Assembly (NCBI RefSeq): GCF_000195085.1
Contig: NC_015380.1
Span: 978,001 to 1,042,000 of the forward strand
From: Candidatus Pelagibacter sp. IMCC9063
GTDB taxonomy: Bacteria; Pseudomonadota; Alphaproteobacteria; Pelagibacterales; Pelagibacteraceae
Direction: 5' to 3'
Length of the DNA: 64,000 nucleotides
Shown: positions 1 to 64,000 of the stretch, one piece after another
Layout of the letters: every line of letters begins with the position of its first letter
How positions within the stretch are numbered: position 1 is the first letter of the stretch
Notes under the pieces: generated by a model
Seen by the model: the letters and a program-made list of their open reading frames with translations, nothing else
What the model was told of the DNA's origin: nothing
The model's database searches: none
Made by a program: the position numbers and the translations under genes

Positions 1-2
1 AA

Positions 3-218
3 AAAATAAAGTCTTCCATAAAAAAAAACTGCTCTCCAAGACACGTGCCTTCAATTATATTGCAATGTCCAGACGTACCCAAAACAAAAAGTGGCAAAGT
101 GGTAGAGATTGCAGTTAGAATGTTATTAAACGGAGAGGAAGTTAATAATTTGGAGTCCATAGCCAATCCTGAGTGTTTAAAGTACTTCAGAAATACTGGT
201 TTGGTAAAGCTTAATTAA
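3..218 (+). CDS. Acetoacetyl-CoA synthetase, C-terminal end (5' part outside window)
   Basis: Only the last 71 codons are visible; the gene starts left of the window. The family activates acetoacetate with ATP and CoA to acetoacetyl-CoA in the cytoplasm (ketone-body or polyhydroxybutyrate use). Visible features are SPRHVPSIIL, then KTKSGKVVEIAV, which holds the SGK lysine of the C-terminal subdomain of ANL adenylating enzymes, and a tail with ANPECLKYFR. That tail is typical of acetoacetyl-CoA synthetases rather than acetyl-CoA synthetases, which end differently. The reading frame is open without breaks to TAA at 216-218. Substrate choice is inferred from the tail alone, so another acyl-CoA ligase of the same subgroup remains possible. 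Confidence 0.7.
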   Translation, partial: KIKSSIKKNCSPRHVPSIILQCPDVPKTKSGKVVEIAVRMLLNGEEVNNLESIANPECLKYFRNTGLVKLN

Positions 219-275
219 GCTCCACTATTAGCGATTTTGGTCAACGAGATAAAATCTTGAAGGTGTTTTTCGCCG

Positions 276-341
276 TGAAAAGCATTATTATGCATTTTAT
301 GCATATTAAAGATATCAAATCTAGCTGAAAAGCGTATGCAT
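276..341. repeat. Short direct repeats in the leader of the barrel gene
   Basis: In the 127-base gap before the barrel gene, TGAAAAGC occurs at 276-283 and 326-333, exactly 50 bases apart. The palindrome ATGCAT occurs at 290-295, 299-304 and 336-341. Each TGAAAAGC is followed within a few bases by an ATGCAT. This could be an operator pair or a small local duplication; no clear promoter boxes stand out. Function is not known. Confidence 0.35.
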
Positions 342-345
342 ATCT

Positions 346-1284
346 ATGAAGGTAGAGTTAAAAAATAGTCTTGTCACCGTTCTTTTTGGATTATTGTTAA
401 CAGTTTCGCTGAGTTCAGCGTCTTTAGCTGATACCACCTCTATCAAAAATAATGTTAAAAATTCACTGGATAGCAAAGTTAATTCAAAAATTAATGCTGC
501 TACTGCCGCAGTTTCAAATAAAATCTCTTTTTTTGCAAAAGAAAACCTTGAGAGTATTAAATATTTAGATTTTGAAATTAAAAATCAAGAACGTTTAAAA
601 CCTACGTTCCGAATCATGAGTGTTAATGAGATTTTAAAAATTAATTCCGGAACGATCTTTAATCAAACAAGTTTCAATAACCATGATGGAGATCAGACAA
701 TTAATATAGGCTTGGGTACTAGAAAATTATTCAATAATAATAAAATAATACTAGGCTCTAATATTTTTTATGACCATCAATTTAATGACAAGCATCAACG
801 ATCGGGAGCAGGGGTGGAAGCCATCTCTAGTGTTTTTGATCTGCGAGGAAATTATTACAATGCTTTAAGCGGTAGAAGAACTACCAGCGAAGGTGGAATT
901 GAACGAGCTATGGATGGTTGGGATACGCAAATGGATTACCACCTTCCCATCAAGCAAGATGTCAGTATTTTCTTAAATGCTTTTGAATTTGAAAACCCAG
1001 AAAAAAATAGTGATTTTAAAGTAACCGGAAACAAAATGGGATTGAATGCGAGATTGGGACATTTCTTAATTGAAGCTGGATATATGGATGACAATCTGGA
1101 AAACGATAGTTATTTTGGAAGCATTAAGTTTGTTATCGATTTGGGACAAGAAAAAATTCAAAATTCTAAAAATTTCTTAGAATATGAATATGTCGGTCAC
1201 AAATTATACGAACCCGTAAAACGTGAAAACAAAATACGAGTAGTGAAGATTGCTGCTTCTGGATTATTTGCATCAGGATATTAA
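346..1284 (+). CDS. Stand-alone inverse autotransporter beta-barrel protein
   Basis: Predicted outer-membrane beta-barrel of the intimin/invasin (inverse autotransporter) family, 312 residues. A signal peptide covers about residues 1-28 (hydrophobic core VLFGLLLTVSLSSA, cleavage near SLADT). A polar helical stretch follows (about 29-85), then the barrel. Family hallmarks are visible: INIGLGTRKLF, GSNIFYDHQFNDKHQR, GAGVEAISSVFDLRGNYY and GGIERAMDGWDTQMDYHLP. Family members normally continue into long extracellular Ig-like passenger repeats; here the protein ends about 40 residues after the barrel. The next gene begins 2 bases downstream and encodes a secreted protein, so the two are probably translated together. 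Family assignment is firm; the role (adhesion, surface display or anchoring of the partner) is inferred. Confidence 0.85.
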   Translation: MKVELKNSLVTVLFGLLLTVSLSSASLADTTSIKNNVKNSLDSKVNSKINAATAAVSNKISFFAKENLESIKYLDFEIKNQERLKPTFRIMSVNEILKINSGTIFNQTSFNNHDGDQTINIGLGTRKLFNNNKIILGSNIFYDHQFNDKHQRSGAGVEAISSVFDLRGNYYNALSGRRTTSEGGIERAMDGWDTQMDYHLPIKQDVSIFLNAFEFENPEKNSDFKVTGNKMGLNARLGHFLIEAGYMDDNLENDSYFGSIKFVIDLGQEKIQNSKNFLEYEYVGHKLYEPVKRENKIRVVKIAASGLFASGY

Positions 1285-1286
1285 TT

Positions 1287-2429
1287 ATGAAACATAAAAT
1301 AACTACGTTCCTTTTCTTAATTACATTGGGATTTTCTTTTAATTTATTTTTTACAGAATCTTCTCAAGCTGAGGTATGTGCTAAAACAAATGGTGGGATT
1401 ATCATGAAAGATCCTGCTGTTACAACCCAGACATACACAGACGGAAGTGATACGGTAGACGCCCCCTTTAATTATGCAGACGGAATTGTAGATTCTGAAT
1501 TCAACACAAATAATACTAATGCATGCAATGAAATGCCAGAATATTATGGGGTTTTGATTAATAGAATTGCTATTTGCAAGGAAGACCCTTATGTGGATGG
1601 AGCTAATCCAGCTCTTACATCATGCGTAGATATTGTTAACAAGCCTGCTAACACAACATATACAGAAGTTAGCCCAGATAAAGAGAATGACCTTGTTTCA
1701 GAAGGTCTTATTGATAGTGATTTGATAATCGCACAAGGTTCATATCCTTATGCATTTGTGCTTGTTAATAATAAATTAAAGGTAAAGCATGTTCAAAAAT
1801 ATGTGGAACCGGATGGAACTAATGCTACGATGCGTGGCTTTGGAAATGGTGCTACTGGTATTACAGGAACATATTGTTACACATTAGAAAAAACTACGAC
1901 TTACAGTAATTCTATCTGGGATGGAGCTTACAAAACTGCAATGGGCTCTGGTACTATTGTTCAAGCTGGTGATGGAACTAATGCTACTATGGCATGTAAT
2001 GATACCAAAGCTACAGCAGATACTAGCGCGGAATGGGCTACTGAGATTATCGATCACCTTGGTGGCGATATAAGTGATAAAACAGCTTTGGTAAGTAGTG
2101 CTGACTATTCGATTGGTACAGGTGTTGATGCCGGCGTAGATTTGGCAAATTACATGCTTAAAGCAGGTGGCTTAGTGTTAGCAGATAATGTTGATAACGC
2201 TGTTAGAATTGGAGCTATTTACAGATATGCCAACCCAGTTGTTATTAGCGAAAATACAGTAGGAATAAAATTTGATTTTGGAACAACCTATGGTTCATCC
2301 ATAGATGCCATGGTAGATGGCAGCGATAAAGTGTGGATGAAAAAGACAGGAGTAGATCCTTTTATTATGAAAATTCTTACCAGAGAAAGAGGAGCTGGAG
2401 GAGCTGCAAGAATTGGATCTTGGCGATAG
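1287..2429 (+). CDS. Secreted protein of unknown function, partner of the barrel protein
   Basis: I do not recognise this 380-residue protein. It has a clear signal peptide (residues 1-28, core FLFLITLGFSFNLFF, cleavage after SSQA), so the mature chain starts EVCAK in the periplasm or beyond. The mature part is acidic, rich in Thr, Asn, Gly and Asp, and has six cysteines (one at 31, the rest near 80, 97, 112, 197 and 237), an unusual number that would allow three disulfides. The heptapeptide DGTNATM occurs twice, about 50 residues apart. Its codons are visibly richer in G+C than neighbouring genes. It starts 2 bases after the barrel gene stop, so co-expression is likely. A surface-exposed passenger-like partner is an inference; a periplasmic protein is equally possible. 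Confidence 0.75.
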   Translation: MKHKITTFLFLITLGFSFNLFFTESSQAEVCAKTNGGIIMKDPAVTTQTYTDGSDTVDAPFNYADGIVDSEFNTNNTNACNEMPEYYGVLINRIAICKEDPYVDGANPALTSCVDIVNKPANTTYTEVSPDKENDLVSEGLIDSDLIIAQGSYPYAFVLVNNKLKVKHVQKYVEPDGTNATMRGFGNGATGITGTYCYTLEKTTTYSNSIWDGAYKTAMGSGTIVQAGDGTNATMACNDTKATADTSAEWATEIIDHLGGDISDKTALVSSADYSIGTGVDAGVDLANYMLKAGGLVLADNVDNAVRIGAIYRYANPVVISENTVGIKFDFGTTYGSSIDAMVDGSDKVWMKKTGVDPFIMKILTRERGAGGAARIGSWR

Positions 2430-2526
2430 TATCGTTTTAAAGAATACTTCTAAATTGTTTTAAGTACTCTTATTTACTGCAATAGCTAACGCAGATCTTA
2501 AAACTACCTTGTAAATGAACGCAACA

Positions 2527-2638
2527 GTGTGAGTTTGAGAGCGATTGTGATCGGACGAGGTGAAGTCCATTAGGACGGAGCAACGGTCAGGAAAACAACT
2601 CATACGAGTCTTAAATAAGAACATCAGCTGTTCTTTTT
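2527..2638 (+). ncRNA. Candidate structured small RNA with its own terminator
   Basis: The gap between the secreted protein and tRNA-Ser has no plausible gene, but 2527-2605 can fold: GTGTGAGTT (2527-2535) pairs over nine positions with AACTCATAC (2597-2605). Inside, GATC (2549-2552) can pair with GGTC (2585-2588), and GTCC (2565-2568) can pair either with GGAC at 2553-2556 or with GGAC at 2573-2576, giving alternative hairpins. An intrinsic terminator follows at 2617-2638. The segments CGGACGAGGTG (2552-2562) and CGGTCAGGA recall pieces of the guanidine-III (ykkC-III) riboswitch in the same order, but its main stem is not evident and no transporter follows. Could be a small RNA or the 3' leader remnant of the upstream operon. 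Confidence 0.4.
2617..2638 (+). terminator. Intrinsic terminator after the candidate RNA
   Basis: AAGAACA (2617-2623) pairs with TGTTCTT (2629-2635) across a 5-base loop, and the T run reaches 2638. It would end transcription of the barrel operon and/or the candidate small RNA before tRNA-Ser. Confidence 0.6.
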
Positions 2639-2793
2639 GCGAATTTAAAATCGTTGATATTGCTAGAAAATTATAAGATAAGATCAGCCATTATAAATCA
2701 AGAGAAAGCACATAAAATATAACTTATTTCTATTTATCTTTGGCTAAAGTTGTCTGAAAGTTGTCTGGAAAATAAATATTTTGTGAGTCTTTT

Positions 2794-2822
2794 TTGCAAC
2801 AAACGAATTAGTGTTGTATATC
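2794..2822 (+). promoter_or_regulatory. Sigma-70-like promoter of tRNA-Ser(GCT)
   Basis: TTGCAA (2794-2799) and TATATC (2817-2822) are 17 bases apart. The predicted transcript would start about ten bases before the mature tRNA end at 2839. Confidence 0.5.
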
Positions 2823-2838
2823 AATGCTAACTCAATGC

Positions 2839-2930
2839 GGTTAGGTGGGTGAGAGGCTGAAACCAGTCGTTTGCTAAATGACCTTACGAGTAACATCGTA
2901 ACGAGGGTTCGAATCCCTCCCTGACCGCCA
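2839..2930 (+). tRNA. tRNA-Ser(GCT), reads AGC/AGU
   Basis: Acceptor GGTTAGG pairs with CCTGACC (one T-G wobble), followed by discriminator G and an encoded CCA (2928-2930). The anticodon arm GTCGT-TTGCTAA-ATGAC gives anticodon GCT. The long variable arm (CTTACGAG...CGTAAC) and the G discriminator are serine features. The T arm is GAGGG-TTCGAAT-CCCTC. The next start codon lies only 6 bases after the CCA. Confidence 0.95.
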
Positions 2931-2936
2931 CTTTTT

Positions 2937-3673
2937 ATGAAGTTAAAAAAGTTACCAATAGCAAAAATTTTAAGTACTTCTTTTAATTTTATTTTTTTAG
3001 ATTTTTCAAAAAAAATTAAAAAAGGTTTCTTTGCAGTTTTTTTAATTACTTTTTTTTTAATCTATCGACAAGTTCTTTGGCTACTAATTTTACCATTCTT
3101 TTATTTATACTTTTTTCCACATTGCTTATGAGCTCTGTTGGCATAAGTATTCATAAAGAAATTTTAGAAAAGAAAGAGCAGGACTATTTTTTAGATTTTT
3201 TGTCTGTAAAAAATTTTAAATATTTCTTTGCCATAACTGCAATTACATTAATTTCAATATCACCCTTGATATTTCATTACTTGTTTAAAAGCTTTGGTAA
3301 AAATGTTTTATTTAACTTAAGCATATCTTTCCTTTTCATGCTTTGGATATTTTCATCAGCTTTTGCTTTAAGATTTATTTTTATTCTCCCAAAAATTGCT
3401 CTTAATAAAAAAATAAAGCCTTATATAAAGCAAATGAACCATGAGGGATTTCAGTTTTTAGGTTTATTTGTAGTCGTAACAATTATTTTTTTTATACCCT
3501 CGTCTATAATTCTTTCTCTTCAGATTTCTCTATCTAGTAGCAATGCTCAATTTTTTACATTTATAAAACCATTGTTTGATTTTATTTCTTTTTACATTTC
3601 TTATTTAAACTACTTAATTATTTTTGCTGCAATTTCCTATTCGTATAAAATGCAAAACACTACCGATCATTAA
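2937..3673 (+). pseudogene. Multi-pass membrane protein gene with a single-base frameshift
   Basis: Two overlapping frames together encode what looks like one membrane protein of about 245 residues. Frame 1 (2937-3131) starts MKLKKLPIAKIL, enters a first hydrophobic segment, then runs into a short odd tail. Frame 2 is open from 3020 to 3673 and continues with a loop, a membrane segment and at least three more. The sensible join is at the T8 run 3051-3058; one more T would fuse the frames. With the break, frame 2 would need an internal TTG start at 3077. Start is 6 bases after tRNA-Ser, with no room for a ribosome site outside the tRNA. Family not recognised. A sequencing error, real decay, or slippage on the T run are all possible. 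Confidence 0.6.
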
Positions 3674-3724
3674 AAATTTATTTAGTTCGAGGATTTTGCA
3701 AAAATTATAAAAAAAGTAATAAAC

Positions 3725-3812
3725 TGGCAGAGGGAGTGAGATTCGAACTCACGGTACCTTGCGGTACGGCGGTTTTCAAGACCGCTGGATTAAACCACTC
3801 TCCCATCCCTCC
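3725..3812 (-). tRNA. tRNA-Ser(TGA), reads UCA-type codons
   Basis: On the minus strand acceptor GGAGGGA pairs with TCCCTCT (first pair a wobble), then discriminator G and encoded CCA (complement at 3725-3727). The anticodon arm GCGGT-CTTGAAA-ACCGC gives TGA. A long variable arm (CGTACCGCAAGGTACC) marks a serine tRNA. The 199 bases to the next gene hold nothing else I can identify. Confidence 0.95.
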
Positions 3813-4038
3813 GTTGAAATGTTTTTATAATCTTAATGTTAAATTTCAACAAAAAAGCATTATTTGCTGAAACTTTAAATTATGAGGTTCTGTAATTGTT
3901 TGTTCTTTGTCATGATGTGTCAGATTCATTGTTATTGACTACCATTGACTAAAAATAGAAAGAAAACATAAAAATCTAGCCTTTTTCTCTTGTTAATCTA
4001 AATATTATTTAATGATATTTTGTGTTATCAAAAATACT

Positions 4039-5019
4039 ATGAGCAATTGTATAAAAATAATTTTATTTATATTTTTAATATTCCAAAATACTCAAGTTTC
4101 TGCTCAAAATCATAATTTTGATATTTGGGTAGTGGATTTTAAAAAGAAAGCTATTGAAAAAGAAGGGATCAGTTCTGCCACTGTAAACAAGGCCTTCTCA
4201 AGAGTTAAATTTTTAAAAAAGCTTTTGATTTATGACAAACGTCAACCAGAGTTCATTGAAAAAACAGAAACTTACATAGGAAAAAGGGTTAATAAAAAAA
4301 GAGTTCTGAAGGCCAAGAGTCTTTTGCTAGAAAATAAAAATTTACTTTCCAGAATAGAGAAAGACTTCGGTGTTCCAAAAGAATATTTGGTGGCCTTGTG
4401 GGGAATTGAAACTAGCTTTGGAAGGCATCGCGGTAAGGTTGATATTATATCGGCCCTAGCAACTTTGTCATTTGATAAGAGAAGATCTGCATATTTTTCA
4501 AAAGAACTAATTACTATTTTGCGATTAATAGATAAAAAGAAAGTTAAATTAGAAAACCTGTATGGTTCATGGGCTGGAGCTCACGGTAATTTCCAATTTA
4601 TGCCATCCTCTATCAATAATTATGCCATTGATTATGACAAAGACGGGCAAATAGATTTAGTGAACTCCCTTGAGGATTCATTTGCATCAGCTGCAAATTA
4701 TCTTAAAACAATAGGGTGGAATAAAAAAATTTCTTGGGGCTACAAAGCAATAAGTGCCGATAAAATTGACAATTCTTTGGTCACTATTGATGCAAGAAAA
4801 TTAAAAAAAACCCTATCTAGAAATGATTTAATTAATAATAAAATTTCTATAAAAAATAATAAAAAAGCCAAAGGTAATTTTAAATTAATAAGACCGGACG
4901 GCAAAGATGGGCCTATTTTTTTAGTAACCACAAATTATGAAAAATTATTAAACTGGAATAGATCATTACGATTTGCAATAACAGTGGGTTTATTTGCTGA
5001 CCTTTTGAAAAATGCCTAA
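4039..5019 (+). CDS. mltB: Lytic murein transglycosylase B (GH103)
   Basis: Cleaves the glycan strand of peptidoglycan to 1,6-anhydro-muropeptides in the periplasm. From the chosen ATG (4039) the protein is 326 residues with a clean signal peptide (core IKIILFIFLIF, cleavage after VSA). An in-frame ATG at 4012 would add nine residues in front of the signal and fits less well. Family motifs are WGIETSFG (catalytic Glu near residue 124), GSWAGAHGNFQFMPSS and the calcium-site-like DYDKDGQIDL. The usual GAMG is GAHG here. It opens the wall operon and overlaps the RlpA-like gene by 8 bases. No lipobox is present, so it is probably soluble, unlike E. coli MltB. Confidence 0.9.
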   Translation: MSNCIKIILFIFLIFQNTQVSAQNHNFDIWVVDFKKKAIEKEGISSATVNKAFSRVKFLKKLLIYDKRQPEFIEKTETYIGKRVNKKRVLKAKSLLLENKNLLSRIEKDFGVPKEYLVALWGIETSFGRHRGKVDIISALATLSFDKRRSAYFSKELITILRLIDKKKVKLENLYGSWAGAHGNFQFMPSSINNYAIDYDKDGQIDLVNSLEDSFASAANYLKTIGWNKKISWGYKAISADKIDNSLVTIDARKLKKTLSRNDLINNKISIKNNKKAKGNFKLIRPDGKDGPIFLVTTNYEKLLNWNRSLRFAITVGLFADLLKNA

Positions 5020-5704
5020 AAATAAATCACTTATAATTTTTAGTTTTTTGTTTCTTTTTTCATGTACCAACATAGGTAAAGTTTCTTTAACCGAGAAAAT
5101 TGGTTTTTCTGGCAACTTAGGATCTTTAAGCTCTTATAAAAAAAACACCCAAGCAGTTGTAGCTCAGGATTTTAAAGGTAATTCACTAAAAATTACTAAT
5201 CTCGCCAATCGAAAATCTATAAATTTGCAATATATTGAAAAAAAACCAATTCCAGAATCTCGAATAATTTATATTTCAGATGCTGTTGTCAGTTCACTAG
5301 CAATAGAAAAAGATTTACCCTACGTAAAAATAGAATCCATTAAAAAAAATCCTACTTTTGTTGCGAATAAAGCAAAAATTTTTAAAGAAGAAAGAAAAAT
5401 CAAAAAGGCAAACAAAGTTAGTGATGTCAAAATTATTTCTTTGAGTGGGGGAAAAAATATAAAAAAATATAAGCATAAAAATCTTATTTATTTAGAATTC
5501 GGCTCTTTTTATTACTTAAAATATGCGAAAGATCTTAGAAATAGTTTAAAAGATTTTCTTTCTAATCAAAATATTGCTATTAAGGGCTCACCTGGAAATT
5601 ATCTTTTAATAATAGGGCCAATTGGCAATATGAACAAATACGACTTAATTTACAGTAAGCTGAAAGCTAATAATTTTGAAGGCTACCAAATAAAAGTTAA
5701 ATGA
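5012..5704 (+). CDS. RlpA-like lipoprotein with degenerate double-psi barrel and SPOR domain
   Basis: Predicted lipoprotein of 230 residues: signal with lipobox FLFSC (Cys18). Residues about 60-120 look like the second half of an RlpA double-psi beta-barrel (SLKITNLANRKSINLQ...RIIYISDAVVSSLAI), but the N-terminal half is hard to recognise and the usual DRGP catalytic-site stretch reads EKKPIPES. Residues about 155-230 form a SPOR domain (YLEFGSFYYLKYAKDL...GNYLLIIGPI), which binds denuded glycan at division sites. Position between mltB and dacA is the usual rlpA position in alphaproteobacteria. RlpA is a lytic transglycosylase in Pseudomonas; this copy may be only a septal glycan-binding protein. 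Confidence 0.75.
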   Translation: MPKNKSLIIFSFLFLFSCTNIGKVSLTEKIGFSGNLGSLSSYKKNTQAVVAQDFKGNSLKITNLANRKSINLQYIEKKPIPESRIIYISDAVVSSLAIEKDLPYVKIESIKKNPTFVANKAKIFKEERKIKKANKVSDVKIISLSGGKNIKKYKHKNLIYLEFGSFYYLKYAKDLRNSLKDFLSNQNIAIKGSPGNYLLIIGPIGNMNKYDLIYSKLKANNFEGYQIKVK

Positions 5705-6840
5705 AAAAAATTACAATCTTATTAATAAGTTTTTTTTTAATACAAGCTTATAACGCCAATGCATTAATTACTTCTGCCAAGCAGGCAATTTTGATGGATG
5801 TAAATTCTGGCCAAGTTCTTTTTAAGAAAAATGAAAATGAAAAAATTTCTCCTGCGTCTATCACTAAGGTCATGACCTCCATCATAGCTTTTGATCTAAT
5901 TAAAAGCGGTGAGTTGAAATTAAACGAAAAATTCTTAGTTTCCAACAAAGCTTGGAGAATGGCTAAGCAAGGCTATTCTTCTATGTTTATAGTTCCAAAT
6001 GACAGAATAACTGTTTTAAATTTATTAAAAGGTATAATTATAGCTTCAGGAAATGATGCGTGCATCGCATTGGCTGAAGGAATTGCAGGCTCTGAGGCTG
6101 CGTTTGCTTCCATGATGAATGACAAGGCGAAATCAATTGGCATGACTAACACAAACTTTTCAAATTCTTCTGGAATTTATTCTGAGGACAATTACTCAAC
6201 AGTTAGCGACATTAGTTTAATGTCCGTTTATTTAATTAAAGAATTTCCAGAATTGTACAAAATGTATGCAGAGAGAACCTTCACTTGGGATCGTACTGGT
6301 GGAAATCCAATCACCCAATCTAATAGAAATACCCTATTATATAAAAATTCAAAAGTAGACGGAATTAAAACCGGTCACCTTAATGACTCTGGCTACTCAT
6401 TGGCTGCTACCATGCTTGTAAATAATCGTAGGATTTTAAGCGTTGTAAGTGGAACAAATTCACAAAAAGAAAGAGCAAAAGAATCTTTAAAATTATTAAA
6501 TCATGCAATAATTACTACTGAGTTACTTTTGGTTAAAAAAGAAAATCCTCTATTTTCTATCAATACATGGAATGGAAAAAAATCATCAATAAAATTAGAA
6601 TTGGAAAAAGACCTATACATCACTTACTCTAAAAGAAGGTCTAGAGATATTAAGATGTATTTAGAGGTATCCGAACCAATTAAAGATCATTTTAAGGCAA
6701 GTGATCAATTGGGTGTATTAAGAATTAAAGACAAAAACGGGCTAGATATAAAACAGCCACTATTTGCAACCGAAGATTTTAAAAAAATTAATTTTATAAA
6801 AAGATTTTTTAATTCCATAGGTTTCTTAGTATGGGGTTAA
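5701..6840 (+). CDS. dacA: D-alanyl-D-alanine carboxypeptidase (PBP5/6 type, S11)
   Basis: Removes the terminal D-Ala from peptidoglycan pentapeptides in the periplasm. All three penicillin-binding motifs are intact: SxxK at Ser53-Ile-Thr-Lys56, SGN at 116-118 and KTG at 223-225. A signal peptide covers residues 1 to about 21 (ending YNANA). Beyond the catalytic domain there is the PBP5-like C-terminal beta domain (about 280-350) and a hydrophobic tail (NSIGFLVWG) that may anchor it. Length 379 is normal. It starts within the 4-base overlap with the RlpA-like gene and overlaps tmk by 10 bases, so the wall genes and tmk form one operon. Confidence 0.93.
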   Translation: MKKITILLISFFLIQAYNANALITSAKQAILMDVNSGQVLFKKNENEKISPASITKVMTSIIAFDLIKSGELKLNEKFLVSNKAWRMAKQGYSSMFIVPNDRITVLNLLKGIIIASGNDACIALAEGIAGSEAAFASMMNDKAKSIGMTNTNFSNSSGIYSEDNYSTVSDISLMSVYLIKEFPELYKMYAERTFTWDRTGGNPITQSNRNTLLYKNSKVDGIKTGHLNDSGYSLAATMLVNNRRILSVVSGTNSQKERAKESLKLLNHAIITTELLLVKKENPLFSINTWNGKKSSIKLELEKDLYITYSKRRSRDIKMYLEVSEPIKDHFKASDQLGVLRIKDKNGLDIKQPLFATEDFKKINFIKRFFNSIGFLVWG

Positions 6841-7466
6841 ATCGTGGTATTTTTATCACTTTTGAAGGTATTGAGGGATCTGGAAAATCAACTCAAATAA
6901 AACTTCTTTATAAATTTTTAAAAGCAAATGTATCAAAAAAAATTTATCTTACGAGAGAACCCGGTGGTACTAAAATTTCAGAAAAAATTAGAAAACTAGT
7001 AATAAAGGATCTAAACGAAGAAAATAATCCCTTAACTGAACTTTTTTTATTATTTGCTGCCAGGGCAGAGCATTACGATTTAATAAAGGAAAAACTTAGA
7101 TCTGGCTATATAGTGCTTTGTGATAGGTATCTAGATTCCACTATTGCTTACCAACATTTTAATGGGTCTATTGATTTGAAATTAATACACTACCTTCAAA
7201 AATTAATAGACAAAAACATAAGACCAAACCTAACAATTCTTTTAGATGCAAATCCAAGTGTAAGTAAAAAAAGAATGCATTTAAGAGCAAAAAAATTAGA
7301 TAGATTTGATAGAGAATCTTTAAAAAAAATGAACATTATAAAAAAAGGCTTTTTAGCAATTGCAAAAGTGGAAAAGAAAAGAATTTTTGTCATTAATGGC
7401 AACGCAGATTTGGATTTGATTCATGATAAAATTAAATCAAAAGTTTTAAAATCTTTAATTAAATGA
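6831..7466 (+). CDS. tmk: Thymidylate kinase
   Basis: Phosphorylates dTMP to dTDP for DNA synthesis. The P-loop GIEGSGKST sits at residues 13-21, followed by TREPGGT (the DR/EPGG motif binding dTMP) and LCDRYLDSTIAYQ. The LID region is short and basic (KKRMHLRAKKLDRFD). At 211 residues the length is typical. In most alphaproteobacteria tmk is followed by holB, metG and tatD; here its TGA overlaps the ATG of ihfA, and holB-metG-tatD lie 31 kb away on the other strand. Confidence 0.95.
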   Translation: MGLNRGIFITFEGIEGSGKSTQIKLLYKFLKANVSKKIYLTREPGGTKISEKIRKLVIKDLNEENNPLTELFLLFAARAEHYDLIKEKLRSGYIVLCDRYLDSTIAYQHFNGSIDLKLIHYLQKLIDKNIRPNLTILLDANPSVSKKRMHLRAKKLDRFDRESLKKMNIIKKGFLAIAKVEKKRIFVINGNADLDLIHDKIKSKVLKSLIK

Positions 7467-7765
7467 GCAAAGTTGAAAATATAACAAGACAAAAACTTTA
7501 TGATTTGGTTTTTCAAGAGCTAGGTTTGTCGAAAATTAGCTGTTCAGCTTTTGTAGACACTTTGTTTGATTCTCTCATAGCTAATTTGAAAAAAGATAAA
7601 AAAGTTAAAATAGCTTTATTTGGTACCTTTTCTAAGAAAAACAAAAAAAGCAGAGTTGGAAGAAACCCAAAAACAAAAGAAGAAAAAACTATCTCTTCTA
7701 GAAATGTCGTTACCTTTAAGGCTTCTAAGCTTTTAATAAAAAAAATTAATAGATTTAATGCTTAA
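7463..7765 (+). CDS. ihfA: Integration host factor alpha subunit
   Basis: DNA-bending protein of the HU/IHF family, 100 residues, acting as a dimer with IHF-beta in nucleoid structure, replication, recombination and transcription. Visible family features are ITRQKLYDLVFQELGLSK at the N terminus, ALFGTF, the beta-arm tip with intercalating proline in RVGRNPKTKEE, and ISSRNVVTFKAS near the end, which favours IhfA over HU. The gene shares ATGA with the tmk stop and overlaps merR by 8 bases. In relatives ihfA normally follows plsX-fabH, so its position behind tmk is unusual. Confidence 0.88.
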   Translation: MSKVENITRQKLYDLVFQELGLSKISCSAFVDTLFDSLIANLKKDKKVKIALFGTFSKKNKKSRVGRNPKTKEEKTISSRNVVTFKASKLLIKKINRFNA

Positions 7766-8117
7766 GAAAAAGTCTGGTGCATTTAAAAATATTAGCGAAT
7801 TAGCCACGGAGATTGGCTTGATGGACAAAAATACTGGCAAGCCGAAAACTCATGTTATCAGATTTTGGGAAAAAAAATTTAAAATCTTAAAACCTAGCCT
7901 CCTACTAAACAAACGAAGATATTACTCAGAAGTCGATATAAAGCTTTTTCGGAGAGTTAAAACACTCTTAAAAGACAAGGGCATGACCATAAAGGGTGCT
8001 ATTATAGCTATGGAAAAAGAGTATTCTGTTGACTATAAAAAAATCAATAATATAAGTTCAGAAAATAATTTATTAAAAATTAATAAAATAATTAAAGAAT
8101 TAAAAGAAATACTGTAA
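7758..8117 (+). CDS. MerR-family transcriptional regulator
   Basis: Predicted DNA-binding regulator of 119 residues. A winged-helix MerR N-terminal domain is visible (NISELATEIGL...HVIRFWEKKF...LNKRRYYSEVDIKLFRRVKTLLKDKGMTIKGAI). The remaining 35 residues have no cysteine pattern or ligand domain. It is the small MerR protein that accompanies ihfA in alphaproteobacteria; its target is not known to me. It overlaps ihfA by 8 bases and abuts rpmG, so all are likely co-transcribed. Confidence 0.88.
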   Translation: MLKKKSGAFKNISELATEIGLMDKNTGKPKTHVIRFWEKKFKILKPSLLLNKRRYYSEVDIKLFRRVKTLLKDKGMTIKGAIIAMEKEYSVDYKKINNISSENNLLKINKIIKELKEIL

Positions 8118-8309
8118 ATGGCAAAAAAATCACACGTTAAGGTAAGATTAGTTCCTGAAGATAAGCCAAATAGTCGTTTTAACTACTATGTAAAAAAGCC
8201 TACGGCCGGTGACAAGGCTAAAGACAAATTAAAAATGAAGAAATATAACCCTGCCACTAGAAAGCACGAGTGGTTTGTTGAAAAAAAACTTCCACCTCAC
8301 AGTAAGTAA
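8118..8309 (+). CDS. rpmG: 50S ribosomal protein L33
   Basis: Small basic protein of the large ribosomal subunit, 63 residues. The family pattern is clear: MAKKSHVKVRLVPED at the start, then YYVKKPTAGDK, MKKYNPATRKHEWFVEKKL. It is a few residues longer than typical alphaproteobacterial L33 (about 55). No zinc-binding cysteines are present (the C-minus form). It begins directly after the merR stop, and its own stop abuts the stop of the chorismate mutase gene on the other strand, so there is no room for an independent terminator. Confidence 0.93.
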   Translation: MAKKSHVKVRLVPEDKPNSRFNYYVKKPTAGDKAKDKLKMKKYNPATRKHEWFVEKKLPPHSK

Positions 8310-8609
8310 TTAGATTTTTTCTCTTTCTAATTTTATAAAAGACCTAATCATAGCCTTCCATAAATTTTCAATAACATAGGGCTCAATATTTAAAGCTTTC
8401 CCTTTTCTTACAAGCTTTTTAAGCATGCTAGCTATTCTTTTTTGGTCAACAATTTCACTTCTCTTTTTGTATTTTGTGATTTTCATGACTTCTTTTCTTC
8501 TAAGACTTAAATATTTTAAGATTTGATCGTCTATTTTATCAATACTATTTCTAATTTTTTTAATATTAAGAAGTTTATTTTTTTGTGACAATTTAGCTTT
8601 TTTAATCAT
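8310..8609 (-). CDS. Chorismate mutase, AroQ type
   Basis: Converts chorismate to prephenate for phenylalanine and tyrosine synthesis. The 99-residue chain has the all-helical AroQ pattern: RNSIDKIDDQILKYLSLRRKEVMKI (a run of conserved Arg, Asp and Arg) then a lysine-rich second helix and a third helix with IENLWKAMIRSFIKLE. No prephenate dehydratase or dehydrogenase domain is attached. It is divergent from ctaA with only 24 bases between the start codons, so both promoters must overlap and at least one mRNA must have a very short leader. The start at 8609 is the first ATG; a later start would cut helix 1. Confidence 0.85.
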   Translation of the reverse strand: MIKKAKLSQKNKLLNIKKIRNSIDKIDDQILKYLSLRRKEVMKITKYKKRSEIVDQKRIASMLKKLVRKGKALNIEPYVIENLWKAMIRSFIKLEREKI

Positions 8610-8633
8610 ATGTATAAAATTATATAAAAGAAC

Positions 8634-9632
8634 ATGGCAAATTTACAACTAAATAAATACTTTAAAATTTGGCATTTGGCATTATTAACGACTCTTATCC
8701 TGCTTGTCAGCATTGGTGGTTTTACGAGATTAACGCATTCAGGTTTATCAATTACAAATTGGGAGGTTTTTACAGGAATACTTCCGCCGCTTAATAAAGA
8801 ATCTTGGATACAATACTTTGGTCTGTACAAGTCTATACCCCAGTACCAAGAACTAAATCTTGGCATGAGCTTGAATGAATTTAAATATATTTTTTGGTGG
8901 GAGTATATTCACAGGCTATTAGCTAGATTTGTTAGCCTTTTATACATCCTGCCATTATTTTATTTTATTTATAATAAATTTATTTATCGCCACAATTATC
9001 CTTATTATTTTTTGATATTTTTTCTTTTTATATTTCAGGGCTTTTTAGGCTGGTACATGGTAAAGAGTGGACTATCAATAAATGTGGATGTTAGTCACTT
9101 TAGATTAGCAGCGCATTTAGTGGGGGCTATTATTATTATAACACTAGTCTATTGGAGTTATTTAAACCACGTAAGGCAAAACTTAAAAATTAATTATATA
9201 CCAAAAAAAAATATAATCTTTTTATTAGTTTTCTTAATTTTTATCCAAATTATTTATGGAGCTTTTACTTCAGGCCTTGATGCAGGGCGAATATACCAAA
9301 CATGGCCACTTATGAATTCTCATTTTCTTCCAGAAGAAGTTTCTTTTATATCATTTTTTTCTACAGAAGCTTTTTATGACCGGGCTCATATCCAACTAAT
9401 TCACAGACTAAATGCTTATTTAATTTTTTTGATTTTTGTAGTTATCTATATCTCTAATTACAAAAATTTAACCACCTATTTAAATCTTCCTTTCTTTCTT
9501 TTAATTTTTCAAATTATATTAGGTATAGGAACTCTAATCACTGGCCTTAATATCTACATGGCTGCTTTACATCAATTAACATCAATATTTCTACTTATGT
9601 CATTTATATTCGTGATATATAGGCTTAAATAG
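8634..9632 (+). CDS. ctaA: Heme A synthase (CtaA/COX15)
   Basis: Inner-membrane enzyme that oxidises heme O to heme A for cytochrome c oxidase. The 332-residue chain has about eight membrane segments with the conserved histidines in the expected context: GGFTRLTHSGLSITNW, WEYIHRLLARF, VSHFRLAAHLVG, IQLIHRLNAYL and AALHQLTSIF. The duplicated four-helix halves are evident. This is the alphaproteobacterial/mitochondrial COX15 form. It implies an aa3-type oxidase elsewhere in the genome. Starts 24 bases from the divergent chorismate mutase gene. Confidence 0.93.
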   Translation: MANLQLNKYFKIWHLALLTTLILLVSIGGFTRLTHSGLSITNWEVFTGILPPLNKESWIQYFGLYKSIPQYQELNLGMSLNEFKYIFWWEYIHRLLARFVSLLYILPLFYFIYNKFIYRHNYPYYFLIFFLFIFQGFLGWYMVKSGLSINVDVSHFRLAAHLVGAIIIITLVYWSYLNHVRQNLKINYIPKKNIIFLLVFLIFIQIIYGAFTSGLDAGRIYQTWPLMNSHFLPEEVSFISFFSTEAFYDRAHIQLIHRLNAYLIFLIFVVIYISNYKNLTTYLNLPFFLLIFQIILGIGTLITGLNIYMAALHQLTSIFLLMSFIFVIYRLK

Positions 9633-9643
9633 CATTTCTAATG

Positions 9644-9672
9644 TTGACATTTAAACTACCAAACAGTAATTA
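9644..9672 (+). promoter_or_regulatory. Promoter of rplM-rpsI with very short leader
   Basis: A perfect -35 TTGACA (9644-9649) is followed after 17 bases by TAATTA (9667-9672), a weak -10. The predicted start site near 9679 is about five bases before the rplM ATG at 9684, and no Shine-Dalgarno-like purine run is seen, so the mRNA may be leaderless. Confidence 0.5.
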
Positions 9673-9683
9673 CACCATCTTTC

Positions 9684-10142
9684 ATGACTGACTTTATTAA
9701 AAAAAGCGAAATTCAAAATAACTGGTATCATATAGATGCTACTAACGCCGTTGTGGGAAGATTGGCAGCTGAAATTTCAAAAATTTTAAGAGGCAAAAAT
9801 AAAGCTACTTTTACTCCTCATATGGATGATGGAGATTTTGTTATTGTAACTAACATTTCTAAAATAAAGTTTACTGGTAATAAATTTGATGACAAAAAGT
9901 ATTATAGACACACTGGTCATCCAGGGGGTATTAAGGAAACTACACCTAAATTGCTGATGCAAAAAAAACCAGAGGAAATTCTAAAACTTGCTGTAAAAAG
10001 AATGTTGCCAGGAGGACCTTTGGCAAAAAAACAATTAACTAAGTTAAAAATTTACAAAGACGAAGGACATCCTCATTCAGCTCAAAAAATAAAAGAGATT
10101 AATTTTTCATCTTTAAATAAAAAGAATACTAGAACAAACTAA
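9684..10142 (+). CDS. rplM: 50S ribosomal protein L13
   Basis: Early-assembling protein of the large ribosomal subunit, 152 residues. Family landmarks are [22 protein letters not shown] (start), [28 protein letters not shown] and [21 protein letters not shown], then HPHSAQ. It is followed by rpsI after 2 bases, the standard L13-S9 operon. Confidence 0.97.
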
Positions 10143-10144
10143 TT

Positions 10145-10555
10145 ATGAGCTTAGACATAAAAATTACCAAAGAAGCTAATTACGCTACAGGAAAACGAAA
10201 AGATGCTGTAGCAAGAGTTTGGCTTCTAGCTGGATCAGGAAAAATTTCTGTTAATGGCAGATTATACACCGAATATTTTAAAAGACCTGTTCATCAGCTT
10301 TTAGTTGAAAAGCCTTTGAAGATTACAGAAAAAACCAATCTTGTTGATATTGTTTGTACTGTTAAGGGTGGTGGAATGTCAGGCCAAGCAGGTGCTGTTA
10401 CTCATGGGATATCCAAAGCCTTAGTAGTCTCTGACGAGACAATTAGAAAAATTGTAAAGAAAGACAAGTTACTAACGAGAGATTCTAGATCAGTTGAAAG
10501 AAAGAAATATGGTCAGAAAAAAGCTAGAGCTCGTTTCCAATTCTCTAAAAGATAA
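10145..10555 (+). CDS. rpsI: 30S ribosomal protein S9
   Basis: Small-subunit protein whose C-terminal tail contacts P-site tRNA. 136 residues: [15 protein letters not shown] at the start, [19 protein letters not shown] in the middle and the signature [18 protein letters not shown] at the end, with the usual terminal KR. Translationally linked to rplM (2-base gap). A 66-base spacer separates it from argC. Confidence 0.97.
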
Positions 10556-10621
10556 TCATATTTCAAGCTTTTTAGTTTTGCTTTTGTTTTATGGCAAATA
10601 TAAGTAATATTTTTATATTCT

Positions 10622-11647
10622 ATGAAAAAAATTAAAGTTGCTATCGCCGGTGCCACAGGTTTTGTTGGTTTGGAGCTATTAAAAATTTTAACCAAACATC
10701 CAAATGTGGATATTTTATATTTATATTCTCAATCAAAATTAAAAAAATCAATTAATTTTTATTCCAAAAACTTTAAATTTAAAAAAAAACTACCCAATGT
10801 TTCAATAATGAAAAATCACGAGCTCAAAAATATCGATGTTATATTTACAGCGCTACCACATGGAGAAGCTCATTTGATTTCTAAAAAAATTAGAAGCAAT
10901 TCTGTTTTGATTGATCTGTCTGCAGATTTTAGAATTGATAATAAATCTATTTTTGAGAAGTGGTATAAACTTCCGCATCAAGCTACGAAAGAACAAAAAA
11001 AATCCATATATGGACTAAGTGAGATTAATAGAAACTTGATTAAAAAAAGTAATTTTATTGCTTGTCCTGGATGCTACCCAACATCTATATTGTTACCCTT
11101 GTTACCTTTGGTTAAAAATAAGTTAATTAATACTAATAGCATTAAGGCTGACAGTAAGTCAGGCTATTCAGGAGCAGGGAAAAAAACTACTGACAAAAAA
11201 CTCTATCCAAATATAAATGAAAATATTTCTATTTACGGAGTAGGACAGCACAGACATATGCCAGAAATCGATCAAGAATTATCAAAGTCTTCTAAGAAAA
11301 AAATTAAAATTTCCTTTACACCGCATTTAATACCTACCTTTAGAGGAATTTTATCAACCATTTATCTAGATCTTCCTAAGGGTATTAAAATTAAAAAAGT
11401 GAAAGATTGCTTGTTAAATTTTTATAAAAAAGAAAAATTTGTAAATATTGTAAATTCAAAAGAGATGATTAATACTAATAGAGTGTTAAATACTAATAAT
11501 TGCAATATATCAGTTTATCAAACTAGATTTGATAACCAAATTATTATTGCTAGTTCTTTAGATAATTTGATTAAAGGTGCCGCAGGCCAGGCTGTGCAAA
11601 ATTTTAATATTAGATTTGGTTTCAAAGAAACATTATCTTTAGTTTAA
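10622..11647 (+). CDS. argC: N-acetyl-gamma-glutamyl-phosphate reductase
   Basis: Third step of arginine synthesis: NADPH-dependent reduction of N-acetylglutamyl phosphate to the semialdehyde. The Rossmann start VAIAGATGFVGLELLKIL, the catalytic cysteine in CPGCYPTS (Cys151), YGLSEINR and GVGQHRHMPEI with the active-site histidine are visible. 341 residues is the length of the long (type 1) form. It is followed by hom after 3 bases; the pairing joins two semialdehyde-type dehydrogenase pathways rather than an arg operon. Confidence 0.95.
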   Translation: MKKIKVAIAGATGFVGLELLKILTKHPNVDILYLYSQSKLKKSINFYSKNFKFKKKLPNVSIMKNHELKNIDVIFTALPHGEAHLISKKIRSNSVLIDLSADFRIDNKSIFEKWYKLPHQATKEQKKSIYGLSEINRNLIKKSNFIACPGCYPTSILLPLLPLVKNKLINTNSIKADSKSGYSGAGKKTTDKKLYPNINENISIYGVGQHRHMPEIDQELSKSSKKKIKISFTPHLIPTFRGILSTIYLDLPKGIKIKKVKDCLLNFYKKEKFVNIVNSKEMINTNRVLNTNNCNISVYQTRFDNQIIIASSLDNLIKGAAGQAVQNFNIRFGFKETLSLV

Positions 11648-11650
11648 AAC

Positions 11651-12946
11651 ATGAAAACATTTAATATAGCAATCGCAGGATTAGGAAACATTGGCTTAGA
11701 AGTTTACAAAAATCTTACTAAAAATAAAAAGAATATTTTAGAAAAAACTGGATTTAAAATAAATATTTCTCATATTTCTGTCAAAAACCCTAGGAAGAAG
11801 AGGGGCATTTCTTTGCCAAAAAAACTATTTGTCACAAGCCCTTTGGATCTCGTTAAATTGGAGAATGTTGATATCATTGTAGAGTTGATTGGTGGAAGCG
11901 ACGGAATGGCAAAAAAATTAGTCTTTGCTGCACTTAAAAATGGAAAGCACGTGGTCACTGCTAATAAGGCACTAATAGCTAAACACGGAGATGAACTTTC
12001 AATACTAGCTGAAAAAAATTCTGTAAACCTTTTGTTTGAAGCTTCAGTAGCTGGAGGCATACCTATTATTAAGTCTATAAAACAAGGACTCATAGCTAAC
12101 AAAATTAACCATGTTTATGGAATTCTTAACGGAACAACCAACTTTATTTTAACTGAGATGGAAAAAAAACAATCTAGTTTTAAAGAAATTTTAAAAGTAG
12201 CTCAGTCAAAAGGATATGCAGAAAGCAACCCGCATTCAGATATAAGCGGTGCGGATGTTGCTTCTAAAATTTCTATTTTAAGTTCTATTTGCTTTGGAAG
12301 TAAAATTGTTAATAGCAATTTCCTAGTAGAAGGTATTAGTCATATTGATCTTTTAGATATTCTGTACGCAAAAAAATTAGGTTTTAAAATTAAATTATTA
12401 GCGATCGCAGAGATGGTCAATAATAAAATTAAACAACGAGTTCATCCCTCGTTAATTCCATCAACACTAGACATATCAAATATTGATGGCGTGACTAATG
12501 CAGTGGTTGTGGACGGAGTGCCTATTGGAAGGACAATATATGAAGGAGCTGGAGCTGGTAAAGGACCTACCTCATCTGCAATTATTTCTGACATCACATC
12601 TGTAATGGTCGGAAATGATGATTTTTCTTTTGGACTTTCGCCCAGCGCAAAGAAGACATTTAAATTATTCAATTTTAACGATCATAAAAGTAAATATTAT
12701 TTTAGATTTTTAGCTCATGACAAGCCAGGCGTGCTTTCGGTAATAACTTCTTTACTAGCTAAAAATAAGATTTCAATACAGAATTTAATTCAAGATCCTG
12801 ATCAGGGTAATCTATCAAGCATCATGATTATTACTCACCTATCTAAAGAAAAAGATATACAAGTTATTTTAAAAAAACTTCGTAACAAAAAAAATATTTT
12901 TAAAAAGATTGTAATGATTAGAGTCAGGGATGAAAATAAATTGTAA
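11651..12946 (+). CDS. hom: Homoserine dehydrogenase
   Basis: Reduces aspartate semialdehyde to homoserine on the way to threonine, methionine and isoleucine. Domains: N-terminal NAD(P)-binding fold (IAGLGNIGLEVYKNL), VTANKALIAKHG, the catalytic domain with GILNGTTNFILTEM and YAESNPHSDISGADVASK (conserved Lys/Asp), and a C-terminal ACT domain from about residue 350 (RFLAHDKPGVLSVITSLLAK) that normally senses threonine. 431 residues; no fused aspartate kinase. Its TAA overlaps the ATG of glpX by one base. Confidence 0.96.
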   Translation: MKTFNIAIAGLGNIGLEVYKNLTKNKKNILEKTGFKINISHISVKNPRKKRGISLPKKLFVTSPLDLVKLENVDIIVELIGGSDGMAKKLVFAALKNGKHVVTANKALIAKHGDELSILAEKNSVNLLFEASVAGGIPIIKSIKQGLIANKINHVYGILNGTTNFILTEMEKKQSSFKEILKVAQSKGYAESNPHSDISGADVASKISILSSICFGSKIVNSNFLVEGISHIDLLDILYAKKLGFKIKLLAIAEMVNNKIKQRVHPSLIPSTLDISNIDGVTNAVVVDGVPIGRTIYEGAGAGKGPTSSAIISDITSVMVGNDDFSFGLSPSAKKTFKLFNFNDHKSKYYFRFLAHDKPGVLSVITSLLAKNKISIQNLIQDPDQGNLSSIMIITHLSKEKDIQVILKKLRNKKNIFKKIVMIRVRDENKL

Positions 12947-13887
12947 TGTTAGATCATAAATTGTTAGAGCAATTCACCAAAGTCGCAGCTCAAGCTGCTT
13001 ACTCTTCTTCATTGTTAAAAGGGAAGGGTGATAAGATAGCTGCAGATCAGGCAGCAGTAGATTCTATGAGAAGCTATTTAAACAAAATAGACATGAATGG
13101 AAAAATAGTTATAGGTGAGGGTGAGATGGATGAGGCACCTATGCTTTTTATAGGTGAAAAATTAGGCACAGGTAACGGAGAACCATTGGACATTGCCGTT
13201 GATCCTTTAGATGGAACTACCCTTACAGCCAAAAATCTTCCCGATGCGATTTCGGTGATAGCAGTTGCTGAAAAAGGAAATTTACTGCAAGCACCTGATA
13301 CATACATGGAGAAAATAGCTATTGGACCTGATTACCCAGAAAATATTATTGATCTAGACAACTCTATAGAAACTAACCTTAACAACATGGCTGAATTTAA
13401 ATCTATCAAACCTTCAGATTTGACCGTTTGCTTATTAGAAAGAGACAGGCATAAAAAAATTGTAGAATCTATTACGAAAATGTCAGCTAAAATTAAATTT
13501 ATTTCAGACGGAGATGTTTTGGGAGCAATATATACTTGTATAAAAGATTTTAATGTAGATCTATATGTCGGAATAGGTGGGGCACCCGAAGGAGTTTTGG
13601 CTGCTGCAGCTATTAAATGTTTTGGCGGTCAATTTCAAGGAAGGCTTTCAATAACTGACAATGAAGAAAAATTACGAGCTACAAAGTTAGGAATAACAGA
13701 TCTTAAGAAAAAATATTATTTGAATGATATTGTACGTGGAGATGTTATCTTTTGTGCTGGCGGCGTAACTGATGGCGAACTTTTAAAAGGAATTAGGATT
13801 GAAAAAAATAATTTTTTAGCAGATTTGCTTGTTCTTCATTCGGATAAAAAAATTATTAAAGTTTATACTGAAAAATTTGAAATATGA
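12946..13887 (+). CDS. glpX: Fructose-1,6-bisphosphatase, class II
   Basis: Hydrolyses fructose 1,6-bisphosphate to fructose 6-phosphate in gluconeogenesis. 313 residues with the metal-binding motifs GEGEMDEAPMLFIGEKLG and AVDPLDGTTLTAKN, then VGIGGAPEGVLAAAA and the C-terminal GGVTDGELLKGI. This is the GlpX form, not the FbpA form. It starts at the last base of the hom stop and shares ATGA with recJ, so hom-glpX-recJ are tightly coupled. Confidence 0.95.
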   Translation: MLDHKLLEQFTKVAAQAAYSSSLLKGKGDKIAADQAAVDSMRSYLNKIDMNGKIVIGEGEMDEAPMLFIGEKLGTGNGEPLDIAVDPLDGTTLTAKNLPDAISVIAVAEKGNLLQAPDTYMEKIAIGPDYPENIIDLDNSIETNLNNMAEFKSIKPSDLTVCLLERDRHKKIVESITKMSAKIKFISDGDVLGAIYTCIKDFNVDLYVGIGGAPEGVLAAAAIKCFGGQFQGRLSITDNEEKLRATKLGITDLKKKYYLNDIVRGDVIFCAGGVTDGELLKGIRIEKNNFLADLLVLHSDKKIIKVYTEKFEI

Positions 13888-15638
13888 TCAAGAATTCCGT
13901 TTCTGACCGGAATTGGATTTTAAGTAAATTTGACGAAAACAAAGTAAAAAAAGCCACTCAAGAACTGGGTGTTAGTGAAGTCCTTTGTAGACTTTTAGCG
14001 ATTAGAAATGTGGAGGCAGATCAGTCTCTCGATTTTTTAAATCCCAAAATTAAAAATTCCATGCCTAACCCTTTTTTATTAAAATCTATGGATGAGGCTG
14101 TTAAGTTGATAATTAAGCACATTAAAGAAGAAAGTCACATCTGCATTTATGGTGATTACGATGTTGATGGAGCATCATCAACTTCAATTTTAGCAAGATT
14201 TTTAAGAAATTTTACTAATAATTTTTTTATTTTCATACCGGATAGAATACAGGATGGTTATGGACCCAATTTAAAAATTTTTGAAGATATTGCGTCCAAA
14301 GGAGTTAAGTTAATTATTACTGTTGATTGTGGGACTACGTCTTTTGAGCCTATTGAGTATGCTAAATCAAAAAATATTGACGTAGTTGTAATAGACCATC
14401 ACCAATCAACAGAAACTTTGCCCATAGCAAATGCCATTGTAAATCCTAATAGATTTGATGAAACGTCAAACTTAACCTACTTGTGCGCTGCTGGTGTAGC
14501 ATTTTTGGTCTTGTCTGGGATTGTCACTAGACTTAGAGAGGAAGATTTCTTTAAAAAGAAAAATATTCAGGAGCCTAACCTTCTTAACTATTTAGACTTA
14601 GTCGCACTGGGAACTGTTTGTGATGTAGTTCCTCTCCAAGGATTAAATAGAGCGTTTGTTTTTCAAGGATTAAAAGTTTTGCAAAAAAGAAACAATTTAG
14701 GAATTAAGACTTTATCTGATGTTGCAAATATCAATTCCAAAATATCAACTTATCATCTTGGATATATAATTGGTCCTAAAATCAATGCTGGTGGAAGAAT
14801 AGGTAAGGCAGATCATGGAGCCAACCTTTTATTAACAGAGGATCCTGAAATTGCATTTAAAATCTCTAAAGAATTGAACCAACTCAATGAAAAAAGAAAG
14901 AATATTGAGGGTATTATCTTAGAAGAAGCTATAAATATAGCAAAGCACAAAGACAATAATCCCGTATTAGTAGTTAGTTCAAATACCTGGCACGAAGGTA
15001 TTATCGGAATCATTGCGAGCAGATTAAAAGATCATTTTAACAAACCTACATTTGTTATTAACTTTGAAGGTGATTATGGAAAAGGATCAGCGCGATCTTT
15101 GCCAGGCTTCGACATTGGTAGTGCTGTGGTTAAAGCAAAACAGTCCGAAATTATAACCAAAGGAGGAGGGCACAAAATGGCTGCCGGTTTTTCTATTAAT
15201 CAAGATAAAGCTGATGAATTTGAGATTTTTTTAATTGACCTTTTTAACAAAAGTGGCTGCCAATCATCTAAAGAAAAAGACCTTTATATAGATAGCGTAT
15301 TAGCCTCAAGCGCTGTAAATGAAAAATTTTTTAATGAAATAGACAAGTTAGCACCTTTCGGATCTGCCAATCGTGAACCCAGGTTTGTTATTGAAAATGT
15401 ATCTATTACCAAATCATTAATATTAAAAGAATCACACATAAAAGCTTTTTGCAAAACATCCAACAATTCCAAAATTAATCTTATTTCCTTCAATAGCGTC
15501 AATACACCCATAGGATCTTATCTATTGAATGCAAAAAACAAAAAATACGATATTGCTGGAAGATTATCTTTAAATGAGTGGAATGGAAAAAGAGAAGTTC
15601 AATTTCTTCTTGATGATTTAGCTATATCTACCGACTGA
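13884..15638 (+). CDS. recJ: Single-stranded-DNA-specific exonuclease RecJ
   Basis: 5'-to-3' single-strand exonuclease acting in recombination and mismatch/base excision repair. DHH phosphoesterase motifs: HICIYGDYDVDGASSTS, IITVDCGTTS, VVIDHHQS, and the DHHA1 domain with TKGGGHKMAAGFSI. A C-terminal OB-like domain occupies about residues 460-580. 584 residues is normal. The gene is last in argC-hom-glpX-recJ; 55 bases later comes tRNA-Glu on the same strand. Confidence 0.96.
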   Translation: MIKNSVSDRNWILSKFDENKVKKATQELGVSEVLCRLLAIRNVEADQSLDFLNPKIKNSMPNPFLLKSMDEAVKLIIKHIKEESHICIYGDYDVDGASSTSILARFLRNFTNNFFIFIPDRIQDGYGPNLKIFEDIASKGVKLIITVDCGTTSFEPIEYAKSKNIDVVVIDHHQSTETLPIANAIVNPNRFDETSNLTYLCAAGVAFLVLSGIVTRLREEDFFKKKNIQEPNLLNYLDLVALGTVCDVVPLQGLNRAFVFQGLKVLQKRNNLGIKTLSDVANINSKISTYHLGYIIGPKINAGGRIGKADHGANLLLTEDPEIAFKISKELNQLNEKRKNIEGIILEEAINIAKHKDNNPVLVVSSNTWHEGIIGIIASRLKDHFNKPTFVINFEGDYGKGSARSLPGFDIGSAVVKAKQSEIITKGGGHKMAAGFSINQDKADEFEIFLIDLFNKSGCQSSKEKDLYIDSVLASSAVNEKFFNEIDKLAPFGSANREPRFVIENVSITKSLILKESHIKAFCKTSNNSKINLISFNSVNTPIGSYLLNAKNKKYDIAGRLSLNEWNGKREVQFLLDDLAISTD

Positions 15639-15693
15639 TGCATTTTTTTGATTGATTAATTGTTAGATTATCAATAAAAACCTTTTGAATGAT

Positions 15694-15768
15694 GGTCCCT
15701 TCGTCTATCGGTTAGGACAGCTGGTTTTCATCCTGCAAAGAGGGGTTCGATTCCCCTAGGGACCGCCA
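15694..15768 (+). tRNA. tRNA-Glu(TTC)
   Basis: Acceptor GGTCCCT pairs with AGGGACC, followed by G and encoded CCA. The anticodon loop TTTTCAT gives TTC. The anticodon stem GCTGG/CCTGC contains a T-T mismatch at the middle pair (29-41), which is unusual. T arm GGGG-TTCGATT-CCCC is intact. Confidence 0.95.
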
Positions 15769-15779
15769 AATAGTTTGAT

Positions 15780-16334
15780 TTATAAAACTTTATTTAATTT
15801 CTTAATTATTTTTGAACTTTTGGGCTTTGTAAGTGAACTGTACACTTCTTCTACGTGACCATCTTTGTTAATCAATACTTTGTAAAAATTCCATTTAGGT
15901 ACTCCAGATTTTCCATAATTATCTTTTACCCACTTGTAAAATGGATGTTGGTTTTTACCAATAACAGAAGTTTTTCCCATAATTGGAAATGTAATTCCAA
16001 AATTACTTTCACAAAAATTTTTTATTTCTTTATTACTTCCAGGCTCTTGATTTCCAAAATCATTTGATGGTATTCCTATCAAAACTAATCCTTTATCTTT
16101 ATATTCTTCATGGAGTTTTTGAAGATCTTCATATTGTTTTGTAAAACCACATTGGCTAGCTACATTGACAACCATCAAAACCTTTCCTTTGTGCTGACTT
16201 AGAAGATATTTTTTTTCTTGAATGTCGTTAAAAGAAAAATTGTAAACGGTTTGATCAGATTTTGAAGAAACTTTTGAACTAAAAAAAGATAACATAATTA
16301 TTGATACAATAAGTGTTTTTTTAATACTTGGCAT
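15780..16334 (-). CDS. Glutathione peroxidase family protein, exported
   Basis: Thiol peroxidase reducing hydrogen or lipid peroxides. The peroxidatic cysteine is Cys62 in NVASQCGFTKQY, with the supporting Gln and Trp in SNDFGNQEPG and VPKWNFYKVLI. It is the cysteine, not the selenocysteine, form. Residues 1 to about 25 form a signal peptide, so the enzyme likely works in the periplasm and may use thioredoxin-like donors. 184 residues. Its start lies 14 bases inside the end of nhaA, so the two are probably co-transcribed. Electron donor is not visible from sequence. Confidence 0.92.
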   Translation of the reverse strand: MPSIKKTLIVSIIMLSFFSSKVSSKSDQTVYNFSFNDIQEKKYLLSQHKGKVLMVVNVASQCGFTKQYEDLQKLHEEYKDKGLVLIGIPSNDFGNQEPGSNKEIKNFCESNFGITFPIMGKTSVIGKNQHPFYKWVKDNYGKSGVPKWNFYKVLINKDGHVEEVYSSLTKPKSSKIIKKLNKVL

Positions 16335-17523
16335 TTTTTTTAGTTGTTGCTAATAACATTCCATAGCCCAAAAGAGTAGAAAACAAAGATCCTAATAGAA
16401 CTCCTATTTTAACCTCATCCATAAAAGGTGAATTTGGAAAGGCAAGATTTCCTACAAATAAACTCATTGTAAATCCTATACCTGTCAATACTCCGACAGC
16501 ATATAAGTTTATCCACGAACAATGCTTAGGCTTATCAGCCCAACCCAATTTAATTGCTGCAATAGAAAAAGCAAATACACCAAGCTGTTTACCGACAAAT
16601 AATCCAAGTAATACACCCAATGTAACTTTATCTAAAACTTGGGCAAAACTAACTCCCTCGAGGTTAACACCGGCATTTGCAAATGCAAAAATTGGCATGA
16701 TAATAAAAGAAACATAAGGTGCCACCGAATGTTCAATCTTTTTTAACAAAGAGGTTCTGTGAGTGCCATCTTTTTTATGAGGTATGGTGATTGCTAGCAA
16801 TACTCCTGAGATTGTCGCGTGAATACCCGACTCGTGAGTAAAGTACCACATAAATAGTCCTACGATAATATATGGCAAAGATGTTTTGACACCATTTTTA
16901 TTAAAAACTAATAGAAGAGCAAAAGATGCAAACATTAAAAAAAGATACGAAAGATTCATCTCAGTAGAATAAAAAATTGCTATAATAACAATGGCACCAA
17001 GGTCATCAATAATTGCAAGGGCAACTAAAAATACTTTTAAAGATAGCGGAACACGCTTTCCTAACAAGGATAGAACACCAATAGAAAAGGCAATGTCTGT
17101 AGCTGAAGGTATAGCCCAACCCCTTAATGTTTCTGGAGTATCGATATTTATTAAAACGTAAATGAGTGCTGGAACTAACATTCCACCAACAGCTGCAACA
17201 ATAGGCAATAAGGCTTGCTTGGGTCTTGAAAGCTCTCCTTCTAAAAACTCCCTCTTAATTTCCAGTCCAACAACTAAAAAAAATACAGCCATTAACGCGT
17301 CATTAATCCAATGAAAAACTGATAGTTTCATATAAAAACCACCAAGCTGAAGGGTAATGTACTTTTCTAAGATATTGAAATATTCAACAGAAAGAGTTGA
17401 ATTGCTGATTATTAGAGCAAGTATTGTCATTACAAGCAGTACAATACCAGCTGAAGTTTCATGTTTAATAAACCATTTGATAAAAGAAGATGTTTGAGTG
17501 ATCATATGTGAATCTTGTAGCAT
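16321..17523 (-). CDS. nhaA: Na+/H+ antiporter NhaA
   Basis: Inner-membrane antiporter exporting sodium in exchange for protons. 400 residues with about 12 membrane segments. The ion-binding aspartates are in VALAIIDDLGAIVIIAIFY; other landmarks are FFLVVGLEIKREFLEGEL, IPSATDIAFSIGVLSLLG and the late GIGFTMSLFVGNLAF. An alternative ATG six codons downstream of the chosen start would also work. The gene precedes and overlaps the glutathione peroxidase gene. A sodium antiporter fits a marine lifestyle. Confidence 0.96.
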   Translation of the reverse strand: MLQDSHMITQTSSFIKWFIKHETSAGIVLLVMTILALIISNSTLSVEYFNILEKYITLQLGGFYMKLSVFHWINDALMAVFFLVVGLEIKREFLEGELSRPKQALLPIVAAVGGMLVPALIYVLINIDTPETLRGWAIPSATDIAFSIGVLSLLGKRVPLSLKVFLVALAIIDDLGAIVIIAIFYSTEMNLSYLFLMFASFALLLVFNKNGVKTSLPYIIVGLFMWYFTHESGIHATISGVLLAITIPHKKDGTHRTSLLKKIEHSVAPYVSFIIMPIFAFANAGVNLEGVSFAQVLDKVTLGVLLGLFVGKQLGVFAFSIAAIKLGWADKPKHCSWINLYAVGVLTGIGFTMSLFVGNLAFPNSPFMDEVKIGVLLGSLFSTLLGYGMLLATTKKNAKY

Positions 17524-17595
17524 TATTTTTTTAAAAAATAAATTCTATTTCTTTTCAATTATGCAAAATCTATGTATATAACTTATTTCAGTAGT

Positions 17596-17672
17596 CGGGG
17601 TGTAGCGCAGCCTGGTAGCGCATCTGCTTTGGGAGCAGAGGGTCCGCGGTTCGAATCCGTGCACCCCGACCA
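17596..17672 (+). tRNA. tRNA-Pro(TGG)
   Basis: Acceptor CGGGGTG pairs with CACCCCG, followed by A and encoded CCA (17670-17672). The anticodon arm CTGCT-TTGGGAG-CAG places TGG in the loop. D and T arms are normal. The following gene starts 7 bases later. Confidence 0.95.
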
Positions 17673-17679
17673 AAATATT

Positions 17680-17961
17680 ATGAATAAAGCCAAAATTTAC
17701 TCTCCAGCTAAAACCTCCATGCAATCGGCTAGGGGCAAATCAAAAAATTGGATTTTAGAATTTGATCGAGAGAATTTAGAAAAGGATTTTATTATGGATT
17801 GGGATTCGTCCTCAGACACAAAAAAACAAATTAAAATTATTTTTGAAAGCAAAGAAGATGCAATTACTTACGCTAATAAAAGAAATATTTTATACTCTGT
17901 CATAGAACCCAATAAAAGAAAAATTATTATAAAATCTTATGCTAATAATTTTCTTAAATAA
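17680..17961 (+). CDS. NDUFS4-like complex I accessory subunit
   Basis: Homologue of the mitochondrial NDUFS4 (18 kDa) subunit, an accessory protein stabilising the NADH-binding arm of respiratory complex I; found in alphaproteobacteria and mitochondria. 93 residues with the family pattern AKIYSPAKTSMQSARGKSKN, WILEFDRE, MDWDSSSDTKKQIKI and FESKEDAITYA. The start at 17680 is used because an upstream in-frame extension would run through tRNA-Pro. It lies 5 bases before the SbmA-like gene. Confidence 0.9.
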   Translation: MNKAKIYSPAKTSMQSARGKSKNWILEFDRENLEKDFIMDWDSSSDTKKQIKIIFESKEDAITYANKRNILYSVIEPNKRKIIIKSYANNFLK

Positions 17962-17966
17962 TTTAT

Positions 17967-18941
17967 ATGTTTAAATTTTTTACAAAAAAAAAATGGCAAT
18001 TATGGTCTTGGTTGGGTTCCTTTGTAATTTTATTATCATTGTGGATTCAAGTAAAGATTGATGTAAAAATAAATGAATGGTTTGGGGTGTTTTATGACAT
18101 GATTCAAAAAGCACTTGCTAAACCCAACTCTATTACAATTGAAGAATACTGGACAAATTTAGCATCATTTATTACACTTGCTGGTATATATGTAGCTCTA
18201 TACGTCGTAATTAGTTTTTTTACAGCACACTTCTTGTTTAGATGGAGAGCTTCGATGGTGGAATGGTATCATTCTGTTTATGATAGAGCTCGCAAAATAG
18301 AAGGAGCGTCACAAAGAGTTCAAGAAGATACAATCAAGTTTACCCGTATTATGGAATCTCTAGGTACAAGCTTTATTGAATCAGTCATGGTATTAATACA
18401 ATTTACTCCAATTTTATTAGGACTATCAGTCGGTATACCAATCTTCTTTTTTGGTGATTGGCAATATGGGTTGATAACTGGGGCATTACTTTGGACATTG
18501 GGTGGTACAGCATTCTTGATAGGATTAGGTTGGATATTACGTTTAGTTGGAGTTGAATATGATTTACAAAAGAAAGAAGCTGCTTACAGAAAGATATTAG
18601 TAGTAGCTGAAGATGATGGTAACGTTAGACCTAAAACAATAAATGAATTATTTGATGACGTTCGTTCAATTCACTTTTTAAGCTACATAAGGTATTTATA
18701 TTTTAATATTGGTCGCATGGCTTACCTGCAAGCAAATGTGTTATCAGCTTATGTTTTCTTAGCTCCAGCTATTGTAGCAGGTGTTGTAACATTAGGTGTT
18801 ATGCAGCAAATTATAAGAGCTTTTGGAAGAGTTGAAGGTTCCATGCAATACCTATTAAAAACTTGGCCTACCATTATAGAGTTTGCTAGTGTTTATAAAC
18901 GTTTAAGAGAATTTGAGAGAGTAATAGGACATGGCAAATAA
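17967..18941 (+). CDS. SbmA/BacA-like peptide transporter
   Basis: Inner-membrane protein of the SbmA/BacA family, which imports peptides (and, for BacA, affects very-long-chain fatty acids in the envelope) using the proton gradient. 324 residues with several membrane segments; family motifs include WWR-type FLFRWRASMVEWYHSVY, KIEGASQRVQEDTIKFTRIMESLG and WRILVVAEDDGN-like YRKILVVAEDDGN. There is no ABC ATPase domain, which separates it from BclA/Rv1819c-like exporters. It is shorter than E. coli SbmA (about 400). Natural substrate unknown. It converges on recG with a 3-base gap. Confidence 0.88.
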   Translation: MFKFFTKKKWQLWSWLGSFVILLSLWIQVKIDVKINEWFGVFYDMIQKALAKPNSITIEEYWTNLASFITLAGIYVALYVVISFFTAHFLFRWRASMVEWYHSVYDRARKIEGASQRVQEDTIKFTRIMESLGTSFIESVMVLIQFTPILLGLSVGIPIFFFGDWQYGLITGALLWTLGGTAFLIGLGWILRLVGVEYDLQKKEAAYRKILVVAEDDGNVRPKTINELFDDVRSIHFLSYIRYLYFNIGRMAYLQANVLSAYVFLAPAIVAGVVTLGVMQQIIRAFGRVEGSMQYLLKTWPTIIEFASVYKRLREFERVIGHGK

Positions 18942-18944
18942 GGT

Positions 18945-21008
18945 TCAGCCTGTATCAATAATATTCAATACTCTATCTTTTTTGAAAATTTTCAACAACT
19001 GACTAAAATGTTGCTCAAGCTTAACATTTTTATTTTCTAAATTTTCAATCTCTTCTTTTGCTAATTGAAAAAGATCAGAATGATAAGCCGGATCAGCAAT
19101 TATAAAATCTTTTTCTCCACTTTGTTTGTATCCAATAATATCACCAAAGCCTCGTAATTTTAAATCTTCTTCCGAAATATAAAAACCATCTAATGAAGAT
19201 TTTAATATTTGAATTCTTTTTTTCCCATTTATGCCAATATTTTTTGAATACAATAAAAGACAATGAGCATCTACCTTGCCTCTACCAACACGGCCTCTAA
19301 GTTGATGTAATTGAGAAAGTCCAAAACGTTCACAGTTTTCTATTATCATTGTATTGGCATTTTGGTTATCAATACCAACTTCTATAACTGTTGTAGATAC
19401 GATAACTTTAATCTTACCGCTAATAAAATCTTCCATGATTTTATTTTTCTCTTCACTTTTCATAGCACCATGCACTAAACCAACCTCAACTTTTAATTTC
19501 TTTTTCAAATATTCATATCTTTTTACTGCAGGGGTTAGTTTTAGTTTTTCACTCTCTTCAATTAAGGGAGTTACCCAATAAACTTGGTCTTTTTCATCTA
19601 ATCTTTTTTTTAAAAAAAACATAACATCATCCATTTGCTCTGCGGGTTTAGCCAAAGTATTTATTGTTGTATTGTTAAATGGCTTTTCATTTATGGTTGA
19701 AATATCCATATCACCATAATTAGTTAAAATTAAAGTTCTAGGAATCGGCGTTGCTGTCATCAACAAAACATCTGTATTAACACTACCTTTTAAGGATAGA
19801 TTTATTCTTTGTTGAACGCCAAACTTATGCTGCTCGTCTATAACAATTAAGCCCAAGTTGTTAAAAGTTGTTTTCTCTTGAAATAATGAATGCGTTCCTA
19901 CAACAATATCAACCTTATTTTGAGATAATTGAAATCGTGTATCTACCTGTTCCGAACCTTTGATTTTACTTGTAAGAAGTTGAACATTCAAATTTTCATT
20001 TTCTAAAACTTTTTTAAATAATAAAAAATGCTGTTTGGCTAAAAGTTCTGTAGGGCATAAAAAAGCAACTTGGTAGCCAGATTTAACTGTTAGGTAGGCA
20101 GCAATCATAGCAACAGCTGTTTTCCCACTGCCAACATCTCCCTGTAAAACCCTAAGCATTTTTCTCTCTGAAGAAATATCTGTTAATATTTCTTTTAGGG
20201 CCTCTTGTTGCGATTTCGTCAAAGTGAAAGGAAGCATTTCTTTAATCTTTAAAAGATTATCCTCATCAATAACTTTTGAAACTTTTATTAATTTTTTTAT
20301 TCTTTTTTTAATTTCAGAAAAAATTAAAAAGTTACTAAAAATTTCATCAAAAGCTAATCTTTTATAAAATTTAGATTCTTTATTTACATCACTTACATTT
20401 ATGGGATTGTGAAGATTGTAAATTGCATCGTACCACGTTGGCCAAGCCATTTTTTTAAGAAAATCTTGACTATGCCATTCTCCAATATCCTTGAGTTTTC
20501 CAATTTCTTCTTTGTAAATTTTTTGAATAGTTTTGGGAGAAATTCCAGCTACAGAAGAATATTTGGCCATGATTTTTGTTATATCTTTTTCCTTATCAAT
20601 GGACTGAATATAATCGGGATTGGTCATTTGATATTTGTTTTTATAAAACCCAACTTTACCACTAATCACAACCTCCTCATTTAATGGTAAAATTTGCCTA
20701 ATATAACTTTCTCTGGAATTGAAAAATATTATATCTATAGAGCCATACTCGTCTTTACATGTAACTCTATTTGGTAAATTTCTAAAACGAGGAATGCTAT
20801 ATTTTATTGGCCTGACAAAAATTGTAGATATCACCCCAACTTCTAATTGATCTAATTTCGGACAAAATCTTCTATCTATCGCTCCTGTCGGTAAATTTAA
20901 AAATAAATCAATTTTATTTTCAATGCCTTTGTCGGATAGTTTTTTTGATATAACTGGGCCAACACCTTTGATTTTATTTACAGATGAAAATAAATCTTCA
21001 AATTTCAT
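18945..21008 (-). CDS. recG: ATP-dependent DNA helicase RecG
   Basis: Branch-migrating helicase that remodels stalled forks and Holliday junctions. 687 residues: N-terminal wedge/OB domain (about 1-170), helicase domain 1 with Walker A GDVGSGKTAVA and box II VIDEQHKFGV, motif MTATPIPRT, and helicase domain 2 with STTVIEVGIDNQNA and LHQLRGRVGRG. C-terminal TRG-like motif region is present. Divergent from sdhE with 34 bases between starts, the usual alphaproteobacterial arrangement; mfd, which often follows, is not here. Confidence 0.97.
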   Translation of the reverse strand: MKFEDLFSSVNKIKGVGPVISKKLSDKGIENKIDLFLNLPTGAIDRRFCPKLDQLEVGVISTIFVRPIKYSIPRFRNLPNRVTCKDEYGSIDIIFFNSRESYIRQILPLNEEVVISGKVGFYKNKYQMTNPDYIQSIDKEKDITKIMAKYSSVAGISPKTIQKIYKEEIGKLKDIGEWHSQDFLKKMAWPTWYDAIYNLHNPINVSDVNKESKFYKRLAFDEIFSNFLIFSEIKKRIKKLIKVSKVIDEDNLLKIKEMLPFTLTKSQQEALKEILTDISSERKMLRVLQGDVGSGKTAVAMIAAYLTVKSGYQVAFLCPTELLAKQHFLLFKKVLENENLNVQLLTSKIKGSEQVDTRFQLSQNKVDIVVGTHSLFQEKTTFNNLGLIVIDEQHKFGVQQRINLSLKGSVNTDVLLMTATPIPRTLILTNYGDMDISTINEKPFNNTTINTLAKPAEQMDDVMFFLKKRLDEKDQVYWVTPLIEESEKLKLTPAVKRYEYLKKKLKVEVGLVHGAMKSEEKNKIMEDFISGKIKVIVSTTVIEVGIDNQNANTMIIENCERFGLSQLHQLRGRVGRGKVDAHCLLLYSKNIGINGKKRIQILKSSLDGFYISEEDLKLRGFGDIIGYKQSGEKDFIIADPAYHSDLFQLAKEEIENLENKNVKLEQHFSQLLKIFKKDRVLNIIDTG

Positions 21009-21042
21009 TTGATATTTCTATTGTTAATTATAAAAGAGTTCT

Positions 21043-21318
21043 ATGATCTCTAACATAGACATACTTAGAAAAAAACTTCTGTTCAGGTCGTCGCACAGAG
21101 GGACAAAAGAGATGGACATATTGTTGGGTACTTTTTTTAAGGATAACTATGATTTATTGGAAGAAAAAGAGCTTCTAGAATTTAAGGTCCTGTTAATGAT
21201 TACCGATAAAGCCTTATCAGACTGGTTAATCATGGGTAAAAATGATCCAGAAATTGAGAATATTGAAATTTCAAAAAAGTTAAAAGAGCACGTTATCATG
21301 CGAAAATTAAAGAATTAA
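21043..21318 (+). CDS. sdhE: Succinate dehydrogenase flavinylation factor SdhE
   Basis: Small helical protein that promotes covalent FAD attachment to the succinate dehydrogenase flavoprotein. 91 residues with the key motif RSSHRGTKEMDILLG (RGxxE) and the conserved LLMITDKALSDWLI. Divergent from recG. The following yajC starts 37 bases downstream on the same strand. Confidence 0.92.
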   Translation: MISNIDILRKKLLFRSSHRGTKEMDILLGTFFKDNYDLLEEKELLEFKVLLMITDKALSDWLIMGKNDPEIENIEISKKLKEHVIMRKLKN

Positions 21319-21355
21319 TCTTGTTAATTTTTATTTATTAGTTTAATAACCATTT

Positions 21356-21637
21356 ATGGATTCAAAAGCTATTGGTCAGTTTGTACCGTTAATACTTATT
21401 TTTGTTATTTTTTACTTCTTGCTAATTAGACCTCAGCAAAGAAAAGTGAAAGAGCACAAAGCTATGGTAGATTCTGTTGCCCGTGGAGATATGGTTGTTG
21501 CAAGCGGCGGTCTTATGGGAAAAATTGTTAGAGTGCTGGAAGATGACAAGGTTGAGTTGGAAATATCTGACAATGTTATTGTTAAAGTTATCAGATCATC
21601 TATTTCTGCAGTAGTGAGCAAAACAGAACCTAAATAA
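21356..21637 (+). CDS. yajC: Preprotein translocase subunit YajC
   Basis: Single-pass inner-membrane protein associated with SecDF. 93 residues: membrane segment VPLILIFVIFYFLLIRPQ at about 9-26, then the cytoplasmic beta-rich domain with VARGDMVVASGGLMGKI and a final VIKVIRSSISAV. It is followed by secD and secF in the standard order. Confidence 0.95.
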   Translation: MDSKAIGQFVPLILIFVIFYFLLIRPQQRKVKEHKAMVDSVARGDMVVASGGLMGKIVRVLEDDKVELEISDNVIVKVIRSSISAVVSKTEPK

Positions 21638-21643
21638 TTTTCC

Positions 21644-23197
21644 GTGCTATACTTTTCACGTCTTAAAGTATTTTCTATTATTTCTGTTATTTTTATTGGT
21701 ATTTATTTTTTTTTACCCAACCTTTCATTTTTTAATAATAGTAAATTTTTTTCTGAAAAAAGAGTTAATCTCGGACTAGACTTGCAAGGAGGCTCTTATT
21801 TACTTTTAGAAATTGACTCCAATCCTCTCATAGAACAAAGATTGCAGACCAAAAGCCTTGAGGTTAGAAGAGAGTTAAGAAAAAATAACATTCAATACAA
21901 AAATTTTTCATTTTCTAAAAATTCTTTAGTTTTTACTTTCGATGAAAAACAAAAAGAAACTCTTGATAAAATACTTAACGAACGTTCAGTCAATTCAAAT
22001 ATAAAAACTGGAGGAAAGGAGTTTGAGATTATTTATGAAAACAATATTATAAAATTAATTTTTACTAAAGAAAATATAAATTTAATTAAAAAAAATGCTT
22101 TGGACCAATCAATTGAAATTGTAAGAAATAGAATTGATGAATTGGGAACTAAAGAACCAAACATTGTCACCAGGGGATTGGATAGAATTTTAGTTGAGCT
22201 TCCTGGATTGAAAGATCCTTCTGCCATAAAAAAACTCTTAGGAAAAACGGCCAAACTAACACTTAGATTTGTCGCCAATAGCAGCGATGAAAATTCTCTT
22301 GGTGTGGAAACCTTGTCGTCCAAAAGCTCGGGCAGTCAATATAGTGTTGAAAAAAGAATTATTATTTCAGGGGAAAATTTAATAGACGCGCAACCAGGCT
22401 TTGATCAATTAAACAACTCATCAGTTGTTAACTTCAAATTAGACAATATCGGCTCTAGAAAATTTGCTTTAGCTAGCAAAGAAAATGTTGGTCGATATTT
22501 AGCAATAGTCTTAGATAAAGACGTAGTAAGCTCACCAGTAATAAGAGAGGCTATTGTGACTGGAAGTGGTCAAATTTCAGGAAATTTTACAACTCAAGAG
22601 GCAAATGAACTTGCAATTTTACTAAGGGCAGGGGCTTTGCCAGCACCACTTAATATTATTGAAGAAAGATCTGTAGGTCCAGATCTTGGTAAAGAGTCTA
22701 TTGAAAAGGGAATATTGTCCTTAATAATAGGTTTCTTACTTGTGATGATTTACATGATTTATAACTACAGAATCTTTGGCGTTTTTTCCAATGTATCATT
22801 ATTAACCAACCTAGTTTTAATCAGTGGGGTTCTAAGTATCTTTGGTGCAACCCTCACATTGCCAGGTATTGCAGGAATTATTTTAACTGTTGGTATGGCA
22901 GTTGATTCAAATGTTTTAATTTACGAAAGAGTAAAAGAAGAATTGAAAAAAGAAAAAAATTACTTAATTGCTTTTGATACTGCTTATAAAAAAGTCTTAA
23001 CGACTATATTAGATTCCAACGTCACGACTTTGATTGCCGCTTTTGTTCTTTACTATATGGGTTCTGGACCAGTTAAGGGTTTTGCAATTACTTTGGGCAT
23101 AGGGATACTTTCTACTTTTTTTACAACCTATGTATTGGGTAGGCTCCTGGTTGCAAAATACATTAAAAATAACAAGGAAACTATTATTGTAATCTAA
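21644..23197 (+). CDS. secD: Protein translocase subunit SecD
   Basis: Inner-membrane protein using proton motive force to complete protein export with SecF. 517 residues: first membrane segment (about 10-27), periplasmic P1 domain starting with NLGLDLQGGSYLLLEID, the head with IVRNRIDELGTKEPNI, and the C-terminal five-helix RND half with GTGTA-type AGIAGIILTVGMAVDSNVLIYERVKEEL. The start is GTG at 21644, six bases after yajC. One stop separates it from secF with no gap. Confidence 0.96.
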   Translation: MLYFSRLKVFSIISVIFIGIYFFLPNLSFFNNSKFFSEKRVNLGLDLQGGSYLLLEIDSNPLIEQRLQTKSLEVRRELRKNNIQYKNFSFSKNSLVFTFDEKQKETLDKILNERSVNSNIKTGGKEFEIIYENNIIKLIFTKENINLIKKNALDQSIEIVRNRIDELGTKEPNIVTRGLDRILVELPGLKDPSAIKKLLGKTAKLTLRFVANSSDENSLGVETLSSKSSGSQYSVEKRIIISGENLIDAQPGFDQLNNSSVVNFKLDNIGSRKFALASKENVGRYLAIVLDKDVVSSPVIREAIVTGSGQISGNFTTQEANELAILLRAGALPAPLNIIEERSVGPDLGKESIEKGILSLIIGFLLVMIYMIYNYRIFGVFSNVSLLTNLVLISGVLSIFGATLTLPGIAGIILTVGMAVDSNVLIYERVKEELKKEKNYLIAFDTAYKKVLTTILDSNVTTLIAAFVLYYMGSGPVKGFAITLGIGILSTFFTTYVLGRLLVAKYIKNNKETIIVI

Positions 23198-24103
23198 ATG
23201 AATATTTATAATAAAAAATACAATTTTCTAAAATTCAAAAAACCATTTCTGATCTTGTCGACAATTCTTTTTGCTATTTCTCTTGGAGCATTTTTTACTA
23301 AAGGTTTAAATCTTGGTGTTGATTTTAAGGGTGGAACTGTTATCGAAATGAAATTAGCTCAACCATACAATTCTGAAGATATAAGAAAATCATTATTAAA
23401 AATTAACTTGGGCGATGTGGTTGTTAAAGAATTTGGATCAAGCAGAGAATTTCTAGCAACCATTGAAAAAAAAGGAAAGGATAATGATTTTGTTGGCTCT
23501 ATTAAAAAACATTTAGAAAGTGATTTGGCTAGAGAGTTTGACTTTCGTAGAGTTGAAGTTGTTGGTTCTAAAATTAGTAAAGAGCTGACTAAAAGTGGTC
23601 TATACTCTGTTGTTTTGGCTTTATTTTTAATGCTAATTTATATTTGGATAAGATTTGAATGGCAGTTTAGCTTGGGTTCAATTTTAGCTTTAATTCATGA
23701 TGTTGTTATAACCATTGGTGCTTTTAGCCTAGTTGGCTTTGAATTTAACTTATCTATTGTGGCTGCTATATTAACAATAGTTGGTTACTCCATGAACGAT
23801 ACAGTTGTAATTTACGACAGAATTAGGGAATTTTTAAAAATTGACGATCGTCAAGATATTCAAGAATTAATCAATGATGCGGTAAATTCTACTTTGCCCA
23901 GAACTTTAAAAACCTCAGTTACAACACTTCTTGCACTTGTGTCTATTTATGTATTTGGTGGTGAAATTCTTAAAGGTTTTTCTTTTGCTTTAATATGGGG
24001 TGTGTTGATAGGGACTTACTCTTCAATTTTTGTAGCAGCTCCAATTTTAGTTTTCTTTAAAGTAAAAAGAAATTGGGACGAAGAAGTAGACACTACTCCG
24101 TAA
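23198..24103 (+). CDS. secF: Protein translocase subunit SecF
   Basis: Partner of SecD. 301 residues: LGVDFKGGTVIEMKL in the periplasmic domain, then the membrane half with LIHDVVITIGAFSLVG and ILTIVGYSMNDTVVIYDRIREF carrying the conserved Asp. Begins directly after the secD stop. It converges on uvrA with 13 bases between the stop codons. Confidence 0.96.
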   Translation: MNIYNKKYNFLKFKKPFLILSTILFAISLGAFFTKGLNLGVDFKGGTVIEMKLAQPYNSEDIRKSLLKINLGDVVVKEFGSSREFLATIEKKGKDNDFVGSIKKHLESDLAREFDFRRVEVVGSKISKELTKSGLYSVVLALFLMLIYIWIRFEWQFSLGSILALIHDVVITIGAFSLVGFEFNLSIVAAILTIVGYSMNDTVVIYDRIREFLKIDDRQDIQELINDAVNSTLPRTLKTSVTTLLALVSIYVFGGEILKGFSFALIWGVLIGTYSSIFVAAPILVFFKVKRNWDEEVDTTP

Positions 24104-24116
24104 GTAATTTTAAAAC

Positions 24117-26981
24117 TTAATTTTTTTTGCTAAGTATTTTTTTTAGAAATTTTCCAGTGTAGCTTTCTTTTATATTCAAAAGCTGTTCAGGTGTTCCCTC
24201 AAATACAATATTACCACCTTTGTCGCCACCATCTGGACCCATGTCTATAATCCAGTCTGCTGTCTTGATCACTTCCATATTATGTTCAATTACAACAACT
24301 GTATTTCCTTTTTGGACAAAAGCCTGAAGGACCTCTAATAGTTTTTTTACATCATGCACATGCAACCCAGTAGTAGGTTCGTCCAATATGTAAATAGTTC
24401 TTCCCGTTGATCTTTTTGACAACTCTTTTGCCAATTTAATTCTCTGTGCCTCACCTCCAGATAAGGTTGTGGCTTGCTGACCAATGCTCATGTAGCCAAG
24501 TCCTACTTTTTGTAAGGTCAAAAGCTTATCTCTAATCGTAGGAATATTTTCAAAAAATTTAACACTCTCATCTACTGACATACTCAACACATCAGCAATG
24601 CTTTTTTCTTTATGCTTAATTTCAAGTGTTTCTCGGTTGTACCTTTTTCCCTTACAGACATCACACTCCACATAAACATCTGGCAAAAAGTGCATTTCAT
24701 ATGTTATGACTCCATCTCCTTCACAGGCTTCACATCGTCCACCTTTTACATTGAAAGAAAACCTTCCAGGTTTGTATCCTCGAGATTTAGATTCGGGTAA
24801 ATTTGTGAACCATTCTCTTATAGGGGTGAATGCACCAGAATAAGTGGCTGGGTTGGATCTTGGTGTTCTGCCAATTGGTGATTGATCGATATCAATAATT
24901 TTATCTAAATATTCAAAGCCTTTTATGCCTTTAAATGCCTGAGGCATATTCCTAGTGATTACCTTGTTGATCATTAAATTCAAGGCTCGGTACAAAGTGT
25001 GTAATATAAAAGTCGATTTCCCACTTCCGGAAACACCAGTAACACAAGTTAACGCTCCAAGAGGAATTTTAGCAGATACATTTTTTAAATTATTTCCAGT
25101 AGCTCCAGATAAATGAAGATACCTTCCATTAAGAGCTGTCCGTCTGTTTTTGGGTATAGAGATAAATTTTCTTCCTGAAAGATAATCTCCAGTTAAGCTA
25201 CTTTTGTCATTTGAAATGTGTTTAAAATTTCCTTCAGAAATTACTTTTCCACCATGTATTCCCGCACCAGGACCAATATCTATAATGTGATCAGAATGAA
25301 GCATAGCTTCCTCATCGTGCTCGACTACAATTACTGTATTTCCAAGATCTCTTAGTCTTTTAAGGGCCTCTATGAGCTTTATATTGTCTTTTTGATGCAA
25401 TCCTATGGAAGGTTCATCCAAAACATACAGAACCCCTGTAAGACCCGAACCTATTTGTGAGGCCAATCTTATTCTTTGAGATTCACCACCAGATAAAGTT
25501 CCAGAACCTCTAGACAAATTCAAATAGTCAAGACCAACATTGATTAGAAAGGTTAATCGTTCATTAATCTCTTTTAATATGTGTGTGGCAATTTTATTTT
25601 CTTTTTCTGTTAAATCTTTACCTAAAGAGCCAAACCATAAATGAGCTTCTTTAATAGAAAACTTTGCAACTTCACTTATATTTTTATTTAATATTTTTAT
25701 ACAAAGGGCCTCTTCTTTTAACCTATATCCTTTGCATCGCTCACATTCTTTTTCACTTTGGTATTGTTCAATTTCCTCTCTTTTCCAGTCACTGTCTGTT
25801 TCTAAATATCTTCTTTCTAAATTACTAATAACTCCTTCAAAAGATTTTTTATTAGCGCGTTTTTCATACCCATCATCATAATTAAATTTTATCTCTTCAT
25901 TACCAGACCCATACAAAATCACTTCTTGGTGTGCTTTAGATAGCTTCTTCCAATCAGTATCTAATGAAAAGTCATAGTGTTTAGCCAAAGAAGCTAAAGT
26001 TTGAGCATAATATAAATTTGTAGATTTGGCCCACGGCTTAATAGCTCCATCTATTAATGACATTCTTTCGTCAGGAATAACTAATTTAGGGTCTACATAA
26101 AGATCGACTCCAAGGCCTTCACATTCGGAACATGCTCCGTATGGACTGTTAAATGAAAACAGTCTTGGTTCAATTTCTTCAATAGTAAAGCCGCTTTCTG
26201 GACAGGCAAATTTAGAGGAGAAAACAATTTTTTCTAATTTTTGATGTTGCTTAGGTAAGTTTTCATCAAAATGTTCAACATAAACAAGGCCGTCTGACAA
26301 ATTTAAAGCAGCCTCTAAACTTTCGGCAATTCTTTTTTGTTCTTCTTTTTTGTTTACAAATTTATCAATTTGAACTTCAATATTATGTGTAATTTTTTTA
26401 TTTAAGTTGGGAGTCTCATCGATTTCATAAAGCGCCTCATCAATTTTAATTTTTGTGTACCCCCTTTTTTTTAATGAAAGTATTTCCTTTTTGTATTCAC
26501 CCTTTCTTCCCCTTACAATTGGTGAGTAAATAGATACCCGCGATGGTTTTGCCAGATCTAAAATTTTGTCTACCATCTCTGAGACTGTTTGTGATTTAAT
26601 AGCCTTCCCTGTGAAAGGAGAGTAGGGGGTTCCAACTCGAGCATACAAGACTCTCATATAATCATAAATTTCAGTCACTGTTGCAACAATAGACCTGGGG
26701 TTTTTAGAAGTGGTTTTCTGTTCTATAGATATGGCTGGCGATAGTCCTTCTATCAAGTCAACATTTGGCTTCTTCATTCTATCCAAAAATTGCCTTGCGT
26801 AAGCAGATAGACTTTCCACATATCTTCTTTGTCCCTCCGCGTAAATAGTATCGAATGCCAAAGAGGACTTTCCAGAGCCAGAAAGTCCAGTTATAACGAC
26901 CAACTGATCTCTAGGTATCTCAACAGAAAGATTTTTTAAATTGTGCTCTTTAGCACCTTTAACAACAATTTTTTTAAGCAT
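24117..26981 (-). CDS. uvrA: Excinuclease ABC subunit A
   Basis: Damage-recognition ATPase of nucleotide excision repair. 954 residues with two ABC modules: Walker [16 protein letters not shown] and [15 protein letters not shown], signatures [12 protein letters not shown] and [12 protein letters not shown]. The second zinc knuckle (CEACEGDG ... CDVCKGKR) is intact. The first reads CPESGF ... CSEC, so one cysteine is replaced by serine; I recall this form in other alphaproteobacterial UvrA proteins. Divergent from ssb with 92 bases between; no LexA-type GTTC-N7-GTTC box was seen there. Confidence 0.97.
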
Positions 26982-27073
26982 TTTGCTTGTGGATATAAGT
27001 AATTTTGTTCATTTACAATGCGCTATATAGTATAAAGATAATAATTCATTACTAACTTAAATAGGATTTATAT

Positions 27074-27529
27074 ATGGCGGGAAGTTTAAATAAAGTTTTA
27101 TTAATTGGCAGACTAGGTGCCGATCCTGAAATCAAACAAACACAAGGTGGAAAAGGTTTTGCAAGCTTAAGTGTAGCTACAAGTGAAAACTGGAAAGACA
27201 AAAACTCTGGAGAAAAAAAAGAAAAAACTGAATGGCATAGAGTTGTTATTTTTAATGAAGGCTTAGTCAATGTGGTTAAACAATACTTGAAAAAAGGTGC
27301 TCAAATCTATGTTGAGGGACAATTGACTACTAACAAATACACAGACAACAATGGCCAAGAAAAATATAGCACACAAATAGTTCTTCAAGGATACAACTCA
27401 ACATTAAAAATGCTTGGTGGAGCCACAGGATCTCCTCAGGGCGGAGTTGATCAATCTTCAGCTTCTAGCTCACTACCTTCTGACGATATGAGCTCTCCGG
27501 CCGATTTAGACGACGAAGTTCCTTTTTAA
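27074..27529 (+). CDS. ssb: Single-stranded DNA-binding protein
   Basis: Homotetrameric OB-fold protein that coats single-stranded DNA and recruits repair enzymes. 151 residues: SLNKVLLIGRLGADPEIK, FASLSVATSENWKDK, TEWHRVVIFNE, KGAQIYVEGQLTT, a flexible Gly/Ser/Gln linker (about 115-140) and the acidic recruiting tip ending DDEVPF. The pair uvrA/ssb is divergent as in most proteobacteria; gyrA follows 12 bases later. Confidence 0.97.
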   Translation: MAGSLNKVLLIGRLGADPEIKQTQGGKGFASLSVATSENWKDKNSGEKKEKTEWHRVVIFNEGLVNVVKQYLKKGAQIYVEGQLTTNKYTDNNGQEKYSTQIVLQGYNSTLKMLGGATGSPQGGVDQSSASSSLPSDDMSSPADLDDEVPF

Positions 27530-27541
27530 ATCTATTTTTTA

Positions 27542-30175
27542 ATGGTCGATAAAAAAATCGAAATCAGAAATGTAACCGATGAGATGAAAGCATCTTATCT
27601 GTCGTATGCTATGAGCGTTATCGTCTCTAGAGCATTACCAGATGCAAGAGATGGCCTTAAACCAGTGCATAGAAGAATTATATTCGCTATGTATAAAGGT
27701 GGTTACGATTGGTCTAAACAATTTAGAAAATCAGCAAGAGTAGTCGGTGATGTTATTGGTAAGTATCACCCTCACGGTGACCAAGCTGTTTACGATGCGC
27801 TAGTTAGACTGGCACAAGATTTTTCTATGAGCTTAACTTTATTAGATGGACAAGGGAATTTTGGTTCTTTGGACGGTGATCGAGCAGCTGCAATGCGTTA
27901 TACCGAAACAAGATTAGCAAAAGTAGCCGAGTTTTTAATTTCTGATATAGACAAAAATACAGTCGACTTTCAAAATAATTATGATGATACAGAATTAGAA
28001 CCTGTTGTTTTACCTGCGCAGTATCCAAATCTTTTAGTTAATGGAGCTAGTGGTATTGCAGTTGGTATGGCGACTAACATACCCCCTCACAACCTTGGAG
28101 AGGTTATTGAAGGAACTTTAAAGTACATAGACAATAATGAGATCACTATAAAAGAATTGATGAAAGTAATTCCTGGTCCTGATTTTCCTACAGGAGGGAT
28201 TATTATAGGTCAAAATGATATTATCCCAGGATATGAAAAAGGAAGAGGTTCTATAAAAATTAGAGGTGAGATTGAAGTTGAAGAGGGCTCTAAAGATAAA
28301 AAAATTATTGTCATCAAGTCAGTTCCTTACCAGGTTAACAAAACTGTTCTGATTGAAAAAATCGCTGAACTTATTAGAGATAAAAAAATTGAGGGAATAT
28401 CAGACTTGAGAGATGAATCTAATAAAGACGGAGTAAGAATTGCAATAACAGTAAAAAAAAATGTGTCAGAAGCTATTATTATAAATCAACTATATAAATT
28501 TTCTCCATTGCAGACTTCATTTGGATTTAACACTTTAGCTATTAATGAAAAAAAACCCGAGCTTCTAAACTTAAAGCAATTTATCAAAATTTTTGTAGAT
28601 TTTAGAGAAAAGGTTTTAACTAAAAGAACTTTATTTGAACTAAAAAAAGCTAAGGATAGAACCCATATTCTAATTGGGTTGTTTATTTCAATTGAGAATA
28701 TTGACGAAGTTATTTCTATTATTAGAAAATCAAAAGACCCCTCGGAAGCAAAAGCTACATTGTTAAAAAAAGTATGGAGCTTTCAAAAATCAAAGATTGA
28801 TAAAGATGTTTTAGAGGTTAACGAACTATCCACTAAGAAAGAATATCAGTTAAGCGACCATCAGGTTAAGGCCATTTTAGAATTAAGATTGCAAAAATTA
28901 ACAAATATAGGACACGAAGAAATTAATTCAGAACTGCAAGACCTGTATAAACTAATAGTAAAATATAAGAAAATTCTTAATGATAAGAAAGAATTACAAA
29001 ATTTAATTAAAACCGAATTAGCGGAGATTAAGAAAAAGTTTGCAGTTCCTAGAAGAACTAAGTTAGTAGGGGCTGTAGAGAATGTCGATGTGGAAGATGT
29101 TATTCAAGAAGAAAAAGTAATCGTTACCGTTACCAATAAAGGATATATTAAAAGAACTCCCCTAACTTCCATACGAGCGCAAAAAAGAGGCGGCAAAGGA
29201 AAAACGGGAATAGTTACTAGGGAAGAAGATTTTGTTTCTCAGTTATTCCCTGTAAGTACTTTAACCCCAGTTCTGTTTTTTTCATCCAAAGGAATTGTGT
29301 ACAGATTAAAAGCATGGAAAATTCCTGAAGGCTCTAATACATCCAAGGGTAAAGCCCTAGCAAATATATTCCCTATAAAAGCAGATGCACAAATTAGTTC
29401 TATACTTCCATTGCCATACGACCAATCTACATGGAAAGATAATTTTTTAATCTTTGTTACGGCCAATGGTAAAATAAGAAAAAATAGCATTCTTGATTTT
29501 GAAAATATCCAAGCAAATGGAAAGATTGCCATGAAGCTTGAAAAAGACGATAAAATAGTAAGTGTCAAGATTGTAAAAAAGAATGACGACGTAATGTTAA
29601 ATACCTATTCTGGAAAAAGCTTAAGAATTAATGCAAGTAAGATTAGAATTTTCAAAGGAAGATCCTCAAAAGGAATTAAAGGTATTAATCTTAAAAATAA
29701 TGACAAGGTTATCTCCCTTACTGTTTTAAATCATGTGACTACGACTTCTGAGGAAACAAAGGCTTATATAAAAAGAACTAGAAAAGACGATTTGGAAAAT
29801 ACTGACGATACAAATTTTGAAATTAGCACTAAGAAATACGAAGAGCTAAAACTAAGAGAAGAATTTATTTTAACTATTACAGAAAATGGATATGGAAAAA
29901 GATCTTCTTCTTATGAATTTAGAGAAAGTGGCCGAGGAGGTCAGGGTATAATAAATATTATTAGCTCTGAAAGAAATGGCAATATAGCCGCTTCTTATTC
30001 TGTCAAAAATGATGATGACATCATGTTGATTACTAACAAAGGCCAAATGATCAGGTGTGCAGTTAGTGATATAAGAATTACAGGAAGAAACACACAAGGA
30101 GTAAGAATATTTAAGGTAGAAAAAAATGAAAAAGTGGTTTCTTCTGTTTGTTTAACAGATTCTGTGGCAGATTAG
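27542..30175 (+). CDS. gyrA: DNA gyrase subunit A
   Basis: Breakage-reunion subunit of gyrase. 877 residues: winged-helix core with [26 protein letters not shown], the catalytic tyrosine in [12 protein letters not shown], a coiled-coil region near 400-490 and a six-blade C-terminal domain starting near 510 that includes the GyrA box [10 protein letters not shown]. The position equal to E. coli Ser83 is Gln here. Start codon 12 bases after ssb; coaD follows after 4 bases. Confidence 0.96.
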
Positions 30176-30179
30176 ATTA

Positions 30180-30671
30180 ATGAAAAAAATTGGTATATAC
30201 CCAGGAACTTTTGACCCAATTACATTAGGACATTTGGATATAATAAAGCGAGCCAGTCAAATTGTCGATACTCTTTATGTCTCTATAGCACTAAGCAAAA
30301 ACAAAAAAACATTATTTTCAGCTGAAGAAAGAGTTCAGATTGTTAAAAAGTCTTTAGGAAATTCTTTTAAAAACGTAAAAATAATTAGCTTTAATACTCT
30401 AACCGTATCATTGTGCAAAAAAATCAAAGCTTCATTAATTTTTAGAGGTTTGAGAGTAGTGACTGATTTTGAGTATGAATTTCAGTTAGCTGGCATGAAC
30501 AATAGACTTAATAAAAAAATACAAACTATTTTCTTAATGGCTGAAATTGAAAATCAATTAATTTCCTCTAATATGGTTAAAGAAATTGCTGAATTAGGAG
30601 GTGATGTTAGAAAATTTGCACCAAAACCAGCAATAGTATATTTAAACAAAAAATTTAAAAATAAGAAGTGA
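30180..30671 (+). CDS. coaD: Phosphopantetheine adenylyltransferase
   Basis: Fourth step of coenzyme A synthesis, adenylating 4'-phosphopantetheine. 163 residues with the nucleotidyltransferase TxGH motif in YPGTFDPITLGHLDIIKRA, FRGLRVVTDFEYEFQLAGMN, and the ISS-containing NQLISSNMVKEIA. Its TGA overlaps the start of the next gene (TGATG). Confidence 0.95.
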   Translation: MKKIGIYPGTFDPITLGHLDIIKRASQIVDTLYVSIALSKNKKTLFSAEERVQIVKKSLGNSFKNVKIISFNTLTVSLCKKIKASLIFRGLRVVTDFEYEFQLAGMNNRLNKKIQTIFLMAEIENQLISSNMVKEIAELGGDVRKFAPKPAIVYLNKKFKNKK

Positions 30672-31234
30672 TGAAATTTATTTTAACAAAAATAGTTGTA
30701 TTATTGATCTTGTTTTTATCAACCATTAAAGGAGAAGCAGTGGAAAATCCAAAAATAATTTTAACGACAAAATACGGTGATGTAAAAATTGAGCTTTTTA
30801 AAGATATTGCTCCAAATCATGTAGAAAGAGTTTTAGAACTTAGCAAAGCAGGTAAGTATGACGGTGTTGCTTTTCATAGAGTGATAGATGGTTTTATGGC
30901 TCAAACTGGTGATATCCAGCATGGAAATACCAAAAAAGGTTTTAATGCTGCTATGGCTGGAACAGGTGGTTCTGATCTTCCAGACTTAACTCAAGAATTT
31001 AACAATACTGCCCATGAACGAGGTACTCTTTCTATGGCCAGATCTCAAGATCCCAATAGTGCTAATAGTCAGTTCTTTATTTGTTTTCAAAATGCTTCTC
31101 ATCTTGACCGACAATATACTGCCTTTGGAAAAGTTTTAGAGGGTATGGAATTTATCGATAAGTTAAAAAAAGGTGAAGATGGTTCTGGTGCTGTTACTGA
31201 TCCCGATATTATTGTAAAAATTGCTGTTCTTTAA
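30671..31234 (+). CDS. Peptidyl-prolyl cis-trans isomerase, cyclophilin type, exported
   Basis: Catalyses prolyl isomerisation during folding. The cyclophilin core is clear: VAFHRVIDGFMAQTGD, ERGTLSMARSQDPNSANSQFFI and YTAFGKVLEGMEFID. A signal peptide (about residues 1-20, core ILTKIVVLLILFLS, cleavage near KGEA) directs it to the periplasm. I start at ATG 30671, which overlaps the coaD stop; a GTG three bases earlier is possible. In relatives one or two cyclophilin genes sit between coaD and tgt, as here. Confidence 0.93.
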   Translation: MKFILTKIVVLLILFLSTIKGEAVENPKIILTTKYGDVKIELFKDIAPNHVERVLELSKAGKYDGVAFHRVIDGFMAQTGDIQHGNTKKGFNAAMAGTGGSDLPDLTQEFNNTAHERGTLSMARSQDPNSANSQFFICFQNASHLDRQYTAFGKVLEGMEFIDKLKKGEDGSGAVTDPDIIVKIAVL

Positions 31235-31242
31235 GTCCTCTC

Positions 31243-32349
31243 ATGCCATGTTCATTTAAATTATTAAATGAAAATTCTGGCGCAAGATTAGGAAAAATTA
31301 TTACTAGCAGGGGTGAAATTGATACTCCTGCTTTCATGCCCGTTGGTACTGCAGCTACTGTTAAAGCTTTATTAATTGATCAAGTCAAAGGTACTGGGGC
31401 CCAAATAATTTTAGGGAACACTTATCATTTAATGTTAAGACCTGGAATTGAAAGAATTAGCAGGGTGGGTGGTCTCCACCAATTTATGAATTGTGACTTA
31501 CCTATTTTAACAGATTCTGGTGGCTTTCAGGTAATGTCTCTATCTAAAATTAGCAAAGTAGTTGAAGACGGAGTTTATTTTAATTCTCATGTAGATGGTA
31601 AAAAAATATTTCTATCTCCAGAAGTAAGCATACAAATTCAAAAAGGATTAAACTCAGATATAGTAATGATTTTTGATGAATGTCCTGAATACACAAGTGA
31701 CAAAAACAGAGTAAAAAAATCTGTAGATCTTTCAATAGAGTGGGCAAAAAGATCTAAAAAAGAATTTGGTATTAATCCTGAAAAAATGCTTTTTGGTATT
31801 GTTCAGGGAGGTGTTTTTAATGACCTGAGAAAAGACTCTTTAAAAAGATTAGAAGAAATAGGATTTGATGGTTATGCACTAGGAGGACTTGCGGTTGGAG
31901 AAAAGCAACAAGAAATGTTTGATGTTTTGGATAACATTAAAGAAGATCTTCCACGGGACAAGCCACATTATTTAATGGGCGTAGGAACGCCTGCAGACAT
32001 ATTGGGAGCTGTAAAAAGGGGTATTGACATGTTTGATTGTGTTTTGCCAACAAGATCAGGAAGAACAGGTTTAGCCTACACTTGGGAAGGTAAAAAAAAT
32101 TTAAAAAATGCCAAATATGCAAATGACGATTCTCCACTAGATCCATTAGTTAACTGTCCTGCATCACAAAAATATTCTCGTAGCTATTTAAATCATTTGG
32201 TTAATTCTAAAGAAATTTTGGCATCCACTCTCTTGAGTTGGCACAATATTGCCTTTTATCAAGACCTGACTAGAAAAATTAGAGAATCTGTCGCTAATAA
32301 CGATTTTCAAAATTTTTATAACAAGCATTTTGATATTCTAAACTCTTAA
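31243..32349 (+). CDS. tgt: Queuine tRNA-ribosyltransferase
   Basis: Exchanges guanine 34 for preQ1 in GUN-anticodon tRNAs. 368 residues. Catalytic and recognition motifs are present: LTDSGGFQVMSLSKI (Asp general base), IFDECPEY, GIVQGGVFNDLR, YALGGLAVGE and FDCVLPTRSGRTG (Asp nucleophile). The C-terminal zinc site looks eroded: E. coli has CDCYTCKNYSRAY, this protein has VNCPASQKYSRSY, so only the middle cysteine and the later histidine (LLSWHN) remain. queA, usually next to tgt, is not in the gene's immediate neighbourhood. Confidence 0.93.
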   Translation: MPCSFKLLNENSGARLGKIITSRGEIDTPAFMPVGTAATVKALLIDQVKGTGAQIILGNTYHLMLRPGIERISRVGGLHQFMNCDLPILTDSGGFQVMSLSKISKVVEDGVYFNSHVDGKKIFLSPEVSIQIQKGLNSDIVMIFDECPEYTSDKNRVKKSVDLSIEWAKRSKKEFGINPEKMLFGIVQGGVFNDLRKDSLKRLEEIGFDGYALGGLAVGEKQQEMFDVLDNIKEDLPRDKPHYLMGVGTPADILGAVKRGIDMFDCVLPTRSGRTGLAYTWEGKKNLKNAKYANDDSPLDPLVNCPASQKYSRSYLNHLVNSKEILASTLLSWHNIAFYQDLTRKIRESVANNDFQNFYNKHFDILNS

Positions 32350-32480
32350 TTCTTAAGTCTTCCCGTCTTTTAAAAAATGTTGATAACGGGGTATTTCTAT
32401 TGATTATTAGATAGATATTTAATAAACAGTAAATTCTTAACTTGTAAAATTGTATTATTTATCATGTTAATTAAATGTGT

Positions 32481-32556
<76 letters not shown>

Positions 32557-32562
32557 ATTACT

Positions 32563-32709
32563 ATGACAAAAGAAACTAAATACTTCATTGTTAAATGCAA
32601 TAGATGCAAAACAGAAGTTAAAGTATCTCCTGAAGTTTATAGAAAAAAAGAAAAAGTTGAATGTGATAATTGCTTAGAAGCAATGTTTAAAAAATTTAAA
32701 CTGTCTTAA
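32563..32709 (+). CDS. 48-residue CxxC/CxxC zinc-ribbon protein
   Basis: A short reading frame starts 6 bases after tRNA-Lys. The product has 48 residues with two CxxC pairs (CNRC at 12-15 and CDNC at 34-37) separated by 18 residues, the spacing of a zinc ribbon, and is highly basic. Codon use resembles the neighbouring genes. Its last 14 bases overlap the end of the convergent M48 protease gene. Family not recognised; a nucleic-acid or ribosome-associated role is only a guess. Support comes from the cysteine pattern, not homology. Confidence 0.6.
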   Translation: MTKETKYFIVKCNRCKTEVKVSPEVYRKKEKVECDNCLEAMFKKFKLS

Positions 32710-33523
32710 GTTTTGGAAATTTTTTTCTAATTGAAGGTATCCAGCTTCTTATTTGAGCAATTCTATTAGTGGAAGAGGGGTGTGTGCTTAAAAATTGAGG
32801 AGGCTCTTTTCCTTTATTTTGTTCCCTCATTCTTTTCCACAATTCAGCGCCTTCATACAAATTGTAACCTGTCAAAGAACAGAATGCCAAACCTAGATAA
32901 TCAGCCTCAGTTTCTTGTGATCTCGTAAAAGGATTAAACACCCCGACTTGTAAAACATCTACTCCAGTAGTTTTTCCAATAGTGTTTCTTGTTCTTGAAA
33001 TGGCACCTCCTAAAAATATATCAGCAACAGTAGTTCCAAGATTTATAGCTAAGGAAGCACTCATTCTTTCAACAGAATGTTTGGCAACAGCGTGTGCAAT
33101 TTCATGACCCATTACGTTAGCAAGGCCATCTTCATTTTTGGTAACTTTAAGAATACCGCTATAAACAGCAATTTTTCCACCAGGCATGCACCAGGCATTA
33201 AGCATTTTATCGTCATCTACTAGAGTATATTCCCATTTAAAGTTTTCTGTGGGGTCTTTAATATTCTTCATTTTAAAATAAGAAGAGATAGCAACTTCCA
33301 TTTTTGATCCTATCGATTTAATCAATTTTAGAGTTTCGGTATCTTTACTGATCTTTGCTTTTTTCTTAAACTTCTCATATGCTTGCGCTGCCTTGCTGTT
33401 GATTACTGATTCGGGATAAAAAGTAATTTGTTTTCTATTAGTAATCGGTGCAGACGAACAGGATGCCAAGCTGAAACTACAGCATCCACAGCCAATATAT
33501 TTTACAAACTCTCTTCTCTTCAT
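32696..33523 (-). CDS. M48-family metalloprotease, probable Tat-exported lipoprotein
   Basis: Zinc metallopeptidase of the LoiP/BepA kind acting on envelope proteins. HEIAH at residues 140-144 provides two zinc ligands and the catalytic Glu, and Glu206 in QETEADYLGL the third ligand. The N terminus KRREFVKYI resembles a twin-arginine signal, and SLASC (Cys22) looks like a lipobox, so it may be exported folded and lipid-anchored. A substrate-binding LSTHPSSTNRIAQIR motif closes the domain. 275 residues, without the TPR tail of BepA. Targets are unknown. Confidence 0.9.
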   Translation of the reverse strand: MKRREFVKYIGCGCCSFSLASCSSAPITNRKQITFYPESVINSKAAQAYEKFKKKAKISKDTETLKLIKSIGSKMEVAISSYFKMKNIKDPTENFKWEYTLVDDDKMLNAWCMPGGKIAVYSGILKVTKNEDGLANVMGHEIAHAVAKHSVERMSASLAINLGTTVADIFLGGAISRTRNTIGKTTGVDVLQVGVFNPFTRSQETEADYLGLAFCSLTGYNLYEGAELWKRMREQNKGKEPPQFLSTHPSSTNRIAQIRSWIPSIRKKFPKLKTV

Positions 33524-33586
33524 AATAAAAATGTTATAGTAATTTATTATTAATTTTTAGACTATTTAATAGTATTTTAAATATAA

Positions 33587-34216
33587 ATGTTAAAAAACAA
33601 AACTCCCAAAAGAACTTTAATATCTCGTATTAGAACCTATTTTTTGACTGGTGTGGTGGTTTTAATACCGATTGGTATTACCATTTATTTAACAGTATTA
33701 ATAATGAGTGTTTCCCCATCGTTGATACCAGCTAGTATCAATCCAAATAAGTACCTTCCTTTTAACATACCGGGCTTAGAGTTTTTGGTCGCCTTTATAA
33801 TAATTACTTTTGTGGGAATGGTTTCCTTAACTTTTATAGGAAAAACTTTGTTAAATTTTGGACAGAGAATATTAAATAAAATTCCAATTCTAAGGACAAT
33901 TTATAACGGTTTGGGACAATTAACAAAAAATTTCACATCAAGTAATAATAAATCAAAAAAAATTGTACTCCTTGAATATCCAAGAAAAGGTCTCTGGTCA
34001 GTTGGTTTTGCTACCGGTGATAACAAAGGTGAAATATCAAATAAAGTGGGTAGGGGTAAACGATTGATTAATGTTTTTGTTCCAACGACTCCAAATCCTA
34101 CCAGTGGTTTCTTGCTGATGGTTCCAAAGAAAGATTTGATATTTTTAGACATGAACTTTGAAGACGCCTCTAAGTTTATTATGTCAGCTGGATCTATAAA
34201 TCCTAGGAGCAAATAA
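33587..34216 (+). CDS. DUF502 family membrane protein
   Basis: Conserved inner-membrane protein of unknown function. 209 residues with two membrane segments (YFLTGVVVLIPIGITIYLT near 18-40 and FLVAFIIITFVGMVSLTFIG near 63-85) and a cytoplasmic C-terminal half containing VGFATGD and VFVPTTPNPTSGFLLMVPK, the family signature. Divergent from the M48 protease gene (63 bases between). In several alphaproteobacteria a DUF502 gene neighbours recG; here it is 12 kb away. Confidence 0.88.
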   Translation: MLKNKTPKRTLISRIRTYFLTGVVVLIPIGITIYLTVLIMSVSPSLIPASINPNKYLPFNIPGLEFLVAFIIITFVGMVSLTFIGKTLLNFGQRILNKIPILRTIYNGLGQLTKNFTSSNNKSKKIVLLEYPRKGLWSVGFATGDNKGEISNKVGRGKRLINVFVPTTPNPTSGFLLMVPKKDLIFLDMNFEDASKFIMSAGSINPRSK

Positions 34217-34230
34217 AAAAATGACATTTT

Positions 34231-34929
34231 GTGCTTAAAATTATTACTTCTGGAGCTTTTGCTTCGGTGTTAGAAAAAATTCTTCCTTTATTCGCACAAA
34301 AAAATAATATTATCTACGAGCTCTCCTATGGATCTTCCTTTGGTGAAGCCAAAGACTCCATACCCTCAAGAATTAAAAACAATGAGCATTTTGATATCTA
34401 TTTTTTAGCTGAAGGCGCAATCAACAGGCACCATGACGAGGGTATTCTAGACATCAAAACGAAACACAATATTGTAAGTTCAGAAATTGGTGTCGCCGTA
34501 AAAAATGGTTCTAAATTACAAGATATATCGTCCTTAAAGTCCTTTAAAGAAACTCTTATATCAGCAAAATCAATTGGTTACGCTGCTTCGGCAAGTGGTA
34601 TTTATCTTGCAAATACTGTTTTTCCAAAAATTTTTAACGATCCCAATGTTATATTAAAAAAATCAAAAAAAATATTGAGTGAAAGGGTGGGTTCAGTCAT
34701 TTTTAGAGGTGATATAGAGATAGGCTTTCAGCAATACAGTGAGTTACTACCGATTAAAGGGATAAAAATAATAGGAATGCTACCAAAGGAAATTAGAAAG
34801 TCTTTTATCTTTGGATCTGCAATGTTTAACAATTCACCGTATGAACCTATTTACAGAAATTTAATAAAATTCATTAAGCATGATCATATTCAGAAATTCA
34901 TTACAAAATCTGGTCTTAAGATATTGTAA
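34231..34929 (+). CDS. ModA-like substrate-binding protein without signal peptide
   Basis: Type 2 periplasmic-binding fold related to the molybdate-binding protein ModA. 232 residues; pattern matches are GSSFGEAKDSIPSRIK, FDIYFLAEGAINRHHDEG, IGYAASASGIYLANTVFP and RGDIEIGFQQYSELLPIKG. The chain starts with the first beta strand of the mature fold (LKIITSGAFA). The start is GTG, and an in-frame stop lies just upstream (34222-34224), so no signal peptide can be added. It is therefore predicted cytoplasmic. No permease or ATPase gene is adjacent. Ligand and role unknown. Confidence 0.8.
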   Translation: MLKIITSGAFASVLEKILPLFAQKNNIIYELSYGSSFGEAKDSIPSRIKNNEHFDIYFLAEGAINRHHDEGILDIKTKHNIVSSEIGVAVKNGSKLQDISSLKSFKETLISAKSIGYAASASGIYLANTVFPKIFNDPNVILKKSKKILSERVGSVIFRGDIEIGFQQYSELLPIKGIKIIGMLPKEIRKSFIFGSAMFNNSPYEPIYRNLIKFIKHDHIQKFITKSGLKIL

Positions 34930-34959
34930 ATATTTAGTTACTAATTACAATTTATTTAA

Positions 34960-35262
34960 TTAAATAATGTATTTAAGCAATTGATTTAAAACAATTTTTT
35001 CTTTTTTTAATAATATCTTTTTAGTTGTTGTACCTCCTTTACCAGAATAGCCACCAAGACTACCGTCTGACCTAACAACTCTATGGCACGGTATTATTGG
35101 AGGAAAAGGATTTTTACCGATAGCATTTGCAACCGCTCTAACTGCAAGGGGTTTATTTATAGCTATCGCAACTTGTGAATATGTCCTCAACTTTCCTTTT
35201 GGTATTTTTTTTAGACAATTCCAAACTTTGATTTCAAATTTCGTACCTTTGGAATTTTTCAT
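34960..35262 (-). CDS. Methylated-DNA--[protein]-cysteine methyltransferase
   Basis: Suicide repair protein taking methyl groups from O6-methylguanine. 100 residues, only the C-terminal catalytic/DNA-binding domain: FEIKVWNCLKKIPKGKLRTYSQVA, the arginine finger region VRAVANAIGKNP and the acceptor cysteine in IIPCHRVVRSDGSLGGYSGK. The N-terminal domain of Ogt/Ada is missing, as in short bacterial forms; alkyltransferase-like proteins are excluded because the PCHRV cysteine is present. Confidence 0.92.
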   Translation of the reverse strand: MKNSKGTKFEIKVWNCLKKIPKGKLRTYSQVAIAINKPLAVRAVANAIGKNPFPPIIPCHRVVRSDGSLGGYSGKGGTTTKKILLKKEKIVLNQLLKYII

Positions 35263-35329
35263 TATAATTTTATATAACTATCTAGATATAGCCCTTTAAA
35301 ATTAAATTTTATAAGTGGAATTTATAGTA

Positions 35330-35358
35330 TTGACAAGTTAATTTGCTTGATATATTAC
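35330..35358 (+). promoter_or_regulatory. Promoter of the tyrosine recombinase gene
   Basis: TTGACA (35330-35335) is followed after 17 bases by TATTAC (35353-35358); an overlapping TATATT at 35351 is an alternative -10. The inverted repeat at 35359-35383 begins directly after the -10, where a start site and operator would be. Confidence 0.5.
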
Positions 35359-35383
35359 TTCCGATAATTAATGGTTATCGGAA
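35359..35383. repeat. 9-7-9 inverted repeat before the recombinase gene
   Basis: TTCCGATAA (35359-35367) and TTATCGGAA (35375-35383) are perfect inverted copies around a 7-base spacer (TTAATGG). The geometry (two inverted arms, 6-8-base centre) is that of a tyrosine-recombinase core site. It could instead be an operator, or an mRNA hairpin hiding GGAA, the only ribosome-site-like sequence before ATG 35393. Confidence 0.6.
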
Positions 35384-35392
35384 ATATTTAAT

Positions 35393-36313
35393 ATGAGCAA
35401 TATAATTAATAAATTAAATGAATTAGAAAAAGAAACCAACCTTAATCTAGGATCGTCTAAATCTCTAAATACATTAAGAGCATACAGATCTGATTTTTCA
35501 GATTTTAAAAACTTTTGCTCAGATCTAAATTTACCCTATCTACCAACGCATATTAAAGCAGTTTCTTTGTATATGACACATCTGTCAAAATCTAATAAAT
35601 ATAGCACATTAAAAAGAAGATTAGCCTCAATTAACGTAATACACAGTTTAAAAGGTTTTCATATTGATACCAAAAACCCCTTAATAAAGGATAACTTAGA
35701 AGGTATAAAACGAAAAATAGGTATATATCAAAATGGTAAAAAACCATTATTAATCAATAATTTACATAAGATAATTGATGTTATAGATTATTATAAAATA
35801 CAAAAATATGTACGTTCTACGAGAGATAAAGCGATAATATTAATAGGATTTTCCGGAGGTTTCAGGAGATCCGAAATTGTGAATTTAAAAAAAAACGATC
35901 TTGAATTTGTAGAGGAAGGTTTAAAAATAAGCTTACGAAGGTCTAAAGGTGACCAGTATGGAGAAGGAATGATCAAGGCAATACCTTATTTTAATAACAA
36001 AAAATACTGTGCAATTATAGCTCTTCAAGATTGGTTGAGCGCTAGAACAAACAATAATGACCTTATATTCCCCTACTCTGACAAAACCGTATCTTTAATT
36101 TTAAAGAAATACTTAAATATCATTGGATTGGATAGCCGGCTCTACTCAGGACACAGCTTAAGATCAGGATTTGCAACATCAACTGCATCTCACGGAGCTG
36201 ATGAACGAAGTATTATGGCAATGACAGGTCACAAATCTACTGAAATGGTGAGAAGGTATATAAAAGATTCGAATCTTTTCAAAAATAATGCATTAAATAA
36301 GTTAAACGATTAA
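35393..36313 (+). CDS. Tyrosine recombinase/integrase
   Basis: Site-specific recombinase of 306 residues. N-terminal SAM-like core-binding domain at about 20-110 (TLRAYRSDFSDFKNFCSD ... STLKRRLASI). Catalytic domain complete: Arg158 in GGFRRSEI, Lys185 in the beta hairpin (RRSKGDQ), His254 and Arg257 in HSLRSGFAT, His280 in TGHKS and the nucleophile Tyr289 in RRYIKD. The type is seen in integrases of mobile islands and is not XerC or XerD by its N terminus. No excisionase, phage or transposition gene is adjacent. It sits between a methyltransferase gene and a glycosyltransferase gene and ends at a terminator. Confidence 0.9.
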   Translation: MSNIINKLNELEKETNLNLGSSKSLNTLRAYRSDFSDFKNFCSDLNLPYLPTHIKAVSLYMTHLSKSNKYSTLKRRLASINVIHSLKGFHIDTKNPLIKDNLEGIKRKIGIYQNGKKPLLINNLHKIIDVIDYYKIQKYVRSTRDKAIILIGFSGGFRRSEIVNLKKNDLEFVEEGLKISLRRSKGDQYGEGMIKAIPYFNNKKYCAIIALQDWLSARTNNNDLIFPYSDKTVSLILKKYLNIIGLDSRLYSGHSLRSGFATSTASHGADERSIMAMTGHKSTEMVRRYIKDSNLFKNNALNKLND

Positions 36314-36349
36314 CACGAACTAGCAAACACAAATCGAATCTTAGAGACT

Positions 36350-36377
36350 AATACATTAAGAGTGTATTGTTTTTTTT
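36350..36377 (+). terminator. Intrinsic terminator of the recombinase gene
   Basis: AATACA (36350-36355) pairs with TGTATT (36363-36368) across a 7-base loop, followed by G and eight T (36370-36377). The T run overlaps the stop codon of the convergent glycosyltransferase gene. Read on the other strand it has no A-to-T run on the correct side except a weak one. Confidence 0.65.
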
Positions 36378-38451
36378 ATATCCAATAAAATTTTTTTCGC
36401 TTAATTAAATTACACTTTGAAAGAATGTAAGAGCAGACTTCTTTAGAATTAAAGTATTTGTGATATTTCTGATGTGCACTTTTAGCATACTTTTTTGCCA
36501 AATGATCATTCTTTTTAAAAAAAATAATTTTGTTTATGAGGTCATTTTTATTTTTATAAAAGATTATTTCTTTATTGGTAAAAAATTTATTATAATTAGT
36601 TTTTTGATCCATAAAAGTTAAAAGCCCATTACCTATTAATGAGGCTATACGATCACTTGAATATAATTTTTGATATTGTCCTCTACTCATATTTAAACCC
36701 ATTCTTGAATTGCTCAAATAGTGAAAAAAATCTGATCCCCACTTTGGAGAATTAAAATTACTTGAAATAAAATATTTTTTTATTTGGTGCAACGAGGAAT
36801 GTAAAGAATTAATAAAGTTATCACGCTCATCGGTTTTACCTGATTTCAAAACGCCTCTATGTTGTCCATGGCTTAAAGAAAAAAAAAGATCATATGGAAG
36901 GTTGTTATTTGAAAAGTTTTTATTATTCTCTATTGAGGAATCAACAGGATTTGGAATAAAATAAAATTTATTCTTGAATTTAGAAAGAATTTTACTTGGT
37001 AAAGATGTAATAAAAATCTTGTCTATATAATTAATATTATTGAGCAAAATTTTTGAATTATTTTCAAAGAACTCTGGAGAAATAGAGTCAATATACCATC
37101 TACAAATTCTTAACTTTGGCAGTAAGATTTTAATTTTTTTTAAAGTTGCTCTATTAATTTTATTAGTATGTCCTAAAATCATTAGGTCAGGTGCAAAATT
37201 TGCGACATTCTTAATTATTTTTTCATTAAGGGAGTAAATACTGTTTCCAATATTTGATTTTAAAAAAAATTTATCATCAATAGTATGAACAAAATGACCA
37301 AGCTTGGTAAATCCAATATTAAATTTATTAGCTGTAGAATAGTATAAATTACCGTTGGATGATTGGTTGAAGCTAGCAATGTGTAATATTTTTAGGTTTT
37401 TTGCATTTACAGCTACTTTTTTTTCAAAAAGAGAATCCCGTATATTATCAATTTTTTTAGAGGTTTTTTCTAAGGAATAATTAAATTTTTTGAAAATATT
37501 TTTTTGCATTGAAATCAATTTCTTGGGATTCTTTGCAAGAAAAGTTATTTTTTTTAACAATTCATCGGAGTTGTTGTTTTTTAATATTGAAAAACCTTCT
37601 GTTAAGGTTTCAACCAGGCCACCCCTATTAGAAACTATTGGAAAGGATCCTCTAGAGGCAGATTCTATTGGAAGACGACCTAGGGGCTCATCCCAACTTG
37701 AGCAGGCAATAGTGATTTTAGATTCTGAGATAAGTTGTAAGGCTTCTTTGTTAGAAATTTCACCAAGCTCAACTATATCTTTACTTTTTTGTATATTTCT
37801 TCTCGGTTCAGATCCAACAGCTATTCCTTTCCATGTTTTATGATTTTTAAGAAACCTTGAAACTGCATCAGTATAAATGTCATACCCTTTTGTACGATTT
37901 AACTTACCAACAAATAAAATTATATTTTTTTTAGCTGGAAATTTTTTTACTGTTGATACACCTGGATAAAAAATATTTATTTTTTTTGTGTCAGTTATTT
38001 TCAAATCTCTAAAAAATTGATCTTTCATCCACACACTTAAAAAAACTAGACTATCAACGTTTTCATACAAAAACTTCCGATCAGAAAGTTTTGCAGATCC
38101 TTTAAGGTCAAGTGGATTATTATGAAAGAAAAGTACAAACTTTTTATCTGGAAATTTTTTTTTAAGATAAAAAAAATACTTTGGTCGATTGTGCAGTTCA
38201 ATAATATCAGTTTTAGGAAAAATTTTTTTTTGGAATGAACTTACATAGGAAGAGTTGCTAAAAAAATTTTTGTTAGAGTCTAAAGGCTTAAAATTTTTTG
38301 TGTCTAAGGGCTTGTTAACTTTAGAGCCATATACATGGGTAGTTTTTTTATATTTTGATTTTGGTAAATGAGTATTCACCAGAATGGAAACTGCCCCACC
38401 TCCTACTTTGGTATATTTTTCTTTTAAAGGCAGTAAAATTGCAATATTCAT
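36376..38451 (-). CDS. Two-domain glycosyltransferase (GT4-like plus CgeB-like)
   Basis: 691 residues that look like two GT-B glycosyltransferases in one chain. The first half (about 1-345) has a GT4 pattern: FVGKLNRTKGYDIYTDAV and the donor-site motif SSWDEPLGRLPIESASRG, then SNRGGLVETL. The second half (about 350-690) starts again with KILHIASFNQSSNG and resembles CgeB/spore-maturation-type transferases, with LNMSRGQYQKLYSSDRIASL and GLLTFMD. Both halves lack membrane segments, so it is cytoplasmic, probably acting on a surface polysaccharide or glycan. It follows tatD by 3 bases at the end of the plsX-holB-metG-tatD run and converges on the recombinase gene. Sugar and acceptor unknown. Confidence 0.82.
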   Translation of the reverse strand: MNIAILLPLKEKYTKVGGGAVSILVNTHLPKSKYKKTTHVYGSKVNKPLDTKNFKPLDSNKNFFSNSSYVSSFQKKIFPKTDIIELHNRPKYFFYLKKKFPDKKFVLFFHNNPLDLKGSAKLSDRKFLYENVDSLVFLSVWMKDQFFRDLKITDTKKINIFYPGVSTVKKFPAKKNIILFVGKLNRTKGYDIYTDAVSRFLKNHKTWKGIAVGSEPRRNIQKSKDIVELGEISNKEALQLISESKITIACSSWDEPLGRLPIESASRGSFPIVSNRGGLVETLTEGFSILKNNNSDELLKKITFLAKNPKKLISMQKNIFKKFNYSLEKTSKKIDNIRDSLFEKKVAVNAKNLKILHIASFNQSSNGNLYYSTANKFNIGFTKLGHFVHTIDDKFFLKSNIGNSIYSLNEKIIKNVANFAPDLMILGHTNKINRATLKKIKILLPKLRICRWYIDSISPEFFENNSKILLNNINYIDKIFITSLPSKILSKFKNKFYFIPNPVDSSIENNKNFSNNNLPYDLFFSLSHGQHRGVLKSGKTDERDNFINSLHSSLHQIKKYFISSNFNSPKWGSDFFHYLSNSRMGLNMSRGQYQKLYSSDRIASLIGNGLLTFMDQKTNYNKFFTNKEIIFYKNKNDLINKIIFFKKNDHLAKKYAKSAHQKYHKYFNSKEVCSYILSKCNLIKRKKFYWI

Positions 38452-38454
38452 TTT

Positions 38455-39222
38455 TTATAAATTAAAAACTTTTAAAAAATTAGCCGACGTATTCTTTCCT
38501 ATTTCTGAAATTTCTATCTTTTTCAATTCAGACAATCTCTTTGCCACTAAAATAACATTTTGGGGATAATTCTTTTTACCCCTTAGAGGGTGTGGCGATA
38601 AATAAGGCGAGTCAGTTTCTATCAGAACTCTATCTATAGGAGTGTATTTTGCAACTTCTTGAATTTCGATAGTATTTTTGAAAGTTATAATTCCGCTAAA
38701 TGATATGTAGCAACCAATATCTAATAAAGATTTTGCAAATTTCATTGATCCGGTAAAGCAATGTATCAAAACCCTTAGATTAGAATTTTTTGTATGCTCT
38801 TTAAGAATACTCAAAGTTTCGTCTTCCGCATTTCTAGTATGAACAATGACAGTAGAATTGTCTTCGACTGCAAACTTAATATGAGTTAGAAATAAATCAA
38901 TTTGACACTTTTTTTCTTCAGTAGAATAATAAAAATCAAGACCTGTCTCTCCATAACCAATATTTTTGTCTGATGATTGGTAAAGTTTTTGCACCTGATC
39001 TTTTTTGTCACTTTCAATGTGTGCCTCGACTGGATGAATACCTACACTAGAGTAAATATTTTTATACTCTTTGGATATTTCAATGCATTTGGCAGAAGAT
39101 TGGATATTAGTACCAATAGTTAGCAATTTAGTCACAGATAATTTTTCACAATCTTCTACAACTTTAGAAATATTGCTAACCAAAGGCTCATAACTAAGGT
39201 GACAATGTGAATCAATAAACAT
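38455..39222 (-). CDS. tatD: TatD-family deoxyribonuclease
   Basis: Metal-dependent 3'-5' exonuclease of the amidohydrolase fold, implicated in DNA repair. 255 residues with metal ligands in FIDSHCHL, the GETGLDFYY motif, VIVHTRNAEDETL, LIHCFTGS and IETDSPYLSPHPLRGKKN. It starts at the last base of the metG stop region (1-base overlap). Confidence 0.93.
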   Translation of the reverse strand: MFIDSHCHLSYEPLVSNISKVVEDCEKLSVTKLLTIGTNIQSSAKCIEISKEYKNIYSSVGIHPVEAHIESDKKDQVQKLYQSSDKNIGYGETGLDFYYSTEEKKCQIDLFLTHIKFAVEDNSTVIVHTRNAEDETLSILKEHTKNSNLRVLIHCFTGSMKFAKSLLDIGCYISFSGIITFKNTIEIQEVAKYTPIDRVLIETDSPYLSPHPLRGKKNYPQNVILVAKRLSELKKIEISEIGKNTSANFLKVFNL

Positions 39223-40727
39223 TATATATATTTTTTAAACATTAATCCTGGCATTTTCAATTCTACATTAATGGGTAAATTTTTATTTATTAATTCAAGG
39301 GATATATTTTTGGTGTCTACATTTAAACAAGATAAATAATATTCAGATTTTGAAGGCATTACTGGATGCAAAAGAATAAATATATTCTTCAATGCATTAA
39401 GGGCAATATATAAAATAGTCCCTACCCTAGGATCAGAATTTTTCGCTTTAGTCCATGGCTCTTCATCATTTACAAATTTATTAATTTTAGATGAATAAGA
39501 AATTACTTCTCTTATATAGTTATGAATCTCAAAACTATCCATAGATTTTCTCAATCCCTCCACCGGACAATCCATAAACTTTTGGTCATCTTTTAATAAA
39601 GGCTTTGGGTCTGGTACTTTGCATGAAAAATATTTATTAATAAGTACAAAAATTCTTTGGCTAAGATTTCCAATATTGTTAGCAAGATCACTATTTATGC
39701 AATTTTTTAGATTATCAATATTAATATTTCCATCTAAACCATACATAACTTCTTTCATTAGATAGTACCTAATTTCATCTAAACCAAATTCATTCACTAC
39801 TTCAATGGGGTCTAAGATATTACCTTTAGATTTTGACATTTTCTCATCACCAGACAAAATCCAACCGTGTCCAAATATTGTTTTAGGTAAAGGTATTTCA
39901 GCTGCAAGCAAGAATGCAGGCCAGTATACGGCATGAAATCTTAAAATATCTTTTCCTATGATATGAACATCCGCAGGCCAAGATGAGTTCTCGTCAAAAT
40001 AGTTTGTAGCTGTAAGATAATTTGTAAGAGCGTCTAACCATACATAAATAATATGATCTTTCGAATTGGGGACGGAGATCCCCCATTTAAAAGAATTTCT
40101 GGAAATAGACAGATCGTTTAAGCCACCTTTTACAAAGCTCATTACCTCATTTCTTCTTGATGATGGTTGAATAAATTCAGGATTATCTTCATAATGTTTA
40201 ATCAAAAGATTTTGAAATTGTGATAATTTAAAAAAATAAGATTCCTCCTCAACCCACTCAACTGCACTGCCAGATGCTACGGACAATTTGATATTATCCT
40301 TTTCAATAATTTCACTTTCTGTATAAAAAGCTTCATCAGATACTGAATACCAGCCGCTATATTTTGACAAATAGATAAATTTTTTTTCTTCTAAAATCTT
40401 CCATAGTTTTTGAACAGTTTTGTGATGCCGGTCTTCAGTAGTTCTAATAAAGTCAGTGTTACTTAAATTCAAAGTTTTTGTAAGATCTAAAAAAACTTTT
40501 GAAATTTCATTGCAAAAGACATTGGGTGATAATTTTCTTTTATCTGCAGATTTTTGTATTTTTTGACCGTGCTCATCAGTTCCAGTTACAAATTTCACAT
40601 CATACCCTTCGAGCCTTTTGTATCTAGCTATAAAATCAGCAGAAATGCTTGAATACGCATGGCCCATATGAGGCTTAGCTGATGGATAGTAAATTGGAGT
40701 CGTAATATAATACTTTTTTTTCATCAA
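39222..40727 (-). CDS. metG: Methionyl-tRNA synthetase
   Basis: Class I synthetase charging tRNA-Met. 501 residues: HIGH-like motif in PSAKPHMGHAYSS, FVTGTDEHGQKIQ, GWYSVSDEAFY, HIIGKDILRFHAVYWPAFL and the KMSKS loop EKMSKSKGN. It is the form without a C-terminal dimerisation (Trbp111) domain and without zinc-knuckle cysteines. Shares 4 bases with holB and 1 with tatD. Confidence 0.96.
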   Translation of the reverse strand: MMKKKYYITTPIYYPSAKPHMGHAYSSISADFIARYKRLEGYDVKFVTGTDEHGQKIQKSADKRKLSPNVFCNEISKVFLDLTKTLNLSNTDFIRTTEDRHHKTVQKLWKILEEKKFIYLSKYSGWYSVSDEAFYTESEIIEKDNIKLSVASGSAVEWVEEESYFFKLSQFQNLLIKHYEDNPEFIQPSSRRNEVMSFVKGGLNDLSISRNSFKWGISVPNSKDHIIYVWLDALTNYLTATNYFDENSSWPADVHIIGKDILRFHAVYWPAFLLAAEIPLPKTIFGHGWILSGDEKMSKSKGNILDPIEVVNEFGLDEIRYYLMKEVMYGLDGNINIDNLKNCINSDLANNIGNLSQRIFVLINKYFSCKVPDPKPLLKDDQKFMDCPVEGLRKSMDSFEIHNYIREVISYSSKINKFVNDEEPWTKAKNSDPRVGTILYIALNALKNIFILLHPVMPSKSEYYLSCLNVDTKNISLELINKNLPINVELKMPGLMFKKYI

Positions 40728-41638
40728 CTTAATTTTTTAACAATTTCATAAGTTGTATCTATGTTAGAATTAAAATCTATCAATTCTTCAGACCGTTTTT
40801 CAAATAGTGTATATAATTTTTTATATTTTGAATAATTATTATTGAATTTTTCTAAAAATAATTTTTTTACTATTTGATTACCGAAGTTAAGTGCATTTAA
40901 ATCTTTATTTTTTTTGTAATCTTCATAGCAAAACTTTACTATTTCTACTGAACTCATATCAGTAAGATTATTTTCTTCAATGTAAATAATTTTATTAACT
41001 ATCATGCCTGGCGTATCATAAGCATCAAAATGCCTAACCGTAATAGATGAGGTTAAGGTAAAATCCCTTAATAGTTTTGTTAAAAGCTCATCAGATATTT
41101 TTTTATTCATTTTAATATTAACCTTATGACATCTTGACAATATTGTTTCATATATTTTGGCATGAGAATCTCTAATCAAAAAGAAATATGTATTTTTGGG
41201 TGGATCTTCTAGCAACTTAAGTAATGAATTTGTAGCACTAGAATTTAAATCTTCAATATTTGAAATTAAAATAAATCTTGGGGAGGAAAGTGAGGCTTTA
41301 TAAGAACAAAAATTAATTAGTTCTCTAATTTGGTCTATTTGTATAGATGAGTTTTTTTCTTTTTTTTCAACAATTTTAAAATTTGCATATTCATTATTGC
41401 GTAATCTTTTTAAAATTTCTTGATCATTAATAATAAAATCCTTTAAATATGTTTTTTTTTCAAAACTATTTAACAGATGAAATGCAAAAAAATGTAATAA
41501 AAAAGTTTTTTTACCTAAACCACCCTGGCCTGAAAAAATTATTGACTGAGGTAGATTCTTGAAAGTTAATAAATTATTTAAAGATTGGAAGTAATTTTCA
41601 TAAAAATAAAGCTTATTGTTAACTTTATTCATTTTCAA
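40724..41638 (-). CDS. holB: DNA polymerase III delta' subunit
   Basis: Clamp-loader subunit of the replicative polymerase. 304 residues with an AAA+ N-terminal domain (IIFSGQGGLGKKTFLLHF in place of a strict P-loop), SSIQIDQIRELINF, RFILISNIEDLNSSATNSLLKLLEDPP (Walker B region and sensor) and SRCHKVN. The SRC motif is kept; the zinc-finger cysteines of E. coli delta' are missing, common in alphaproteobacteria. It overlaps plsX by 14 bases; ATG at 41632 is an alternative start. In relatives it follows tmk. Confidence 0.88.
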   Translation of the reverse strand: MKMNKVNNKLYFYENYFQSLNNLLTFKNLPQSIIFSGQGGLGKKTFLLHFFAFHLLNSFEKKTYLKDFIINDQEILKRLRNNEYANFKIVEKKEKNSSIQIDQIRELINFCSYKASLSSPRFILISNIEDLNSSATNSLLKLLEDPPKNTYFFLIRDSHAKIYETILSRCHKVNIKMNKKISDELLTKLLRDFTLTSSITVRHFDAYDTPGMIVNKIIYIEENNLTDMSSVEIVKFCYEDYKKNKDLNALNFGNQIVKKLFLEKFNNNYSKYKKLYTLFEKRSEELIDFNSNIDTTYEIVKKLS

Positions 41639-42641
41639 AATTGCTTTTAATTCTTTTTACAAGACCGCCTCTTAAAATTTTAACCGATAATTTAATAGAA
41701 TAAAAAAAAGCTAGACTATCTGCTGAACCATGACTTTTGATTACAGGAGCATTTAACCCTAAAAAAATACCACCATTGTATTTTCTTGGATCTAGAGATT
41801 GTTTTACCTTTTTAAATAAAGGAAAGCTAAAAAGATAGCAGACTTTACCAAAAAAAGAGTTTGAAAATATTTTTTTAATTTCTGTGGTAATAAAATTAAC
41901 TGTACCTTCGGCTGTTTTTAAAGCAATATTTCCTGAAAAACCATCTGTAATAATAACGTCAACATCACCATCTTTAATGTGATTGCCTTCTATATAGCCA
42001 CTAAAATTAAAATTGTTTTTGTTCTTGGATAATGCATTGAAGGCATTTTTTAATTCTTCATGACCTTTTATTTCTTCTGAACCTACGTTCAATAAAGCGA
42101 CTGTAGGATCTTTTTTATCAAAGATAGAGCGATAAAGTTCAGCCCCAATTTTAGAAAACTCAACATAATTTTTTTCATTAAATTCTATATTAGCTCCAAG
42201 ATCCATAACAACACTTACACCTTTAAAATTTGGCCACAAACCTGCTATGGCTGGCTTGTCAATGCCATCCATCATTTTAATTAAAAGTTTTGAGATAACA
42301 AGCAAGGCTCCAGTGTTTCCAGAGGATATAATCAAGTGAGATTCTTTATTTTTAACGCTTTCTATTGCTTTCCACATACTACTGTCTTTACCAACCTTAA
42401 TTGCATCTCGTACGGAATTTTTATCCTCTATCTGACTTTCGCAATTAATTATTTTATAATTTTGGGGTAATATATTTTTATATTGGCTTATTTCCTTAAC
42501 GATCGAAGTTTCTTTTCCAAAAATATTAAAAAATACTTCCTTGTCCTCTTTTAAAAAGAGACTTAAACCCTCTATAACCTTGCCAGGAGAATTTTCTCCA
42601 CCCATTGCATCAATAGCAATAGTGTAGTTAAAACTACTCAT
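41625..42641 (-). CDS. plsX: Phosphate acyltransferase PlsX
   Basis: Makes acyl-phosphate from acyl-ACP for phospholipid synthesis. 338 residues: TIAIDAMGGENSPGKVIEGL at the start, SSGNTGALLVISKLL, GVSVVMDLGANIEF, DVIITDGFSGNIALKTAEG, and the late GGIFLGLNAPVIKSHGSAD. It follows rpmF (11-base gap). fabH, which nearly always comes next in this order, is absent; holB overlaps instead. Confidence 0.95.
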   Translation of the reverse strand: MSSFNYTIAIDAMGGENSPGKVIEGLSLFLKEDKEVFFNIFGKETSIVKEISQYKNILPQNYKIINCESQIEDKNSVRDAIKVGKDSSMWKAIESVKNKESHLIISSGNTGALLVISKLLIKMMDGIDKPAIAGLWPNFKGVSVVMDLGANIEFNEKNYVEFSKIGAELYRSIFDKKDPTVALLNVGSEEIKGHEELKNAFNALSKNKNNFNFSGYIEGNHIKDGDVDVIITDGFSGNIALKTAEGTVNFITTEIKKIFSNSFFGKVCYLFSFPLFKKVKQSLDPRKYNGGIFLGLNAPVIKSHGSADSLAFFYSIKLSVKILRGGLVKRIKSNFENE

Positions 42642-42652
42642 ATAATTATTTA

Positions 42653-42832
42653 TTAAATTTTAGGCTTAAAAATTTGCTTGCCGTTATACATTCCAGTTTT
42701 AGCATCAACATGATGCGACAACCTGTATTCACCGCTTTTTTTGTCTTCAACAATATTTTTAAAAACAGCAGATCTGTGAGATCTTCTCATGCCCTTCTTG
42801 GATTTTGATGTCTTCTGCTTAGGTACAGCCAT
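42653..42832 (-). CDS. rpmF: 50S ribosomal protein L32
   Basis: Large-subunit protein of 59 residues: [20 protein letters not shown] at the start, then [20 protein letters not shown]. Zinc cysteines are absent, as in other alphaproteobacteria. Located just before plsX as usual; the DUF177 (YceD) gene that often precedes it is missing, leaving only a 114-base gap to the divergent bamE-like gene. Confidence 0.95.
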
Positions 42833-42946
42833 AATAATTTTTTAAAAAAGTTAATATTGCTTATTTTAATACCAATATGATCATATTAATCAATATAATA
42901 ATAGGATGCATAAATCTTTTTTTTATGATTAAAACCTCATCATAAT

Positions 42947-43417
42947 ATGACAAAAACCTTAAATTTTTTGAAAAAAATAACACTTATAACATTTTGTATT
43001 TCTACTGTTTTATCATGTAGCTACAAGCCTGTTATAAAAAATAATGGAATACTTAATTTAGAGAAACGTACGAGCTTAATGCTTGTTGGAGCTACTAATA
43101 AAAATGACGTAGTGCAATCAATTGGTCAGACCATACTAAAGGAACAGCCAAATGAAAACATATGGGCTTATATTGAAACAGTAGAGCAAAAGAAGTTTGG
43201 TAAAAAAAAGATTATAAGAAACACCTTGTTAATTTTAGAATTTGACAGCAGGGGGGTATTAAAAAGCAAAAAAATATTAAATAAGAATGATTTTAATAAA
43301 ATTAAATTTGATGAGGCCAGCACAGTATCCTCAGGATTGAACAACTCCTTCTCAAAAAGAATATTTTCTAGTATAAGAAAGAGAGCTCAAAATAAACTTG
43401 ATACAATTACCAAATAA
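42947..43417 (+). CDS. bamE: BamE/SmpA-OmlA family lipoprotein
   Basis: Outer-membrane lipoprotein of the barrel-assembly machine. 156 residues with lipobox TVLSC (Cys24), then the SmpA/OmlA fold: a lysine-rich segment, GATNKNDVVQSIGQ, the WAYIETVEQKKFG strand and LILEFDSRGVLKSKKIL. A basic C-terminal tail extends beyond the domain. It is divergent from rpmF and convergent with hppA (7-base gap), the arrangement known from other alphaproteobacteria. Confidence 0.85.
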   Translation: MTKTLNFLKKITLITFCISTVLSCSYKPVIKNNGILNLEKRTSLMLVGATNKNDVVQSIGQTILKEQPNENIWAYIETVEQKKFGKKKIIRNTLLILEFDSRGVLKSKKILNKNDFNKIKFDEASTVSSGLNNSFSKRIFSSIRKRAQNKLDTITK

Positions 43418-43424
43418 AAAATAA

Positions 43425-45527
43425 TTATCCTGCAATTATTGCTAACAAAAGTAATGCAACAATATTAGTTATTTTAATCATTGGATTAACTGCAGGTCCA
43501 GCTGTATCTTTATATGGATCACCAACGGTATCACCAGTCACAGCAGCTTTGTGCGCTTCTGAACCTTTTCCACCATGATTACCATCTTCAATATATTTCT
43601 TTGCATTGTCCCATGCGCCACCTCCTGCAGTCATAGAAACAGCTACAAACAACCCTGTAATAATTACTCCAAGTAACATTGCACCAACTGAAGCTAAAGC
43701 CGCAACTTGACCACCGATAAATAAGATTACAAAATATAAAACAATCGGTGAAAGAACCGGCAATAAAGAAGGGATTATCATTTCTCTAATGGCAGCAACG
43801 GTTAACAGGTCAACTAATTTTGCATAGTCTGGTTTTTGTGTTCGCTTCATAATGCCTGGAAATTTTTTAAATTGTCTTCTAACTTCCACCACAACTGCTC
43901 CTCCTGCTCTACCAACCGCTTGCATACCCATTGATCCAAATAAATAAGGGAGCATTCCACCAATTAACAAACCAACAACAACATAAGGGTTAGATAAATC
44001 AAAAGTAACAACTATTCCTTCAAGTTTTGATCCTGCAACCCCTGAGAAATGTTTAATGTCTTCAACGTACGCAGCAAATAAAACTAAAGCTCCTAGGCCA
44101 GCAGAACCAATTGCATATCCTTTTGTAACAGCTTTAGTTGTATTACCCACAGCATCTAATGCATCAGTAGTTTTTCTAACGTTTTTTGGTAACTTAGCCA
44201 TCTCTGCAATTCCACCAGCATTATCAGTAACTGGTCCGTAAGCATCAAGAGCAACAACCATTCCAGCCAAAGCTAGCATTGTTGTAACCGATATGGCAAT
44301 TCCATAAAGTCCTGCAATTGAGTTGGTAGCAAGAATTCCAGCAACAATAATTAAAGCCGGTATAGCTGTTGCTTCCATTGAAACAGCAAGGCCTTGAATA
44401 ACATTTGTTCCGTGCCCTGTAGTAGAAGATTTGGCGATACTTCTAACTGGCTTGTATTCAGTTCCAGTGTAATACTCAGTAATCCAAATTAATAAGCCAG
44501 TAATAACTAAACCAATTATTCCACAATAATACAAGCTCATACCGTTAAAAGTTTTACCATTAACAGTATATTCGTTTGTAAAGCCAATCACATAATCTGT
44601 AACTGGATATAAAATTGCTAACGAAGAAACCGCTGAGACTACAAACCCTTTGTACAAAGCATTCATGACATTTTTGCTCTTACCAAGCTTCACAAAGAAA
44701 GTTCCTAAGATAGAAGTCAAAATACATGCTCCACCTATACTCAATGGATAAATCATCATGTTCATGTCTCCATTAAAAAATATAGAAGCTAAAACCATAG
44801 TAGCTACAATAGTAACAGCATAAGTTTCAAATAAATCAGCAGCCATACCAGCGCAATCACCTACGTTATCGCCTACATTGTCAGCTATAACAGCAGGGTT
44901 TCTAGGATCGTCTTCAGGAATACCAGCTTCAACTTTTCCAACTAAGTCAGCACCAACATCGGCTCCTTTGGTAAATATTCCCCCACCCAATCTTGCAAAA
45001 ATAGAAATCAAAGAAGCTCCGAAACCTAAAGCAACAAGAGCATTAACAATTTCTCTTTCTTCAACTTTAAACTCAAGTAAAATATAATAATAAACTGCAA
45101 TAGATAAAAGAGCTAGTCCTGCAACCAACATTCCAGTCACAGCTCCAGATTTAAAAGCAACATGCAAACCTTGTGCTAAACCTTTTCTAGATGCTTCTGC
45201 AGTACGAACATTAGCTTGAACAGAAATTAACATACCAACATAACCTGCTATTCCAGATAAAGTTGCTCCAATTAAATAACCTAATCCAACCCAAGGAGTA
45301 AAAAGCAAAATAATTAAAATCAAAACTGCAAAACCAACAATTGCAATTGTTTTATATTGCCTGTCTAAATATGCCTTAGCACCAATTTGAATTGCCGATG
45401 CAATTTCCTGCATCTTAGCATTTCCTGGGCTAGCACTTAAAATTTGTTTACTAGAAATAAATCCGTAAAGAACTGAGATTACTCCGCAAACGATCACTAA
45501 GTTTAAAATTAGACTTGGACTTAACAT
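43425..45527 (-). CDS. hppA: Membrane-bound proton-pumping pyrophosphatase
   Basis: Couples pyrophosphate hydrolysis to H+ pumping across the inner membrane. 700 residues, about 16 membrane helices, with substrate motifs [38 protein letters not shown] and, near the C terminus, [13 protein letters not shown] and [19 protein letters not shown]. The sequence [17 protein letters not shown] has Lys where K+-dependent enzymes have Ala, so the potassium-independent class is predicted. A 105-base gap upstream, before nusB, shows no gene. Confidence 0.96.
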
Positions 45528-45632
45528 ATTTAAATTCCTTTATTTTGTTAGTTTTGAAAAAACGATACATGCCAAAATTCGCTAGTAAAATCAACACAAA
45601 GTTAAGGAAAAGGATTGCTTTTGAGGCGAAAT

Positions 45633-46010
45633 CTACACGTGTTCTGACTTAAAAACAGAATCTAAAACAGCGTTTACTAGGCCTTTTTGACTTGAATCGT
45701 AATACATCTCAGTAACAGCAAGATATTCATCAACAACAACCTTAAAAGGTATTTTGGGCATATAAAGCACTTCGAATATAGCAGCTTTTAATATTATTTT
45801 AAGAATCATATCCAGATTTTTAAAGCTTATATTTGAAGATAAGTTTTTGGACAAGATTTGATCCAGGTCAGCTTCTTTTTCAAAAAAACCATTAAACACT
45901 TTTTTAACAGTTCTAATATAGGAGCTTTTTGGAAATTTAATTTCGTGACTAGAATCGCTAATTTTTTCATAAATTTTTTGAATAACAATTAGCCTTGAAC
46001 TTCCTTTCAT
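45633..46010 (-). CDS. nusB: Transcription antitermination factor NusB
   Basis: All-helical RNA-binding protein working with NusE in rRNA antitermination. 125 residues: RLIVIQKIYEKI at the start, DMILKIILKAAIFEVLYMPKIPFKVVVDEYLAVTEMYYDSSQKGLVNAVLD at about 65-115 is the most conserved part (shown here in family order: helix with KIP, then the VDEY and GLVNAVLD motifs). It follows ribH without a gap, the common ribH-nusB order; thiL, often next, is not present. Confidence 0.9.
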   Translation of the reverse strand: MKGSSRLIVIQKIYEKISDSSHEIKFPKSSYIRTVKKVFNGFFEKEADLDQILSKNLSSNISFKNLDMILKIILKAAIFEVLYMPKIPFKVVVDEYLAVTEMYYDSSQKGLVNAVLDSVFKSEHV

Positions 46011-46418
46011 CTAAATATGCTTTAATAAAGAGATTGCTGCATTAGCGGCTTCTTGACCTTTATTTTTATTTTTAGAACTTCTTTCGATGGCCTGCGTTCG
46101 AGTCAAGGAAGTAATAATTCCATTAGTAATAGGAACTTTATGTTCAATGGAAAGATCTAGCAAAGATTTTGTAATAGCCGATGCAATAAAGTCAAAATGA
46201 GGAGTTTTGCCTTTTATAATACAGCCCAAAGCAATGAAAAATTTATATTTTTTTTTTATATTGCAAGAAATTAAAGTTGGTATTTCTAACGCACCAGATA
46301 CAATCTTAATATCCGCTTCTAATTTGTTTCTGCTTAGTGTCTTCAAGCAATACTTTAACAGATTATCTGAAATATTTTCGTAATAATTAGAAACAACTAC
46401 TAAGCCTTTTTTTTTCAT
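46011..46418 (-). CDS. ribH: 6,7-dimethyl-8-ribityllumazine synthase
   Basis: Condenses the ribitylamino-uracil with dihydroxybutanone phosphate in riboflavin synthesis. 135 residues: VVVSNYYENIS, VSGALEIPTLIS, ALGCIIKGKTPHFDFIASAI (His in TPHFDF), PITNGIITSLTRTQAIER and GQEAANAAI. Overlaps the ribBX gene by 4 bases. Confidence 0.95.
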   Translation of the reverse strand: MKKKGLVVVSNYYENISDNLLKYCLKTLSRNKLEADIKIVSGALEIPTLISCNIKKKYKFFIALGCIIKGKTPHFDFIASAITKSLLDLSIEHKVPITNGIITSLTRTQAIERSSKNKNKGQEAANAAISLLKHI

Positions 46419-47515
46419 TTAATTATTTCCTGCTTAACAATTTTAATATCAAAACCATCTAGGGCAACTAATTTTTTCTTGGCACTTGAGACTAAAATCA
46501 TTTTTTTAACTTTTAATTTTTTTAAAATTTGAGCACCTAAACCATAATACCTTAACGCATTGCCGTTAATAGGTTTTTTTAATAGATCCTTTGAAGAAAT
46601 AACCTTGGGTGTGTCTAAGGTTTCACTTTGTTTCATTACTAATAATATGCAGCTAGATGTTGAGCGACTAAAGTAGTCCAATGTTTTTTTAACTTTTGCA
46701 TTAATACTTTTGTTTAAAAGAATATCGATAGAATTGGAAGTAACAACTCTAACCTTTGGAATATTTTTATCACTGATAGGCCCTTTTATAATAGCAAAAT
46801 GCTCTAGATTATCTATTTTGTTAACAAATGTTTTTAAGGTATATTTTTTATCTTTTATATTAAAGAGCTTGTTTTCCTTTAAACTTACAAGAGTTTCTTT
46901 TTTTAATCGGTAGGAAATCAAGTCTTCTATTTTTGCAATTTTGAGCTTATGTTTCTTGGCATAACTAAATAACTGATCTCTTTTAGCCATAGAGCCATCT
47001 TCATTCATTATTTCACATATTACGGCTGAAGGGTGTGTCTTGGCCAATTTAGCTATATCAATAGAGGCCTCTGTATGCCCTGCCCTAACTAATGACCCGC
47101 CATTTCTTGCAACCAGTGGGAAGACATGTCCTGGTGTGGCTATATCTTTTTTTGAAGAGTTTTTTTTTATTGCTGTTAAAATAGTTTTACACCTATCGAA
47201 TGTTGAAATTCCAGTAGTAACACCTTTCCTTGCTTCAATACTAATAGTAAAAGCAGTTTTTAAACGAGACTGGTTTGAGCTTGGCATTAGCTCTAAACTT
47301 AATTCATCTGATTTTTTTTTATCGAGCGCTAAACAAATTAACCCTCTTCCGTGCTTTGCCATAAAATTTACTTTTTCAGGGGTTGCTTTTTTAGCTACGA
47401 AAACTAAGTCACCTTCATTTTCTCTATTTTCATCATCAACTAAAATAAAAATTTTCCCTTTTTTAGCTTCCGAAATAATAGTTTCAATTTTTGCAAATTT
47501 AAAGTTTTTTTTCAT
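46415..47515 (-). CDS. ribB: 3,4-dihydroxy-2-butanone 4-phosphate synthase with degenerate GTP cyclohydrolase II domain (RibBX type)
   Basis: Makes dihydroxybutanone phosphate from ribulose 5-phosphate. 366 residues. The N-terminal RibB domain (about 1-205) is complete: ILVDDENRENEGDLVFVA, TTGISTFDR, ATPGHVFPLVARNGG and RAGHTEASIDIA. The C-terminal half has the RibA fold outline (ALRYYGLGAQILKKL near the end) but no CxxxxxxxxxxCxC zinc site; the matching stretch reads VRVVTSNSIDILL. It is therefore like the RibBX hybrids whose RibA half is inactive. An active GTP cyclohydrolase II must be encoded elsewhere. Confidence 0.9.
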   Translation of the reverse strand: MKKNFKFAKIETIISEAKKGKIFILVDDENRENEGDLVFVAKKATPEKVNFMAKHGRGLICLALDKKKSDELSLELMPSSNQSRLKTAFTISIEARKGVTTGISTFDRCKTILTAIKKNSSKKDIATPGHVFPLVARNGGSLVRAGHTEASIDIAKLAKTHPSAVICEIMNEDGSMAKRDQLFSYAKKHKLKIAKIEDLISYRLKKETLVSLKENKLFNIKDKKYTLKTFVNKIDNLEHFAIIKGPISDKNIPKVRVVTSNSIDILLNKSINAKVKKTLDYFSRSTSSCILLVMKQSETLDTPKVISSKDLLKKPINGNALRYYGLGAQILKKLKVKKMILVSSAKKKLVALDGFDIKIVKQEIIK

Positions 47516-48102
47516 TTTTTCTTATTAATTTTTGACAAATATTTAATCACAATATCAAATTCCACATTAACAACATCCCCCGTCTTTAGCGATATTATAT
47601 TCGTTAATTTTAGAGTGTGAGGTATAACAACTAAGGTAAATTGATTCTTAAGTGATTTGACTATTGTTAATGAAATACCATCGATAGTAATAGACCCCTT
47701 GTCTACTAATAAGTGTGAAAATTTAGACTCAACTTTTATTAAAAATGTCCAAGTCTTTGCTAGTTTTTTTAAAGAAATAATTTTACCTACTGTATCAATA
47801 TGACCTTGAACAAAGTGACCAGCAATTTCATCTCCAAATTTTAATGATTTCTCAAGATTTACAGTAGAATTCTTTTTTAAATATTTAAAATTAGTAATTT
47901 GAAAAGTTGAATAGGAAATAAAAAAAAATAAATTTTTATTTAAGAATTTGGTTAATGTTAGACAAGCTCCATTTATTGATATTGAGGTGCCTATATTTTT
48001 TTTAGAAAAAACTAGATTAGAGCTAATTTTAAACTCATACCCTTTATCTTTTTTGACTATGGATAAAACTTTACCTTTATTTTTTATAATACCAGTAAAC
48101 AT
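47512..48102 (-). CDS. ribE: Riboflavin synthase alpha chain
   Basis: Dismutates two lumazine molecules to riboflavin. 196 residues with the duplicated barrel fold: MFTGIIKNKGKV at the start, SINGACLTLTKF, GHFVQGHIDTVGKI in repeat one/two, and GSITIDGISLTIV in repeat two. Overlaps ribBX by 4 bases and directly follows ribD. Confidence 0.95.
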   Translation of the reverse strand: MFTGIIKNKGKVLSIVKKDKGYEFKISSNLVFSKKNIGTSISINGACLTLTKFLNKNLFFFISYSTFQITNFKYLKKNSTVNLEKSLKFGDEIAGHFVQGHIDTVGKIISLKKLAKTWTFLIKVESKFSHLLVDKGSITIDGISLTIVKSLKNQFTLVVIPHTLKLTNIISLKTGDVVNVEFDIVIKYLSKINKKK

Positions 48103-49170
48103 TTAAATCTTAAAAAGCTTATTATTATTTAAATTTATTTTTACATTATATCTGTTAAAATTGTTACCACACAATGACCGCACCATATTGACAGTTTGAG
48201 GGTCCTTTGTCTTGCTATTATGTTCAGATTGAATGAAGAAAAATTTATTAACATACTTATTTTTTGCGAAAATATTAACAGTTTCACTTCCACCTTCTAT
48301 GAGAAGCCTTCTGCATTTGTGTTTATAAATTCGTTTTAATATTTCTTCAGGAGAAAAGTTTCCAGTATTATCTTCAATTTTTTCAAGAAAAAAATATTTT
48401 TTATATTTAGATATTTTTTTAGAATCTTTACTAGAGTGAAAAACAACAGTGCTTCTTGGGTACAGCAAAAGGTGCTTTTTATTAAAATTTAAATTTCTAT
48501 TTATAAAAAAAATTTTAGGGGAATGCTGACTAAGGCCCTCTATTCTACAATTTAGTTTAGGGTAATCTTTTAAAAGAGTTTTTTGACCTATTAAAATTGA
48601 GTCGTTCATGTATCTGAGTAAATGTGCAAATTTTAAAGACTTGGAATTTGTAAAATATTTTTTCCCCGATACAACTGTTGAAAAATTTTTTGTTATAGCA
48701 AGTTTTGCAGTAACATAAGGCAGTTTGTTTTTTACAGAGTAATTGTAGTTGCTGTAAAAATTTTTATTTATATTACTTTCTTTGATTTTAATTTTATTTT
48801 CTTTTAAAAATTTTAAACCAGAGCCATTAACAGCTGGGTTTTTGTCGATTTGATTGCAGTGCAACTGTTTAACATTAAAATTTACAATTTTTTTTGTGCA
48901 TGGGGGTGTCTTTCCATAATGATTGCAGGGCTCTAGAGTAACAAATATTTTTTTTGTAATTTTTTTATTTAATTTAATTAAGGCGTTATTTTCAGCGTGT
49001 GGTCTTCCATTCTTAGAGGTGACACCAGAAGATAAGATATTATTATTAAAATCTGTAACTACACATCCAACTGAGGGATTCTCTTTTGTTATAAATTTAT
49101 TTATTCTTGCTAAGCTCAAAGCAAGCTCAGAAAAATATTTTTGATAAAAATTATTTTTTTTTTGGGACAT
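48103..49170 (-). CDS. ribD: Bifunctional riboflavin deaminase/reductase RibD
   Basis: Deaminates and then reduces the pyrimidine intermediate of riboflavin synthesis. N-terminal deaminase: [12 protein letters not shown], zinc ligands in [10 protein letters not shown] and [14 protein letters not shown]-terminal reductase from about residue 150: [27 protein letters not shown] and [13 protein letters not shown] choose ATG 49170 (355 residues), which reduces the overlap with nrdR to 20 bases; an earlier ATG at 49194 would give 363 residues and a 44-base overlap. Confidence 0.93.
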
Positions 49171-49612
49171 CCAATTTGTCCACAAATTCTTCAAAATCCT
49201 TCACTTCCTTAAAATTTGTATAAACGGATGCAAATCTTATGTAAGCAACTGGATCTATTTCTTTTAATCCATCCATCACAAACTTTCCTATAGTTGTTGA
49301 GAGAACTTCATTTTGACCCAAGTCTTCTAAATTTCTATAAATTTTGGAAACAAATTTTTCTATAGTATCAACATCAACAGGTCTTTTTCTCAAAGAAATC
49401 ATCACTGAACGAGTTAATTTATCTCTATCAAAAGGAGACTTTCTCCCATTTTTTTTTATAATTGTAATTTCTCTAAATTGAACTCTTTCGAATGTTGTAA
49501 ATCTTTGATTGCAACAAGCGCTCACTCTTCTTCTTCTAATGGCCGTTCCATCTTCTGTAGCTCTAGAATCAATTACAGAGGTATCTTTATCTTTACAAAA
49601 TGGGCAAATCAT
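49151..49612 (-). CDS. nrdR: Transcriptional repressor NrdR
   Basis: ATP-cone repressor of ribonucleotide reductase genes. 153 residues: zinc ribbon at the start (MICPFC ... ), then the ATP-cone domain from about 48 ([16 protein letters not shown] ... [14 protein letters not shown]) and the C-terminal [19 protein letters not shown]. The second half of the zinc ribbon is odd: the usual C-x-x-C before RFTTFE reads [12 protein letters not shown], so one ligand is shifted. Sits between glyA and ribD as in many alphaproteobacteria. Confidence 0.93.
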
Positions 49613-49617
49613 AATTT

Positions 49618-50904
49618 TTAATAAATTGGAAAGTTATTACAAAGATCTTTTACTTTTTGTGCAACATCTTTTTCAACAACGCTGTTGTCATCTTTGTTAT
49701 TTTTAAGTCCTTGCAAAACTTCATTAATGTATTCTCCGATTAACTTAAATTCAGCTAAACCAAGCCCTCTAGTTGTACAAGCGGGTGTTCCCAATCTAAT
49801 ACCGGAGGTGATCCAAGGTTTTTGTTCATCAAAAGGTATTCCATTTTTATTACAAGTTAAGTGAGCCCTACCTAATGATATTTCAGCCTCTTTTCCTGTA
49901 AGACCAAATGGTCTCAAATCAACCAAAACTAAATGTGTGTCTGTACCGCCAGAAAAAATAGTTAGGCCCAAGTCACTAAGTGTTTTTGATAATATCCTGG
50001 CGTTCTCAACAACATCTTTAGCGTATAATTTAAAATCGTCAGATAAAGCTTCTTTAAAACAAACAGCCTTAGCTGCGATAACGTGCATTAAAGGCCCACC
50101 TTGTAAACCTGGAAATACCGCTGAATTAAATTTTTTTGCAAGCTCTTCACTGTTAGTCAAAATGATACCGCCCCTTGGTCCTCGTAATACTTTGTGCGTG
50201 GTAGAAGTTACGACATCTGCAAAATCACATGGGTTGGGATATACTTGGCCAGCAACGAGCCCAGAAAAGTGAGCCATGTCTACCAATAACTTAGCACCAA
50301 CTTCATCAGCGGCTTCTCTAAATTTTTTAAAATTAATTATTCTTGAATACGCGCTACCACCTGCAATAATTAATTTTGGTTTATGTTTTTTAGCTAAAGA
50401 CAAAACAGAATTATAATCAATCAAGCCTGTTTCTTTGGTAACTCCATAAGAAATTGCGTTAAACCATTTTCCAGATTGTGCTGGAGGAGCTCCATGAGTT
50501 AAGTGGCCACCTTGATCAATACCCATCCCTAAAATAGTATCGCCTGGATTAAGTAAGGCTAAAAAAACAGCACCATTCGCTTGAGCTCCAGAATGTGGCT
50601 GAACATTTGCAAATTTTACATTAAATAATTTTGTTACTCTTTCAATAGCTAAGTCCTCAGCAATATCAACGAATTCACAACCGCCATAATATCTCTTTCC
50701 TGGATAACCTTCTGCGTATTTATTGGTTAATACTGACCCTTGAACATCTAGTATAGCTTTAGATACAATATTTTCTGATGCAATTAACTCCAAGTGAGAT
50801 CTTTGCCTATCAAGCTCTTTAACAATAGAGGAATGCAAATCTGGGTCAGATTCTTTTACACTTGATTTAAAAAATTTATTTATCCTAGAATTATTTTTTG
50901 ACAT
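49618..50904 (-). CDS. glyA: Serine hydroxymethyltransferase
   Basis: PLP enzyme converting serine plus tetrahydrofolate to glycine and methylene-tetrahydrofolate. 428 residues: [51 protein letters not shown], the PLP lysine in [17 protein letters not shown] and [14 protein letters not shown]. First gene of the glyA-nrdR-rib-nusB run apart from rpiB, whose stop lies 2 bases upstream. No glycine riboswitch is visible. Confidence 0.97.
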
Positions 50905-50906
50905 AA

Positions 50907-51356
50907 TTAACTAAGTAACTTGACTCTTCGTAAATGTCTACCAGCCTCAAATTTGGTAGTTAAAAAAGACAAAATACATTGGATTGCCACCTTTTTAGAC
51001 ACAAACCTTGCTGCAAGACAAATAATATTGGCGTTGTTGTGCTTTCTTGAGAGTTTAGATAAGGTAGAAGAGTTAACCAAGGCAGATCTAACGTTCTTAA
51101 ATCGGTTAGAAGCAATGGACATTCCAATTCCAGAGCCACAAATTAAAATACCCATATTTTTAGAATTAATTTTTTTAGATAGTTTTTTTGCATAAGTTGG
51201 GTAGTCAACCGAAACATTTTTATTATCAACGCCAAGATCTAAAATATTAAGACCAAAATTTTCTAATTTTTTTGTAATTAATTCTTTTAACTCAAATCCT
51301 GCGTGATCAGAGGCTATAATTATGTTTTTTGTTAAAAAAGAATGTTTTTTTTTCAT
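50907..51356 (-). CDS. rpiB: Ribose-5-phosphate isomerase B
   Basis: Interconverts ribose 5-phosphate and ribulose 5-phosphate. 149 residues: [33 protein letters not shown], the catalytic cysteine in [18 protein letters not shown], and [21 protein letters not shown]. Upstream of glyA as in relatives. It supplies pentose phosphate substrates used by the following riboflavin genes, though the coupling is only positional. Confidence 0.93.
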
Positions 51357-51453
51357 TAAAGACTAGATATATACTAGAAAGATCAATTTACTACAATATT
51401 TGGTATATATTAATCTTACTATTGAAACTAAAACATCTAATAAAAATTCACAT

Positions 51454-52436
51454 ATGTATCCATTAACAAGACTCAGAAGAACAAGAATGCACAAGTGGTC
51501 AAGAAATGTAGTTAAGGAAAATGTGATATCAAGTAGTGATTTAATACTCCCCATTTTTATCAAAGAAGGGATAAACAAAAAAGAAGAAATTTCTTCGATG
51601 CCAGACGTGTATAAATACAGCATAGATAATTTAGAAAAAATTGTTACCCAAGCAATTAAAAATAAAATTCCTGCGATTGCGCTATTTCCAGAAATTGAAA
51701 ATGATAAAAAAGATGAAATTGGCTCTGAGGCTCTGAATGAAAATAACTTAGTGTGCCAAGCTGTTAGGGAAATTAAAAAAAATTTAAAAATGAAGTTGGT
51801 ATAATTTGTGACGTTGCGCTTGACCCGTATACATCGCATGGGCATGATGGTGTTATAAAAAATGAAGTAATTGATAATGATGAAACTGTAAAAATACTTA
51901 TTGAACAATCATTAATTCAAGCAAGCTCCGGATGTGATATCCTTGCTCCTTCAGATATGATGGATGGAAGAATTGGAGAAATACGAAAATCATTAGAAAA
52001 AAATAATTTTCCAAACACTATTCTTTTGTCATACGCTGCCAAATTTGCTTCAAATTTTTATGGACCTTTTAGAAATGCGATCTCAAGTAGTGCTAAATTG
52101 AAAACTGATAAAAAAAATTATCAAATGGATTTTCACAATTCTGATGAATCTTTGCGAGAAGTGTTGCTTGATATATCTGAAGGTGCAGACATGGTAATGA
52201 TCAAGCCTGGGTTGGCTTATCTAGATATAATTTCAAAAGTTAAAGAAAAGTACAAAATACCTGTGATTGCTTACAATGTGTCTGGCGAATATTCTATGAT
52301 AAAACATGCAATTCAAAATAAAATTATGGGTGATGATGCTATATATGAAACTATGGTGTCATTCAAAAGAGCTGGGGCCAGTGCAATTGTTACTTATTTT
52401 GCAAACGAGATAGTTGAAAAATTTATAGATATTTAA
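51454..52436 (+). pseudogene. hemB: Delta-aminolevulinic acid dehydratase, single-base frameshift
   Basis: Second common step of heme synthesis, porphobilinogen formation. The N-terminal part (ATG 51454, MYPLTRLRRTR) runs to a stop at 51802-51804; from 51801 the +1-shifted frame continues without interruption with IICDVALDPYTSHGHDG to TAA at 52436. One base is missing around 51795-51801; there is no long homopolymer there. Beyond the shift all features are intact: Lys in SYAAKFASNFYGPFR and the Schiff-base Lys in MVMIKPGLAYLDI. The metal site has Asp instead of the zinc cysteines (DVALDPYTSHGHD), the magnesium-type alphaproteobacterial form. The gene is normally indispensable, so sequence error is likely. 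Confidence 0.85.
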
Positions 52437-52876
52437 TCTTTATATTTGCTGTCAAAGAAAATCAAAGGTTTTTTTTTAGAAAAAATCTTAAATTTCAAAA
52501 CTTTATGGACAATAATATAGTGATCACCTGCATCATATTTTTTGAATATAGCGCAGTCGAGATATCCTAAGGATTTTTTTACAATTTTATCACAAAATAC
52601 TTTACCAAAAATATTGTCTGATCCTGCCAGTTTATTGGAGATTGCTTTCTGACTATTTGCTAAAAAAATTATTTTATAATTATTTTTTAAAGAAAGAAAT
52701 GATTTTAATGATGATGACTTTTTATCAATACACCACATAACCAGAGGTGGGTTCAAAGAAACGGAACTGAAAGAGTTAACTGTAATACCTGTGTAGGTTA
52801 ATTTTTTAAAAGAAATTATAGATGTCACACCTGTTGCAAAGAGAGAGAGGCATTTTCTTAAGTTTTGCTTGTTCAT
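52433..52876 (-). CDS. Flavin reductase-like domain protein
   Basis: Predicted FMN-binding split-barrel flavin reductase of 147 residues, the type that supplies reduced flavin to partner monooxygenases or acts as a general flavin reductase. Pattern: LSLFATGVTSIIS, TGITVNSFSSVSLNPPLVMWCID (the FMN phosphate site), FLANSQKAISNKLAG, YLDCAIFKKYDAGDHYIIVHKVL (the terminal GDHxIxxG-like motif). Its stop overlaps the hemB stop by 4 bases on the opposite strand. It shares 4 bases with parC upstream. Partner enzyme unknown. Confidence 0.85.
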   Translation of the reverse strand: MNKQNLRKCLSLFATGVTSIISFKKLTYTGITVNSFSSVSLNPPLVMWCIDKKSSSLKSFLSLKNNYKIIFLANSQKAISNKLAGSDNIFGKVFCDKIVKKSLGYLDCAIFKKYDAGDHYIIVHKVLKFKIFSKKKPLIFFDSKYKD

Positions 52877-55131
52877 GATATTAATTTAAAGTTATTTTCG
52901 TAACCTCTAAATAAGCTAGAAAAAAATAAATTATACTTAATAATTTTACCATTTTTTGTCCGTGGTATTAAAAACTTTTTTAAATTCAGTGATTTTTTTA
53001 CTGGTGTTGTATAATTATCAAGCATTTCGAATTTTGCACTCACGGTAGATAAAGCAAATAAACTGACTTTTTTTCCTTTAAAAAGAATAATACCCACCCC
53101 TTTTTCTTGTGTAGGAATATCCTTCATGCTGATAACTGAAGCTCTATTCTCTTTTTTGTTTTTAGTTAGTAGGAAAATATACTTTTGGTCTTTGTGTATT
53201 TGGACAGAAGAATGCAAAAAATCATTTTTCTTAATGTTAAATACTTTTTTACCACTTTTTTTATTAGATATTAAATTGTCAGAATTGATAAAGAAGCCGT
53301 AGCCATTGCTTGAACATAGTAAAATTTTTTCATTATTTTTGTACAAGAAAGAATCAACAATTTCTTCATTTTCTTTAAGAGAAAAGTAAGAAGAAAAAGG
53401 TTTTCCTTTTTGAGAACCAAAAACCAAATTCTCACCATCTAACGTGTATGATTTTCCAAAAGAAGACAGGAATATAAATTTATCTGATTTTCTTCCATTA
53501 ACATACAAGTGCTCATTTTCAGAAAAATCTGCATTAACTTTGCAAACTGAGTAACCAATTTTTGCTTTTAAAAATCCAGTTTTTAACAAAATTGCTGTTA
53601 TAGGATCGGTTGACTTTAATTCCTCATCTAATTCTGAAGATTCTATTCTATTAAACTTTTCAATAACAGTTTTTCTCAAGCCATATGCTGAATTATTTCC
53701 AAACTGAAGTATTAGATCCTCCATTTCTTTATTAATCTCTTTTTTTTGAAGAGATTTAGATGACAATAATTTCATTAGGAGTTTTTTTTTATTAAGAAGC
53801 TTGCTGTTTTCTTCTTTAATTTCTTTTTCTTCAATTTTTCTTAAGCTTCTTAATTTCATATCCAAAATTGCATTAACTTGGTTTTCTGTAAATCTATATT
53901 TCTTTACAAGTTCAGCTTTTGGATTGTTGGAATTTCGAATAATTTTAATAATGTTATTAAGATTCTTAAATGCTATTAAAAAACCTTTAAGAATTTCTAG
54001 TCTTATATTGATTTTATTTAATGCAAACTTTGATTTTTTTTCCAAAATTATATATCTGTGTTTTAAAAAACTATAAAGTATTTCTTTAATTGACATGACC
54101 TTCGGTTCTAATTTGTGATTCAGGACGTTCATATTAAGAAAAAATTTTATCTCAAGATCAGTTTGCTGATAAAGACTATTCATTAAAACAACGGGATCTA
54201 TATTTCTATTTTTTGGTCGTATTACAACTCTGATATTCTCATCAGATTCATCTATTACATTATCTATTAATTTGTTTTTTTTATTGATTATTAGATCTGC
54301 AATTTTTTCAATAAGTTTGGATTTGTTTACTTGGTATGGAATTTGACTAATCGATACTTGATATTGACCTTTGCTGAGGTCTTCCACTTTATATTTTGCT
54401 CTTAACTCAAAAAAACCTCGTCCTGTTGTATAGGTTTTGATCATTTCTTTTTGATCTAAATTTAATATACCTCCTGTCGGAAAATCTGGTCCCTTTAGTA
54501 TTTTTAGCAAATCACGAATAGAACAGTCTCTATGGTTATTAAGGTGAATAATTGATGAACATATTTCTTCAAGATTGTGAGGGGGTATGTTTGTGGCCAT
54601 TCCTACGGCAATTCCAGATGATCCATTCGCCAATAAGTTAGGGAACGCTGCAGGCAAAACTGTCGGCTCGCTTAATTCACCATCGTAAGTTTTTCTAAAA
54701 TTAACAGTTTCAGATCCTATATCTTTCAGCAAAAATTCAGATACTTCGGTTAATTTGGTCTCTGTGTATCTCATTGCAGCAGCATTATCGCCATCGATAT
54801 TACCAAAATTACCCTGTCCGTTTATAAGAGGATATTTAGTAGAAAAGTCTTGAGCCAATCTTACAAGAGCATCATAAACCGACTGGTCTCCATGAGGATG
54901 AAATTTTCCAATGACGTCCCCCACTACTCTAGCAGATTTCTTAAAACTAGATTTAGAAGTTAGATCCAATAAGTGCATTGCATAAATTAGTCTTCTGTGA
55001 ACAGGTTTAAGGCCATCACGAACATCAGGAAGAGCTCTTTGGGTAATTGTAGACAGGGCATATGCAAGATATTTTTTTGCAAACTGATTTTTTAACTGCT
55101 CTTCTGTTATATTGTTTTTATTTTTTTTCAT
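52873..55131 (-). CDS. parC: DNA topoisomerase IV subunit A
   Basis: Decatenating type II topoisomerase subunit. 752 residues: [43 protein letters not shown], catalytic Tyr in [29 protein letters not shown], then a coiled coil (about 390-450) and a degenerate C-terminal blade domain. It is told from GyrA by the short C-terminal domain and missing GyrA box. As in this window's GyrA, Gln replaces the quinolone-contact Ser. It overlaps recO by 14 bases and ends the recO-side run. Confidence 0.93.
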   Translation of the reverse strand: MKKNKNNITEEQLKNQFAKKYLAYALSTITQRALPDVRDGLKPVHRRLIYAMHLLDLTSKSSFKKSARVVGDVIGKFHPHGDQSVYDALVRLAQDFSTKYPLINGQGNFGNIDGDNAAAMRYTETKLTEVSEFLLKDIGSETVNFRKTYDGELSEPTVLPAAFPNLLANGSSGIAVGMATNIPPHNLEEICSSIIHLNNHRDCSIRDLLKILKGPDFPTGGILNLDQKEMIKTYTTGRGFFELRAKYKVEDLSKGQYQVSISQIPYQVNKSKLIEKIADLIINKKNKLIDNVIDESDENIRVVIRPKNRNIDPVVLMNSLYQQTDLEIKFFLNMNVLNHKLEPKVMSIKEILYSFLKHRYIILEKKSKFALNKINIRLEILKGFLIAFKNLNNIIKIIRNSNNPKAELVKKYRFTENQVNAILDMKLRSLRKIEEKEIKEENSKLLNKKKLLMKLLSSKSLQKKEINKEMEDLILQFGNNSAYGLRKTVIEKFNRIESSELDEELKSTDPITAILLKTGFLKAKIGYSVCKVNADFSENEHLYVNGRKSDKFIFLSSFGKSYTLDGENLVFGSQKGKPFSSYFSLKENEEIVDSFLYKNNEKILLCSSNGYGFFINSDNLISNKKSGKKVFNIKKNDFLHSSVQIHKDQKYIFLLTKNKKENRASVISMKDIPTQEKGVGIILFKGKKVSLFALSTVSAKFEMLDNYTTPVKKSLNLKKFLIPRTKNGKIIKYNLFFSSLFRGYENNFKLIS

Positions 55132-55804
55132 TTAATTTCTTTTCAATTCTTTCTCTCACTTCAGGGAAACGTATTCTGTTTGGCTCAAATACAAAACGTT
55201 TAAGAATAAATTTATTAATTACCAAGCCCTCATACAGATCTGTATCTTCATAAACGCTATTACTGTCAATTAAAAAGTTAGGATATAAAAACTTTTGCTT
55301 ATCAATTTCTAAAATCCATTGTGACAAGTTATTTTTGTAGAAATTAAAATTTTTATTATCAGGATTTAGTTCAAAACCAATTGCTGTTAGCAACTCCTTT
55401 TCCCACAAAATATATAATTTTAATGCGTTAGCCTTTGAAATGTTATTAATAAAGAAATCTGTATAATCAAATAATTCTGAATAATCATACCGTTCAGCAA
55501 GAGTTTTGCAGCAAAGCTCCGAAAGAGATTGTATGAAACTCAACTTTATTGGCTCGTCAAAAAATTTAGCTGTAACAGCATTTTTTAACTCTAAGTCATA
55601 ATATCCAAGAGCATCTTCTGATTTTGACTTCCAGTTTAAAGAAAACTTATTTCCAATTTGTAGATAGTTTTTTTTCTTTTTAGATGTGGCTCCATATATA
55701 ACTCCCTTGTGAAGTCCATGCTCACAGGTGACAAAAGTTGCGATTGAGGAGTTTTCTGAGTAATTAGATATTTTTAATAGGTAACCGATGTCTTTCCAGT
55801 TCAT
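55118..55804 (-). CDS. recO: DNA repair protein RecO
   Basis: Helps load RecA onto SSB-coated DNA. 228 residues: OB-like N-terminal domain (DIGYLLKISNYSENSSIATFVTCEHG, LHKGVIYGATSKKKKN), then helical part with LCCKTLAERYDYSELFDY and YILWEKELLTAIGFELN. The zinc-finger cysteines of some RecO proteins are absent. Last base of era overlaps its start. Confidence 0.9.
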   Translation of the reverse strand: MNWKDIGYLLKISNYSENSSIATFVTCEHGLHKGVIYGATSKKKKNYLQIGNKFSLNWKSKSEDALGYYDLELKNAVTAKFFDEPIKLSFIQSLSELCCKTLAERYDYSELFDYTDFFINNISKANALKLYILWEKELLTAIGFELNPDNKNFNFYKNNLSQWILEIDKQKFLYPNFLIDSNSVYEDTDLYEGLVINKFILKRFVFEPNRIRFPEVRERIEKKLNEKK

Positions 55805-56631
55805 TATCTTTTTTTAAGTACTACTTTTAAAAATAAATTACATTTAGCCTTTAACACCTTTTCCATCTCAATCCTGGCATAAACGCCAATAGATTTTATG
55901 GCACTACCATTTTTGCCTAGAATTATTTTTTTATGACTGATTGTAGAAACTGTAATCTTTTGATGAATAGTATAATTTTGAGATTTTACTAATTTCTCTG
56001 TCTCAATGCTAACCTGGTAGGGAATTTCCTGGTTAAGGTACTTCAAAATACCTTCTCTGGTAATTTCTGCCAAGAAGTTTTCTTTTGAAATATTGGTTGA
56101 ATTGTTTTTTTTATAAATCCATTCTTGAGTTGGCAAAGATTTAGACACATGGTTCAAAAGCTTTTTAATATTTTTATTTTTTAAAGCAGACAAATAAAAG
56201 ACTTCATCAAAATTTTTAATAAAACTAATTGTAGATAACTTTTCTAAGACATACTCATTGTTTACAAGATCGATCTTATTAATAATTAAAAATTTTTTCT
56301 TTTTATAATTCTTAACTATTTTTTCAATTTGCTCCAAATACTCAAATCTAGAAGTAATGTCCAAAATGATCAGTAAAAGATCTGACCGTTCTATGCTAGA
56401 AAGAACATCTTTTATAAAATTTGCATCATTTTTTTTTTGGTAATATCCAGGAGTGTCTATGAATACAATTTGAGTGTCTCCGTAATTTTTTACAGCGTCC
56501 AAGGACTTTAATGTAGTTTGGACTTTATGAGAGACAATTGAAACTTTTTTTTCAAAAATAGAGTTCAATAAAGTAGATTTCCCGGAATTCGTCGGTCCTG
56601 AAATTGCAACGAAACCAGATTTTTTAATCAT
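55804..56631 (-). CDS. era: GTPase Era
   Basis: Ribosome-assembly GTPase binding the 3' end of 16S rRNA. 275 residues: G1 SGPTNSGKSTLLN, G3 FIDTPGYYQ, G4 LIINKIDLV, and a C-terminal KH domain (about 195-275) with KLVKSQNYTIHQKI and KIILGKNGSAIKSIGVYAR. Overlaps rnc by 4 bases; rnc-era-recO is the standard order. Confidence 0.95.
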   Translation of the reverse strand: MIKKSGFVAISGPTNSGKSTLLNSIFEKKVSIVSHKVQTTLKSLDAVKNYGDTQIVFIDTPGYYQKKNDANFIKDVLSSIERSDLLLIILDITSRFEYLEQIEKIVKNYKKKKFLIINKIDLVNNEYVLEKLSTISFIKNFDEVFYLSALKNKNIKKLLNHVSKSLPTQEWIYKKNNSTNISKENFLAEITREGILKYLNQEIPYQVSIETEKLVKSQNYTIHQKITVSTISHKKIILGKNGSAIKSIGVYARIEMEKVLKAKCNLFLKVVLKKR

Positions 56632-57302
56632 AAATTTAAAGTTTTTAACAATTTAGAAGCAGCTAGCTGTTCAGCCTTTTTTTTAGAGGTTCCCTCTCCT
56701 GTACACAGTTTACTATTAGTTATTTTAACTGAAATTTTAAAGGAAGGCTTGTGCGAGGGTCCTTTGTTGGATAGGTTTTTATAAATGGGTAACACCTTGA
56801 AAAATTTTAAAGAATATTCTTGTAGTTGAGTTTTTGAATCGACTTCAACAATAGTAGATCTTTTTAAATTTTCCCTCCACAGTGATAAAACGAACTTATT
56901 AGCCTCGGAAAATCCCTTATCTAAATAAACAGCGCCTATTAGACTTTCACACAAGTCTCCGTATATTTTTTTGTGACCAATTTTATTTTTTTGTTGAGAG
57001 GAACTAAGCAAGATATATTTTCCCAAATTTAATTTTTCTATTATTTGTGAACAAGTGTCTTTATTGACCAATGATGCTAATTTTTTATCTAAAGATCCTT
57101 CTACATCTTCTGGATATAAAATTGATAATTTTGTGGCTATTACCAAGCCTAATACACGGTCGCCTATAAATTCTAATCGTTCATTGTTAGAAGCAGATAT
57201 TTTGGTAATGCTTTTGTGAGTTAAGGCCTTTTCTAAAAAATTTGTGTTTTTAAATTTTATGTTTAAAATTTTTTCTACTTTCGTTAAATAGTTTTTATCC
57301 AT
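56628..57302 (-). CDS. rnc: Ribonuclease III
   Basis: Double-strand-specific RNase processing rRNA precursors. 224 residues: signature NERLEFIGDRVLGLVIATKL, second metal site GDLCESLIGAVYLDKG, and a dsRNA-binding domain at about 155-224 (KTQLQEYSLKF ... SKKKAEQLAASKLL). The 9-residue signature and both acidic clusters are intact. Shares 1 base with lepB. Confidence 0.95.
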   Translation of the reverse strand: MDKNYLTKVEKILNIKFKNTNFLEKALTHKSITKISASNNERLEFIGDRVLGLVIATKLSILYPEDVEGSLDKKLASLVNKDTCSQIIEKLNLGKYILLSSSQQKNKIGHKKIYGDLCESLIGAVYLDKGFSEANKFVLSLWRENLKRSTIVEVDSKTQLQEYSLKFFKVLPIYKNLSNKGPSHKPSFKISVKITNSKLCTGEGTSKKKAEQLAASKLLKTLNL

Positions 57303-58030
57303 TAATTTAATCTTTTGAACAGTCGTTCAAATCTGATTGATTTATGCCAAAACCATGGTGTGAATAAATTTCCTATTTCACTGTCATTAGAAAAAAATAA
57401 AAATTGTGCTTTTCCAACTAAATTATCTTTATGGACATAGCCCACACTGGATAGAAATCGACTATCTTTTGAACAATCACGATTGTCACCCATGAAAAAA
57501 TAGTGATCACTAGGTATTTTGTACAAATCAGTATTGGTCATTGAATTCTTGGTGCTATAAAAAATGCTATAACTAACATCGGTTGAAACAGACTCTTTAA
57601 ACTCACTAACAGTGAATTTCTGATCTCCACAATATACGGAAGCTGTTTTTATAAATTTTTTATTAATTTTTTTTTGGTTAATAAATAAATTTCCATCTAT
57701 TAATTGTACAGTATCACCTGGCAATCCTATTAATCTTTTGATATAGTCTGTTCTATTATCTGTAGGAGTCTTAAAAACTATAATGTCACCACGTTCTGGT
57801 GATGTAAAAAAAATTCTATTTGAAAGTATTTTTGGACTAAAAGGTAAAGAATGCCTGCTATATCCATAAGAAAATTTTGTAACAAACAGCCTATCACCTA
57901 CTAGTAAAGTTTTTTCCATAGAGGATGAGGGAATAAAGAAGGGCTGCAATAGAAATGACCTAATGATCACAGCAAGAATTAAAGCTACAAAAATACTTTT
58001 GATATTATCAATTATTCCTTTTTTATTCAT
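57302..58030 (-). CDS. lepB: Signal peptidase I
   Basis: Membrane protease removing signal peptides of exported proteins. From ATG 58030 the protein has 242 residues; an earlier in-frame ATG at 58063 adds eleven residues that lie inside acpS and is less likely. One N-terminal membrane anchor (about 8-28), the catalytic Ser37 in FIPSSSMEKTLL, the catalytic Lys in DYIKRLIGLPGD and the late GDNRDCSKDSR are visible. ATGA overlap with the acpS stop. Confidence 0.95.
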   Translation of the reverse strand: MNKKGIIDNIKSIFVALILAVIIRSFLLQPFFIPSSSMEKTLLVGDRLFVTKFSYGYSRHSLPFSPKILSNRIFFTSPERGDIIVFKTPTDNRTDYIKRLIGLPGDTVQLIDGNLFINQKKINKKFIKTASVYCGDQKFTVSEFKESVSTDVSYSIFYSTKNSMTNTDLYKIPSDHYFFMGDNRDCSKDSRFLSSVGYVHKDNLVGKAQFLFFSNDSEIGNLFTPWFWHKSIRFERLFKRLN

Positions 58031-58395
58031 TTCTTGATTGCTATAACAAAAGCCAAAGCCCATGGATAGTCATCTGACAAGCTCAATTCGAAAGTAGTTT
58101 TTTTTAAATTCTTTTTTACAATGTTAAAATAAGGTGCCCCAGAAGGCTTATTCAAAACCTCGATATCCAAAAAAGAGACATTAGTACCAATCCCTGTTGC
58201 TAAAGACTTGGATAGCGCTTCTTTTGCTGCAAACCTAGATGCTATTTTTGATGCCTGGCCTGCTTTGTAGCTAAGAATTTTTTTGATTTCCTTGTCTGTA
58301 AAAATTTTTTTTAAAAAAGAATTTTTATTTTTTTTAACAATTCTTTCAATTCTTTTTACATTTACAATATCAGTTCCCACACCTAAAATTTTCAT
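58027..58395 (-). CDS. acpS: Holo-[acyl-carrier-protein] synthase
   Basis: Transfers 4'-phosphopantetheine from CoA to acyl carrier protein. 122 residues: GVGTDIVNVKRIERIVKK at the start with the metal-binding Asp, FTDKEIKKILSY and the signature ASRFAAKEALSKSLATGIG. The late HVSLSHD motif reads FELSLSDDYPWALA. It directly follows the end of pdxJ (0-base gap). Confidence 0.93.
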   Translation of the reverse strand: MKILGVGTDIVNVKRIERIVKKNKNSFLKKIFTDKEIKKILSYKAGQASKIASRFAAKEALSKSLATGIGTNVSFLDIEVLNKPSGAPYFNIVKKNLKKTTFELSLSDDYPWALAFVIAIKK

Positions 58396-59129
58396 TTAAT
58401 TTTTAATAATTTTAGTAAAATTTTTAATAACTTTTGTTAAGCCAAAAAAAACAGAATCTGAAATAATAAAATGACCAATATTAAATTCCAAAATTTCTTT
58501 AATTTTTTTAAACTTCTTTGCTGATAAGTAATTGAGTCCATGCCCACAATGAACACCTAAATTATTTTTTTTAGCAAATACAGCAGTTTTTTTTATTTTT
58601 TCAAATTCTAAATTCATCTTCTGTTTATTTTTGTTATTTAGTAAATTGCAAAAAGTTCCCGTATGTAGTTCTATATTATCTGCATTTAATTTGAGGGCCT
58701 GTTCTACATTTTTGATTTTAGGATCTATAAATAAAGATACTTTAATATTGTTTTTTTTAATTTTTTAATAGCTTTTGTTAGAAAAGAAACATTGTAAAAT
58801 AGATTTAACCCTCCTTCTGTTGTAAGTTCATTTCTTTTTTCAGGAACAAAACAAACGTACTTTGGTTTTATTTTTATCGCAAAAGAAAGCATTTCTCTAG
58901 TTAGTGCCATTTCTAAATTAAGTGGTTTTTTAATATTTTTTTTTAGAGTAATAACATCATCAGATTTTATGTGTCTTTGATCTTCCCTTAAATGAACCGT
59001 GATAGAATCTGCCCCTGCATTAATTGCTACCTTAGCTGCTTGTAATACAGAGGGAAAATTTTCACCTCTTGCATTTCTTAAGGTCGCGATATGGTCAATA
59101 TTAACCCCAAGTTTATACTTTGATTTCAT
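58396..59129 (-). pseudogene. pdxJ: Pyridoxine 5'-phosphate synthase, single-base frameshift
   Basis: PdxJ closes the ring of pyridoxine 5'-phosphate in vitamin B6 synthesis. The N-terminal part (59129 down to 58725) shows [27 protein letters not shown] and [16 protein letters not shown], then shifts frame in an A8 run (complement of T8 at 58751-58758) and stops. One added base continues into [27 protein letters not shown] and finally GVHCGHGLNY to 58396. Thus all catalytic parts are present in two frames, and an A9 run would restore about 243 residues. A homopolymer sequencing error is the simplest explanation. Confidence 0.85.
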
Positions 59130-59714
59130 TTATAGGATTTCTCTACTACCTGGCTTGATAGGTTTTATATTTTTTAATTTATCAGGCATATTATCTATGG
59201 CGAAGGATGGTATTTCCAATTTAATTTGAGAAATTATTTTATCTTTTATTAATAGCTCATCTCCAGATCTGTCAATAATACAAGCGTAACCAGCTATTAC
59301 ACCACCAAATTCTTGAATAGTTGCAGCGCACTCTAAGCTAGATTTTCCTGTAGTAATTACGTCTTCTACAATTAGCACATTTCTATATTTATCTAATTCA
59401 AATCCTCTCCTAAAAGTAAATTTTCCATCCACACGTTCAGTAAAAAAGGTTGGTACAGCCAAATGTCTAGCCACTTCGTAGCCAGCTAAAATTCCTCCTA
59501 TTGCAGGAGATACCACTATATCAAAAACAATTTTTGAATTTTTAATTTTGTCAGCTAAAGATTTGCAAATTTTTTCTGCTTTTTGAGGATGCATTAATAA
59601 TTTTGCACATTGAACATATTTGTCACTATGCAAACCTGAGGATAAAATAAAATGCCCTTCCATTAATGCTTCCGTTTCCTTCAAAAGATCTTTTGTTTCG
59701 TTGTCAGTTAACAT
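59130..59714 (-). CDS. pyrE: Orotate phosphoribosyltransferase
   Basis: Adds ribose phosphate to orotate in pyrimidine synthesis. 194 residues: HFILSSGLHSDKYVQ, VVSPAIGGILAGYEVAR, FTERVDGKFTFRRGF and the PRPP site VLIVEDVITTGKSSLE. Its stop abuts the pdxJ start; it overlaps the relA-type gene by 11 bases. Confidence 0.94.
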   Translation of the reverse strand: MLTDNETKDLLKETEALMEGHFILSSGLHSDKYVQCAKLLMHPQKAEKICKSLADKIKNSKIVFDIVVSPAIGGILAGYEVARHLAVPTFFTERVDGKFTFRRGFELDKYRNVLIVEDVITTGKSSLECAATIQEFGGVIAGYACIIDRSGDELLIKDKIISQIKLEIPSFAIDNMPDKLKNIKPIKPGSREIL

Positions 59715-61419
59715 TTAATCGGCTTGCCTTTCTATTTCGTATTATCTTAAAATTTAATGATCTTGCTTTTAATTCAGAAATTAAATTTGTAAAATCTTTT
59801 AAGTTATTAATTTCAATATCAAAAATAAAACTTAAGAAGTCTTCCTTTTTATCAACTAGTTCAACATTATAAATATTGCACTTATTTTGTCCTATCAAGC
59901 TACAAATTTCTCCTAGAGTACCTGCTCTGTGACTTAAAAGCACCCAAATGCTTGACTTGTGAATCTTAGTTTCTTTATTCGCTGGCATCTTATCGTGCCA
60001 ATATTTTTTTATGGATGCTTTTGCCTTTCCGGTAATGGCAAAAGAAGCCCAGTGTAAAGAGGGAGATTTTTTTTTAGATGTTAATATTTCTACTTCATCT
60101 CCATTGTTCAAAGTAGTTTGAAGCGGATATTCTTTTCCGTTAATTTTAACACCAATACAGCTATCTCCAACATCTGAATGGACTGCATATGCAAAGTCTA
60201 TAACGGTTGCATTGGATGGTAATCTTATAACTGCGCCCTTGGGAGTGAAACAAAAAACCTGATCTTGAAAAAGTTGCAATTTCGTGTACTCCAAATAATG
60301 TTCCGGGTTTTCTCCACTTTCTAAAAGGTCTACCAAATCCTTTAACCAGTTGTAACTTTTTAAAGAATCTCCACTTACTTTTTCATTCACTTTATAAATC
60401 CAATGAGAAGCAATACCCCTATCTGCAAAATCATGCATTTCAGAGGTTCTTATCTGTATTTCCATTCTTTGGCTTGATGGACCAATTACTGTCGTGTGCA
60501 ATGAGGAGTAATTGTTAGATTTGGGTGTTGATATATAATCTTTAAATCTACCTGGAACCATTTTCCAATTTTGATGAAAAATACCAAGTGCCCTATAACA
60601 GTCCTCCACATTGTCCAATATGATTCTAAAGCCCATAATATCAGTTATTTGCTCAAGTGAAATTCTTTTAGATTGTATTTTTTTCCATATAGAGAAACAT
60701 GATTTTTCCCTTCCAGTAATTTTTGCTTTAATCTGATTTTTTTCAAATAAGAGATTAATTTCATCAGAAATTTCGGAGAATAGCCTTTGAGTATTTGGGT
60801 AAACATTTTCTAAACGATCTAAAATTAAAGTTCTTGCTTCAGAGTTCAAAACTTTAAAAGACAAGTCTTCTAACTCATCTCTAACATTATGCATTCCTAT
60901 ACGGTTGGCTAAAGGTGCATAAATTTCCATTGTTTCCCTAGCAATTCTATTTTTTTTTTCTTCAGAAAGAACAGCGTCTATAGTTCTCATGTTGTGGAGA
61001 CGATCTGCTAACTTTACCAACAAGACCCTGATGTCTTTAGAGGTGGCTAAAATTAATTTCCTAAAATTTTCAGCTAAAGTAAATTCCCTATTTTTATTTT
61101 CCAATCTAGATAATTTTGTAACACCTTCAACTAATTCGGCAATTTCATTGCCAAATTTTTTTTTAACTTCATCAAAAGTAGTACCGGTATCTTCTATAGT
61201 GTCGTGCAATAAAGCTGTAGTGATTGTGGGTCCATCCAATTTAAGTTCTGCTAAAATATTAGCAACTTCCACTGGGTGATTTATATAAGGTTCTCCAGAA
61301 TCTCTTTTTTGACTAATATGAGCCTGTTCAGCAAAAAGAAAAGCATCCTTAAGTTTATTAGCATCTACAAAGGAATTGTAGCTTTTTATTTTATCAATAA
61401 GCTGATTTTGATTAAGCAT
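59704..61419 (-). CDS. (p)ppGpp synthetase/hydrolase of the RelA/SpoT family, shortened
   Basis: Stringent-response enzyme. 571 residues: HD hydrolase domain with ALLHDTIEDT and LVKLADRLHNMRTI (catalytic His-Asp pair kept); synthetase domain with GRFKDYISTPKSNNYSSLHT; TGS domain at about 385-450 (CFTPKGAVIRLPSNATVIDFAYAVHSDVGD begins it, given here only as a family description); and a C-terminal ACT domain (about 500-570, VLLSHRAGTLGEICSLIG). Between TGS and ACT only some 40 residues remain, so the helical and zinc-finger domains of long RelA/SpoT proteins are missing. Both activities are predicted, with altered ribosome binding. Confidence 0.92.
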   Translation of the reverse strand: MLNQNQLIDKIKSYNSFVDANKLKDAFLFAEQAHISQKRDSGEPYINHPVEVANILAELKLDGPTITTALLHDTIEDTGTTFDEVKKKFGNEIAELVEGVTKLSRLENKNREFTLAENFRKLILATSKDIRVLLVKLADRLHNMRTIDAVLSEEKKNRIARETMEIYAPLANRIGMHNVRDELEDLSFKVLNSEARTLILDRLENVYPNTQRLFSEISDEINLLFEKNQIKAKITGREKSCFSIWKKIQSKRISLEQITDIMGFRIILDNVEDCYRALGIFHQNWKMVPGRFKDYISTPKSNNYSSLHTTVIGPSSQRMEIQIRTSEMHDFADRGIASHWIYKVNEKVSGDSLKSYNWLKDLVDLLESGENPEHYLEYTKLQLFQDQVFCFTPKGAVIRLPSNATVIDFAYAVHSDVGDSCIGVKINGKEYPLQTTLNNGDEVEILTSKKKSPSLHWASFAITGKAKASIKKYWHDKMPANKETKIHKSSIWVLLSHRAGTLGEICSLIGQNKCNIYNVELVDKKEDFLSFIFDIEINNLKDFTNLISELKARSLNFKIIRNRKASRLNVN

Positions 61420-61441
61420 TTTTACAAACTATATCAAAAAA

Positions 61442-61945
61442 TTATATCTTAGTAATCTTATTGTCTTTAAGACATTTTATTTTTTTTATCAAAAAAGGTA
61501 TAATAACTCCTGTTCTAGGGTTTTTCCAATAAGGGTTTATTTCTGCCAGAGGCTTCAATACAAAAAGTCTGCTTTCCAAGCTATTGTGAGGAATAGTTAA
61601 ATTTACTTTTTTGTTTAAAATACTTATATTTTTAGAACGAAAATCAATTATATCTATATCTATAGTTCTTGGAGCATTTTTGAGAGATCTAACCCTTCCG
61701 AATTTTTTTTCTATCTTTAAAATTATATTTAGTAGCTTTGTCGCATGAATTTCTGAATTCGCTAATATTACTGAATTCACAAATTCAGGATCCTTAGGGT
61801 TTGGATACGCTTTTGATTTATAAAAAGATGACTTGCTTAGAATCCGAATTCCAAATTTTTCTAACTCTCTGTAAGCTTTATTAATAACGAAGGTGGAACA
61901 CCCAAATTTTGATTTTAGATTGGAGCCGAATGCCAAATAAATCAT
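61442..61945 (-). CDS. folK: 6-hydroxymethyl-7,8-dihydropterin pyrophosphokinase
   Basis: Transfers pyrophosphate from ATP to the pterin in folate synthesis. 167 residues: IYLAFGSNL at the start, SKAYPNPKDPEFVNSVI, KKFGRVRSLKNAPRTIDIDI (metal-binding DxD) and LTIPHNSLESRLFVLKPL. Shares one base with smpB upstream. Confidence 0.94.
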   Translation of the reverse strand: MIYLAFGSNLKSKFGCSTFVINKAYRELEKFGIRILSKSSFYKSKAYPNPKDPEFVNSVILANSEIHATKLLNIILKIEKKFGRVRSLKNAPRTIDIDIIDFRSKNISILNKKVNLTIPHNSLESRLFVLKPLAEINPYWKNPRTGVIIPFLIKKIKCLKDNKITKI

Positions 61946-62418
61946 TAGCTAGTTTTTCTAAAAATTCTTGACTTCTCTCTATCCCAGTCTCTATTCTTTT
62001 TAGTTTCCCTTTTATCGTGATTTTTTTTACCCTTAGCAAGAGCTATTTGTACTTTCGCTATTCCTTTTTTGTTAAAATAAATTTTAGTTGGAACTAAGCT
62101 ATAACCATCTCTATTAATTTTTCCAATCAATTTACTTATTTCTCTTTTTTTTAATAAAAGTTTCCTATTCCTTTTGGGGTCGTGATTATTGTAACTAGAT
62201 TGCAAATATTGAGGAATGTATGAATTGATTAAAAAAATCTCTCCTTCTTGATCGGTTGCATACGATTCTGAAATAGTGGCTTTGCCTGATCTTAGAGATT
62301 TTACCTCGGGTCCAACCAGCTCAATTCCAGATTCAACAATTTCTTCAAAAAAAAAATTAAAACTAGCTTTTCTGTTTTGACAAACAATGTTGTCTACAGG
62401 TTTTTTTTTTACACTCAT
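61945..62418 (-). CDS. smpB: SsrA-binding protein SmpB
   Basis: Binds tmRNA for rescue of stalled ribosomes. 157 residues: [59 protein letters not shown] (spread over about 65-90), [26 protein letters not shown] and the basic tail [12 protein letters not shown]. Starts directly after the dapA stop. tmRNA itself was not found here. Confidence 0.96.
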
Positions 62419-63291
62419 TTAAATAATAGACAAATCTGCCAAAACTTGCTTGATTTGCTGCTTCGAACCTTCAGTGCCCTTTACCAATGGTAGTCTGACA
62501 TCATCAGTCATAAGCCCTAGTAGCATTAAAGAATATTTTGCTGGAACGGGATTACTTTCAACAAACATAACTTCATGCAAAGGTAACAATTGATCAAAAA
62601 GTCTTTTGGCTCTTTCGTCTTCACCAGCAAGAGACAAGCGATGAAATTCTGAACAAATTTTTGGCGCTACATTGGATGAGACTGAAATGCACCCAGAACC
62701 TCCTCTTTTGTTGAATTCAAAACTATTTTCGTCATTACCGCTGAGCATCAAAAAATCTTTGCCCATAAGATTTCTTTGCTCTGTAGCTCTATCAAGATTT
62801 CCAGTTGCGTCCTTCACTCCAATAATGTTCTTTAATTCATATAGCCGTGCCATAGTTTCCACAGACATATCTACAACTGAGCGTCCTGGAATATTATAAA
62901 TAACAATAGGAATACCTACGCTATCATTTATAGCTTTGTAGTGCTGATACAAACCTTCTTGAGTTGGTTTGTTATAATAAGGAGTAACAACCAATGCCGC
63001 ATCAGCATTTGCTAATTCTGCATATTTTGTAAGCTCAATGGCTTCTTTGGTCGAATTAGAACCCGTGCCAGCAATTACGGGAACTCTTCCTTTTGAAATT
63101 TTAACAGTTAAATCTATAATTTGCTTATGCTCATTGTGCTCTAAAGTTGGCGACTCACCTGTAGTTCCTCCTGGAACTAAGCCATTTGAACCGTTTAAAA
63201 TCTGAAACTCTACAAATTTTTCAAAACTTTCAATATCTAAATCACCATTTTTGAATGGTGTGACCATTGCTGTTATTGAACCTTTGAACAT
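62419..63291 (-). CDS. dapA: 4-hydroxy-tetrahydrodipicolinate synthase
   Basis: First committed step of lysine and meso-diaminopimelate synthesis. 290 residues: GSITAMVTPFKNGDLD, GTTGESPTLEHNEH, ALVVTPYYNKPTQEGLYQHY with the catalytic Tyr, and the Schiff-base Lys in NIIGVKDATGNLDR. Divergent from the lytic transglycosylase gene, with 62 bases between; first gene of dapA-smpB-folK. Confidence 0.96.
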   Translation of the reverse strand: MFKGSITAMVTPFKNGDLDIESFEKFVEFQILNGSNGLVPGGTTGESPTLEHNEHKQIIDLTVKISKGRVPVIAGTGSNSTKEAIELTKYAELANADAALVVTPYYNKPTQEGLYQHYKAINDSVGIPIVIYNIPGRSVVDMSVETMARLYELKNIIGVKDATGNLDRATEQRNLMGKDFLMLSGNDENSFEFNKRGGSGCISVSSNVAPKICSEFHRLSLAGEDERAKRLFDQLLPLHEVMFVESNPVPAKYSLMLLGLMTDDVRLPLVKGTEGSKQQIKQVLADLSII

Positions 63292-63353
63292 AGTTTGCCT
63301 ATAGTATAATTATTTTAAATATAACATAAAAGAGTTAATTATTAACCTTATTA

Positions 63354-64000
63354 ATGAAGCATCTTAATCTTACAGTACTAATTACAATCTTATTACATTT
63401 TCAGATTGAGTATTCTGAAGCGGGACTGATATCTCCAGTAGAGAAACCTTTATTTGAAACAAGTCAAAGCAATTCACAGATTAATAACAAAAAAATTAAA
63501 CCAGAACCAGTTTCTAATATAAAAGAAAAAACAAAATTAAAGCCTCCTAGTAAATTTAATAATAAAAATAATATTGTTAAAAAACCTACAATAAACAAAA
63601 AAAACTTAAAGGCAGCAAAGACAAATCTAAGCAATACAAGCGCTTCTTTAGCTGGTGGGTTCATACCACCTAGTAAGCCCTTGTTGTTAGGTTTTTCGGA
63701 AACGTCCTCTACTATATTAAAGGATAAAGATTTTAATTTAGCAAAAAAAACTTTTGCCTATGTGAAGCGAAAATCTTGGAATTCAGCATTTAAAACAGCT
63801 AATAAATCTTCTGACCGATTGTTATTAAAAATAGTCACCTGGATGTATTTAAAAGAAAGCAATAACAATTCTACATTTAGGGACTATAAAAAATTTATTG
63901 ATCAAAATCAAAATTGGCCAAGAATATCTCGTTTAAGGTATCTAGCTGAGCACAAAATTAACTACAAAGATTTATCTGCTATTGAAGTGATTGATTTTTT
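63354..64000 (+). CDS. Soluble lytic transglycosylase, N-terminal part (3' end outside window)
   Basis: Open frame of at least 215 codons from ATG 63354 to the window edge. It starts with a signal peptide (TVLITILLHFQIEYSEA), then a lysine- and asparagine-rich linker (about 25-105). From about 120 come helical repeats like the superhelical U domain of Slt70-type enzymes (DFNLAKKTFAYVKRKSWNSA, WPRISRLRYLAEHKI). The catalytic domain would lie beyond the window, so the call rests on this domain and on the common alphaproteobacterial pairing of an slt gene with dapA. Confidence 0.65.
   Translation, partial: MKHLNLTVLITILLHFQIEYSEAGLISPVEKPLFETSQSNSQINNKKIKPEPVSNIKEKTKLKPPSKFNNKNNIVKKPTINKKNLKAAKTNLSNTSASLAGGFIPPSKPLLLGFSETSSTILKDKDFNLAKKTFAYVKRKSWNSAFKTANKSSDRLLLKIVTWMYLKESNNNSTFRDYKKFIDQNQNWPRISRLRYLAEHKINYKDLSAIEVIDF

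Follow-up and report, generated by a model that had tools for sequence, protein, structure and literature searches.

A GC-rich, gene-free block on a genomic insertion in Candidatus Pelagibacter sp. IMCC9063 carries a candidate structured RNA, which we tentatively read, with a probability of about 45%, as the structured 3' end of a surface-protein mRNA, perhaps freed as a small RNA. We analysed one window, a stretch of 64,000 nucleotides covering positions 978001-1042000 of a single 1,284,727-base contig of this SAR11 genome, whose relatives are Pelagibacteraceae; positions below are counted from the first base of the window (Table 1). In our preferred reading, the two surface genes would lie on one transcript, and transcription of this operon would continue beyond its last stop codon (at 2429). 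For the GC-rich segment 2527-2605 a folded domain with a 9-bp closing helix is predicted, and the transcript would end near 2638, at the hairpin 2617-2635 and the U-run that follows. The folded domain may protect the 3' end of the mRNA, or cleavage may release it as a small RNA. As an orphan RNA of one SAR11 genome, seen nowhere else in the collections searched, the element is plausible but unproven.

Table 1. Features of the window discussed in the text, in window positions.
Feature	Position	Strand	Remarks
GC peak	29-108		overlaps a 57-codon ORF that continues the synthetase-like gene in relatives
Insertion, synthetase-like gene end to tRNA-Ser(GCT)	271..2790	.	ends approximate; T-runs at both edges
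Inverse-autotransporter beta-domain protein	346..1284	+	Pfam IAT_beta, E 5.2e-31
Probable secreted/surface protein, partner of IAT gene	1287..2429	+	no Pfam family
Candidate structured RNA element	2520..2638	+	GC 0.51 over 2520-2599; predicted fold
Closing helix P1, 5' strand	2527..2535	+	pairing probability 0.48-1.00
Closing helix P1, 3' strand	2597..2605	+	pairing probability 0.48-1.00
Alternative inner helix, 5' strand	2548..2553	+	predicted to pair with 2584-2589; p about 0.25
Alternative inner helix, 3' strand	2584..2589	+	predicted pairing
GGAC/GTCC hairpin	2553..2568	+	letters present; predicted p <0.05
GTCC-ATTA-GGAC hairpin	2565..2576	+	predicted p 0.40
Terminator-like hairpin and T-run	2617..2638	+	7 bp, loop TCAGC; stem 2617-2635
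Promoter-like site of tRNA-Ser(GCT)	2794..2822	+	TTGCAA-17-TATATC
tRNA-Ser(GCT)	2839..2930	+	ARAGORN and Rfam
GC peak	8198-8277		in a 63-codon ORF resembling ribosomal protein L33 (our own reading)
GC peak	63631-63710		within an ORF that extends past the window edge

Composition was the best sign that the candidate RNA is real. IMCC9063 presumably belongs to SAR11 subclade IIIa. The GC content of that subclade is given in PMC10030771 as 28-32%, and the coding share of three closed IIIa isolates as 96%. GC averaged 0.31 across the 2730 80-nt windows of our stretch that lay outside ORFs of at least 90 codons, and a GC peak was defined as such a window reaching at least 0.42. Eight peaks were found: four were tRNA genes (a fifth tRNA, at 17596, was absent among the peaks), three overlapped genes, and the remaining one was 2520-2599, with a tRNA-like GC of 0.512. 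The peaks at 8198-8277 and 63631-63710 had no Rfam match. That 2520-2599 alone among the eight peaks coincided with no gene made the signal stronger than an earlier, sequence-only reading of this DNA had stated, and we counted it in favour of the 3'-end reading. The claim of that reading that an unassigned structured RNA lies here holds mainly on this evidence. Also present as it described are about 110 bases free of genes (no ORF of more than 54 codons overlapped the candidate RNA), which sit between a surface-protein pair, now seen as the IAT_beta gene and its partner, and tRNA-Ser(GCT). In the SAR11 strain HTCC1062, GC-rich spacers longer than 100 bp are described in PMC2704228 as mostly holding known RNAs.

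Composition also bears on a different explanation, that the block is neutral DNA, a GC-richer remnant of an inserted piece with chance helices, which we consider rather unlikely but a serious rival. The island genes are themselves partly GC-rich, with values of up to 0.475 (positions 881-960), and of up to 0.450 in the second surface gene, when followed in 80-nt steps, but the candidate peak, at 0.50-0.51, lies above every such step and drops to about 0.28 on both flanks, and no gene remnant was detected within it. Two short ORFs were tried as protein remnants and rejected: one of 38 amino acids had neither a Pfam nor a phage match, and one of 54 amino acids had a chance-level Pfam match (E 0.13) and E 0.7 matches to two Rhizobium plasmids that did not resemble it at the DNA level.

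The finding that the block belongs to an insertion missing at the site in three of five same-genus genomes goes beyond what had been read from the window. One of these genomes (G003) aligned to window positions 151-270 (92.5%) and 2817-2896 (96%) in one stretch, with 26 nt alone separating the two aligned parts, and the end of a synthetase-like gene (a name that is our own reading of the sequence) adjoined tRNA-Ser(GCT) in G001, G003 and G005, with no insertion there; we therefore regard approximately 271-2790, some 2.5 kb, as an insertion. The G003 contig begins inside the tRNA; the synthetase-tRNA junction nevertheless lies within the contig. In the compared stretch, G002 and G004 had no synthetase match, and neither island protein was matched in any of the five genomes. 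The insertion holds the IAT_beta protein, the second probable surface protein and the candidate RNA, and contains no further ORF of more than 57 codons, hence none that could be a recombinase. Phage genomes gave no match to island DNA 270-2790, and no repeat within the island involved the candidate RNA. By the insertion and its empty site, the RNA belongs to the same block as the surface genes, which we counted in favour of the 3'-end reading.

The predicted fold gave evidence in both directions. P1 comprised 9 bp including one G-U, with pairing probabilities of 0.96-1.00 in seven pairs and of 0.86 and 0.48 in two inner ones. This closing helix had been noticed by the sequence-only reading and is indeed present, but it is a chance expectation at 2520-2641, where 104 of 200 dinucleotide shuffles contained a helix of at least 9 bp (span up to 120). 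Across the whole spacer (2430-2838) such a helix occurred in 197 of 200 shuffles; the spacer itself had five, and its shuffles averaged 4.76. The commonness of these helices speaks for neutral DNA, as does the modest fold z. The fold energy of 2527-2605 (79 nt) had a z of -2.55, with 3 of 200 shuffles equal or better, and this significance faded as the boundaries widened (-2.09 for 2522-2610, -1.80 for 2527-2638, -1.28 for 2520-2645 and -0.62 for 2500-2660), which we counted against the 3'-end reading. In a scan of 3196 79-nt windows with 40 shuffles each, where the same segment scored -2.42, 2.3% of windows reached -2.55 and 5.3% reached -2; examples such as those at 6807, 8887, 10167 and 45367 had z values of -4.6 to -5.9, again counted against it. 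In its favour, the plus strand outfolded the minus strand at equal boundaries, the latter being no better than shuffles (z -0.64 for 2527-2605, -0.77 for 2527-2638 and -0.75 for 2520-2645).

Within P1, the minimum-energy fold placed an interrupted helix at 2539-2553/2576-2588 (p about 0.57), and the main predicted competition was between this and the alternative inner helix 2548-2553/2584-2589 (p about 0.25). Two mutually exclusive GTCC/GGAC hairpins had been proposed in the sequence-only reading. The letters are there, GGAC at 2553-2556 and at 2573-2576 sharing one GTCC at 2565-2568, but only the pairing of 2565-2568 with 2573-2576 is predicted to form appreciably (p 0.40 vs <0.05). The shared-GTCC arrangement, which was chosen post hoc, occurred as the exact string in 0 of 5000 shuffles and with any GC-rich 4-mer in 13 of 2000.

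A transcript ending near 2638 would rest on the terminator-like hairpin, the first hairpin with a T-run after the stop codon by eye. The sequence-only reading had named a terminator here, and a 7-bp stem at 2617-2635 with a T-run to 2638 is present; the stem has two G-C pairs by our own count, and the default terminator scan, which requires three, reported nothing at 2617-2638, a result counted against the 3'-end reading. The region 2610-2640 had a z of -1.75, equalled or bettered by 11 of 200 shuffles. Between the stop at 2429 and 2617 there was no clearer terminator, and 2430-2485 folded like shuffles (z -0.25). Upstream of the candidate RNA no promoter-like site was found in 2430-2535, where the best score was 3.24 whereas shuffles averaged 5.52, with 94% of 500 shuffles equalling or beating it, and a second promoter scan likewise found none on the plus strand. 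As the weight matrix was an E. coli one that gave tRNA-Glu itself a score of only 2.75, the lack of a promoter carries little weight. With neither a promoter-like site in 2430-2535 by the two scans nor a clearer terminator upstream of 2617, the simplest account of the element is the 3' end of the surface-protein mRNA.

Another serious rival, which we likewise think rather unlikely, is a separate gene for a small non-coding RNA some 115 nt long (approximately 2522-2638), island-borne, with its own promoter and acting in trans. The compact GC-rich unit, which follows the surface gene at a distance of about 97 nt and ends in its own terminator-like hairpin, would suit such a gene, as would its tRNA-gene-like composition, but neither scan showed a promoter-like site upstream, there was no second copy in the same genome, and no relative was accepted elsewhere. 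The tRNA-Ser(GCT) downstream is preceded by its own promoter-like site, at the edge of the insertion. Within the 106 nt leading up to the tRNA this site was the best matrix match, although its score of 5.85 did not exceed the maximum typically reached in shuffles of the region upstream of the RNA; its letters were similar, by eye, in two of the loci compared (L017 and L021).

By the sequence comparisons made, no homologue of the candidate RNA was accepted in any collection searched. The searches used blastn, a sequence-only model (R1) and a model with structure (R2), both models being built from one sequence (alignment A1 consisted of the window stretch and an identical copy, L001); the genome sets overlap and are not independent, and the large ones were scored with stricter filters, so that distant relatives could escape. 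With blastn, one of 61 relatives' genomes matched, the window's own. Among 297 genomes of the family, 228 gave something at E <=1, the best E besides the own copy being 0.0037 and the matches listed reaching at most about 43 nt. Phages gave no blastn match, and plasmids gave three records of 24-28 nt at E 0.1-4, which were taken as chance; two of these (H1 and H3) lay inside coding genes and the other (H2) was named mobF, and they were rejected as relatives of the RNA. At two plasmid loci (L123 and L124), a 25-nt stretch nearly equals RNA positions 2569-2592, at E 0.1-4 and judged chance, and sits in a MobF relaxase gene of Nostoc and in a gene for a hypothetical protein of Aulosira.

R1 matched one of 397 genomes of the order and one of six of the genus (E <=1), in each case the own genome, and three of 385 in the class, where the two extra matches (about 17-18 bits; E 0.007 in one genome) overlapped open frames of 216 and 296 codons and were rejected. 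R2 matched one of 299 genomes of the phylum, again the own, and two of 37 relatives (E <=1), one of which was rejected as a match of 19.7 bits, antisense inside a 185-codon ORF and aligned mainly at the terminator. Across the window and 26 loci, R2 matched the window alone, and the best ungapped comparison of the core with the loci, own copies aside, was 29 of 40 positions, in the plasmid matches. Of the exact patterns searched in IMG/VR, GGACGAGGTGAAGTCC occurred in 48 stretches and a two-segment pattern in 20, none of which continued like the RNA among those listed and most of which resembled coding DNA by eye; four other patterns had no matches. Occurrence in one genome only is also what neutral DNA would show.

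The sequence-only reading had proposed a covariance search against Rfam, which was run; the Rfam 15 models yielded no accepted family at either gathering or permissive thresholds. Sub-threshold matches at the permissive setting were OrzO-P on the other strand at 2440-2513 (23.9 bits, cut-off 60), mir-2002 over the terminator-like hairpin (15 bits) and P14 at 2699-2783. Likenesses to the hammerhead and hairpin ribozymes, RNase P, SRP RNA and tmRNA were dropped because Rfam showed nothing; housekeeping RNAs would be expected in relatives too. The element was not found in the literature, judged by titles among the matches listed.

Relatives of the second surface protein occurred in eight other genomes among the 197 of the order searched, four of them (L126, L127, L128 and L130) with an IAT-like frame alongside by eye. 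None of the eight had a similar RNA element in the 450 nt after the stop codon, and R2 was unmatched at their loci, which we counted against the 3'-end reading; the idea that the RNA goes with the gene pair was rejected on the same count. The IAT protein had one distant relative (28% identity) in one of the five other genomes of the genus. This IAT-like frame of G003 (L168, G003:C2:17650-18348) contains an internal TAA and lies at a different site. The patterns tried for the surface genes in IMG/VR returned no relative, and we found no literature joining 'inverse autotransporter' and 'Pelagibacter'.

A ligand-sensing riboswitch, possibly a relative of guanidine-III (RF01763, ykkC-III) with a moved main stem, is very improbable. 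Its attraction lies in CGGACGAGGTG and CGGTCAGGA, which occur in the candidate RNA in guanidine-III order. With up to two and three mismatches to the guanidine-III segments allowed and both strands of the window scanned, the pair, which had first been noticed by eye, was found once; among 20,000 mononucleotide shuffles of the 79-nt RNA none contained it. RF01763 had no match over the window at gathering (36 bits), nor on 2400-2850 and 2522-2612 with Rfam up to E 10, and matched none of 61 relatives' genomes and one of 14 control genomes. As a yardstick, seven loci were taken from the 17 records of a plasmid search with a guanidine-III aptamer, and five of the seven were Rfam-confirmed at 42.5-68 bits. 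All five carry CCCGGACGA as 5' segment where the window has ATCGGACGA, and thus CGGACGA only; all five carry GUACCCGG, where the window has GCAACGG. In guanidine-III the GUACCCGG strand pairs with 5' CCGG, and GCAACGG would by eye allow at most three of the four pairs. The 3' strand of the main stem reads CAAGACG in four members and CACGACG in the remaining one. The window there has AAAACAACTC, with AAAACAAC where the four share CAAGACG, and for its AACTC the predicted partner is the region 2527-2535 upstream. The likeness lies partly (GGUG, UCA) at positions where true members vary.

What the candidate RNA has in common with guanidine-III is CGGACGA followed, as in the family, by a GGUCAGGA-like stretch. 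It differs in lacking the CCCGG and GUACCCGG common to all five confirmed members, a stem strand where one would be expected behind the first segment, an emrE/sugE/speB-type gene downstream and any Rfam score. Guanidine-III RNAs are described in PMC2864571 as sitting upstream of guanidine-related genes such as emrE or speB. After the candidate RNA come the terminator-like hairpin, tRNA-Ser and a hydrophobic ORF without a Pfam family, and by the ORF list of the window there is no coding gene before 2937. A riboswitch is unlikely because nothing coding follows before that point, which lies beyond a tRNA with its own promoter-like site; together with the prediction of only one of the two hairpins, this leaves unsupported the switching role suggested in the sequence-only reading, which had called mutually exclusive pairings typical of switching RNAs. 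That reading, which saw neither the main stem nor a downstream transporter, was right to leave guanidine-III unassigned. A guanidine-III-like aptamer with its main stem relocated, as a free-standing permuted RNA with no gene to control, is extremely improbable; it can be drawn on paper, with the strand 3' of GGUCAGGAAAAC pairing with 2527-2535 instead of inside the pseudoknot loop, and the loop so freed carrying its own GTCC/GGAC hairpin.

Among known systems, the orphan spacer RNAs of SAR11 (e.g. the SAR11_0636 element), as described by Meyer et al. (2009, PMC2704228), are likewise GC-enriched non-coding spacers in a very AT-rich genome, with no clear cis-regulated gene and possibly a separate transcript. 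The four less-supported SAR11 motifs are given there about 400 to 1250 metagenomic representatives each. Unlike these motifs, the candidate RNA lies on an insertion in one genome, with no other copy found in the genome, phage, plasmid and IMG/VR searches. If functional, it would be an RNA carried on a small surface-protein island of a streamlined ocean bacterium with scant non-coding DNA, and a small addition to the SAR11 orphan RNAs; the general picture would be unchanged unless the RNA binds a ligand or acts in trans. Bacterial 3'-UTR elements and 3'-UTR-derived small RNAs follow the last gene of an operon, are structured and have an intrinsic-terminator-like end. With 3'-UTR-derived RNAs the candidate shares its position after the last gene, a predicted structure and a terminator-like hairpin.
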